DNA from: a virus
Virus record (IMG/VR): IMGVR_UViG_3300046507_000505
Span: 1-36,019 of that record
DNA: 36,019 nucleotides
Reading direction: 5' to 3' (one strand)
The first letter of the stretch is position 1, and the number at the start of each line of letters is the position of its first letter. Shown in pieces: positions 1-36,019 of the stretch. Under the pieces are notes generated by a model. The model saw nothing but the letters and a program-made list of their open reading frames with translations. It had not been told where the DNA came from and searched no databases. The position numbers and the translations under genes are program-made.

Positions 1-134
1 GCCACGGCTTCGGTAATGCCGAAGCGCGTGGCGCCGCCCGGATCGCCGGGGTTGTTCGTGTACTTGTCGCCGCCCTCGGCATCAATGACGCCGGCGATGA
101 TGCGGTCGATGCGTTGTTCGGGGAGCTCGATCAC
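1..134 (-). CDS. GH108 endolysin, N-terminal part (continues at 35566-36019)
   Basis: This is the 5' end of the phage endolysin, which cleaves peptidoglycan glycan strands at lysis. On the minus strand a GTG at 134-132 opens the frame. The first 45 residues contain DAEGG (residues 18-22, presumed catalytic Glu20) and NPGDPGGATRFGIT, the hallmark N-terminus of glycoside hydrolase 108 (muramidase) enzymes. The frame runs off base 1 and continues without a break at the other end of the window, because bases 1-21 duplicate 35999-36019; the joined product is 188 aa, normal for the family. The GTG overlaps the TGA of the upstream membrane protein (GTGA), so translation is probably coupled. There is no signal peptide, so export across the inner membrane must depend on a holin. 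Confidence 0.93.
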   Translation of the reverse strand, partial: MIELPEQRIDRIIAGVIDAEGGDKYTNNPGDPGGATRFGITEAV

Positions 135-685
135 CGCGCGCGTCCCGAAAGTAGGCTGCCGAACTGGGCGCGCATGTGGCGAACGACGTGTGCCAGGTTG
201 CCGCGGTGGACGAAGATGCACCAGGTAAACGCAACCACGCCGATCGACTCTGCCGGCCCGGGAGGCGGCTGGATGCCGAAGACGATCTTGACGGCGGTCG
301 CGGTCATCGAGCAGACGATGAGCCAGGAAGCGGCGGCATAACCGGCGCGGTGCCGAGATGGCCCACGACGAAAGGTGAGCAGTCGCAGGGCGCTTGCGGT
401 GCAGGCGACAAACATCACCAGCGACCAGGTTGTGTAGACCCCACCGTGTTGGCTGACATAGGCGCACGCGATGGCAAACCAGTACGCACAACGGTCCACG
501 GCGCGCCCGATCACGAGCGCTGCGGGCGCCGCCAGGTTGTACACGAGCGACGCAATGCCCAAGTACACGGCTCGCCGGCGCGGTGGTCTGTCGGCGAACA
601 GGCCGAGCGACCAAAACAGCAGGAACGTCACGGCAAGCGAAACGGCAGTGAGCAACGCAAAAGAAGTGGTGAGCGACATGGTCAT
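131..685 (-). CDS. phage holin family protein (3-TM type)
   Basis: This is a 184-aa integral membrane protein of the P2-like lysis cassette, probably a holin or holin partner that opens the inner membrane for the endolysin. Hydrophobic stretches are visible at about residues 8-28 (SFALLTAVSLAVTFLLFW), 40-60, 68-78, 84-98 and 112-130, separated by Arg-rich loops. The start ATG at 685 overlaps the stop of the preceding gene (ATGA); a second ATG two codons in is an alternative. Its own stop overlaps the endolysin GTG. A much longer reading frame extends upstream in this phase to 1570, but that part is antisense-like and Arg/Pro-rich, so it is not used. Family assignment rests on position and hydrophobicity rather than a diagnostic motif. 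Confidence 0.75.
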   Translation of the reverse strand: MTMSLTTSFALLTAVSLAVTFLLFWSLGLFADRPPRRRAVYLGIASLVYNLAAPAALVIGRAVDRCAYWFAIACAYVSQHGGVYTTWSLVMFVACTASALRLLTFRRGPSRHRAGYAAASWLIVCSMTATAVKIVFGIQPPPGPAESIGVVAFTWCIFVHRGNLAHVVRHMRAQFGSLLSGRAR

Positions 686-1035
686 GCTCCGCGCTTGAGA
701 AGGGTGGTGAAGTCGAACGCCTTGGCGCGTTCGATGACTTGGGTGGCCACCGTGATGGCCAGGGCGCCGGCGAAGAACGCCGCTACGCCGGTGCTGGTGA
801 TGGGAAGGTGCTGGACAACTTCGGGTGCGGCGACGTAGCCCGCACCGATGCTCACCACCAGGTAGACCAGGCGCATGGCGATCGACAGATCGCGCGAGCT
901 CGCGACGAACAGGGCGCCGCCGGCGAATGCGCCGATGAGCGCATTGGCATCGACGCCAGGGACAAGGGCGGAGGCCGCGGTGGCGGTGGTGGCCGCGCCG
1001 GCGATGAGGAGGGCGGAGGTGGCTGGTTCGGTCAT
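682..1035 (-). CDS. putative holin
   Basis: This is a 117-aa small membrane protein in the P2 gpY (holin) position, directly after tail gene X and before the second membrane protein and endolysin. It has about four hydrophobic segments (roughly residues 7-25, 31-46, 54-72 and 82-101) rich in Ala/Gly and a basic C-terminus ending LLKRGA. Such proteins oligomerise in the inner membrane and time lysis. The ATG at 1035 follows the stop of X by three bases, and its stop overlaps the next ATG. The sequence is not close to P2 Y that I can recognise, so the name rests on context and topology. Confidence 0.75.
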   Translation of the reverse strand: MTEPATSALLIAGAATTATAASALVPGVDANALIGAFAGGALFVASSRDLSIAMRLVYLVVSIGAGYVAAPEVVQHLPITSTGVAAFFAGALAITVATQVIERAKAFDFTTLLKRGA

Positions 1036-1038
1036 GGA

Positions 1039-1260
1039 TCAATCCCACAGGTTGATAAGAGGGACGACGGCGGGCGCCACGGTCTGCCGCGGCGGCAGGG
1101 TCACGGGCGTGCCTTCGGGAAGAACAGGGCCGAGGTTGGCCAGGCCGCGGTTGAGCTCGAGCACGATTTCGACGACGCCGCGCGTTGCGCCGAGCTCGCG
1201 CCAACAGATCGCGTCTACGGTGTCGCCTTGGCGGGCCCGCACCAGGTCGGCGGTCGCCAC
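1039..1260 (-). CDS. X: tail protein X (gpX-like)
   Basis: This is a 73-aa protein resembling the P2 gpX family, a small LysM-like tail component (P2 X is about 67 aa). The N-terminal RARQGDTVDAICWRE and the later ELNRGLANLGPVLPEGTPVTLP fit the family pattern of a short LysM-type fold (QGDTVD..., NPGLA..., LP.G..V.LP). A GTG at 1260 is chosen as start because it overlaps the TAG of gene L; upstream starts would overlap L by about 55 bases. No strong ribosome binding site is seen, which agrees with coupled translation. The order L-X-holin is exactly that of P2. Confidence 0.9.
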   Translation of the reverse strand: MATADLVRARQGDTVDAICWRELGATRGVVEIVLELNRGLANLGPVLPEGTPVTLPPRQTVAPAVVPLINLWD

Positions 1261-1739
1261 TACAGGAGATCCACGGTGGTGCGGCCGAGGCCTTGGATGT
1301 CGGAGATTGCCCACGCGGCATTGCGGCGGAAGTCGTCAGCGGCGACGCCTTCGAAGTCGGCGCGGTAATCGCCTGCCCGGGTGGTATCCCAATCGCGGTA
1401 CCCGTCAGCGAATGCCGCCTGCACCAGGTTGGCCACGGCGCGCTGATAGAGCGTGACGATCTCGCTTCTGCCGCCGATGGTCTCGCCGATGTCCGCGGCC
1501 GAGTCCCAGCCCTGGGCGACCATGCGCGCCTTGTAGTCAGCCAGGCGGCGGTTGGCATCCATGACGGCATCCATCACAGCGGTGCGCAGTCGGTCCGGGG
1601 TGACATTCCCCGTCAGGCGGGACGCTGCGCGCAACGCAGCCACGTCGATATCGGGCCAGAACCCGTTATTGGTCACAGGCGGCTCGGCAACCTGGTTGTT
1701 CGCGGGAGTGGGCCCGCCGTTGGCAACGAGAGAGGACAT
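1260..1739 (-). CDS. L: head completion/stabilisation protein L
   Basis: This is a 159-aa homologue of P2 gpL (about 169 aa), which plugs or stabilises the filled head before tail joining. Recognisable features are the N-terminal GFWPDIDVAALRAASRL, the central helical region and the conserved C-terminal FRRNAAWAISDIQGLGRTTVDLL. The ATG at 1739 is preferred; a TTG four codons upstream overlaps the poly-T of the terminator just in front of it. A GGAA six bases before the ATG may serve as a weak ribosome site. The gene is separated from M by a strong terminator-like hairpin, unusual inside this late operon. Confidence 0.93.
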   Translation of the reverse strand: MSSLVANGGPTPANNQVAEPPVTNNGFWPDIDVAALRAASRLTGNVTPDRLRTAVMDAVMDANRRLADYKARMVAQGWDSAADIGETIGGRSEIVTLYQRAVANLVQAAFADGYRDWDTTRAGDYRADFEGVAADDFRRNAAWAISDIQGLGRTTVDLL

Positions 1740-1749
1740 GGAGGGTTCC

Positions 1750-1816
1750 AAAAAAAACGGCGGTGGACGGGTGGATCACCTAAACCGCGTGGGTCGGTTC
1801 ACCACCCGTGCCGCCG
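1750..1816 (-). terminator. rho-independent terminator or attenuator between M and L
   Basis: On the minus strand an outer stem CGGCGG/CCGCCG (1811-1816 with 1758-1763) and an inner 8-bp stem ACGGGTGG/CCACCCGT (1802-1809 with 1767-1774) are followed directly by eight T residues (1757-1750). The loop contains a further AACCG/CGGTT stem. This has the full form of an intrinsic terminator. It lies inside the leftward late operon, so it probably reduces rather than abolishes transcription of L-X-lysis genes relative to O-N-M. Confidence 0.8.
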
Positions 1817-1831
1817 TGCGCCGGGGGGAGC

Positions 1832-2539
1832 TCAGGCACCGCCAGTGGGCGGCTGTTCGGTCTTGCCGGCGGCGTCGCCGCCAGCGTTCTTGATGCGGGT
1901 TTCGAGACGTTCGATGTCCTTTTTGGCGCCCACGTTCTCGTTCAGGGCGACGGCTCGCCGCAGGTATTCGATGGCCTCGATCGGTTGGGCGTCGGTCAGA
2001 AGGCGGCCGATGGCGAACAGCAGCTTGGCGCGCACCACGTCCGGCATATCGCTGCCCTCGGTGATCTCGTACGCCTCGCGTAACACGTTCACGTCGAAAG
2101 GTTGTTTTGCCGCATGTGCGCGGAGGGCGTCCTGCGCGGGTAGCTCAGCGACCAGCGTGGCCGGCGTTCGCTTGAACCGCGCGGGCATGTGCACGTCGTG
2201 CTCGATGATGTATCGGGCAATGGCGAACGCGCCGGCGTAGTCGCCGACATCAATGCGCCAGGTCATCACGAAGCCGAGCACCTCATCGCGGACGCCGTTG
2301 CCCGCGGAGAGCACCGCATCGACATAAGGGACGTACTTCGGCAGCAAGCCGCGTTTTACATCGGCCTTGCGGGCATTCGACTGCACCCGGGAAAGGGTGC
2401 GGTGGTCTTCATCGAGCGCGGCGCGGATGAGACGGTGAGCGTCGGAAGTCTGCGGCCCTACCACCGACCCAGGGGCCGCGTTAGCGGTCCCCTGGGCGGC
2501 GAGGGTGCGCATACGGTGGAGCTGCGCGGGTGAAGGCAT
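1832..2539 (-). CDS. M: terminase small subunit (gpM-like endonuclease)
   Basis: This is a 235-aa homologue of P2 gpM (about 247 aa), which with the large subunit P cuts cos DNA and packages it into procapsids. It begins MPSPAQLHRMRTLAAQGT, a typical gpM N-terminus, and contains the family segments VLSAGNGVRDEVLGFVMTWRIDVGDYAGAFAIARY and the HDVHMPARFKRTPATLVAEL block. The C-terminal half is helical with a tetratricopeptide-like AIEYLRRAVALNENVG and ends in a Lys/Gly/Pro tail. The ATG at 2539 lies 10 bases after the N stop. In P2-like phages M gives cos specificity, relevant to the candidate cos at 8588-8606. Confidence 0.95.
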   Translation of the reverse strand: MPSPAQLHRMRTLAAQGTANAAPGSVVGPQTSDAHRLIRAALDEDHRTLSRVQSNARKADVKRGLLPKYVPYVDAVLSAGNGVRDEVLGFVMTWRIDVGDYAGAFAIARYIIEHDVHMPARFKRTPATLVAELPAQDALRAHAAKQPFDVNVLREAYEITEGSDMPDVVRAKLLFAIGRLLTDAQPIEAIEYLRRAVALNENVGAKKDIERLETRIKNAGGDAAGKTEQPPTGGA

Positions 2540-2549
2540 GACGGCGCCC

Positions 2550-3554
2550 TTAGATGAACTGAATGTTCTGGACCAGGACGGCCGCGCCGAGGTCTTCGAC
2601 GACGTAGGCGTCGTTGCTCGACTCGTAGTTCGCCACGCGGTCGCGCTTGGGCTCGTCCACCACCTGGCGACGGCGGCCGCCGTCCTGGTAGTACAGCGAG
2701 AGGTTGCTGGGCATCGTCACCAGGATCGAATCATCCGGGAAGAACGGAACCACGAGCCCCGGCACGCCGCCGATCTGCTTCTGCGTCACCAGCAGCTGCG
2801 AGGCCAGTTCGTCCTGTGCGCCCTGCTTCTGGTTGATCGTCGGGAAGTACTTGTCATGGAGCAGCTTGCGGCTCACGTGGGCGCGCAGGCCGGTGTTCTG
2901 CTGATGCCACGGATCGAGCAGGGTGATGATGTCGTACACGAGCGCATCGAGGTTTTCGTAGTCACCGCCGGCGCCGATCGTCACCTTGCCCTGGGTATGG
3001 GTGCCGGTGGTCATCACGTTCGCCGGCTTGCCCTCGCGAAGTGCCTGCAACCATCCCTTGTTGACGTCCTGCAGGAGCGGGTTGTTGGCCAGGTCGGTTG
3101 CCGGCGCGGCGCTCGTGCCGTTCCAGCCGATGGCCAGTCGGTCGAGCGCCTGGCGCTGCACGATGGCGTCGCGCAGGCGGTTCTGGAAGTCGGGGAACTT
3201 CGCCCACGCATCGAGCAACTGGTACGGGAAGGCGCTGTCGAAGTCGGTCTTGATGCAGGCGTAACCCTGCTCGCTGAGCGACGAGACATCGCGCGGGTTG
3301 CGCTCGTTGAGGTTGGTGTTGGTGCGGCTGGCGATCGGGCCGGTGACGCCGAGGCCCAGCTTCGAGCCGGACTTTTCGGTGACGCCGATCATGTTGATGA
3401 GCTTCAGGTAGTCGCTCGACTCCTGGATACGGCTCTCCAACTTCTGCTGGATCGTCGGGGTCACCGCGAACATTTCGTTCGCGCTGGCCACGTCGTTCAG
3501 CGTGGCGATCTGGGCGACGAACGCCGCAAGGGCAAGGCGGGTGGGCTTGAGCAT
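2550..3554 (-). CDS. N: major capsid protein (gpN-like)
   Basis: This is a 334-aa P2 gpN-type capsid protein (P2 N is about 357 aa) that builds the icosahedral shell together with scaffold O. It begins MLKPTRLALAAFVAQIATLN and contains the expected MFAVTPTIQQKLESRIQESSDYLKLINMIGVTEKSGSKLGLG region, the DFDSAFPYQLLDAWAKFPDFQNRL block and a conserved C-terminus ending VEDLGAAVLVQNIQF. In the family the first 30 or so residues are removed during maturation; the matching segment up to ATLNDVASAN is present. It lies between O and M as in P2, with a 37-bp gap from O. Confidence 0.96.
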   Translation of the reverse strand: MLKPTRLALAAFVAQIATLNDVASANEMFAVTPTIQQKLESRIQESSDYLKLINMIGVTEKSGSKLGLGVTGPIASRTNTNLNERNPRDVSSLSEQGYACIKTDFDSAFPYQLLDAWAKFPDFQNRLRDAIVQRQALDRLAIGWNGTSAAPATDLANNPLLQDVNKGWLQALREGKPANVMTTGTHTQGKVTIGAGGDYENLDALVYDIITLLDPWHQQNTGLRAHVSRKLLHDKYFPTINQKQGAQDELASQLLVTQKQIGGVPGLVVPFFPDDSILVTMPSNLSLYYQDGGRRRQVVDEPKRDRVANYESSNDAYVVEDLGAAVLVQNIQFI

Positions 3555-3591
3555 GTAGACCTCTGGGGCGGGGGGTAGGGGGCCGGCTGGA

Positions 3592-4410
3592 TCAGCAGTC
3601 GGTCAGGGCGTTGCCGTTGCCCACGGCCTTCGGGCGCGGGTGGCCGGGCGCCGCGGTGGCGTCGAACTTGCCGACGAGCTCGTCCACGCGCGCCGTGAGC
3701 GCGGTTATCTGCTCCTTGGCTGCGGCCAGTTCCTCGTCGACGCTCTGGAACTGCTTGGCGGTCTGGGTGCTCTGTGCCTGGCCGTGCTCGGCCACTTCGG
3801 TGATCGCCTGCTCAAGGTTCGAGAAGCGGCCTTCGTCCGAGCGGGCCTTGTTGGCGAAGATGGCGCGGAACCGCTCCATGAACCCGGGCTGCTCGGGCGC
3901 TTCCTCGACGAACTCGATCACCGTTTCCTCGGCGACGCTGAAATGGTTGTCGGCATGCTGCTTGCGCTTGGTGAGCGGGCTCGCCTCGGGCTTCTCGGCC
4001 GAGAAGGCCAGGAGCTCCGTGCCCAGGCTGGCCGGGTTGTCCGTGACCGCCAGGCCGACCAGATATGCCTCGTTCGTATCGGCGAACTTCGGGTTGACTT
4101 CGATGCTGGTGAACACCTTCTGCAGCTTGGCCGTCATGGCAACCAGGTCATCGGTGGGCGTGATGGTGGCGAAGAGCTCCAGCTTGCCGTCAGCGTTCTC
4201 GCTCGATTCGAGCGCGGTCACCAGGCCGTAATTGCGGAAGGGACTGTCCGGCAGGTAGCCCTTGATGTGCTCCATGTTCACGCCCGCCTGGTACTTGGCC
4301 GGGTCGTAGTTCTTCGCCATCTGTTCGATCCAGCTGCGCTGGATGGTGCGGCCGTCAACGGTCGCGCCTTCGGTGGCAACGCGGAACTTCTTGGACTTCT
4401 TGCCAGCCAT
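3592..4410 (-). CDS. O: capsid scaffolding protein with protease domain (gpO-like)
   Basis: This is a 272-aa homologue of P2 gpO (about 284 aa), which combines an N-terminal serine protease with a C-terminal scaffold that sizes the procapsid. The start MAGKKSKKFRVATEGATVDGRTIQRSWIEQMAKNYDP is diagnostic. The protease region continues to about residue 130 with AYLVGLAVTDNPASLGTELLAFS. The C-terminal part (about 200-260) is a predicted coiled coil (VDEELAAAKEQITALTARVDELVGKF). It is the first gene of the leftward head operon, about 80 bp downstream of the presumed Ogr box at 4487-4512, which it shares with divergent P. Confidence 0.95.
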   Translation of the reverse strand: MAGKKSKKFRVATEGATVDGRTIQRSWIEQMAKNYDPAKYQAGVNMEHIKGYLPDSPFRNYGLVTALESSENADGKLELFATITPTDDLVAMTAKLQKVFTSIEVNPKFADTNEAYLVGLAVTDNPASLGTELLAFSAEKPEASPLTKRKQHADNHFSVAEETVIEFVEEAPEQPGFMERFRAIFANKARSDEGRFSNLEQAITEVAEHGQAQSTQTAKQFQSVDEELAAAKEQITALTARVDELVGKFDATAAPGHPRPKAVGNGNALTDC

Positions 4411-4486
4411 GCGGGGGTGCCTCGGTGGGTTCGGTGGATTGAGGCCGCCAGCATCAAGAGCCCCGCCGCACGCGGCAATCGTCGGC

Positions 4487-4512
4487 TGTTCTGTACACGT
4501 GCCTACAGAACA
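4487..4512. promoter_or_regulatory. Ogr-type late activator box in the divergent O/P interval
   Basis: This is a perfect inverted repeat TGTTCTGTA / TACAGAACA with an 8-nt spacer. A second copy with identical arms and spacer length lies at 33355-33380 upstream of V. P2 late promoters carry a dyad for the Ogr zinc-finger activator at about -55 instead of a good -35, and the O/P interval is where two such promoters lie in P2. The palindrome could serve both directions; no strong -35 elements are seen on either side. Confidence 0.85.
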
Positions 4513-4556
4513 ACCGGCGCGGGAGTTGCCCCGGTGGGCTCCCTACGCTGTCGCGC

Positions 4557-6332
4557 ATGCTTGATATCGCCGCCACCATCGACCCCCGCCGCCTCGCCCG
4601 GCAGATGTACTTCGCCGGGTGGGGAGTGACCTCGATCGCCGAACGCATCGGCGAGAACCGCTCGACGGTGGAGGCCTGGAAGCAACGCGATGGATGGGCC
4701 ACCGCGGCGCCAATGCAGCGCGTCGAGGACTGCCTCGACGCACGCATTTGCCAGCTGGTGCTCAAGGACGAGAAATCGGCTCACGACTTCAAGGAAATCG
4801 ACCTGCTCACCCGGCAGTTCGAGCGCCTTGCACGGGTTCGTCGCTACGAATCCCCGGGCGGCCACGAGGGCGATCTCAATCCCGCAGTCGCCAACCGAAA
4901 CGCCGGACCAAAGAAGAAGCAGGCGCCCAACGCTTTCACGCCCGACCAGGTGCAAAAGCTTCGGGAGGCGTTCTTCGATTCGATCTACGGCTACCAGCGC
5001 CAGTGGTACGACGCCGGTCTGACCGAGCGTATCCGCGCCATTCTCAAATCGCGCCAGATCGGTGCCACCTGGTACTTCGCGCGAGAGGCGTTGATCGACG
5101 CCCTGGACACCGGGCGGAACCAGATCTTTCTCTCGGCGAGCCAGCGGCAGGCCTTCCACTTCCGGAAGTACCAGCAGGACTTCGTCAAGGAAGTGCTGGA
5201 TATGGAACTCCGCGGTGGGCGTGACGCCCCCATCGTGCTCGGCAATGACGCCAGCCTGTACTTCCTTGGAACGAATTCGCGAACCGCCCAGGGCTACAGC
5301 GGGAACCTGTATTTCGACGAGTTCTTTTGGGTCCACTCGTTCGTGCAGCTGCGCAAGCTCGCGTCGGCGATGGCCGTGCACAAGCGGTGGCGGCAGACGA
5401 TGTTCTCCACGCCGTCGTCGCTCAGCCACGATGCGTTCCCGTTCTGGAGCGGCGCGCAGTACAACAAGGGGCGTTCGAAGGCCGATCGCGTCGAGATCGA
5501 TATCAGCCACGCAGCCCTTGCCGCGGGCATGCGCGGCGGCGATGGAATGTGGCGCCAGATCGTCACCATCCTCGATGCGCTGGCTGGCGGGTGCGATCTC
5601 TTTGACCTTGAACGGCTGAAACTGGAGTACTCGGCAGACGAGTTCGAACAGCTGCTCATGTGCCAGTTCATCGACGATGCGCTGTCGGTGTTCATGTTTG
5701 CCCTGGTGAAGGGCTGCATGGTGGACAGCTGGGATATATGGGATGACGTCAGGTTCGATCGCGAGCGCATTATCGGCGACGCGCCGGTGGGCATTGGCTT
5801 CGATCCCTCAAAGGGGACCAGCGGCGGCGACCCGTCCGGTTGCACGGTCACCGCATTGCCCACCCGCGAACGCGACATCTTCCGCATCCTCGAAAAATTC
5901 CAGTGGCCCGGGCAGGACTTCGACGCGCAGGCGAAGTCCATCAAGGCCCTCACGGATCGATACAACGTCGCCGATATCGCGATCGACGTGACGGGCATGG
6001 GCATCGGCGTGTACGAGCTCGTGAAGCAGTTCTATCCAGCCGTGCGCGCCATCCATTACTCGCCCGAGGTGAAGTCCCGGATGGTGATGAAGGCGACCGA
6101 CGTGATGAGCAAAGGCCGCCTGGAATGGGATGCTGGGTGGACCGACCTCGCCGCGGCGTTCATGGCGATTCGAAAAACGATGACCGCCAGCGGCCGCCAC
6201 GTTACCTACCAAGCAAGCCGATCCGACGATGTGGGCCACGCTGATCTCGCGTGGTCCGTCATGCACACCCTTATCTATGAGCCGCTTGAAGGCCGGGCGG
6301 CTTACAGCAACAACATCATGGAGTTCTGCTGA
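4557..6332 (+). CDS. P: terminase large subunit, packaging ATPase (gpP-like)
   Basis: This is a 591-aa P2 gpP-type terminase (P2 P about 590 aa), the motor that drives DNA into the procapsid. An N-terminal helix-turn-helix is visible at about residues 11-47 (MYFAGWGVTSIAERIGENRS). The deviant Walker A (KSRQIGAT, about 164-171) and Walker B (LYFDEFF, about 251-257) follow. A C-terminal nuclease-like RNase H region has FDPSKGTSGGDPSG and AIDVTGMG. Transcription is divergent from O across the shared Ogr box. The stop overlaps the ATG of Q (TGATG), so P and Q are translationally coupled. Confidence 0.96.
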   Translation: MLDIAATIDPRRLARQMYFAGWGVTSIAERIGENRSTVEAWKQRDGWATAAPMQRVEDCLDARICQLVLKDEKSAHDFKEIDLLTRQFERLARVRRYESPGGHEGDLNPAVANRNAGPKKKQAPNAFTPDQVQKLREAFFDSIYGYQRQWYDAGLTERIRAILKSRQIGATWYFAREALIDALDTGRNQIFLSASQRQAFHFRKYQQDFVKEVLDMELRGGRDAPIVLGNDASLYFLGTNSRTAQGYSGNLYFDEFFWVHSFVQLRKLASAMAVHKRWRQTMFSTPSSLSHDAFPFWSGAQYNKGRSKADRVEIDISHAALAAGMRGGDGMWRQIVTILDALAGGCDLFDLERLKLEYSADEFEQLLMCQFIDDALSVFMFALVKGCMVDSWDIWDDVRFDRERIIGDAPVGIGFDPSKGTSGGDPSGCTVTALPTRERDIFRILEKFQWPGQDFDAQAKSIKALTDRYNVADIAIDVTGMGIGVYELVKQFYPAVRAIHYSPEVKSRMVMKATDVMSKGRLEWDAGWTDLAAAFMAIRKTMTASGRHVTYQASRSDDVGHADLAWSVMHTLIYEPLEGRAAYSNNIMEFC

Positions 6333-7369
6333 TGGCTAAACGCAAGCACCGCCACGTCGCGCCCAACGTATCCGTCGGCGACCCGCCCCCGGGAACCGGC
6401 ACGATGGAGGCTTTCACCTTCGGCGACCCTGAGATGATCGACCGCGCTTCGCTGCTCGACTACACCGAGCTCGTCAACAACGGCCGGTGGTACGAGACGC
6501 CGTTGAACTTTCGCGGCCTGGCCAACATGGCACGGGTGGCTCCGCATCACGCGTCGGCGATGTACGTCAAGCGGAACCTGCTCGTGGCTTCGTTCGTGGA
6601 AACCCCTTATCTGTCCACGCACGAGTTTGCGGCCTTCGCCACGGACTACGTGACGTTCTTCAATGCGTACCTGGAAAAGGTGATGGCGATCTCCGGTCGC
6701 TTGCTGTCGCTCAAGCGCTGCCCCGCCATGCAGACACGCGTGGGCGTCGATCCCGGGGCGTTCTTCTTCGTACCCGACAGCGGCATCGAGCACGCGTTCG
6801 ACGTTGGTACGGTGGTCCACCTACACGACACCGACGTGACGCAGGAAATCTATGGCCTGCCCGAATATCTGAGCGCGCTTCACTCCGCCCAGCTGAACCG
6901 CTCGGCGACACTGTTCCGTCGTAAGTACTACGACAACGGCTCACACGCCGGGTTCATCCTCTACATGACCGACGCCGCGCAGGATCAAAAGGACGTTGAC
7001 AAAATGCGCGATGCGCTGAAGCAATCGAAGGGCCCCGGCAACTTCCGCAACCTGTTCATGTACGCGCCCAATGGTAAGAAGGACGGCATCCAGCTGATCC
7101 CGATCAGCGAGGTCGCCGCCAAGGATGACTTTGCCTCGATCAAGAACGTAAGCCGCGACGACGTGCTTGCGGCCCACCGGGTGCCGCCCCAACTGCTCGG
7201 CGTGGTGCCCATGAATGCCGGCGGTTTCGGAGACGTGGAGAAGGCGACCAGGGTGTTCCTCGCCAACGAGATCGTGCCCATCCAGCGGCGCATGCTGGCC
7301 CTGAACAACGTGCTCGGCGTCGAGGCGTTCCGGTTCGAAAACGCCGCCTCGGCCGACACAACAAAATAG
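6332..7369 (+). CDS. Q: portal protein (gpQ-like)
   Basis: This is a 345-aa P2 gpQ family (PBSX-type) portal protein, almost exactly the P2 length of about 344. It forms the dodecameric ring at the head vertex through which DNA passes. Diagnostic segments are EAFTFGDPEMIDR, NGRWYETPLNFRGLANMARVAPHH, YGLPEYLSALHSAQLNRSATLFRRKYYDNGSHAGFILY and the C-terminal AAHRVPPQLLGVVPMNAGGFGDVEKA. Its start overlaps the stop of P. Its last codons and TAG lie inside the first of two operator-like repeats of the HicAB promoter (7358-7373), an unusually tight junction with an accessory module. Confidence 0.96.
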   Translation: MAKRKHRHVAPNVSVGDPPPGTGTMEAFTFGDPEMIDRASLLDYTELVNNGRWYETPLNFRGLANMARVAPHHASAMYVKRNLLVASFVETPYLSTHEFAAFATDYVTFFNAYLEKVMAISGRLLSLKRCPAMQTRVGVDPGAFFFVPDSGIEHAFDVGTVVHLHDTDVTQEIYGLPEYLSALHSAQLNRSATLFRRKYYDNGSHAGFILYMTDAAQDQKDVDKMRDALKQSKGPGNFRNLFMYAPNGKKDGIQLIPISEVAAKDDFASIKNVSRDDVLAAHRVPPQLLGVVPMNAGGFGDVEKATRVFLANEIVPIQRRMLALNNVLGVEAFRFENAASADTTK

Positions 7370-7397
7370 TTGCATACAACGAATTTGTTGCTATAAT
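7358..7397 (+). promoter_or_regulatory. hicAB promoter with two operator repeats
   Basis: A near-consensus sigma70 promoter is present: TTGCAT (7370-7375), 16-bp spacer, TATAAT (7392-7397). The spacer is exactly a 16-bp element ACAACGAATTTGTTGC (7376-7391), and a related copy ACAACAAAATAGTTGC lies at 7358-7373, 18 bp away centre to centre. Each has a CAAC/GTTG dyad. This is the arrangement expected for autorepression by the HicB DNA-binding domain, with one site between -35 and -10. The first copy overlaps the end of gene Q. Confidence 0.8.
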
Positions 7398-7425
7398 GGT
7401 CCCACACCAACGGAAGGCGGGAGGC

Positions 7426-7605
7426 ATGAAGTACAGCGAATTCAAGCGGTGGTTGAAGCAGCAGGGCGTTGAGTTTGTCAGGTCCAGCGGTAGCAGCCAC
7501 CACCTCATTCGATACAAGGGCAAAACCTCGGTCTTTGCAGACCACGGCTCGAAAGAAATGAAAGAGCCGGTACGAAAGAAGATTATCAAAGACCTCGGCC
7601 TGTAA
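7426..7605 (+). CDS. hicA: HicA family toxin (mRNA interferase)
   Basis: This is a 59-aa HicA toxin. The family has a small double-stranded-RNA-binding-like fold and cleaves translated mRNA; the catalytic His lies in the GSSHH motif, here SSGSSHHLIRYKGK at about residues 20-33. The C-terminal KEPVRKKIIKDLGL is also typical. The ATG at 7426 is chosen over upstream frames because it matches the conserved MKYSEFKRWLKQQG start and has GGAAGG eight bases upstream. A stem-loop CGGCCT-GTAA-AGGCCG overlaps the stop codon. It is followed 65 bases later by its antitoxin. Confidence 0.93.
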   Translation: MKYSEFKRWLKQQGVEFVRSSGSSHHLIRYKGKTSVFADHGSKEMKEPVRKKIIKDLGL

Positions 7606-7670
7606 AGGCCGGGGCATCCCGGTGAAAGTCCGGCCTAAGCCCAATGAGTGGCACCAATGGAGTGATGACG

Positions 7671-8093
7671 ATGCGATACGCGATCAAGGTGGATGACATC
7701 GGCGGCGAGCTGATGGCGACCAGTCGGGACGTGCCCGAGTTCGCGACTACGGCCGACGAGCTCGATGAGCTGTTGGCCAATTCGGTTGTGGCGATGGAGT
7801 TGGCGTTGTCCGGCTACGTGGACGACCGGCGCGCACTGCCCGTAGCCAGCAAGGCACGCCGCGGTGAGCACGTGGTCGAGCTCCCGGCTCTCTCCGTGGC
7901 AAAGCTTGGCCTGTACCAGGCGATGCTGGACAAGGGCGTCAGCAAGGCGAAGCTCGCCCGGGATCTCGGGGTGCATCCGCCGCAGGTTGACCGCCTTCTG
8001 GACGTGACCCACGGGTCGAAGATCGAGGCGATCGAGCATGCCCTGCATCTGCTTGGGCAGCGCCTGGTTGTCGAGGTCTGCGAAGCGGCGTGA
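7671..8093 (+). CDS. hicB: HicB family antitoxin with HTH domain
   Basis: This is a 140-aa HicB antitoxin. The N-terminal part has the degenerate RNase H-like HicB fold (MRYAIKVDDIGGELMATSRDVPEFATTADELDELLANSVVAMELAL). The C-terminal part is a helix-turn-helix domain (LGLYQAMLDKGVSKAKLARDLGVHPPQVDRLLD, about residues 79-112), which would bind the repeats at the hicAB promoter. The ATG at 7671 is preferred, with GGAG eight bases upstream; in-frame starts at 7644 and 7665 are poorly spaced. It neutralises HicA and represses the operon. A strong terminator follows 26 bases after the stop. Confidence 0.92.
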   Translation: MRYAIKVDDIGGELMATSRDVPEFATTADELDELLANSVVAMELALSGYVDDRRALPVASKARRGEHVVELPALSVAKLGLYQAMLDKGVSKAKLARDLGVHPPQVDRLLDVTHGSKIEAIEHALHLLGQRLVVEVCEAA

Positions 8094-8118
8094 CAAGGTA
8101 AGGCCTGGCGGATCTGCA

Positions 8119-8142
8119 GGGCGGCTTCGGCCGCCCTTTTTT
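8119..8142 (+). terminator. rho-independent terminator after hicB
   Basis: A perfect 7-bp stem GGGCGGC/GCCGCCC closed by a TTCG tetraloop (8119-8136) is followed by six T residues. It would end both hicAB transcription and the rightward P-Q late transcript before the cos region. Confidence 0.95.
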
Positions 8143-8160
8143 CTGTACGCTGGCCAGGCC

Positions 8161-8424
8161 ATGACGACCCCGACCACTGAGCATGAAGCGTTGCGCGCCC
8201 TCGCCGTCATGGCCGGCGTGTTGCGGTATTGCCCCAGGCATGATCTGTTCTACCGCGGCCCCGAGCCAGTCGATGCGGCGATGCCGCTGTATGACCGCCA
8301 CCTTGACGAGGTGCGCCGCTTCTTCCCTACCCCTGTCGCCTTCTACACGGCGCTGAAGTACGCCCGGTCGCAGCACCAGGCGATGTACTGCCCCGAGTGC
8401 ACCAGGGCGGTCGGCTTCGTCTAG
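8161..8424 (+). CDS. small Cys-containing protein, unknown function
   Basis: This 87-aa reading frame starts with ATG 19 bases after the terminator. It has two cysteine-containing motifs, LRYCPRHDLFY near the N-terminus and a C-terminal MYCPECTRA with a CxxC pair, which may bind one metal ion. I do not recognise the family. It lies between hicAB and the GC-rich cos block, where P2-like phages often carry small cargo genes. No convincing promoter is seen: the only upstream sequence is the terminator U-tract and a GC-rich linker, so expression may depend on readthrough. Coding status is moderately supported by its ordinary amino-acid composition. Confidence 0.6.
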   Translation: MTTPTTEHEALRALAVMAGVLRYCPRHDLFYRGPEPVDAAMPLYDRHLDEVRRFFPTPVAFYTALKYARSQHQAMYCPECTRAVGFV

Positions 8425-8813
8425 CGTCCGACGCTCTAGAACGCCCCACACGCGCCTCCGCCTTGTCGCCACCCTCGTGGTGGCCGAGGGCGCGCGCGCG
8501 CCTGGGCGGGCGCTGGGCGTCGCGAGAGGGGCATCGAGCGAGGGGGGCGGGGGCGCCCGGGCGGGGCCTCTGGCCCCAGCGCGCGCCGTCGTCCCCCCTC
8601 CTCGCCTGCGCACTTCTCCCCCTGCTTTTGATGCAGCTGACGCGGACGCCTGAAACGGCCCGCTCCAACGCTTTCGTCCGGGTTGCTTGGGTCGCGTGCG
8701 TGATGCGGATTGATGCACCTGGGCGGGGTCTCTGACGCGAATGCGGTGAGCGAATTACCAAACGCTGTTTGTCCGATAGGGCACTAAATCCTATGTGCTA
8801 TCAAAGCTGATTT
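8425..8813. other. GC-rich non-coding packaging region
   Basis: This is a 389-bp interval without a credible gene. Its left two thirds are extremely G+C-rich with purine-strand blocks: GCGAGAGGGG at 8522-8531 and GCGAGGGGGG at 8538-8547 on the plus strand, and the cos-like GGCGAGGAGGGGGG on the minus strand at 8593-8606. The right end turns AT-richer and has an imperfect hairpin (GATAGGGCAC at 8775-8784 with GTGCTATC at about 8795-8802). Position between portal Q and the non-late genes is that of cos in P2. Confidence 0.7.
8588..8606 (-). other. candidate cos site (19-nt cohesive end)
   Basis: The minus strand reads GGCGAGGAGGGGGGACGAC. The P2 19-nt cohesive end as I recall it is GGCGAGGCGGGGAAAGCAC, giving 14 of 19 identities, and the orientation (reading toward the 3' end of Q) is the same as in P2. 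The similarity continues into the flank (GGCGCGCGCTG here, TGCGCGCTG in P2). The terminase genes M and P are of P2 type, so a P2-like cos is expected here. Exact nick positions cannot be fixed from sequence alone. Confidence 0.7.
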
Positions 8814-9500
8814 TCATTTTTGTTGCGAATGGTTCTCAACTTTTTTCGTTTTGTGCGTTGGCAAATATCGCCGCAATCGGAGGGCGCTTTCCTTCACGGC
8901 TTCCTTTACGCGCGTGGTCAGTTCCGTTGGTGGCAAGGGCTCGCCGTCGCCGGGGAGGATTGGCGTATCGAAGACTTGGGCGTTGACCTCGATTTCGAGC
9001 TCGGGCCGCCGATTGAACAGCGCGCCGCCTTGGCGCTCGTTCTGTAGAAACAGGTCCATAGCCGATCGGAGCGTGGAGTAGCTGCCATATAGCCGCTCGT
9101 CTATCAGATCACCGTCGCCCCAGAGGGCGCCCATCTCTGGCTTAAGAGCGTCGAGCTCCATGAGGGCGACAAACGCCTTGTCTATCCGCGCCTGGAATAC
9201 GTGCGCCCACGCGCCCGCTTTCTCTCGCGGCGTTGCGGCCATGGGGTCATATCCCTGCGGGAATTCACTGCCGCTTGTGAACGGCGACCTCGCGCGTTGG
9301 AACGCTGCCTCGAAACGAAACACGGCCTGCAGCGAGCGACGGGCGAGATCGAAATCCGCCTTGCCCTTCTCTTCGCTACGCCACTTCGTAATGCCCATCA
9401 ACGCCGCGCGAGCCGTGACGATCGCAGCGCCGGCAAGCACCAGGTCTTTCACGACGCCAACGGCTTTCGGCCAGTCAACGGTGCACATCCATGGACCCAT
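8814..9500 (-). CDS. membrane-anchored accessory protein, unknown function
   Basis: This 228-aa protein has a hydrophobic N-terminal segment (about residues 12-36, AVGVVKDLVLAGAAIVTARAALMGI), then a basic WRSEEKGK junction and a long helical, presumably cytoplasmic domain (ADFDLARRSLQAVFRFEAAFQRARSPF ...). The layout resembles a widespread group of uncharacterised phage and bacterial proteins with an N-terminal TM helix followed by a KG..xFxLARxxLxAVxRxxxA stretch; this is recollection, not a search. It sits alone between cos and the iteron cluster, the position where P2 carries its tin/old exclusion genes, so an exclusion or anti-phage role is plausible but unproven. The start may be the ATG at 9500 or the Met five residues in. 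Confidence 0.7.
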   Translation of the reverse strand: MGPWMCTVDWPKAVGVVKDLVLAGAAIVTARAALMGITKWRSEEKGKADFDLARRSLQAVFRFEAAFQRARSPFTSGSEFPQGYDPMAATPREKAGAWAHVFQARIDKAFVALMELDALKPEMGALWGDGDLIDERLYGSYSTLRSAMDLFLQNERQGGALFNRRPELEIEVNAQVFDTPILPGDGEPLPPTELTTRVKEAVKESALRLRRYLPTHKTKKVENHSQQK

Positions 9501-9954
9501 AAATTCTCGCTGTCAGGTTGGCCTCGGGAAAAGGCGATAAGGGCAATATGAAAGGGCGATATCCGCCGAAGGCGTTGTGGCCCAACAGGTTCAGGGGTAG
9601 GAGCAAAAGGCGATATTAGAGTGATAAATATCGCTGTTCTATATAAATCAATAAGTTATAGGTCAAAAATATCGCCCTAAGAGAGTGCAACCTTATCGCC
9701 CCAAGATCGCCGTTTTATCGCCTTTCGGTTTTCACTCTAACCTCCGGAAATTCATCGTGAAAGTAGGACGCTGATTTCCGATATCGCCTTTATCGCCCTT
9801 TTCCGACGAGGCCACACATTGGGAGCGCTATATATAGGGGAGGGTCACCACCTACGCCATGGCGATACGCGCTGCAGCTCTCCGCTGCTGCAACGCTGCC
9901 CATCTGTGTCCCTGCTGCGGCTCCCTGGGTGGCCTGCTCCGCCGTCCGGCCGCG
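9501..9954. other. intergenic region holding the iteron cluster
   Basis: This 454-bp stretch contains no supported gene. It is locally AT-rich in an otherwise GC-rich genome and carries the iteron cluster in its left 370 bp. The last 90 bp are GC-rich with CTGCTGC/GCTGCAG runs and appear to be ordinary spacer. Reading frames crossing it on the plus strand (from 9819) have low-complexity, shadow-like composition. Confidence 0.6.
9533..9867. repeat. TATCGCC iteron cluster, candidate replication origin
   Basis: Nine exact copies of the heptamer GGCGATA/TATCGCC occur here. Three are in one orientation on the left (9533, 9555, 9609), five in the opposite orientation on the right (9670, 9694, 9716, 9782, 9791), and one outlier lies at 9861. 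Near-matches lie at 9542 (GGCAATA), 9629 (TATCGCT) and 9705 (GATCGCC). Many copies share flanking A/T (AAAAGGCGATA, TATCGCCTTT). The two arms face each other across a very AT-rich core (about 9615-9670, ATATAAATCAATAAGTTATA). This resembles iteron origins recognised by alpha-type primase-helicases. Binding sites for another regulator are the main alternative. Confidence 0.6.
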
Positions 9955-10296
9955 TCAGTCAGCGAGCGCTGCAGGGCGCCGTGGAACTTCAACAGGCATT
10001 AGCCGTCCGTTTTGTACGCGCCTGGCATCGAGCTCGCCCGCACCACTGTGCGTCGACGCAGTGGTGGTCACCGTGGCCGCGGCGAGGGATGCGATGCCGT
10101 CTTCGAGGCGCCTGGTAAGCGCGACCAGGTTGGATACGTAGCCGTCGATCATCAGGTAGACGTGTTCCGGCTCGATGGTGTGCTGCCCGATCGCTGCCGT
10201 GATGCCGGCGCCGAGCGACGAAAGCGCGCCGATGCGCGATCCGAGCTCGCGGGTTTGCTCGAGGAGTTCATTGGGGGTGGGGGAGTGGGTGGTCAT
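9955..10296 (-). CDS. hypothetical protein, 113 aa
   Basis: This is an unrecognised 113-aa protein starting MTTHSPTPNELLEQTRELGS. The ATG at 10296 is chosen because GGAG lies six bases upstream; an in-frame Met 18 codons earlier is less likely. The N-terminal 80 residues look like a compact helical domain (GALSSLGAGITAAIGQHTIEPEHVYLMIDGYVSNLVALTRRLEDGIASLAA), followed by a low-complexity Thr/Ala stretch and a Pro/Arg tail. It has no membrane segment and no cysteine motif. It lies between the iteron cluster and the presumed attP, transcribed away from the integrase, and would be expressed independently of the late operons. Confidence 0.6.
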   Translation of the reverse strand: MTTHSPTPNELLEQTRELGSRIGALSSLGAGITAAIGQHTIEPEHVYLMIDGYVSNLVALTRRLEDGIASLAAATVTTTASTHSGAGELDARRVQNGRLMPVEVPRRPAALAD

Positions 10297-10717
10297 CTCT
10301 TGCTCCGTGCAGAAATTGCGAAATGCGTCCTGTATCGGCAGGGTCCGCATGGTTCAGTACGGTTGACATTCGATGACTTGGCGGCTCCAGCGCCGGTCGG
10401 GTGGTGCATGTGCCGTACAATGGCCGGCCAGCCTCCGCGCGCGTAGTCCAGCGCCGAAGATTGGGGGTATGTATGGGGGTACTTTTACAGCCACCCCTAC
10501 CATCGTGGCAATGAAAACAAATGCTTAGGTCTTCTATGCTGCTAATGATCGAAAATAAGCATATCGGGCCATAGCCATCCGACACCGGATGATGGGCGGT
10601 TCGCAAACGGCGGTCCTACGCCATTTGTTGTGTGCGTTTGTGCACGATGAACCATAGCCAGCCGACAAAAGTGGGGGTACTTTTGGGGGTATCGCCACGA
10701 AGTACCCCCACAATCTC
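10297..10717. other. intergenic region carrying attP
   Basis: No gene is supported in this 421-bp interval. The right 250 bp hold the integrase arm-type repeats. The part from about 10500 to 10660 is relatively AT-rich, with CATCCGACACCGGATG near 10577 forming a small dyad. A TTGACA at 10363 lacks a matching -10 at 17 bp. No tRNA 3'-end is obvious. Confidence 0.5.
10462..10710. repeat. attP-like region: integrase arm-type repeats
   Basis: Five copies of TGGGGGTA occur just upstream of the integrase. A direct pair at 10462 and 10474 has 12-bp spacing, a second direct pair at 10672 and 10684 has the same 12-bp spacing, and an inverted copy (TACCCCCA) lies at 10703-10710. The second copy of the first pair and the first copy of the second pair both continue as TGGGGGTACTTTT. 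Between the pairs lie two further 16-bp repeats, CCATAGCCATCCGACA (10569-10584) and CCATAGCCAGCCGACA (10652-10667). Paired arm sites flanking a core next to int are the expected form of an attP; the core itself should lie in about 10489-10671. Confidence 0.65.
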
Positions 10718-11938
10718 ATGCCCCTAACAGACGTCCGCGTGCGCCAGGCGAAACCTGCCGCCAAGCAATACAAGATGGCCGATGGCCAAGGCCTATTTCT
10801 CCTAGTCACGACGGCCGGCTCGAAGCTGTGGCGGTACAAGTACCGCCTTCTCGGTCGCGAGCACCTTTACGCCATCGGCCCGTATCCCGACATCTCCATC
10901 ACTGCGGCGCGCGCCGCGCTGGCCGAGGCCAGGGAGCGGGTCAAGCGTGGAGAGCACCCGATCCAGGAGAAGCGCCGGCGGAAGGCAGTCGCGCGCATGG
11001 CCGCCGAGAACTCGTTCGAGACAGTGGCGAGGGTGTGGCACGCGTCTCGCGTTGCCGCTGGCCGGTGGACAGCTGGTCACGCGTCGAAAGTCCTGGGCGA
11101 CCTCGAGCGTGACGTGTTCCCCACGCTCGGCCGTCGTCCGCTGCCCGAAATTACCGCGGCCGACATCCTGGACGTGCTGAAGGTGATCGAGAAGCGAGGC
11201 GCGCCCACGGTGGCCATCAACGTCAGGCAGCACTGCAGCGCTGTATTCCTGGAAGGCATACGGAACGGTGCGTGCACGGATGACCCTGCGTCGGCGCTCC
11301 GTGGCGTCGTTCTGCGGCCCGAGATCGAGCACGCCAGGGCCCTTGGGCTCGCCGGAGCACGAGGCCTGCTGCGAAAGATCCGGGGCTACGGTGGCAACCT
11401 CACGACGAAGGTGGGGCTGTTGCTCCTGGTCTATACGTTCGTGCGAACCAAGGAAATGCGTTATGCCGAGTGGTCGGAGTTCGACCTGGACGCGGGCACG
11501 TGGCTCATCCCGAAAGAGAAGATGAAGAAGCGTCGACCACACCTGGTGCCGCTATCGCGCCAGGCGATCGAGGCCGTCCGCATGCTCGTGCCGCTGACGG
11601 GCGCCGGACGCTACCTATTTCCAAACACGCGCAGCGTGGACACGGTGATGAGCGCGACGACAATCAACCGGGCCTTGGAGTACATGGGCTTCGACACGGC
11701 GCCGGTGACTGGCCACGATTTCCGCGCGACGGCTAGCACCATCCTCTATGAAGCCCAATACCGCGAGGAAGTTGTGGAAATGCAGCTTGCTCACGTCGAG
11801 CAGAAGAAAACGAAGCGGTCGTATAACCACGCGAAGTACTTGGATGAGCGTGCGGCCATGATGCAATGGTTTGCCGATGAGCTCGATGCCGGCGGGACCG
11901 TTGCGGCCCCGCCGATCGCCGAACTCAGTGCTGCTTGA
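10718..11938 (+). CDS. int: P4-family tyrosine integrase
   Basis: This is a 406-aa site-specific recombinase that inserts the circular phage genome at attB and, with a directionality factor, excises it. The N-terminus MPLTDVRVRQAKPAAKQYKMADGQGLFLLVTTAGSKLWRYKYR is the arm-binding domain typical of P4-type integrases. A core-binding domain spans about 90-180. The catalytic domain shows Arg in TFVRTKEMRYAEW, HxxR as GHDFRATAST, a further His in QLAHVEQ and the nucleophile Tyr in YNHAKYLDERAAMMQW. The ATG lies 8 bases past the last attP repeat, with no clear ribosome site. It converges on the AlpA-type regulator, overlapping its 3' end by 14 bp. Unlike P2 Int, it belongs to the genomic-island/P4 class. 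Confidence 0.96.
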   Translation: MPLTDVRVRQAKPAAKQYKMADGQGLFLLVTTAGSKLWRYKYRLLGREHLYAIGPYPDISITAARAALAEARERVKRGEHPIQEKRRRKAVARMAAENSFETVARVWHASRVAAGRWTAGHASKVLGDLERDVFPTLGRRPLPEITAADILDVLKVIEKRGAPTVAINVRQHCSAVFLEGIRNGACTDDPASALRGVVLRPEIEHARALGLAGARGLLRKIRGYGGNLTTKVGLLLLVYTFVRTKEMRYAEWSEFDLDAGTWLIPKEKMKKRRPHLVPLSRQAIEAVRMLVPLTGAGRYLFPNTRSVDTVMSATTINRALEYMGFDTAPVTGHDFRATASTILYEAQYREEVVEMQLAHVEQKKTKRSYNHAKYLDERAAMMQWFADELDAGGTVAAPPIAELSAA

Positions 11939-12143
11939 AGCGATCCGCAAGCCAGGCATCCAGCTGGCGTTCGGACCATCGCGACTGCCGCCCAAATTTT
12001 GTCGGCCCGGGGAACTCGCCGGCGCGGATCATTATGTAGAGGCGCGATCGGCCGCACCCGACGCGATGAAGCACCTCGGAAATCGCAATCGCGCGATCGC
12101 GTGGTGGGTTGGCGGGTGCGCTCGAATTGGTTTGGGCTTGCAT
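11925..12143 (-). CDS. AlpA family regulator / probable excisionase
   Basis: This is a 72-aa winged-helix MerR-like protein of the AlpA type. The core AISEVLHRVGCGRSRLYIMIRAGEFPGPTKFGRQSRWSERQLDAWLADR (about residues 19-68) fits the family closely. AlpA proteins act on P4-type integrases as activators or directionality factors, and Vis of P4 is of this type, so a role in excision is likely. It is the last gene of the leftward early operon; its ATG directly follows the TAA of the preceding small gene. Its 3' end overlaps the convergent integrase gene, so the two mRNAs would be complementary there. Confidence 0.92.
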   Translation of the reverse strand: MQAQTNSSAPANPPRDRAIAISEVLHRVGCGRSRLYIMIRAGEFPGPTKFGRQSRWSERQLDAWLADRFKQH

Positions 12144-12320
12144 TTACTCGTTCTCCGTGACGCCTGGGGCGCTTCCCGCCCCGGGCCATTCGTTTTTGAT
12201 CTTCCACTGCGCATGCATCTCTTCGCGCAGCTGTAGCGCGGCCGCTGTCGCCGCGCTTCTAGTGATTACCGCCATGAGCTCGTCGACCTTTGCCCTGGTA
12301 ACGTATCCCGTCACGTGCAC
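12144..12320 (-). CDS. small hypothetical protein, 58 aa
   Basis: This is a 58-aa frame read from a GTG at 12320 (VHVTGYVTRAKVDELMAVITRSAATAAALQLREEMHAQWKIKNEWPG...). A second GTG two codons in is equally possible. The product is helical without recognisable motifs. It begins 3 bases downstream of the previous stop and its TAA abuts the ATG of the AlpA gene, so a place in the operon is natural even though the ribosome site is weak (GGGGAG at a long 14-base distance). Function unknown. Confidence 0.55.
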   Translation of the reverse strand: MHVTGYVTRAKVDELMAVITRSAATAAALQLREEMHAQWKIKNEWPGAGSAPGVTENE

Positions 12321-12322
12321 TG

Positions 12323-12865
12323 TCAGACATGGGTCTCCCCACGCTGTGCGGCGTCGTACTGGCTTGCCGTGATCTCGACGCACGGATCGCCGAGCTTGGC
12401 TCCCGTCGCGACGTAAACCACGCCGTCGCGCGCTTCGATGGCGTAGCCGCATATCCACATGGTTCCCCAGTCGGTACCGAGCTCGCGGAACACCTGGTCA
12501 ACCTTCGCCGAAAAGCGGGGGCGGTGGTCGGCGAAGAGCACATGCACGCGGCGCAGTTCGGCGGCACGATCGGCATTCGCGCGATTCCCCCCACGGAAGA
12601 CCCCCTGCGCGCGCGGCTGCTGGACATTGCCGTCTTTCGCGCTCGGCTTGGTCCAGATATCCGCCGGCATCGGCGGATCGAACACGAGGCCGTGGAACCG
12701 CAGTCCCGACGAACCGTCGGCATAGATTGCGGTCGCTCCATCGAAAAGTGCCGCGAAAGCGTCGCCCTCGGCATGCACTGCGTCCCGATTCGTTTGCAAC
12801 TGCTCCCATGCTTCGCGCACTGCCGGTGAGTCGGCTCGGTAGTAGTGGATGACGTTTTTAGACAC
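12323..12865 (-). CDS. hypothetical phage protein, 180 aa
   Basis: This is a 180-aa soluble protein, family not identified. It begins MSKNVIHYYRADSPAVREAWEQLQTNRDAVHAEGDAFAALFDG and continues with GLRFHGLVFDPPMPADIWTKP, then RRVHVLFADHRPRFSAKVDQVFRELGTDWGTMWICGYAIEARDGVVYVATGAKL. The layout is reminiscent of small uncharacterised prophage proteins in early operons. The GTG at 12865 is chosen because AGGAG lies eight bases upstream; a longer frame extends upstream only through the overlapping gene. It overlaps the 3' end of the zinc-ribbon gene by 8 bases. Confidence 0.75.
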   Translation of the reverse strand: MSKNVIHYYRADSPAVREAWEQLQTNRDAVHAEGDAFAALFDGATAIYADGSSGLRFHGLVFDPPMPADIWTKPSAKDGNVQQPRAQGVFRGGNRANADRAAELRRVHVLFADHRPRFSAKVDQVFRELGTDWGTMWICGYAIEARDGVVYVATGAKLGDPCVEITASQYDAAQRGETHV

Positions 12866-13166
12866 GGGCGTGCTCCTGGCGGACGGCGCGTCGACGGGCG
12901 CTCTGGGGGAAAGGGATTGGGGAGGGGAGGGCCAGTGCAATCTGGCCGAACAGGTGACCCCAATCGTTGGTCGCGTCCTGCAGCGTCGCGTGGAGTCCCG
13001 TGGAACGGCCGCACCGACATTCGAGGCTGTGTCGCACGGCGGGAACATCCTTTTGCATCGTCTCGCGCAGCGTGCGGCCGTGCGTCTCGATGTGACGCGG
13101 CTCGCTCTTGCAGCCGGTGCACTGCGCGAACGTCGCCGCCTGGTGGGTGATCTGGATCTGGCGCAT
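12858..13166 (-). CDS. small CxxC/CxC protein, unknown function
   Basis: This is a 102-aa protein with two cysteine motifs, FAQCTGCKSEPRHIETHG near the N-terminus and SLECRCGRSTGLHATLQDATNDWGHL in the middle. The pattern (CxxC ... CxC followed by a conserved W) suggests a zinc ribbon and recurs in small early proteins of phages in GC-rich proteobacteria. The ATG at 13166 (MRQIQITHQ) follows GGGGAG at a good distance and comes 3 bases after the previous stop. The last 25 residues are Arg/Pro-rich and overlap the next gene. A DNA-binding or host-restriction-related role is possible but not shown. Confidence 0.75.
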   Translation of the reverse strand: MRQIQITHQAATFAQCTGCKSEPRHIETHGRTLRETMQKDVPAVRHSLECRCGRSTGLHATLQDATNDWGHLFGQIALALPSPIPFPQSARRRAVRQEHARV

Positions 13167-13168
13167 GG

Positions 13169-13696
13169 TCAGCACTCCCCTGCGACGACGGGATGGAAGC
13201 CGGCGAGATCCGCCGGGCCGACGATGCCGGCATCGACGAGGCGGCCGAGCATGGCGGTGGCCACGGCTGGCGATAGCTGGGCCATGGACAGCGGCGAGCT
13301 CAGGCTCGCGCCGCGGTTACGGCGCACCGCGGCGACGAGGGCGGCAAACGCGGGATCAGATGCCGCCAGGCGCTTCGGATCGGTGGTGGCCACGCCATCG
13401 AAGACGGCCGCGGTCGCCCGCATCACTTCCACGGCACGAGCATCGGTCAGAACGCCCAGGGCGGTGGCCAGCGCGATCGCGCCGTTGACGTAGGCTAGGT
13501 GTGCGCGTCGGGCATCGGGCGCCCTCGCGGCGTCCGACGCCAGGCCTGCCGCCATGCGCAGGATGACGCCCTCAGTCTGCTCACGCGTCATCAGCGGCTG
13601 CACGCCGCGGGAGCGCCGGGGCGCGGCCTTGGTATTGGATGCGTTGCCGGAGCGGCGTGTTGCGCCGTCCTGACGGGTTTGGGCACGGTTTTCCAT
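13169..13696 (-). CDS. hypothetical protein, 175 aa
   Basis: This 175-aa protein has a basic, low-complexity N-terminal 32 residues, then an Ala-rich helical region (GVILRMAAGLASDAARAPDARRAHLAYVNGAIALATALGVLTDARAVEVMRATAAVF) and a C-terminal segment LSPAVATAMLGRLVDAGIVGPADLAGFHPVV. That last stretch recalls the end of small winged-helix domains such as FtsK-gamma (...AGIVGP...), but the resemblance is short. It starts at an ATG immediately after the rdgC stop (TGATATG) in the leftward early operon. Function unknown; being next to rdgC it may act in DNA metabolism. Confidence 0.7.
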   Translation of the reverse strand: MENRAQTRQDGATRRSGNASNTKAAPRRSRGVQPLMTREQTEGVILRMAAGLASDAARAPDARRAHLAYVNGAIALATALGVLTDARAVEVMRATAAVFDGVATTDPKRLAASDPAFAALVAAVRRNRGASLSSPLSMAQLSPAVATAMLGRLVDAGIVGPADLAGFHPVVAGEC

Positions 13697-13697
13697 A

Positions 13698-14606
13698 TCA
13701 GGCGGCCTCGGGTCGGGTCACATTGAAGGTCCGCTCGAGGAATTCGAGCAGGCGGTTCACTTCCAGGACGGCCAGGGCGAACGAGCCCTCGGTTTCTTCG
13801 TCCATCGAGTCGTAGGCGCTATCGGCCGCCGATTCGAGCAGCACATCGGTGGGCCTGAGCGCTTTCACGGCAAGGTCGTCGCCCAGCACCAGGTTCAACC
13901 GGTCGTCGAACGTCAGGCCGGTCGAAAAACATTGCTTGCCGCTACGCAGGTGTTCGCGGATCTCCTCCGTGTCGAGGTCTTGCCGGCGGCACCGCACGAC
14001 CGAGCCGTGGGCGCCCGACGCGTCGCGGAGCTCGCACTCATCACCGAGGGTCAGGCCTTCGGGCACGGCCCCTTCTGAGAGCCATGAGGTCATGTGGATG
14101 CGCGGCGATTCATCCGGGGCGGGGGGAACTGCCGGCAGCGAACCGAAGGCCTCCCGAAGCGAGCTCAGGACGTTCTCGGCCGTCTTCCGGCTACGGGCGT
14201 CGATCACGACGCGGCCGTTGCCCAGGTCGAGCCAGCCGCGCGTGATGCGTGCGACAACCAGCGCGCGTGGCAGCACCTCGTTCCATACGTCGTCGGCGAT
14301 GCGCTTGCGCTCGCGGCCGCCGACCTTGCGGCCTTCGTCCTGGGCGATCTTTTCCACGCGTTTGGCCACCTCGTCCTTGACGGCGCGAGGGTTGATGTCG
14401 CGCATGCGTTCCTCGAAGGCGAAGCCGTAGACCTCGCCCTGGCGAACGACCCGGCGGTTATCCGTGCGGCCATACGGCGAGGCGAAGCCACGCGTGGCAA
14501 GCTCGGCCTCGCCCGGCTCGCGAACGGCGTGCTCCTGCAGGGCCGCTTCAATGTCGGGTCTAAGATCCGATGCGAAGTAGTAAACGATAAGGTTCCTGGG
14601 AAACAT
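13698..14606 (-). CDS. rdgC: recombination-associated protein RdgC
   Basis: This is a 302-aa protein matching the RdgC family in length (E. coli RdgC is 303 aa) and sequence. It has an N-terminal MFPRNLIVYYF, then FASPYGR, FAFEERMRDINPRAVKDEVAKRVEKIAQDEGRKVGGRERKRIADDVWNEVLPRAL and the C-terminal CFSTGLTFDDRLNLVLGDDLAVKALRPTDVLLE. RdgC forms a ring around duplex DNA and inhibits RecA loading and strand exchange. A phage copy in the early operon right after the replication gene suggests control of host recombination on replicating or concatemeric phage DNA. The start ATG at 14606 lies 7 bases after the previous stop. Confidence 0.95.
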   Translation of the reverse strand: MFPRNLIVYYFASDLRPDIEAALQEHAVREPGEAELATRGFASPYGRTDNRRVVRQGEVYGFAFEERMRDINPRAVKDEVAKRVEKIAQDEGRKVGGRERKRIADDVWNEVLPRALVVARITRGWLDLGNGRVVIDARSRKTAENVLSSLREAFGSLPAVPPAPDESPRIHMTSWLSEGAVPEGLTLGDECELRDASGAHGSVVRCRRQDLDTEEIREHLRSGKQCFSTGLTFDDRLNLVLGDDLAVKALRPTDVLLESAADSAYDSMDEETEGSFALAVLEVNRLLEFLERTFNVTRPEAA

Positions 14607-14613
14607 GGTCGCC

Positions 14614-14808
14614 TCAGCGATGGATCAGGTAGGGCTGTGCGGCCACGAAGGCCGCGGCGGTGAGGACCACGCCGGCGACGAACCCAGCCAGCACGCGGCC
14701 GTCGTTCGTGGGGCGAGGGATGGGCAGGCCAGCCGAAAACTGACTGGTTGCCGTAGACTTCGTAGTGCGGGGCCCGAGTGCCAGGCCAGGTGCCAACTTG
14801 AAACGCAT
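14614..14808 (-). CDS. small single-TM protein, 64 aa
   Basis: This is a 64-aa protein with a basic, Pro/Thr-rich N-terminal 38 residues and one clear C-terminal hydrophobic helix (LAGFVAGVVLTAAAFVAAQPYL). The ATG at 14808 has GGAG nine bases upstream. It lies between the primase-helicase and rdgC, 50 bases after the former. It is probably an inner-membrane protein with the N-terminus in the cytoplasm; function unknown. Confidence 0.7.
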   Translation of the reverse strand: MRFKLAPGLALGPRTTKSTATSQFSAGLPIPRPTNDGRVLAGFVAGVVLTAAAFVAAQPYLIHR

Positions 14809-14858
14809 GTGTGTGCTCCTTTCGGGTGGGATCAGGCGGTGCGAGGGGAGTGCTGCAA

Positions 14859-17585
14859 TCACTCCCCCGGGCTCCGCTTCTTTGCTGCCGGCGTCGCCGG
14901 CGATTCGTTGGCGCCGCGCTGGAACACCCAGCATTTGACGGTGCGGCCGCCGAGCTTCGGATCGCTCTTGTCCTTGAGCCATATCCCGCTGTTGACGTCC
15001 TTGATCGCGACGAACTTGCGCACCTTCGAGTTTTTCAGGTGCTTCTTGAGCTCGTTGAGGTTCGGAATCTGCAACTTGTATTCGGCCGCGCACTGCTCGA
15101 AGTGGTTGAGGTTGATGGCGATCTCGCCGTCTTTGCGGGCGTGGTTCAGCTGCGGGAAAGAGTTGTACGTATCCAGGTAGTCGAAGCGCTCCCAGAAGGT
15201 CTGCACCACCTTGTGGTCGGAACTGATCGACTCCTGCCGTTCCGTGGCCATCCCGTACACCTCGGCCTTCACCTGGTCACGCTGCGCGTCGGTCACGTCG
15301 ATCACGGCGCAAAGGGCGTCGAACACCGCTAGCAGCTGGCCGTGGTTCTTGGCGATACGGGTGGTTTTCACTCCATCGAGCTGGATGATGTCGGCCTCGT
15401 GCCGCGGCGCGCTTTCGCCGATGATCCCAAGCACCTTTTGTTCGGCACGGGTCGCCATGACGAAGAACTGCGACACGGCATCGATCGGCATCTGTTCCAG
15501 CTTGAGCGCCGCTGCCCGGGTTTCCGTCGTGTGCGCCGAACGGTCCACCGTGATGTGCACGATGCGCTGCATGATTGCCTCGCTCGCCTCAACCTTGGCG
15601 TTCTGCGAGATCACCACAGTGGAACGGAAAGGCGGCTCCCGGGTGTCGTTGCCCGAGTTCTTCACGCCGATCGCGCGCACGCTTCGGCCGTTGTACGCGG
15701 TCTTGAGCTCGTCCCAATCGAACCTCTTTTTGGCGTCGTCGCCTTCGCGATCGCTCTCGATCAGCACGACAGGCAGGTTCGACACCTGGGCGAAGTTACG
15801 GGCACGCGCGGCCAGGGTCGCCTTCGACGGGTCGAAACCCTCGTAGTCCGTGCGACCCACCAGCTTCCACATGAACTCGATGAGGGTGGACTTACCAGCG
15901 CCGGCCTCGCCCACGAGCTCGAGGAACGGGTAGCTCTTGTGCATGGCGCGGATCTGCTCGGCGAACAGACTGCCGAACCAGAACGTGAGGGCCACAAAGC
16001 CTTTGGGCCCGAAGCATCGCCACACCAGGTCGATCCACTCCGCGCGGTAATCCTTGCGATCGCGGTTAATGGCCAGCTTGGGCGAGTGCGTCAACGTCTT
16101 CACGTTGAGGCGGCCGATCTCGAAGTAATCCTCGTCGTTGAGGTCGTACACGTTGCCGTTGGCGATCGCCACATCACCCAGGATGTAGGCGCCGTGTTCC
16201 TTGCTGAAACCCACGTAGTCGATCGTCTCCACGGTTTTCAGCCGCTTCAATTGGACCTTGATGATTCGGTCCAGCTGCTGGCTGCTGCCGGTGAATACGG
16301 CGCCCGGCGCGATCGACAGCAGGCGCTTCTTGAACTCGCTCGCGCTGGCCAGCGCGGCACCGGTGAAGGTGCTCTTAATCGGCTTCGGTGCATCGGGCTG
16401 GGTGACACGGTAGTAGTACCAGGACTCGTCCGTGGTGTGATTCGCCTGGAAGTACAGGGGGAACGGGTAGCAGTTTGCGATTTCGGAGTTGTCGCAGGCC
16501 TCGGCGAGCGCTTGCGCCTTGGCGTCGTCCTCGTCCTGGTCGGGCTCCTTTTCGCGCAGGTTGGCGTAGGCCTTCTCGTACGCCTTGGCGTCGAGCTCGA
16601 ACCAGTAAAGGCTGCTGGCGTATTCGTAGAAGAACGTGCTGAGCCCGGTGCGGTTGTACATGAGGCGCGCCTTGTCCGCCGCCGATCGAGCGATCAGCAG
16701 GGAGCCGTCATAGCGATATCGCTCCACGTCCTTGGCTTCGAGGGCGTTGGCGAGGTGGAGATCGCTCCAGTCCTTCTTGCCGCGGCTGTTCTGCTCAATG
16801 GTCGCGGCCTGGCAGGTGAACTTGTCCTTGCGAGCGCGAACCACCCACTTCTGCGTGTACTCGCGGCCAGCGTCATCGCCGTCCAGCGCCCAAACGATGG
16901 TCGGCAGCGGCGCGCTGCTGGCGGCAAATGTGCTGCGGACGCGTTCCAGGAACTTGCCCGGGTAGTTGTTGCACGACATGGCGGCCACGGCGAGGATGCC
17001 GTGATGGCCCAGCGCGATCGCATCGAAGATGCCTTCGACGATCCAGATCTCTTTCGCTTCGAGCAGCTTGGCGTCCGTCAGTGTCGGCGGAAGCCATGCC
17101 TGCCCGGTGTAGCCAAGACCAGGCGCGAAGTTGGCCTTCTTGCCGAAACGCTGGGGACGGTCGATAAGGCGTTCCCACCACGAGCCGCCGGGCAGCTGGA
17201 AGCGGACGGTGGCCGACGTATGGCGCGTTTCGTGGTCGCGGTACCACTCCTGCGTGTAGCTGCCGCGCACGTGCATCAGGTTGAAGCCGCGTCCCTCGCT
17301 CAGGTACGCGTCAGCAGCCGCGAAGGGACTGGAGTCACTGGCTTTGAAGCGGTCCGACCAGTCCTCGAAGAGCTCGGGGAACAGATCCTTGACCGAATCT
17401 TCGTAGCCGCAGTTGTTGAGGCGGCCGCAGCGGACCCACCACGGCGTGTCGGCGTTGGCATAGAGCTCTTTCTTGCCGCACATCGGGCACTTGCCACGGC
17501 GAAAGAAGCCGTTGCGCTCGACGAACTCGAATTTATCGACGAGCTTGCGGCGGATGTCGCCACGGAGAAGGCTTGTAAGGCTCAT
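14859..17585 (-). CDS. P4-alpha-like primase-helicase (zinc ribbon, TOPRIM, helicase)
   Basis: This 908-aa replication protein combines three modules. An N-terminal primase-type zinc ribbon has C33-C36 and C53-C59 (KCPMCGKKELYANADTPWW then VRCGRLNNC). A TOPRIM domain has Glu184 (EIWIVEGIFDA) and DGDDAG at 235-240. A C-terminal helicase ATPase has Walker A GEAGAGKST (559-567), Walker B-like VVLIESD (606-612) and an Arg in IMQRIVH (674) as possible arginine finger. It would prime and unwind DNA at an origin, as alpha does in satellite P4. The ATG at 17585 overlaps the TGA of the preceding gene. P2 instead uses the rolling-circle endonuclease gpA, which is absent here. The last 120 residues may hold an origin-binding domain. 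Confidence 0.93.
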   Translation of the reverse strand: MSLTSLLRGDIRRKLVDKFEFVERNGFFRRGKCPMCGKKELYANADTPWWVRCGRLNNCGYEDSVKDLFPELFEDWSDRFKASDSSPFAAADAYLSEGRGFNLMHVRGSYTQEWYRDHETRHTSATVRFQLPGGSWWERLIDRPQRFGKKANFAPGLGYTGQAWLPPTLTDAKLLEAKEIWIVEGIFDAIALGHHGILAVAAMSCNNYPGKFLERVRSTFAASSAPLPTIVWALDGDDAGREYTQKWVVRARKDKFTCQAATIEQNSRGKKDWSDLHLANALEAKDVERYRYDGSLLIARSAADKARLMYNRTGLSTFFYEYASSLYWFELDAKAYEKAYANLREKEPDQDEDDAKAQALAEACDNSEIANCYPFPLYFQANHTTDESWYYYRVTQPDAPKPIKSTFTGAALASASEFKKRLLSIAPGAVFTGSSQQLDRIIKVQLKRLKTVETIDYVGFSKEHGAYILGDVAIANGNVYDLNDEDYFEIGRLNVKTLTHSPKLAINRDRKDYRAEWIDLVWRCFGPKGFVALTFWFGSLFAEQIRAMHKSYPFLELVGEAGAGKSTLIEFMWKLVGRTDYEGFDPSKATLAARARNFAQVSNLPVVLIESDREGDDAKKRFDWDELKTAYNGRSVRAIGVKNSGNDTREPPFRSTVVISQNAKVEASEAIMQRIVHITVDRSAHTTETRAAALKLEQMPIDAVSQFFVMATRAEQKVLGIIGESAPRHEADIIQLDGVKTTRIAKNHGQLLAVFDALCAVIDVTDAQRDQVKAEVYGMATERQESISSDHKVVQTFWERFDYLDTYNSFPQLNHARKDGEIAINLNHFEQCAAEYKLQIPNLNELKKHLKNSKVRKFVAIKDVNSGIWLKDKSDPKLGGRTVKCWVFQRGANESPATPAAKKRSPGE

Positions 17586-17827
17586 GCGCGGGCAATCCCT
17601 ACGTGATCGGCGACCAGACGCGACGATGCGTCGTCGATGACTACGAATGCCTCGGCGGCGCGCAGGATGGGGCGGCCCTTCCAGTGCGAGAGTTCGAGCT
17701 CGTTGACCTGGCACACGAACGATGCGACCACGGCAGTGGCCGACGTGCCGACGCTGATGCAGGCAAACGGGCCGTCGATATCGACGACGAGCGCGCCGGC
17801 CGGGATTGGTGTGACCAGCTGGCTCAT
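17582..17827 (-). CDS. small hypothetical protein, 81 aa
   Basis: This 81-aa protein of unknown family (MSQLVTPIPAGALVVDIDGPFACISVG...) looks mostly beta-stranded, with a single cysteine in FVCQVNELEL and no membrane helix. Its ATG overlaps the previous stop (ATGA) and its TGA overlaps the ATG of the primase-helicase, so it is tightly coupled to the replication gene. It is one of three small coupled genes in front of that gene. Confidence 0.7.
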   Translation of the reverse strand: MSQLVTPIPAGALVVDIDGPFACISVGTSATAVVASFVCQVNELELSHWKGRPILRAAEAFVVIDDASSRLVADHVGIARA

Positions 17828-18081
17828 GCCTTCCACCCGGCGAGGGTGAGGAAGCCGAACACGGCGGCCCCTTCGGCGTCCGTGAGTTCGACGAATGCGT
17901 TGTCGATAAACAGCCCCGGGGCGCGCTTCGTGAAACGTTCGATCGGGAAGCAAGCGGAGTAGACAACGCGCTGGTGCAGGCCGCGTCCTGCGGTGATGAC
18001 GACGTTGACCAGGCAATCCGCGCGGGTGTTCAGCCGTGCGGTGATGCCGGAGGCCAGCTCGATGGCAAGGCGATGGGCCAT
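17824..18081 (-). CDS. small hypothetical protein, 85 aa
   Basis: This 85-aa protein starts MAHRLAIELASGITARLNTRADCLVNVVITAGRGLHQRVVYSACFPIERFTKRAPGLFIDNAFVELTD. I do not recognise a family. The ATG at 18081 overlaps the stop of the upstream gene (TGATG), and its stop overlaps the next start (ATGA). A longer frame upstream to 18189 would run through the preceding gene and is rejected. The context points to an accessory role in replication or its control. Confidence 0.7.
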   Translation of the reverse strand: MAHRLAIELASGITARLNTRADCLVNVVITAGRGLHQRVVYSACFPIERFTKRAPGLFIDNAFVELTDAEGAAVFGFLTLAGWKA

Positions 18082-18389
18082 CACACATCCCCTTGATTGC
18101 CGGCGCATGCCGACGTGATGAAATCCTGCAGGGAGGTTGCTTCGGACTCGCTGACGTCGATACACACGCTTCCGAGCCAAAGCGACCAAGGAACGTAGGG
18201 ACTATCCACGGCCGCGGGCACCAACCGGCACTCGGCTGCGGAGAAGCAACAGAAGATGGGGGCCGGGATATCTGCGCCGGCGGGAGTCAGCGTTGCCGAT
18301 GACGTGTGGTTGCGTGTCAGCGGGTACAGCGTTAGCGACAGGCGCATCCCGCACGAGAGAGGGATGGTGAGGCGCGCAGGCGCAGTCAT
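18081..18389 (-). CDS. small hypothetical protein, 102 aa
   Basis: This is a 102-aa protein of unknown family (MTAPARLTIPLSCGMRLSLTLYPLTRNHTSSATLTPAG...). It contains five cysteines without a clear metal motif and looks beta-rich, with a C-terminal helix ESEATSLQDFITSACAG. It overlaps the upstream gene by 4 bases (ATGA) and the downstream one by one base. It is part of the coupled string leading to the primase-helicase. Confidence 0.7.
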   Translation of the reverse strand: MTAPARLTIPLSCGMRLSLTLYPLTRNHTSSATLTPAGADIPAPIFCCFSAAECRLVPAAVDSPYVPWSLWLGSVCIDVSESEATSLQDFITSACAGNQGDV

Positions 18390-18613
18390 GCCGGCACCTC
18401 CACCGCGAGGACATCGTTGATGGTGTCGGCGGCATCGTCCAGCGCCTGGTCAACCAGGGCGAGAAGGTGGCTGGCATCGACCGGGTTGGTCATGCCGTTT
18501 TCCCAGGCGGCGAGGAGGCCGGCGTGGGCGGCGAACGCGGCGCGGATAGCGGCGTCGAGTTGGGCGGCAGCGCGCTGCTTACGAGCACGCGCCGCACTGA
18601 TGCGTGCAGGCAT
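18386..18613 (-). CDS. small Ala-rich helical protein, 75 aa
   Basis: This is the first gene of the replication string, 75 aa, MPARISAARARKQRAAAQLDAAIRAAFAAHAGLLAAWENGMTNP then VDASHLLALVDQALDDAADTINDVLAVEVPA. It looks entirely helical with a basic N-terminus. The ATG at 18613 has AAGGAA eight bases upstream. That ribosome site lies in one arm of the inverted repeat GGATTCC/GGAATCC (18618-18641), so its accessibility may be regulated. The longer upstream frame to 18934 runs through terminators and is not used. Confidence 0.7.
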   Translation of the reverse strand: MPARISAARARKQRAAAQLDAAIRAAFAAHAGLLAAWENGMTNPVDASHLLALVDQALDDAADTINDVLAVEVPA

Positions 18614-18617
18614 GGTG

Positions 18618-18641
18618 GGATTCCTTTTGCAGATGGAATCC
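18618..18641 (-). promoter_or_regulatory. hairpin overlapping the ribosome site of the replication string
   Basis: The inverted repeat GGATTCC (18635-18641 read on the minus strand) and GGAATCC (18618-18624) has a 10-nt loop that includes the AAGG of the ribosome site for the gene starting at 18613. If folded, the stem would mask translation initiation of the first gene of the coupled replication string. Confidence 0.45.
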
Positions 18642-18709
18642 GCCACACCGCCGCCAAGCGGGGTGACGGACGACGCAGGATTGGCGGACCGGGCAAAAGG
18701 AAAACCGGC

Positions 18710-18723
18710 GAGCCCGAAGGCTC
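18710..18723 (-). terminator. UUCG stem-loop in the leader, possible attenuator
   Basis: Minus strand GAGCC-TTCG-GGCTC forms a stable 5-bp UUCG hairpin. Five bases downstream come TTTT, CC, TTTT. The separated U-tracts make it a weak terminator at best. Confidence 0.4.
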
Positions 18724-18785
18724 TCCCACGCCGCCCGCCATAAACGGGGCCGCGCGACACGCAGGTATCCGCACGATGCGGACGG

Positions 18786-18817
18786 AAAAAAAGCGCCGAC
18801 ATCGATCGATGGGCGCC
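18786..18817 (-). terminator. rho-independent terminator upstream of the replication string
   Basis: On the minus strand GCGCC (18817-18813) pairs with GGCGC (18797-18793). The inner self-complementary CATCGATCGATG extends the stem, with a small bulge, and seven T residues follow (18792-18786). It is well formed and lies about 180 bases before the first gene of the replication string. Confidence 0.7.
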
Positions 18818-18901
18818 TGCGCGCCTTTTGCTTACCGGGCCGCCAAGCCCGATCGCCGATTTTGCGGCGACGCTTGAAGCATCGCTCCGATGGCGGTGAG
18901 G

Positions 18902-18921
18902 TGTCAACATTGTTCCGAACA
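18902..18921 (-). promoter_or_regulatory. possible replication-operon promoter with palindromic operator
   Basis: On the minus strand a perfect -35 TTGACA (18907-18902) is preceded three bases upstream by the 11-bp palindrome TGTTCGGAACA (18921-18911). A -10 is poor: GATGCT at 18 bp is the best fit. The combination suggests an activator- or repressor-controlled start about 270 nt upstream of 18613, leaving a long structured leader. Confidence 0.4.
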
Positions 18922-19011
18922 TTTGCTTTTTCATGGCAAGGCGAGTCCGTTCCGGCTTCCCACTGGAAGCCGGTCGAAAGGGAAAACGGTTGTTATGGCG
19001 CCGCTACGGCG

Positions 19012-19440
19012 TCAGTTAACGCTTCGGAGCGGTCGAGCGGGTTCACCATCGGGCGAGGCGTCCGCGATCGCCCTGGCGCGTTCCTGGGCGATCTGGATGA
19101 GCTCGGAAGCGGTGAACGTTGCCATCTGGCCGGTCACCGGGTCGATGACGCGTGCCACCTGCGATGTGGACAAGCTGATGTCGATCCACGCGGGCGACGT
19201 CCTCGCCTGGACCTCGGCCAAGGCCTCTGCAGCGATGGCATGGGCGGCGTAGGCGTCCGGCACGTTGTGCATGGCGACGAGCTCGGTAGCGCAGGCATGT
19301 AGCAGCTGCTGGTCGTCCAGGTACATCGCGCAGTGCGTGTCGATATAGCGGACGGCGGTGTAATGCCTGGCGGAACGAACGATGCGCTGATCGCGCGGGT
19401 CAATCGGTGTGAGCGATGACACGAAACCCCCTGTGGTCAC
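19012..19440 (-). CDS. hypothetical protein, about 142 aa
   Basis: This is an unrecognised, mostly helical protein of about 142 aa. The central part YIDTHCAMYLDDQQLLHACATELVAMHNVPDAYAAHAIAAEALAEVQARTSPAWIDISLS and the C-terminal GQMATFTASELIQIAQERARAIADASP suggest a compact soluble fold. The start is uncertain: GTG at 19440 is used, a TTG at 19446 would overlap the ogr stop (TTGA), and a GTG at 19422 has AGGGGG upstream. It follows ogr in the leftward early operon and ends just before the 9-bp hairpin at 18952-18973. Function unknown. Confidence 0.65.
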   Translation of the reverse strand: MTTGGFVSSLTPIDPRDQRIVRSARHYTAVRYIDTHCAMYLDDQQLLHACATELVAMHNVPDAYAAHAIAAEALAEVQARTSPAWIDISLSTSQVARVIDPVTGQMATFTASELIQIAQERARAIADASPDGEPARPLRSVN

Positions 19441-19442
19441 GG

Positions 19443-19778
19443 TCAATGGGAATGGGAAGGCTGAGTGCCACCGCGGTCGCGTGGAGCGACAGGGGCAGGC
19501 GCGGCCGGTTGTTGTGTACTCGCCGGCGCGCGGGCAACGATGATGTCGTTGCTACGGCGCTCGACGAGCGGAACGTTGATGTCGGGATCAGGCATAAGGC
19601 TCGGGATCAAGGCTCGGACAACGCCGATCTGGATGACGAACTGAAAGCCGCAATCGAGGTTCGTGCATTGCAGGTACTTCTCCGAGACGATCTCGGTCAC
19701 CTTCCGGGACGTGTAGACCTGGGCGACCGCTTTGCAGTGCGGGCAGCTATGCCCGTTGCGGGATTTCGCAGGAACCAT
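19443..19778 (-). CDS. ogr: Ogr/Delta-like zinc-finger activator of late transcription
   Basis: This 111-aa protein has the Ogr family zinc finger: C12-x2-C15 (HSCPHC), the AQVYTSRKVTEIVSEKYLQC linker and C38-x4-C43 (CTNLDCGFQFV). Ogr binds dyads at about -55 of late promoters and contacts RNA polymerase alpha to switch on head, tail and lysis genes; the boxes at 4487-4512 and 33355-33380 are the likely targets. P2 Ogr has about 72 residues, so this protein has an extra Pro/Ala-rich C-terminal tail of about 40 residues. In P2 ogr lies beside D, whereas here it is the second gene of the repressor-controlled early operon. The ATG at 19778 is clear. Confidence 0.93.
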   Translation of the reverse strand: MVPAKSRNGHSCPHCKAVAQVYTSRKVTEIVSEKYLQCTNLDCGFQFVIQIGVVRALIPSLMPDPDINVPLVERRSNDIIVARAPASTQQPAAPAPVAPRDRGGTQPSHSH

Positions 19779-19811
19779 CGTTCAACCCTCGTACACCGCT
19801 TCTACGGTTGT

Positions 19812-20024
19812 TTAGGCGCTCGCCGCATCAGCGGCGGGTGCCTGGCGATAAAGGGGAAGACCCAAGAGGTACACGGTCCGCAGCAGGGCGGCGCGGGAAA
19901 CTGCGCCGTCGTCCGCGAGCGTGTTGGCCTCGTCGAGTTCGGCCTGGGTCAGCGCGATATCGGCCCGGGTCATGCCAAGGCCGCGCGGTGCATAGCGTTT
20001 AGACGGAGATGAGGAGTTGGCCAT
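19812..20024 (-). CDS. putative ribbon-helix-helix regulator, 70 aa
   Basis: This is the first gene of the leftward early operon, immediately downstream of the repressor-controlled promoter. The 70-aa product contains a pattern fitting a ribbon-helix-helix DNA-binding domain: a short strand ADIALT, helix QAELDEANTLADD, turn, helix SRAALLRTVYLLGL (about residues 21-56). It occupies the position of Cox/Cro in P2-like phages, so a role opposing the repressor or in excision control is plausible. I do not recognise a named family. The ATG at 20024 follows the TSS region by about 30 bases. Confidence 0.65.
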   Translation of the reverse strand: MANSSSPSKRYAPRGLGMTRADIALTQAELDEANTLADDGAVSRAALLRTVYLLGLPLYRQAPAADAASA

Positions 20025-20050
20025 GACAGTGGGTTACGATGGAATTGTGC

Positions 20051-20115
20051 CGAACAATCGGCATGCTATCTCTCAAAATGAGAGATTGCAACAGATTCAA
20101 CAGGGAAATCTCTCA
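20051..20115. promoter_or_regulatory. immunity operator region with early leftward promoter
   Basis: A perfect palindrome ATCTCTCA-AAA-TGAGAGAT lies at 20068-20086. Read on the minus strand it is almost exactly the 17-bp spacer between -35 TTGCAA (20091-20086) and -10 TAGCAT (20068-20063) of a promoter for the leftward early operon. A further half-site ATCTCTCA at 20108-20115 abuts the repressor ATG, so the repressor can also control itself. Just downstream of the leftward -10 is another dyad, TGCCGA-ACAA-TCGGCA (about 20049-20064). The repressor's own rightward promoter is not clear. Confidence 0.8.
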
Positions 20116-20538
20116 ATGCGTGGATCCGCGCCCGACGCTCCGTTGGCATCCGAGGTCATCAACCGTCTACGTCAATTATTTGGCGTATCCACGGACCTTG
20201 AGCTCGCGGAGAAGATGGGCACCGGGAGGACCGCTCCAAGTAACTGGCGGAACCGCAATTCCATACCTTTCGAGCTTGTAGCTGACGTCGCGCGAAAGCA
20301 CCAGGTGTCGCTCGATTGGCTCATTTTCGGCGCCGCATTACCCATGCCCGCTGGCGTGGGTTCCGCGTCCGTCGCTCATGCGGAGGGCGCGCTGATGTCG
20401 ACGGAAGCAAAGCGGATCTCTCAATTTGTGGAGTTCTGGGACTCCTCGAAACCGCACACCGAGATGGTCTGGCTGGAAGTACAGCTGCGCCGTGCCGTGC
20501 CGGAATACGCGGAATGGGCGCCGGGCGGCAACGGCTAG
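20116..20538 (+). CDS. CI-type phage repressor
   Basis: This 140-aa repressor has an N-terminal helix-turn-helix (ASEVINRLRQLFGVSTDLELAEKMGTGRTAPSNWRNRNSIPFELVADVARKHQVSLDWLIFG, about residues 12-74) of the bacteriophage CI repressor type found in P2/HP1 relatives. The C-terminal half lacks the Ser-Lys protease fold of lambda CI; at this length it cannot be a full LexA-like autopeptidase, so induction would be RecA-cleavage independent, as in P2. The ATG at 20116 is chosen because the upstream in-frame Met at 20017 would overlap the divergent gene and the operator. AGGG lies 10 bases upstream. It would bind the ATCTCTCA operators next to its own start. Confidence 0.88.
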   Translation: MRGSAPDAPLASEVINRLRQLFGVSTDLELAEKMGTGRTAPSNWRNRNSIPFELVADVARKHQVSLDWLIFGAALPMPAGVGSASVAHAEGALMSTEAKRISQFVEFWDSSKPHTEMVWLEVQLRRAVPEYAEWAPGGNG

Positions 20539-20547
20539 GGGGTATCG

Positions 20548-21216
20548 ATGTCCACCGAGGGGATGTGGCTTGAATTCGTGGACGAGGCGCTTAAGGGCGC
20601 CATGGACGATGGCGCGGAACGCGTCGAACTCGCCGAGGTGCGCCGCCTGGTCGCCCAGGTCGAGGCGTCGATGGTTACCGAGCATGACAAACCTGGCCGA
20701 GGCACTTCTGACGCAGCGCTCGCCGCGGAGATCTTCCGCAGCCAAGCCGCCGTTGGCGTAAAAAAGCAAGATGCCGAGCGTGCAGAAGGGCACGCCTGGG
20801 ATCTGAAGCTGTTCGATTCGGTCATCGCGCACGGCCAGGCGTCGCTGAAGGCAATTTTCCTAGTCGCTGGCGGATCTGCCGCGGCTGTCCTGGCATTCCT
20901 CGGTCACCTCGTTACTGAGAAGGCTCCCGCGATTTACGTGCATGCGGCGGTGTCAGGCGTGAAGTGGTTTGGCGCCGCGCTGGTAGCCGCTACGCTCGCT
21001 CAAGGACTCACGTGGGTTTCGCAAGCGCTGTATGCGCGGGAGCGATCGGGCGGTGACGTATGGCGAAGGTGGGGCGATCGCCTGCGAAACGTTGTTGCTG
21101 CCTTCGGCTTTGGCGCGATCATCCTGGTCTGCGTTGGCATCCAACAGTCGGCGGCACCGTTCGCGAATTACGCGCCGCCTGTAGCTGTGCCCTGCGCTCC
21201 TGCAGCAGCGCATTGA
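20548..21216 (+). CDS. three-TM membrane protein downstream of repressor
   Basis: This 222-aa protein has a hydrophilic, helical N-terminal 95 residues (VDEALKGAMDDGAERVELAEVRRLVAQVEASM ...) followed by three probable membrane helices: about 99-120 (SLKAIFLVAGGSAAAVLAFLGHLV), 136-158 (GVKWFGAALVAATLAQGLTWVSQ) and 183-203 (VVAAFGFGAIILVCVGI). It begins 9 bases after the repressor stop with GGGGG in front, so it is co-transcribed with the repressor and expressed in the lysogen. This suggests a lysogenic-conversion or superinfection-exclusion role. Family not recognised. Its 3' end overlaps the convergent small gene at 21119-21298 by 98 bp. Confidence 0.8.
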   Translation: MSTEGMWLEFVDEALKGAMDDGAERVELAEVRRLVAQVEASMVTEHDKPGRGTSDAALAAEIFRSQAAVGVKKQDAERAEGHAWDLKLFDSVIAHGQASLKAIFLVAGGSAAAVLAFLGHLVTEKAPAIYVHAAVSGVKWFGAALVAATLAQGLTWVSQALYARERSGGDVWRRWGDRLRNVVAAFGFGAIILVCVGIQQSAAPFANYAPPVAVPCAPAAAH

Positions 21217-21298
21217 TCTTCGGAAGCATGGAGCGCGGCACGCGCACTGGAACCGTGCTCTCGCCGTAAGGTGCGCGCATCGGTTTCTCGCGTGTCAT
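21119..21298 (-). CDS. small basic RHH-like protein after gene D
   Basis: This is a 59-aa frame read from the ATG at 21298, which overlaps the TGA of gene D (ATGA). The sequence MTREKPMRAPYGESTVPVRV, then PRSMLPKINALLQERRAQLQ, resembles small phage proteins with a YGE-V-RVP strand followed by a helix, as in ribbon-helix-helix domains. The coupling to D argues that it is real despite its length. Its 3' third lies antisense to the end of the membrane protein gene on the other strand. P2 has ogr at this place, so this may be a regulator that replaced it. Confidence 0.65.
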   Translation of the reverse strand: MTREKPMRAPYGESTVPVRVPRSMLPKINALLQERRAQLQAARNSRTVPPTVGCQRRPG

Positions 21299-22374
21299 GC
21301 AGTCGCCTCGCCGGTATCCGCTTCGCCATCGTCAGTTGCCTCCGCGCCTTCGTCTTCGGCGGGGTGGTCGGCGGCAGTCGCCTTGTTTTCGAGCTCGATG
21401 CGCGTGATGTATCCGCCATCGCCGGACAACGTGTGCGTAGCCTTCGACACGATCCACTCGTAGCCGCCGATCTCGTCGCCCCAGCCGTCGAGCTTCACCG
21501 GCATTTCGGGGAGCACGTCCGGCCGGCCGGCCGCCAGCGTGAGCTCGAAGGTGGCAGCACCGCGTTTAACGCGTGCCATCTCGGCGGACGCCGCGCGCCT
21601 GGCGTCCTCTGCGTTCGCGTACTGGCCGCGAAGTACCTTGATGTGACCCGTGTCGCCGGCGAGCGCTGTCTTGCCCTGGGCGGCATCTACGTCGTGCCAG
21701 CGCGCTCGGACGCCGGTATACGCGTTCCGCTCGGCGACGTGGAAGCGGTGGCGATCGCCGGACGCCCTGGTAATGGTCAGAAGTGGAAGGGCTGTGCCGC
21801 TCACCGTGGCGGCTTTCCCGATGGGCGCAAAGATCAGATAGCCATTTTTCACCGTCGCAACGGCGTCCCACAGGTGTCCGAGGCGCCGGAGCAGGGCGAT
21901 GTCGCTCTCGGTTTGGTCGATCTGCGACACGGTGATCGAGGCCAGCGCCGGCGACACGCGCGGGGTAAGACCATTCTCGCCGGCGATGACGTTCACCAGG
22001 TGGCCCACGGTCGTGTCGGAAAAGCTGCGTTCCTTTCGGGTGTTGATCGACGTGGCCAGCTTCGCGCTGCGACCGTGCACGGTGATGAGGTCGGGCGTTC
22101 CAGCGTGCTCCACCTCGTCCACGATGTAGGAGCCCTGCAGCTGCACGCCCGTGCCCTCGAATCCGATCATTACCGATGCCGTGACGCCGCGCCGGGGCAT
22201 CGCCACACGGCCGTCCGTGGCGTCGAACGACATATCCAGCTGGTCGGCATGGCCCTCGCGGCTGGTCGTGATCGTGAGCTCGCTCAGGCGGTCTTTCAGG
22301 CGTTCGGTGATGTCCTTGCCATCCACCTCCACCCGGTACATCGCCCTGGTGAGTTTCGTCGGTGCGGTCGGCAT
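21295..22374 (-). CDS. D: baseplate hub / late control protein D
   Basis: This is a 359-aa homologue of P2 gpD (about 387 aa), the gp27-like hub linking tail tube and spike. Recognisable segments are YRVEVDGKDITERLKDRLSELTITTSREGHADQLDMSFDA, the SDIALLRRLGHLWDAVATVKNGYLIFAP block and the C-terminal GGYEWIVSKATHTLSGDGGYITRIELENK. The final 25 residues are acidic and low-complexity. The ATG at 22374 overlaps the TGA of U; a GTG one codon earlier is the alternative. It is the last tail gene of the operon apart from the small gene coupled to its stop. Confidence 0.95.
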   Translation of the reverse strand: MPTAPTKLTRAMYRVEVDGKDITERLKDRLSELTITTSREGHADQLDMSFDATDGRVAMPRRGVTASVMIGFEGTGVQLQGSYIVDEVEHAGTPDLITVHGRSAKLATSINTRKERSFSDTTVGHLVNVIAGENGLTPRVSPALASITVSQIDQTESDIALLRRLGHLWDAVATVKNGYLIFAPIGKAATVSGTALPLLTITRASGDRHRFHVAERNAYTGVRARWHDVDAAQGKTALAGDTGHIKVLRGQYANAEDARRAASAEMARVKRGAATFELTLAAGRPDVLPEMPVKLDGWGDEIGGYEWIVSKATHTLSGDGGYITRIELENKATAADHPAEDEGAEATDDGEADTGEATA

Positions 22375-22808
22375 CACGCGGCCTTCTGCGCCGGCGCCGA
22401 GGGCGCCTCGTCTGCCGGCATACCGTCGTCGCGGGTGAGCGTGAGGGAGAAATCGACGATACGCGGCGTGCCGTCATCCAGGTGGCCCCGCTGCGTCGAT
22501 TGAATGCTGTCGATGTGGTACGTGCCATAGACATAGCCGGCGCCGTCGACCAGCACATAGGGCTCGCCTCCGCGGCCCATTTCTTCCAGCTGCGTGATCG
22601 ACGAGAGGCGGCCTGTGACCGCCGGCGCGACGACGCCGGTGATCGTGATCGATTCCTCACCTGGGCCCAGCTTCTGGAACGCATCGCGCTGGCCGACGCG
22701 AACCGCGGCCGCGTGCTTGAACTGCATGCTCCGCTGCAGCTGGTGATACCCGGCGGTGGCCATGCCGAACGCGAAAGGTCCGAGGGCGAGTTGGTGCATG
22801 CCTGCCAT
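22374..22808 (-). CDS. U: tail protein U (tail terminator type)
   Basis: This is a 144-aa homologue of P2 gpU (about 159 aa). Typical are LALGPFAFGMATAGYHQLQRSMQFKHAAAVRVGQRDAFQKLGPGEESITITGVV and GGEPYVLVDGAGYVYGTYHIDSIQSTQ. It is thought to act at the end of the tail tube/baseplate in P2-like tails. The ATG at 22808 lies 2 bases after the stop of T, and its stop overlaps the start of D. Confidence 0.95.
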   Translation of the reverse strand: MAGMHQLALGPFAFGMATAGYHQLQRSMQFKHAAAVRVGQRDAFQKLGPGEESITITGVVAPAVTGRLSSITQLEEMGRGGEPYVLVDGAGYVYGTYHIDSIQSTQRGHLDDGTPRIVDFSLTLTRDDGMPADEAPSAPAQKAA

Positions 22809-22810
22809 GC

Positions 22811-25657
22811 TTAATCCTCATCCGAAAACGCCGATCGCTTGCGCGCATCGGCCTGGCGGCGCTGGTTGTCCAGCGCGTTGTTGATGGCGGCCGTGGCCTC
22901 CTGGTGGCTCATGCCGCGGGCATCGACGTGCACCTGGTAGGTGTCGCCGGCGGCCGGGGCCGAGCCGATCGGGCGCGGGGTGACGATCGAGGCGTTGGCG
23001 CCGCCGGCACTGCCGATCGGGTTGCGCGCGATCGCGTCGGAGATCTGCCGGGCGCGCTCGCTATCGCCGGGCATGATCCATTGCAGGGGTTCAGGGGTCG
23101 CGGCGGTGCCGCTGATCTTCTGCCACATGGCGTAGAGACGCTCGATCACCGCGCGCACGGCCTGGATCTTCGTTTCGATCCATTCCAGCGCGGTGCTGGC
23201 TGCGTCTTTCAGGCCGGACCACAGGTTGCCGAAGAATTCCGACACCGGGCCCCAGGTCGTCACGACCCAGCCGGCGGTATTGCCGATGGCCTCGCCAAGC
23301 TTCACGAACATGCGCACGCCGAACGTGATGCCCTCCACGACCCAGCCCAGCACCTGGCCGATCACCGTGCCGAAGCTCACGCCGCTCGCCCGGGCGCCAT
23401 CGAGCTCGGCCGTGGTGGACTTCACCGGCTCGATCAGCTTCACGAACCACTGCCATGCCGCGCCCAGCCATCCAGCAAGCACGCCGAACGCATTCCCAAG
23501 CGGCGCCAGGTCTTCGCGAACCTTGGCCAGTGCCGGCGAGATGCCCTGGGCAGTGCCCTGGCCGACACCCTGGAACCATGCCTTGATCGGCTCCCAATAC
23601 TTGCGGATGGCCAGCGCCACAGCGATCACGACGAGCAGCACTGCGCCGATGGCAATGGCGGTGCCGGCAGAGACGCCCGCAATCGCCGTCAGCACGCCGC
23701 GCGCCGCCAGCCCGACCCGCGACAGCAGTCCAGCCTGCGCTGCGCCTGCGGCGGCTGTGGAGCCGGCCGCGGCCGCACCGCTGCCAGCCGCGGCCGCGGC
23801 GCCGCCAAGGATGCGACCCATGGCCAGGCGGATGCCGGTGGCCTTGAAGGCGAAGCGGAGCAGGGCGAACTGGCTGAGTAAGCCACCCAGGGCGATCATC
23901 AGGCCGCCGGCAGCGGTCAGGATGAGGCCGAAGCCGCCGGCGACGGCCGTGAGGCCTTTGGCGATGCGTGGGTGGGCCGCGGCGAACCCATTGAGGCCCT
24001 TGATCGCGCCCACGAGCTTGGTGAGCGCACTGACGTACATCGGGAGGATTTGCGTGCCGAGCTCCCGGTACAGGTCGCGCTTCTTCGCCTCGAGGTCGAG
24101 TTCCATGCCGCCGGCGGTACCGGCGCCCTCGCGGTAAAGCGCTTCGACGCCGTATGCCTTCGGCGCCGCGGCCAGGTGCTTGGCAATGTTGGCGCGTTCC
24201 AGGTACAGCGAGGCGAACAGATCGCCGCCCTTGCGACCGGAGAACAGCGCATTGATCTTGCTGACCACCTGTTGATCGTTCAGCGCGCCGCCCGGGTTGA
24301 GCTTGGGCACTACGCGCGTCATCAGGAATTCGAACGGGTTGGAACGGTAGAGCTCGCCGTCCTTGAGCGCGTCCGGGAGCAGCTTGGTGACGTGCCCGGT
24401 CTTGCCGTACTTCACCGCTCCCTTGTTGAGCAGGCCCAGCTGCGAAAGCTCTTCTGCCGCCTGTTGCGTCGTGCGCCCTGCAGCCCAGTTCTGGTAGCCC
24501 GTCGCGAGGCCGGTACCGGTGCGGTTGCCGCCCATTTCCTGCATGGTGTGGAGCAGGCCAAAGAAGAACGAGGTGTCGTCCAGCTGCTTCGCGGCGACAC
24601 CACCGGTTTTAATCATGTTGAGCAGGTCTTCAGGCTTGACCGTGCCACTCGACGACACATAGGCCTGCGTGGCGAAGTCCAGCACCCGCTTCAACGTCTC
24701 CGGGTTCTTCGCCGCGCCGCGGAGCTCGGCAACCTTGAGCAGATCCATGAACATCGTCTCGGCGTTGTCGCCGTGGCCCTCGCCGTGGCCGCCCTGCGCC
24801 ATGACCGACTCGATGCCGAACTTCATTTGCGCGAGGTAGGGTGCAACCTCCTGCGCCTCGTGCATATCGCGCAGGACGCTGTTGGCTTCCTTCACGAGCT
24901 TGAGATTGTCCGTCGCGCTCGATCCCACCACATCCATGCTGCGGGCGAACTTCACCGCGTCGTCGACGGCGGCATCGCCGATGCCCTGGGCGCGCAACTG
25001 CGCCACCTGCTGCTGGAACGCCTTGGCCTCGTCGATCGTCGGCCGGACCGCGCTCAGCACGCCGTGGCCGGTGGCCAGCGCCGCGGCGCCGCCAATGGCG
25101 ATGTTCGCTCCCACCGCCTGCGTTGCGTGCATTTGGGTACGAGCGGCGGCCATGCGCTGCTGTTGCTGCCCGATCGCGGACAGCCGCTTTTGCTGCGTGG
25201 CCATCTGGGCGTTCGTCGCAGCCACCTGGCCGGCCAGCGAACGCTGGGCTGCACCCATGGCCTTCGTGTCGATGCCGGCGGCGCCCAAGGCCGTGCGCAT
25301 GCTGCCCAGCTTCTGCGTGTTGGCCTGGTACTGCCGTTCCAGGGCGGCGGCCTGCCGGCGCGCCGCGCCGAACTCGCGCACCTGGGCCCGGGTGGGGTTG
25401 TTTGTGCCGGCGATCGCCTTGCCCAGGGCGGTGGCGTTTTCGCGGGCCGTCTTCAACTTCCCCTGCAGGTCGCGCGTGCCGGCGCGGAGCTCGCGGAAGC
25501 CCTTGAGATCGTCCTGGGCCTTCTGCAGCTCCTTTAGGCGCTGGCGGGTATCGCGCAGCGCCTTCGCGGACTGTGTGGCCTGGCCGGTGATGGATTTCAG
25601 GGGTGCCGTGGCCTTCTCGATCAGCGACAGCACCACGCTCAGTTTCAGATCCGCCAT
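22811..25657 (-). CDS. T: tail tape measure protein (gpT-like)
   Basis: This 948-aa protein sets tail length and is ejected with DNA; P2 T is about 815 aa, so a slightly longer tail is predicted. The N-terminal 200 residues are coiled-coil (TQSAKALRDTRQRLKELQKAQDDLKGFRELRAGTRDLQGKL). A middle region carries VLDFATQAYVSSSGTVKPEDLLNMIKTGG. Two strongly hydrophobic stretches lie at about 560-600 and 650-690 (AIGAVLLVVIAVALAI). The C-terminus ends in YQVHVDARGMSHQEATAAINNALDNQRRQADARKRSAF. Position between E' and U is as in P2. Confidence 0.96.
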   Translation of the reverse strand: MADLKLSVVLSLIEKATAPLKSITGQATQSAKALRDTRQRLKELQKAQDDLKGFRELRAGTRDLQGKLKTARENATALGKAIAGTNNPTRAQVREFGAARRQAAALERQYQANTQKLGSMRTALGAAGIDTKAMGAAQRSLAGQVAATNAQMATQQKRLSAIGQQQQRMAAARTQMHATQAVGANIAIGGAAALATGHGVLSAVRPTIDEAKAFQQQVAQLRAQGIGDAAVDDAVKFARSMDVVGSSATDNLKLVKEANSVLRDMHEAQEVAPYLAQMKFGIESVMAQGGHGEGHGDNAETMFMDLLKVAELRGAAKNPETLKRVLDFATQAYVSSSGTVKPEDLLNMIKTGGVAAKQLDDTSFFFGLLHTMQEMGGNRTGTGLATGYQNWAAGRTTQQAAEELSQLGLLNKGAVKYGKTGHVTKLLPDALKDGELYRSNPFEFLMTRVVPKLNPGGALNDQQVVSKINALFSGRKGGDLFASLYLERANIAKHLAAAPKAYGVEALYREGAGTAGGMELDLEAKKRDLYRELGTQILPMYVSALTKLVGAIKGLNGFAAAHPRIAKGLTAVAGGFGLILTAAGGLMIALGGLLSQFALLRFAFKATGIRLAMGRILGGAAAAAGSGAAAAGSTAAAGAAQAGLLSRVGLAARGVLTAIAGVSAGTAIAIGAVLLVVIAVALAIRKYWEPIKAWFQGVGQGTAQGISPALAKVREDLAPLGNAFGVLAGWLGAAWQWFVKLIEPVKSTTAELDGARASGVSFGTVIGQVLGWVVEGITFGVRMFVKLGEAIGNTAGWVVTTWGPVSEFFGNLWSGLKDAASTALEWIETKIQAVRAVIERLYAMWQKISGTAATPEPLQWIMPGDSERARQISDAIARNPIGSAGGANASIVTPRPIGSAPAAGDTYQVHVDARGMSHQEATAAINNALDNQRRQADARKRSAFSDED

Positions 25658-25658
25658 C

Positions 25659-25778
25659 TCACTCTGCCTTTGCGCCGCTGCGTTCGACGGCGCGTTCGTG
25701 CCACATCATCAGTTCAGCCGGCCCCATCGCATCCATCTCGCGGGGCGGCCAGTGGAAGACAACGGCCAGGTCGGCCAT
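25659..25778 (-). CDS. E': gpE' reading frame (GpE family tail protein), mainly a frameshift extension
   Basis: The 39-residue segment MADLAVVFHWPPREMDAMGPAELMMWHERAVERSGAKAE is the conserved GpE/E' C-terminus of P2-like tail assembly chaperones. It could start at the ATG at 25778, but its frame is open upstream into gene E and is reached by a -1 shift at the slippery site 25826-25832. The fused E+E' product would be 141 aa (P2 E+E' is about 142 aa). It ends one base before the start codon of T. Frameshifted chaperones assist tape-measure and tube assembly. Confidence 0.9.
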   Translation of the reverse strand: MADLAVVFHWPPREMDAMGPAELMMWHERAVERSGAKAE

Positions 25779-25786
25779 TACGTCTT

Positions 25787-26083
25787 CTACGCGGTCGGGA
25801 AGCTTTCCTTCGCCTGCCTGGTCAACAAAAAACCGGACACCTCCACGCCCAGCTGCACCAGGTCGGCGGGATCGAGGTTGGCGAAGTCGGCCTTGAACAG
25901 CGGCGGCGTCGTGATGCGCGGCAGAACGACTTCGAGGGCGCCGACGTCCATGTTGAGGACGTTGACCAGCGAGGTGCCGCGGAGCTCGCCGGCGGCGGGC
26001 TTGCGTACCTCGATCTTCTCGATCAGCTGCTCGCCACGCTGCAGCGGGGTTTCGAGTACGACGGTCTTGGAGATTGCGTTCAC
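25787..26083 (-). CDS. E: tail assembly chaperone E
   Basis: This is a 98-aa homologue of P2 gpE (about 91 aa): TVVLETPLQRGEQLIEKIEVRKPAAGELRGTSLVNVLNMDVGALEVVLPRITTPPLFKADFANLDPADLVQLGVEVSGFLL. It starts at a GTG (26083) with AAGGAA six bases upstream. Near its end the zero frame reads GGT TTT TTG, giving T_TTT_TTG for a -1 shift into E'. Most ribosomes should terminate at 25787; a fraction makes the longer product. Gene order FII-E-E'-T as in P2. Confidence 0.94.
   Translation of the reverse strand: MNAISKTVVLETPLQRGEQLIEKIEVRKPAAGELRGTSLVNVLNMDVGALEVVLPRITTPPLFKADFANLDPADLVQLGVEVSGFLLTRQAKESFPTA
25826..25832 (-). promoter_or_regulatory. programmed -1 frameshift site TTTTTTG
   Basis: Heptamer T TTT TTG in the zero frame of E matches the X XXY YYZ rule and the slippery sequence type known for P2 E/E'. 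Shifting here joins ...EVSGFF to VDQAGEGKLPDRVEDVMADLAV in frame with E'. Confidence 0.88.
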
Positions 26084-26143
26084 GGTGGTTCCTTTCGAAT
26101 CGAAGATGGGGAGAGGCGCCCCAGGGTGGGGCGCCGAGGTGAG

Positions 26144-26656
26144 TTACCAGTCGCCGATGGCGTTGCGTTCGGCGGCCTTGATGTCGCGGCCGTTGATCCG
26201 TACGACGTTGGCCAGCAAGTCGATGAAGATGACTTCGACACCGTTGATCGTGAGGCGGTACACGGCCAGCGCCTTGTTGTATTTCCACTCGTTGATCGTC
26301 TGCGCCTTGGCGTCACCCGGATCGATTTCCGAGTAACGACCCCGCGTGTAGATCTCCACCGCGTCCGGCGCGCCGGTGGCATCGTTCTGATAAGCGCCCA
26401 GGTAGCGCGAAGTGACGGCATCGACGGTGGTAGCGCCGAACGAGCTCAGGGCATCGATGCGGAAGCCGCCGGTGGTCACGCCGAGCTCGAGCTTTTCCAT
26501 GCCCAGATCCACCTGCACCGGACCGGCCATGCCGCCGTTGATGATCTCTTCCATCTTGCGAGTGAGCTTCGGCAGGGTCAGGCTCGACACCTCGCCGGAC
26601 CATTTCACGCCGTCCTGGAAGTAGTTGAAGTTTTTGAGTACGCGGGGGAGGCTCAT
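26144..26656 (-). CDS. FII: major tail tube protein FII
   Basis: This is a 170-aa homologue of P2 gpFII (about 172 aa), the inner tube of the contractile tail. Clear matches are the start MSLPRVLKNFNYFQDGVKWSGEVSSLTLPKLTRKMEEI, the GGMAGPVQVDLGMEKLELG block and the C-terminal YNKALAVYRLTINGVEVIFIDLLANVVRINGRDIKAAERNAIGDW. It follows FI by 54 bases and precedes E by 60. Confidence 0.96.
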   Translation of the reverse strand: MSLPRVLKNFNYFQDGVKWSGEVSSLTLPKLTRKMEEIINGGMAGPVQVDLGMEKLELGVTTGGFRIDALSSFGATTVDAVTSRYLGAYQNDATGAPDAVEIYTRGRYSEIDPGDAKAQTINEWKYNKALAVYRLTINGVEVIFIDLLANVVRINGRDIKAAERNAIGDW

Positions 26657-26710
26657 GGAGCGTTGTCTCCGTCAGGGAAGGGAAGCCGGCGGCCGAAGCC
26701 GCCGGTGGGG

Positions 26711-27886
26711 TCAGGCGGCGGCGTTCGTGATCGCCGAGGACAGGTCGGCGAAGAACTCGTCGGTGAAGGTCTGCTGCAGGCCGATCTGCTCGAACGGCGG
26801 CACCGGGGTGTACTCGTAGGAGATCTTGAACTTGCCGTTCTTCATCTCGTCCGTGCTGTTGAGGTCCGGGTTCCAGTAGGCGCGGAAACCCAGCAACATG
26901 CCGTCGCGCTTGAACTGCGCACCCTTGGCGTTGAAGCCGTCGATCACTTCGCGGATCAGCACCGGCGAAACCGGCTTGTCGGCGTAAGAGAACATCGCCT
27001 CGGCCATCGAGTCGGCCAGCACCTGGGCCGTGCGCGTGTAGCTCTCGAAGATGAACTGCGCGTCGTCGCAGGTGCGCGAGCCCCAGAAGCGATAGCCGTT
27101 GCGGCCGATGAGCGTGGTGATGCCCTGGGCGTTGAGCAGGTCCGCGTCCGTGCCGGTCTGCTGGAACGCGAAGTAAACGTCCTTGTTGATGCCGGTGATG
27201 CCGTTGACCGGCACGTTCGACAGCGTCTTGTGCCAGCCCACCGTCTGATCCAGCTGGGCACGCAGGCCGAGCGCGACGGCGATGGTCAGGGCCGTGGCGG
27301 TCTTGCTCGTCGTGGTGTCGAAGTAGGTGAAGTCCGGCCAGATGAGCATGAGCTCACGCGCGCTGAACTGCTGGCGATAGATCAGGCAGTCCGCCACCGT
27401 CTCGCCATCGCAGTAGGCGTAGGCGAAGCCGCGCAGCTTCTGCGCGACCGTTGCCAGCGCGGTCACTACTTCGTGGCTGTCCAGGCCCGGACAGCCGAGG
27501 ATGCGCGGACGCACGCCCAGCTTGGCCTCGGCCGTAAGCAGCGCCTGCATGCCGGTGTAGTTGCCGTCAGCGCTGGTGCCGCCGATGACATTGGTGCTCG
27601 TCTGCGCGTCGTCAGCACCCGCGGCGACGCGGACGACAACGACCGGGCACGACACCTGGTCAGAGATGTGCTGCAGGGCCTTGGCCAACGTGCCGACGAC
27701 GCCCGCCTTGCCGATGAGCGACTTCGGGTTGGTGACCAGGACGGCGGTGTTCAGCGGGAATGCGATCGCGTCGGCGTCCGTGCCGGTGGCCACCAGGCCG
27801 ATCACGGCAGTGGACACGGTCTTGACGGATAGACCGGCGGCGTTGACTTCTTCGACGGTGGCGCCGTGGTGGTATTCGGTGGCCAT
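26711..27886 (-). CDS. FI: tail sheath protein FI
   Basis: This is a 391-aa contractile sheath protein (P2 FI about 396 aa). It begins MATEYHHGATVEEVNAAGLSVKTVSTAVIGLVATGTDADA and has the family segments FPLNTAVLVTNPKSLIGKAG, GITTLIGRNGYRFWGSRTCDDAQFIFESYTRTAQVLADSMAEAM and a C-terminal FKISYEYTPVPPFEQIGLQQTFTDEFF. In P2 an Ogr-dependent promoter precedes FI; no copy of the Ogr-type palindrome is seen in the 25-bp gap here, so FI is probably transcribed from the V promoter. Confidence 0.97.
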   Translation of the reverse strand: MATEYHHGATVEEVNAAGLSVKTVSTAVIGLVATGTDADAIAFPLNTAVLVTNPKSLIGKAGVVGTLAKALQHISDQVSCPVVVVRVAAGADDAQTSTNVIGGTSADGNYTGMQALLTAEAKLGVRPRILGCPGLDSHEVVTALATVAQKLRGFAYAYCDGETVADCLIYRQQFSARELMLIWPDFTYFDTTTSKTATALTIAVALGLRAQLDQTVGWHKTLSNVPVNGITGINKDVYFAFQQTGTDADLLNAQGITTLIGRNGYRFWGSRTCDDAQFIFESYTRTAQVLADSMAEAMFSYADKPVSPVLIREVIDGFNAKGAQFKRDGMLLGFRAYWNPDLNSTDEMKNGKFKISYEYTPVPPFEQIGLQQTFTDEFFADLSSAITNAAA

Positions 27887-27911
27887 AGGGGCTCCTGGTG
27901 GTGTGGGCGGC

Positions 27912-28565
27912 TTAGTTGCCGTTGACGTTCTGATACGTGTAGATCGTGGTGTCCGAGCGTTTCACGCCGTTCTTGTAGAGGTGAAGAACGATCGTCGCGT
28001 TCGACGTGGCGTCCGTGCCGACGAGAGTGGCCATCGCGTATGCCCGGCAAGCGTGGTCCGCGGTCATCGCGTACTGCGTACCGTTGTTCGGTGCATCGCA
28101 CTCGATGCCGTTTGAGCCGCTTCCGATGGTCGATTGGTTGGATAGGCTGTAGTCGAAATTGCAGGCCCACTGCGATGCTGGCGATCCGTCCGTCAACCAG
28201 GTGCCGGATGCCACCGTGGTGATGTTCGACGTGCTACGCCACCGCTGGATCTGCCAGGTGCCATTGGCGGATACCAGGAACCTGAAACCTGCCTGGCCAC
28301 GCGACTGGTTGTTGTCGCTGAATGACTGGCCGTTGCACGACAACGCGTAGACCGCCGTTCCCTTGCCCGCCCACTGCTTGCCGACGTCACCGACGCCGGC
28401 GGCGTTGAAGCCGCAGTAGGGCCCCGGCGTGCCGTAGGCGGCGGAGGCATACCGCGTGCCGGCGTTGCCTCCGACCTTCATGCCGGCGGCGAGATAGCCG
28501 TTGCCGATGACGTCGGGGTCATAGAGGTTTTCGAGGTCGTTGCCGGCGGCCTTGTAACCAGGCAT
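27912..28565 (-). CDS. unrecognised probable structural protein, 217 aa
   Basis: This is a 217-aa Gly/Asn/Ser-rich, probably beta-structured protein (MPGYKAAGNDLENLYDPDVIGNGYLAAGMKVGGNAGTRYASAAYGTPGP...). The central part FRFLVSANGTWQIQRWRSTSNITTVASGTWLTDGSPASQWACNFDYSLSNQ resembles tail-fibre or adhesin repeats in composition, and the end (TIVLHLYKNGVKRSDTTIYTYQNVNGN) looks like a beta-sandwich edge. It lies between the fibre-related genes and the sheath, in the late operon, so a virion or fibre-associated part is likely. No homologue comes to mind. Confidence 0.75.
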   Translation of the reverse strand: MPGYKAAGNDLENLYDPDVIGNGYLAAGMKVGGNAGTRYASAAYGTPGPYCGFNAAGVGDVGKQWAGKGTAVYALSCNGQSFSDNNQSRGQAGFRFLVSANGTWQIQRWRSTSNITTVASGTWLTDGSPASQWACNFDYSLSNQSTIGSGSNGIECDAPNNGTQYAMTADHACRAYAMATLVGTDATSNATIVLHLYKNGVKRSDTTIYTYQNVNGN

Positions 28566-28570
28566 ATCGG

Positions 28571-28939
28571 TTAGCCCTCGGCGCCCGGGAGGACAGGCGT
28601 GGACGCCGCAACAACGGCGTAGGCTTCGTCATACAGGGCGGCGTAAGCGGCCTTGATGAGCAGCACGATGCCGCCGACCGACACGTTGCTGAGGTCGGCG
28701 TTGGTGACCGGATCAACGAGGCTTTCACCGAACTTGCGCGGAGCGATCTCGTAGACCGTCTTGTCCAGGTTGTACCAATCGCCGCCGATCGACAGCCATT
28801 TTTCATCCTGGAACAGGTGCGGGCGAGACTGGAAACGCACCGTGGCGGCCTGCGATTCCGGGTTGTAGAACAGATACGTGTTCTCGGCGATCATTTCGCG
28901 GACGATGCCTTCCGCGATGGTCTCGGTGCGGGGATTCAC
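28571..28939 (-). CDS. unrecognised protein in the tail fibre module, 122 aa
   Basis: This 122-aa protein (MNPRTETIAEGIVREMIAENTYLFYNPESQAATVRFQSRPHLFQDEKWLSIGGDWYNLDKTVYEIAPRKFGESL...) occupies the place of the P2 fibre-assembly chaperone G, but does not look like it. It starts with a GTG overlapping the fibre stop (GTGA) and ends 6 bases before the next ATG. It may assist fibre folding or be a virion component. No motif recognised. Confidence 0.75.
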   Translation of the reverse strand: MNPRTETIAEGIVREMIAENTYLFYNPESQAATVRFQSRPHLFQDEKWLSIGGDWYNLDKTVYEIAPRKFGESLVDPVTNADLSNVSVGGIVLLIKAAYAALYDEAYAVVAASTPVLPGAEG

Positions 28940-30846
28940 TTGCGGGCCTCCAGTTTTTCGACACGCCTGGCGAGCTTCGCGATGAAGCCCTCAAGCTCTT
29001 GGATGTGCAGCGCGTTGTCCGCGCCCATTTCCACGGCCATGCCGAGGTTGTTGACGGTCAAGCGCTTCTTCGAGCGAGCGCGCTTAGCACTCGATTTCGT
29101 CTCGGTTTCGTCGACGTGGTGCGGTGCCTTCTTCTGCACCCACTGCGCGATCGCGCCTTCGCCGTACGAGCCATCGGCCTTCATCTGCCAGGAGGAATAG
29201 CCCTTGGCGATGTGCAGTGACAGGCCGCGTGTGACGGCCTTGCGCTTGATGTTGAATTTCAGGCGTCGGTCGGAGTAGTTGAACCACTGCGACGCGTTGA
29301 TGATGCCGTTCCAGTTGAAGACGTAAGAGCTATTCGTGTTCTGCCGCTGGATCATGCACATGTCGTCGCCGGCGCCATTGAGGCCGTGCCAGTACATGCC
29401 GCCATTGGTGCCCATGCCCGTAAAGCGGAGTGGGGCGCCGTTCGAGAACGTGTTGTCGGCGGCGGCAAAGTTGGCCGCCGTGACGTGCTGCCACTGGACA
29501 TTCAGGTCGATGTAGCCGGCGACGTTGGTCCCGTGCCCCCAGCGGTGAAGAAACCCTACCGCCGCACTGTTTGATCCGATGTCGTACCAGCTCATGCCGG
29601 TGGCATCGACCACACGCTCGAGGCGCCAATAAACGTTGCCCCAGCCGGTACCGGCAGCGGCGCGCCAGGCGGCCCAGCGCAGGTTGTCGCTGTTGCCCGT
29701 CGCGGCATTGGTTGCCCACGCTTCGAGGCCGCTGCCCTGACCCGTGGCGAGGGTTCCGGCGTTGTTGCCAACACGGCCGTTGAAGATGGGCGCATTGATG
29801 GGGGCCTTCGCATCGAGCGAGGACTGCAATCCGGTGACGTCGCCGATAACGTGCGTGTGCACCTTGGCGGCTTTGCCGTCCAAGGCATCCTGCAGGCCGG
29901 TGACATTCCCGATGATGTGCGAGTGCGAGCTCGCCGCCGCCTGTATGTCGATGCGCACCTGATCCGGTGAGCGCGGCACCATCGGGTCGGTGCCGTTGGC
30001 CGCGCCGGCGAGGAAGTAACCCGCCGGCACCGTGGCCAGGCCGGTACCGCCGCGCGGCACCGGGAAGACGCCGGAGGTGATGTCGCTGGCCGCGTGCTGG
30101 TGAGGCGCCGGCTTGAACGTGCCCGGGACGTTTTGCAGGTTGTTCCAGTCCAGGTAGTAAGCGCCGTCGTTGCCGTCCAACTTATCGGCGTCCAGGCCGT
30201 TGCCGGAGCCGGTGTCGTACTGCGCCGCGCTACGGATGCCCAGGGCAGTCACGAACGCCAGGACAGTGGCTTTCGTCAGCAGCGTCTTCACGAATGCGCT
30301 GGGCGCGCCCGCGCCGAGTCGGTCGTTCAACGCCGCGAGAAGCCCCTTCGGCGTGATGACGCGGGCCGCGTCGGTGCCGGCGATCGTCTCGGCGTCCGTG
30401 GCGAGCTCGACGACGCCCACACGTTCCGTGGTCGCCTGCGGGTTGCTGAAATTCGTGTCGCCGAAGGTGATCTGCGTCGCGTCGATATCGGCGAACTGGA
30501 TATCGATCGCGAGCAGCATGGCCGCCTGGCTCGACTTCTCGACGATCACGTCAGCCTGGCCATACGAGCCCAGCAGCGTTCCGTTGTCCAGGTACAAGCC
30601 GAAGCCTCGGCAGGGGAAGGCATCGGCCGAGGTGTCGCTGATGGTGACGTGGATCGTATTGGGCGAGGTCGCCCCGCCGGCGATGGTGGCGACGCGCTTA
30701 ATCTCCTGGGGAACCGCGTCGCCCGGGGTGAAGGCGGTCGAGGTCAGGCCCGCCATGGCGACCAAGACGGCATTCGTGCCGTTGCCCTGGGCGTTGCGCA
30801 GGGCTGCATAGCCTGCGGCGGTGATCTTGATGGGAAGCGATGCCAT
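28936..30846 (-). CDS. H: tail fibre protein with S74 intramolecular chaperone
   Basis: This is a 636-aa receptor-binding fibre (P2 H about 669 aa). The N-terminal 160 residues match the baseplate-attaching part of P2-type fibres (MASLPIKITAAGYAALRNAQ..., GFGLYLDNGTLLGSYGQ). A middle shaft follows with repeated histidine triads (PHQHAASDIT, SSHSHIIGNVTGLQDALDGKAAKVHTHVIGDVTGLQSSL). The C-terminus is a peptidase S74 chaperone: SDRRLK with the presumed nucleophile Ser near residue 525, then GEGAIAQWVQKKAPHHV and a terminal helix ELEGFIAKLARRVEKLEARK. Such domains trimerise the fibre and cut themselves off. Start overlaps the stop of I (TGATG). Confidence 0.93.
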   Translation of the reverse strand: MASLPIKITAAGYAALRNAQGNGTNAVLVAMAGLTSTAFTPGDAVPQEIKRVATIAGGATSPNTIHVTISDTSADAFPCRGFGLYLDNGTLLGSYGQADVIVEKSSQAAMLLAIDIQFADIDATQITFGDTNFSNPQATTERVGVVELATDAETIAGTDAARVITPKGLLAALNDRLGAGAPSAFVKTLLTKATVLAFVTALGIRSAAQYDTGSGNGLDADKLDGNDGAYYLDWNNLQNVPGTFKPAPHQHAASDITSGVFPVPRGGTGLATVPAGYFLAGAANGTDPMVPRSPDQVRIDIQAAASSHSHIIGNVTGLQDALDGKAAKVHTHVIGDVTGLQSSLDAKAPINAPIFNGRVGNNAGTLATGQGSGLEAWATNAATGNSDNLRWAAWRAAAGTGWGNVYWRLERVVDATGMSWYDIGSNSAAVGFLHRWGHGTNVAGYIDLNVQWQHVTAANFAAADNTFSNGAPLRFTGMGTNGGMYWHGLNGAGDDMCMIQRQNTNSSYVFNWNGIINASQWFNYSDRRLKFNIKRKAVTRGLSLHIAKGYSSWQMKADGSYGEGAIAQWVQKKAPHHVDETETKSSAKRARSKKRLTVNNLGMAVEMGADNALHIQELEGFIAKLARRVEKLEARK

Positions 30847-31391
30847 CAGCTAACTCCGTCGAACGAGAGGCGCGCATACGCAACGGGGCGCGCCCTGGCG
30901 ATGACGCCAAGGCCGCCCATGGCGAGGACGCCCTGGGTGAAAGTGAAGTGGGAGCGGGCCGGCTTGGTGCGGCGGACTTCCGCGATGATGTCGTCGACGA
31001 ACTCGGCCGAGGCTTCCTGGCCGCCCTGGGTAGGCACAGTCAGGATCAGGGTGAAGGTGTGCGGCACGCCCTTGGGCTCGGACTGCCACCATTCGCGGAT
31101 CTCGACGTGGCCACCGAACGACTCCACGACATCGCGAACGGATTTCGCGGTGCCTTTCCGCCGCGCGATGTCGATGGCCGTCTTCACGCGGTTGCGCTTG
31201 ATGACGTCGGACCAGTAGGGCTTCCACGATTCGACGGATAGCGACCAGGCGAGCCACGGCAGCAGATCCGCGGAGATCGTGTCCGGGTTCCATAGGGTGT
31301 CGATCGGCACCGGCAGATCGAGCACGGACAGGCCAACCGCCTCGAGCGCGCGTTCGAGCTCGGTGGCGTTGGGCGGCAAAAGGCTATTCAC
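30846..31391 (-). CDS. I: baseplate/tail protein I
   Basis: This is a 181-aa homologue of P2 gpI (about 176 aa). Typical are MNSLLPPNATELERALEAVG, PVPIDTLWNPDTISADLLPWLAWSLSVESWKPYWSDVIKRNRVKTAIDIARRKGTAKSVRDVVESFGG and the C-terminal RARPVAYARLSFDGVS. It starts with GTG at 31391, overlapping the last codons of J (GGTGAATAG). It forms part of the baseplate wedge with W and J. Confidence 0.95.
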   Translation of the reverse strand: MNSLLPPNATELERALEAVGLSVLDLPVPIDTLWNPDTISADLLPWLAWSLSVESWKPYWSDVIKRNRVKTAIDIARRKGTAKSVRDVVESFGGHVEIREWWQSEPKGVPHTFTLILTVPTQGGQEASAEFVDDIIAEVRRTKPARSHFTFTQGVLAMGGLGVIARARPVAYARLSFDGVS

Positions 31392-32373
31392 CGACGCCTC
31401 GATCGTGCAGGGTGATGCCGGTGCAGAACGCGGCCTGCGTGGGGCCCACGACGATGGTGGCGGCGGGTTCGTTGATGACCACGTTCTGCACGCCGGCGAC
31501 CTGTAGCGCGGCGTACAGGCCCGACATCGTGATGTCGCGGCCCATGCGGCGGGATGCGGCAAGGTAGGCATTGAGGCTGGCCAGCGCGGCGGCCTTCACC
31601 ACGTCCGAGTCGGGGCCGGCGAAGAACCACATATCCGCGTCGAGCAGGAATTCGATGATCTCGGCCGACTGCGTGGTCACGTAATCGGTTAGCGGGCGCA
31701 CGCTCTCGGCGCTCACGGTGCTGTTGACCAGGTTGAGCAGCGCGGCGTCGGCCTGGCCGCTGCCCAAGCGGGACAACACGGAGACGAACACCTGCCCGGG
31801 CCAGGCCGCGGCGTCGAGCGCTGCGGTCATATCGGCGATCAGCTGCGCCGAGGCGCCGTGGCTGGCCAGCACCTGGTTGACGATGGCCTTGATGTCATCG
31901 GGGTCAGGGCTGGTCGCGCTAGCGTCCAGGACATCGCCCGATGCGCTGCGCGCGTGGTAGACGTAGGCGGCTTCCGGTCCCGCTACCGAGAACGACGACG
32001 GCGCGAGGGTGATGCGCTCGCGGAAGTCGTCGTCTTCCTCCATCACCGGGTCAGGGATGCCGTGGTCGGGGTCGGCCGGGGTGATGACCAGGCGGACCAC
32101 GCCCAGGAGCGCGCCCAGGTTGTCCAGGTTGCCCTTGCTGGCATAGGGCAGCATGACCTCGCGCGCGGCATCGTTGATGCGCTGCTTGAGGATCACGACC
32201 TTGTACACGAACGCCTGCAACACCTTGGCGGGCAGGTTCGACTCGAGCGAGGGATCGAACGCCGGCCAGAGGGTCTTGAACTCGGCGGCGAGCTCGGCGT
32301 ATTCCGCCTCGAAGTCCACGACCTCGACGACGTTCGGGAACGGAAGCTTGCTGAGCTGGATTGCGTCCGTCAT
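31384..32373 (-). CDS. J: baseplate assembly protein J
   Basis: This is a 329-aa homologue of P2 gpJ (about 302 aa), the gp6-like baseplate wedge protein. It starts MTDAIQLSKLPFPNVVEVVDFEAEYAELAAEFK and contains LGALLGVVRLVI, DDFRERITLAPSSFSVAGPEAAYVYHARSASGDVLDASATSPDP and the C-terminal ITMSGLYAALQVAGVQNVVINEP. The ATG at 32373 overlaps the stop of W (ATGA); the longer upstream frame is antisense-like within W. Confidence 0.96.
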   Translation of the reverse strand: MTDAIQLSKLPFPNVVEVVDFEAEYAELAAEFKTLWPAFDPSLESNLPAKVLQAFVYKVVILKQRINDAAREVMLPYASKGNLDNLGALLGVVRLVITPADPDHGIPDPVMEEDDDFRERITLAPSSFSVAGPEAAYVYHARSASGDVLDASATSPDPDDIKAIVNQVLASHGASAQLIADMTAALDAAAWPGQVFVSVLSRLGSGQADAALLNLVNSTVSAESVRPLTDYVTTQSAEIIEFLLDADMWFFAGPDSDVVKAAALASLNAYLAASRRMGRDITMSGLYAALQVAGVQNVVINEPAATIVVGPTQAAFCTGITLHDRGVGE

Positions 32374-32729
32374 GCGGCGGTGCCTCCCTGGTTGATGGTG
32401 AGGCGGAAGCTCTGCGCCGCCGCGCTGTCGGTGAGCACGACTTCCAACTGCACGGCAAAGCGGCCCTGCGCGGCATCCACCGCCACGATGGCCACACGCT
32501 TGAGCGTGATGCGGGGTTCCCACCGCCGCAGCGCGGTGGCCACCGCGGCATACATGAGCGTGCGATTCGCCTGGTTCGCCGGTTGGTCGATCATGTCGGG
32601 CAAACGTGAGCCGTAATCCCGGCGTGCGATGCGCGAGCCAAGCGGCGTCCACAGGATGTCGGCGATCGACTGACGCACGTCCTCGATGTCCGAGATCTCG
32701 GCGCCGGTGGTGCGGTCGATACCGGTCAT
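32370..32729 (-). CDS. W: baseplate protein W (gp25-like)
   Basis: This is a 119-aa homologue of P2 gpW (about 115 aa) of the GPW/gp25 family, a core wedge component with lysozyme-like ancestry of T4 gp25. Typical segments are MTGIDRTTGAEISDIEDVRQSIADILWTPLGSRIARRDYGSRLPDMIDQPAN and the C-terminal FRLTINQGGTAA. ATGA overlap with V upstream and with J downstream. Confidence 0.96.
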   Translation of the reverse strand: MTGIDRTTGAEISDIEDVRQSIADILWTPLGSRIARRDYGSRLPDMIDQPANQANRTLMYAAVATALRRWEPRITLKRVAIVAVDAAQGRFAVQLEVVLTDSAAAQSFRLTINQGGTAA

Positions 32730-33310
32730 TGCGGCGGCTTCGTGATGGCGCCCGTTTCCGGGTGCTTGTGCCCCTTGCCGCTGATGCCCGCCGCGATCAC
32801 GTCGGTGTCGCCCGTGATGGTGCCAGCGGCATGGGCATCCGCTTTCATCTCGACGTTCTTGTTCACGGTGAGCGCGCCGTCGATGACGGTATCGCCAGTG
32901 AGCAGGAATCCGCCCGGTGCGGTCATCTCAACGCGGCCGCCGGCGGGGAGCGTGCCACGCAGCACGTGGGCGGCCAGGTCGTACAGGAAAACGGCGCCGT
33001 CGCCGAAGGCGAGCAGCACGTTGTCTTCGGTGGCTCCGTCCGGCACGGGGTGCTTATCGGAAGGGATGCCGGTGAGGACTACGCCGCCGGCGAGGTCGCC
33101 GCCAGGGGAGAGCACGAGCACCTGTTCGCCGACACCGGGGGGAGACCAGTGACGAACCTTCGTGGTGCATGCGCGCAACGACAGCCACGGCAGCGGCGCA
33201 GTAAGGAGTCCTCCGACCTGCACGCGAGCGCGTGCCGGCCGCGTGGTCACCGATTGAACGGTGCCTTTCCGGATGAGGTTTGCCAGGGCTCGGGCAAGGT
33301 CGGAGGACAT
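32726..33310 (-). CDS. V: baseplate spike protein V
   Basis: This is a 194-aa homologue of P2 gpV (about 211 aa), the membrane-piercing central spike. An OB-fold is present near residues 35-95 (ARVQVGGLLTAPLPWLSLRAC..., PPGVGEQVLVLSPGGDLAGGVVLTG), followed by a beta-helix and the C-terminal tip motif GKGHKHPETG, whose HxH binds iron in P2 V. It is the first gene of the tail operon, 45 bases downstream of the Ogr-type palindrome. Confidence 0.96.
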   Translation of the reverse strand: MSSDLARALANLIRKGTVQSVTTRPARARVQVGGLLTAPLPWLSLRACTTKVRHWSPPGVGEQVLVLSPGGDLAGGVVLTGIPSDKHPVPDGATEDNVLLAFGDGAVFLYDLAAHVLRGTLPAGGRVEMTAPGGFLLTGDTVIDGALTVNKNVEMKADAHAAGTITGDTDVIAAGISGKGHKHPETGAITKPPQ

Positions 33311-33354
33311 ACCCGCGAGCTTCGCTGACGTGGTTTTTCAAGGCACGCGGGCGC

Positions 33355-33380
33355 TGTTCTGTACACGCCTCTACAGAACA
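33355..33380 (-). promoter_or_regulatory. Ogr-type late activator box upstream of V
   Basis: Arms and spacer length are identical to the element at 4487-4512: TGTTCTGTA, 8 nt, TACAGAACA. It lies between the stop of S (33386) and the start of V, where P2 has its V promoter. Confidence 0.85.
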
Positions 33381-33385
33381 ACGGA

Positions 33386-33853
33386 TCAGTCGCGAAGGTG
33401 CTGCAGGAGGTGGCTACGCACCATTTCCCGGTCGGCCTCGCTGAAACCGAGCAATTGGCGTCGGGCGTAGCGAACTTCTGGACCATTCGGCGCCACGCGA
33501 TCGCGCAGGCCTTCCTGGTGCACGCGCGCGATGCGCCCGGCCCGGCCGGTGAAGCCCACGGACGCCGCGTTGGCGTCCGCCATGATCTTGAGCCAGCGCG
33601 CGGTGCGAAGCTTCGCGAACATCGAGGCTTGCCGGCGGCGGATAGCTCCACGCTTGCCGCGTAGGCCCTTGCCCGGGCGGCGCGGTGTGAACGGCGTGCC
33701 ATCGGGATTGACCTGGGCCGCGATACGACGCGCCTGCGCCTGGCGAAGATCTCGGCCGACGAGGCGGGAAAGTGCCTTGCGCCCCGACGCGGACAGCTTC
33801 GCCGCTAGCGGGGCAACCCATTCCTCGAGGTGGGTCAGTTCGTCGCCGGCCAT
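33386..33853 (-). CDS. S: tail completion protein S
   Basis: This is a 155-aa homologue of P2 gpS (about 150 aa; phage virion morphogenesis family). It starts MAGDELTHLEEWVAPLAAKLSASGRKALSRLVGRDLRQAQARRIAAQVNPDGTPFTPRRP and continues IRRRQASMFAKLRTARWLKI and FTGRAGRIARVHQEGLRDRV, all typical. It overlaps R by 19 bases and is the last gene of the head/lysis operon. Its stop lies 6 bases before the Ogr box for V. Confidence 0.95.
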   Translation of the reverse strand: MAGDELTHLEEWVAPLAAKLSASGRKALSRLVGRDLRQAQARRIAAQVNPDGTPFTPRRPGKGLRGKRGAIRRRQASMFAKLRTARWLKIMADANAASVGFTGRAGRIARVHQEGLRDRVAPNGPEVRYARRQLLGFSEADREMVRSHLLQHLRD

Positions 33854-34263
33854 GGCCACGTCCCGTCCAGATCCATCGGCGGCGGCACCGGGTGCACGAA
33901 GCTGCCATCCGGCGCCACGCTGACCGGTTCTTCGACGGTTACGGTGATCTGCAGGTCGACCAACTCGGCCGACATCATCTCGACTTCGAAGCGGAAGGCT
34001 TTGTCCATCTTGTCGGGGTTGGCCAGCAACCCGGGCATCTCCACGCGGATCCACTCCAGCACCGCGTGGGCGACCGCATCCACGTCGCCGGCGAAGTCCT
34101 GCACGATCGCAATGGCCTGGTAGCGGTATTCCCAGCCCTTACCGGCGCCGGCGCGCGCCACCACGTCGCCGCTGTCGGCGAAGATGGACGTCTTCTGAGG
34201 GTCCAGCGCGAGCTCACTGGACGAGCCCAGAAGGGCATCGCGAAACGTTTGCAACTTCTTCAT
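33835..34263 (-). CDS. R: tail completion protein R
   Basis: This is a 142-aa homologue of P2 gpR (about 155 aa). It starts MKKLQTFRDALLGSSSELALDPQKTSIFADSG and has the family block YRYQAIAIVQDFAGDVDAVAHAVLEWIRVEMPGLLANPDK and FEVEMMSAELVDLQITVTVEEPV. The ATG at 34263 overlaps the stop of lysB (ATGA); in-frame codons further upstream read through lysB and are rejected. Confidence 0.95.
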   Translation of the reverse strand: MKKLQTFRDALLGSSSELALDPQKTSIFADSGDVVARAGAGKGWEYRYQAIAIVQDFAGDVDAVAHAVLEWIRVEMPGLLANPDKMDKAFRFEVEMMSAELVDLQITVTVEEPVSVAPDGSFVHPVPPPMDLDGTWPWPATN

Positions 34264-34754
34264 GGCGCCGCGCCCGTGTCCGGGTAATGGGAGCGCACCC
34301 ACTCCTGAAGCGCGGTCAGCTGCGCGGCGTTTTCGTGGCAGATGCCGTAGTTGTTGACGATTGTGTCGGCGGCTCGACTGGCTGCAACGGTCGCGCTGGG
34401 CGCATCAGGATCTCCGGTGCGCTGTCCCAGGGGCACACCAAGGGCCGCGGCGTCGTGCAGCCACACAAAGCCGTTAGGCAGCAGATAGCGACGGTCAGTT
34501 TCAGGCGTGACATAGCGCGGAACCTCTTGGCGAATGATGGTGGTAGTGCCCTGGACAACCTGGAGCCGATCGACGTACCTGGTAACGGTCACCACGTCGG
34601 CGCGTGCGGCGCTGGCCTCGAAGTCCGCGGTGACGGCGGCGGCCTTCGCCGTTTCGAGCTCGCCGGCGAGACCGGTCGCAGTGTGGTGCTGCCACCACAG
34701 CGCGCCACACGCGACAACCAAGAGCGTCGCCAGGGCGATGGCTAGGGCCTTCAT
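34260..34754 (-). CDS. lysB: inner-membrane spanin LysB (Rz-like)
   Basis: This 164-aa protein has one N-terminal membrane anchor (KALAIALATLLVVACGALWW) and a periplasmic helical region (GLAGELETAKAAAVTADFEASAARADVVTVTRYVDRLQ), then a conserved end NNYGICHENAAQLTALQEWV. This is the i-spanin that, joined to the outer-membrane lipoprotein encoded inside it, fuses inner and outer membrane at lysis. Its ATG overlaps the stop of the methyltransferase (ATGA), so the methyltransferase has been inserted with coupling on both sides. Confidence 0.93.
   Translation of the reverse strand: MKALAIALATLLVVACGALWWQHHTATGLAGELETAKAAAVTADFEASAARADVVTVTRYVDRLQVVQGTTTIIRQEVPRYVTPETDRRYLLPNGFVWLHDAAALGVPLGQRTGDPDAPSATVAASRAADTIVNNYGICHENAAQLTALQEWVRSHYPDTGAAP
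34316..34513 (-). CDS. lysC: outer-membrane spanin LysC (Rz1-like lipoprotein), embedded in lysB
   Basis: This is a 65-aa lipoprotein encoded in a different frame wholly inside lysB: MSRLKLTVAICCLTALCGC gives a signal peptide with a lipobox ending at Cys19, followed by a Pro-rich mature part (TTPRPLVCPWDSAPEILMRPARPLQPVEPP). The ATG at 34513 has AAGAGGT about eight bases upstream. Nested Rz1 genes of this form are the rule in P2-like phages. Confidence 0.9.
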   Translation of the reverse strand: MSRLKLTVAICCLTALCGCTTPRPLVCPWDSAPEILMRPARPLQPVEPPTQSSTTTASATKTPRS

Positions 34755-35563
34755 GCCGCGGCCCTCAACACGCCCTGGGCGGCGTCGATAAGGCGCGCCT
34801 CGGCGATGCCGGCATTGGTGTCATCGAGCTCAATGCCAATGAACCGGCGACCTTCTAGGAGCGCACCCACGCCGGTCGTGCCGGAGCCGGCGAACGGGTC
34901 CAGAATGACGCCGCCCACCGGGCATGCCTGCACGATGGTGCGCATGAGGTTCGTCGGCTTGCCGGTGATGTGGTGCTTGTCTTTCTGCCGCACTGATTCC
35001 TCGTGGAAGCCCATGAGGAAGGGGATCTCGTCCGGCTCGGCCTCCACGTGATAGCCGGGCAGGTAGGCGAGATCTTCGCGGCGCGGCATCTCGCCGTTGC
35101 TGCCCCACACGGCGAACTCGGCCGCGTTCCGGAACCTTCCCGGTCCGCCCGGGCGCCCGGCGGGCTTCACCCAGGGGAATACGCCGCGCCAGGTGGCGCC
35201 GGCGGCCTGGAGCACGTCTGTGGTCGCGGCAAGCTGCCGCCAGTCGGTGAACAGCACCACCGGTGCGCCTGGCTTGGCCACGCGCAGCGCTTCGGAAAGC
35301 CACAGCGTGCACCACATGGTCCAGCTGCGCTGGTCGCGGTTGTCGCCGCTGAAATTGTGCAGGTCCGGCTGCTTGTGGCTGTCGATGATGTACTTGGTCG
35401 CGGTGTTCTTCTGCGTGCGCGACGTCATGTGCAGCCCGCCACTGGAATACGGCGGATCGGTGATGATGGCGTCGACGCTGTTGTCGGGCAGGCTGCGAAG
35501 TACGTGCAGCGAGTTGCCACGGAGCAGCTGGAACGGGGCGTCGGGGGCAAGGCCATGGTGCAC
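34751..35563 (-). CDS. DNA methyltransferase (DPPY class) inserted in the lysis cassette
   Basis: This is a 270-aa amino-methyltransferase (N6-adenine or N4-cytosine). Catalytic motif IV is DAIITDPPYSSGG (DPPY at 36-39), and the SAM-binding motif I comes near the C-terminus as ILDPFAGSGTTGVGALLEGRRFIGIELD (about 218-247). This permuted order is that of beta-class enzymes. The middle part, HMTSRTQKNTATKYIIDSHKQPDLHNFSGDNRDQ and later HITGKPTNLMRTIVQACPVGG, would include target recognition. The start GTG at 35563 has GGAG eight bases upstream, lying within the endolysin 3' end. No restriction partner is visible, so it is a solitary enzyme, probably protecting late phage DNA from host nucleases. 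Confidence 0.93.
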   Translation of the reverse strand: MHHGLAPDAPFQLLRGNSLHVLRSLPDNSVDAIITDPPYSSGGLHMTSRTQKNTATKYIIDSHKQPDLHNFSGDNRDQRSWTMWCTLWLSEALRVAKPGAPVVLFTDWRQLAATTDVLQAAGATWRGVFPWVKPAGRPGGPGRFRNAAEFAVWGSNGEMPRREDLAYLPGYHVEAEPDEIPFLMGFHEESVRQKDKHHITGKPTNLMRTIVQACPVGGVILDPFAGSGTTGVGALLEGRRFIGIELDDTNAGIAEARLIDAAQGVLRAAA

Positions 35564-35565
35564 GA

Positions 35566-36019
35566 TCAGATCTCCACGCGGTTGAGCACCCAGCCCTGCA
35601 GGAACTGCCGCAGGGTGGGATTGGTTTCGGTTCGGGTGAGGTAGTACTCGGCCTGGGAGCCGTTGAGTCCGCGCAGGAGCGCGGTGGCGCCCAATGGGCC
35701 GCGCCAACGCAGATAGGCTTTCAAGGCATCGATCGTCGCCGGGCCGATGTTGCCGTCGACCTTGAGCGGCGCGTAGCGTGCGCCGGCGACGTTGAAGCCG
35801 TTGAGCCAGCGCTGCAGGAACCGCGAGGCGGTGACCACGCCACAATTAACGCCCGTGTCGACGAGCTCGGCCCCGATGCTCGGATCGATGGCCAGCACCT
35901 GGTCAAAGGCCGGGTCGATCACGAACCGCTTGCGGTAGATGGCCTCGGCGACGGTCCGCGGCAGCGACGCCATCGACCCGGTGTAGCCCCAGGCGCGCGC
36001 CACGGCTTCGGTAATGCCG
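35566..36019 (-). CDS. GH108 endolysin, C-terminal part (joined to 1-134)
   Basis: This is the remaining 144 or so residues of the endolysin whose start lies at 134-132. It begins in the middle of the catalytic domain (RAWGYTGSM after GITEAVA) and runs into the C-terminal region NCGVVTASRFLQRWLNG...VDGNIGPATIDAL, which looks like the peptidoglycan-binding-type tail usual in GH108 lysins. It ends with TGA at 35568-35566. A start within this segment alone (GTG near 36003) would lose the catalytic Glu and is therefore wrong. The downstream methyltransferase GTG begins 3 bases after the stop. Same protein and same confidence as the other part. Confidence 0.93.
   Translation of the reverse strand, partial: GITEAVARAWGYTGSMASLPRTVAEAIYRKRFVIDPAFDQVLAIDPSIGAELVDTGVNCGVVTASRFLQRWLNGFNVAGARYAPLKVDGNIGPATIDALKAYLRWRGPLGATALLRGLNGSQAEYYLTRTETNPTLRQFLQGWVLNRVEI

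Follow-up and report, generated by a model that had tools for sequence, protein, structure and literature searches.

The locus raises the question of where a phage built like P2, the textbook rolling-circle phage, begins its replication when the P2 initiator is missing. The window, i.e., the whole analysed stretch of 36,019 nucleotides, is a P2-like phage record with P and Q at 4557-7369 (+), O, N, and M on the opposite strand, and the tail genes to the right; its P2-type portal, terminase, capsid, and tail genes make it a complete phage. A search for gpA, with E values allowed up to 1, produced no hit to PF05840, in line with the absence of the gpA system assumed in an earlier sequence-only reading of this DNA. 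That reading placed the origin at a cluster of GGCGATA repeats, and our analysis indicates that these repeats are very probably the site at which replication of this P2-like phage starts. The features concerned are as follows.

8588-8606, - strand: cos by homology, GAAGTGCGCA/GGCGAGGAGGGGGGACGAC; compare GAAGTGCGCA/GGCGTGGCGGGGAGACGAG of Smp131
9533-9798, no strand: proposed replication origin (266 bp), two inverted iteron half-sets around an AT-rich core
9533-9548, + strand: outer left pair with a 9-bp offset, GGCGATA (9533) and GGCAATA (9542); relatives have 9-bp outer pairs at both ends
9555-9561, + strand: extra iteron, without counterpart in the common layout
9609-9615, + strand: inner left iteron, at a layout position
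9620-9679, no strand: AT-rich core, presumed melting region, including the iterons at 9629 (-, one mismatch) and 9670 (-)
9646-9658, + strand: exact match AATCAATAAGTTA to the IHF consensus WATCAANNNNTTR, in the AT-rich core
9694-9722, - strand: inner right triple in 11-bp steps, at 9694, 9705 (one mismatch), and 9716
9782-9797, - strand: outer right pair, at 9782 and 9791, 9 bp apart
10462-10710, no strand: attP region with integrase arm-like repeats TGGGGGTA at 10462, 10474, 10672, 10684 (+), and 10703 (-)
14859-17585, - strand: replicase of 908 aa (PHROG 1139) with zinc finger, TOPRIM primase, MCM-like helicase, and C-terminal winged helix; proposed initiator
14919-15212, - strand: C-terminal winged helix of the replicase (residues 792-889), proposed iteron-binding domain

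The Iteron Cluster and Its Setting

Exact GGCGATA copies lie at 9533, 9555, and 9609 on the + strand and at 9670, 9694, 9716, 9782, and 9791 on the - strand, so that a recount confirmed the eight heptamers within 265 bp, three facing right and five facing left around an AT-rich core, described in the sequence-only reading. Three sites with one mismatch, at 9542 (GGCAATA, +), 9629 (AGCGATA, -), and 9705 (GGCGATC, -), complete a set of 11, for which the consensus with flanks is A[A/G]GGCGATA[A/T]. The segment 9620-9679 contains 75-78% AT versus 35% for the window. Heptamer density, which had been suggested as a check, was computed along the whole 36-kb window and gave 18 copies of GGCGATA, compared with a mean of 3.6 and a maximum of 9 in dinucleotide shuffles. 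The earlier estimate of far fewer than one such cluster by chance also holds, since about 1e-14 clusters as dense as 9533-9797 are expected per genome scan; the best cluster score in 48 shuffled genomes was about 10^-3.5. A ninth exact copy at 9861 (+) is present as had been noted, but lies outside the 9533-9797 set; since its flank, CATGGCGATACGC, departs from the consensus and its position falls outside the conserved layout described below, it is probably a chance copy and was not counted as a member of the iteron set.

The cluster is separated by 5.06 kb from the replicase stop, 0.93 kb from the cos-like site, and 0.67 kb from the attP arm repeats, which agrees with the location given previously (about 5 kb from the replicase, next to attP and cos). 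The TGGGGGTA arm-like repeats, which directly precede int and include two pairs with a 12-bp offset, belong to a family separate from GGCGATA; their spacing resembles that annotated for the arm repeats in P4 attP. A HicA/HicB-like toxin-antitoxin pair occupies 7396-8093, between the portal gene Q and cos, and a HicA/HicB pair is annotated in phage phi3 as well. An RdgC-like recombination-associated protein gene (13698-14606, -) adjoins the replicase. Upstream of the replicase, the segment 18659-18884 (-) matched the Rfam entries for C4 antisense RNA (81 bits) and isrK as well as the C4 a1/b1 target element, and the early region may be under antisense RNA control of the P1/P4 kind.

Since the 8814-9500 gene starts directly downstream of the cluster, and regulators can bind several sites, the repeats could instead be operators of a phage regulator, such as a repressor, a Cox-like protein, or a regulator of that gene. 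However, the 8814-9500 gene has no recognised family and no sigma-70-like promoter was found in 9300-10100. This reading is very unlikely considering also the comparison with relatives, in which the layout is kept although the neighbouring genes differ and the cluster lies 0.3-5 kb from Q or by the replicase, and the iteron word tracks the C-terminus of the replicase.

A Conserved Layout with Changing Words

Phages and prophages encoding a PHROG 1139 replicase have clusters that span about 266-275 bp and are composed of other words, including GGTAATT, CTGTCAGA, CGTTACTT, AGGTTACA, and CGGTTACA, and the same layout recurs with unrelated words in dozens of phages. In the common orientation, sites occur at positions 0, 9, 74, 85, and 96 (+) and 171, 183, 193, 259, and 268 (-), frequently with an additional + site at 205. 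Read from either end, the order is 0, 9, ~75, 85, and 97, i.e., two inverted halves with outer pairs 9 bp apart, inner triples in steps of 10-12 bp, and nearly fixed site positions.

The window was compared with a template built from the relatives alone. Eight of the ten layout positions have a window site within 1 bp when each half is placed separately, which none of 3000 random placements equalled. A word-free layout fit matched 68 of 80 letters (null maxima of 53 for dinucleotide shuffles and 58 for block permutation), and a layout scan of 7370-10700 landed exactly on the 9533-9798 cluster.

The word itself is not kept. Relatives with 68-82% identical replicases contain no clusters of exact GGCGATA, because either the word differs or the region is absent from the sequence, and among relatives with 68-69% identical replicases the GCGATAT core is common only to L221. 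The sequence-only reading had held that absence of the repeats from close relatives with the same replicase would speak against an origin; since relatives with 68-69% identical replicases carry GGTAAT words at the same layout positions, this point applies to the layout, which is conserved, and not to the word GGCGATA, which is not. Support for the origin reading comes from this layout, which phages and prophages carrying the replicase keep while the word changes.

The IHF consensus WATCAANNNNTTR has 26 matches in 42 origins versus 1.1 expected, some of these origins being related, so that the counts are not independent. Most of the matches are near layout positions 46-49 and 149-152, in the gaps between groups of sites, suggesting that IHF may bind the origin spacers.

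Occurrence and Position in Relatives

The replicase is encoded in 21 phage records and in 76 of 398 genomes of one bacterial family, which we take to be Pseudomonadaceae solely from the matching phages. The cluster words are GGTAATT in Dobby, D14A, and Sirocco, AGGTAAC in Smp131, CTGTCAG in UFJF_PfPro, CCGGAACA in phi3, and TGGAAGG in JFK. Weaker clusters of similar span were detected in Halomonas 4908 and clone 2F_1, and similar-span clusters also occur in contigs L057-L063 and in Escherichia L120. No cluster was found in Bacillus phage ZY1, the record of which ends at the coding genes flanking the expected region, and a BLASTN search of the cluster region against phages gave no match. The nearest relatives (L002, L049, and L050, 81-98% identity) are represented by sequences without the origin region.

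Integrated prophages have the cluster at the end opposite to the replicase-int side. At the predicted far prophage end, adjoining the portal gene Q, a cluster (log10 < -5) was present in 34 of 40 stretches; three of the other six (L216, L222, and L240) are truncated and lack the region, and three untruncated prophage ends (L231, L247, and L253) scored below the threshold. Strong scores at the far end in L188, L193, L200, and L151 belong to other layouts and were left out of the count. Beside Q in contigs G003 and G006 no origin was found, perhaps as the contigs end there. The distance from the cluster to Q in relatives ranges from 0.3 to 5 kb, with differing neighbouring genes. Integrated prophages of the subfamily closer to the window mostly had no cluster when searched downstream of the replicase, which fits a separation of the two regions by attP. 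In the more distant subfamily of phi3/JFK type, a cluster of clear strength directly follows the replicase in seven of nine prophages; in phages of this type it lies about 3 kb from Q.

Deviating repeats were also observed. In L135 (400-930), which has a replicase of a more distant subfamily, GTTGTCCC repeats form 9-bp outer pairs at both ends and inner 21-bp steps, a possible variant of the origin. The clusters at 3552-3789 in L108 and 18223-18459 in L111 consist of the words TGTAGGGT and AATGTTAGG, have a shorter span of about 235 bp, and accompany replicases that are about 40% identical.

These positions bear on two other explanations. A cosB-like packaging region bound by terminase would be consistent with the nearby cos-like site and with clusters adjoining Q/cos in most relatives, but appears exceedingly unlikely given the variable distance to Q, the location of the phi3/JFK-type cluster directly behind the replicase gene and away from Q, and the lack of any such cluster (best log10 -4.7) in P2, 186, Fels-2, PSP3, and HP1, five gpA phages whose packaging is of the same type. 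A centromere or an integrase/excisionase site is highly improbable as well: inverted repeat sets do lie close to attP, and ParB-like or partition-like proteins are annotated in D14A and phi3, but the integrase arm-like repeats are of a different family, the cluster is opposite the replicase-int end in integrated prophages, and the scan of window proteins revealed no partition gene.

The Replicase and Its C-Terminal Domain

The AlphaFold2 model of the replicase has a mean pLDDT of 83.8, and residues 80-300 correspond to the DnaG-like primase part. Residues 317-904 matched SaPIbov1 Rep (8tch; Z 20.2 over 450 residues) and SCCmec Cch (5dgk; Z 20.1 over 459 residues), well ahead of the next helicases. 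By predicted structure, the replicase is a DnaG-like TOPRIM primase fused to a helicase of the SaPIbov1-Rep/SCCmec-Cch kind. It had previously been assigned to the P4-alpha type; in an HHalign comparison with P4 alpha only the TOPRIM region aligned, so that the assignment stands for this region, while the nearest counterparts of the remaining predicted structure are SaPIbov1 Rep and SCCmec Cch.

The C-terminus has a winged-helix topology in the predicted structure; compared alone with known winged helices, it gave weak matches (Z 4.7), Cch and RepE being among those at the top. In a comparison of 36 replicases, with a correction for divergence elsewhere in the protein but not for phylogeny, the 60-residue segment 841-900 tracked the iteron word best (partial r 0.53), and none of 1000 label permutations reached this value. 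In SaPI Rep and in Cch2, a related helicase of SCCmec, the C-terminal domain binds the origin iterons (PMC7581432).

Proposed Initiation Mechanism

The best explanation, in which we have high confidence on comparative evidence, is that 9533-9798 is the origin and that its iterons would be bound by the C-terminal winged helix of the replicase. Computational support comes from the cluster, its conserved layout, its co-occurrence with the replicase, the link between word and C-terminus, and the matches to the IHF consensus and the helicase fold. The winged helix of the 908-aa TOPRIM-primase/helicase would bind the GGCGATA iterons, and the two inverted sets of sites, assisted by IHF bending of the spacers, could position a helicase ring at either flank of the AT-rich core. 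Both rings would then melt the core and start replication, probably as bidirectional theta, and the presumed products are monomer circles, to be packaged at the nearby cos.

On a broader scale, we consider it slightly favoured that a widespread P2-like branch relies for replication on a self-loading helicase of the SaPI/PICI kind, acting at an origin that is rigid, inverted, and assisted by IHF and whose word changes with the C-terminal domain of the replicase. If true, this would link the satellite replicons (SaPI, PICI, and P4) to the phage family that P4 parasitises. A large share of P2 relatives (the replicase is carried by 76 of 398 genomes of one bacterial family) appears to have swapped the rolling-circle system for a satellite-like one. 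Because the layout is fixed while the words change, the co-evolution of initiator and origin can be tested directly, and the layout offers a means of locating origins in hundreds of prophages.

Comparison with Known Origins

The window shares with P2 and 186 the order of virion genes and a P2-like cos, but differs from their gpA rolling-circle system in having no gpA. In P4, short iterons are bound by the primase-helicase. The annotated type 1 repeats of P4 ori follow the order - - - + - -, the same as in the right half of the Dobby origin, with repeat pairs 9-10 bp apart, and our cluster scan also picks up the annotated crr and ori repeats of P4. The differences are that P4 uses the word GGTGAACA in two separate regions (ori and crr), and that the P4 alpha helicase belongs to the D5-type group, whereas that of the window is SaPIbov1-Rep-like.

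In PICIs, two sets of iterons flank an AT-rich region, an organisation said to be absent from any other known bacterial replicon (PMC6092414). The window likewise has two iteron sets flanking an AT-rich region, and SaPIbov1 Rep (8tch) and Cch (5dgk) are the nearest matches to the predicted fold of its helicase. Unlike the helper-dependent satellites, the window is a complete P2-like phage, and its helicase is fused to a DnaG-like TOPRIM primase. In its subfamily the origin lies about 5 kb (5.06 kb in the window) from the replicase, across int/attP and beside cos, whereas theirs is directly 3' of rep, and near adjacency of origin and replicase is found only in the phi3/JFK type. Origins of the window type have nearly fixed site positions and recurring IHF matches. 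Since the window is a complete phage and its origin does not adjoin the replicase, its origin is best classed as operating in the SaPI/PICI manner while standing outside that group.

A limited literature search found no paper describing such an origin in P2-like phages, and passages of the Smp131 paper do not mention the cluster; novelty is thus not proven. What would be new here is a SaPI/PICI/P4-like origin in complete P2-like phages. The PICI type of origin organisation appears to occur in these phages, which, if true, would contradict the statement that no other known bacterial replicon is organised in this way (PMC6092414). Overall, the window origin resembles the origins of the SaPI, PICI, and P4 satellites rather than that of P2.
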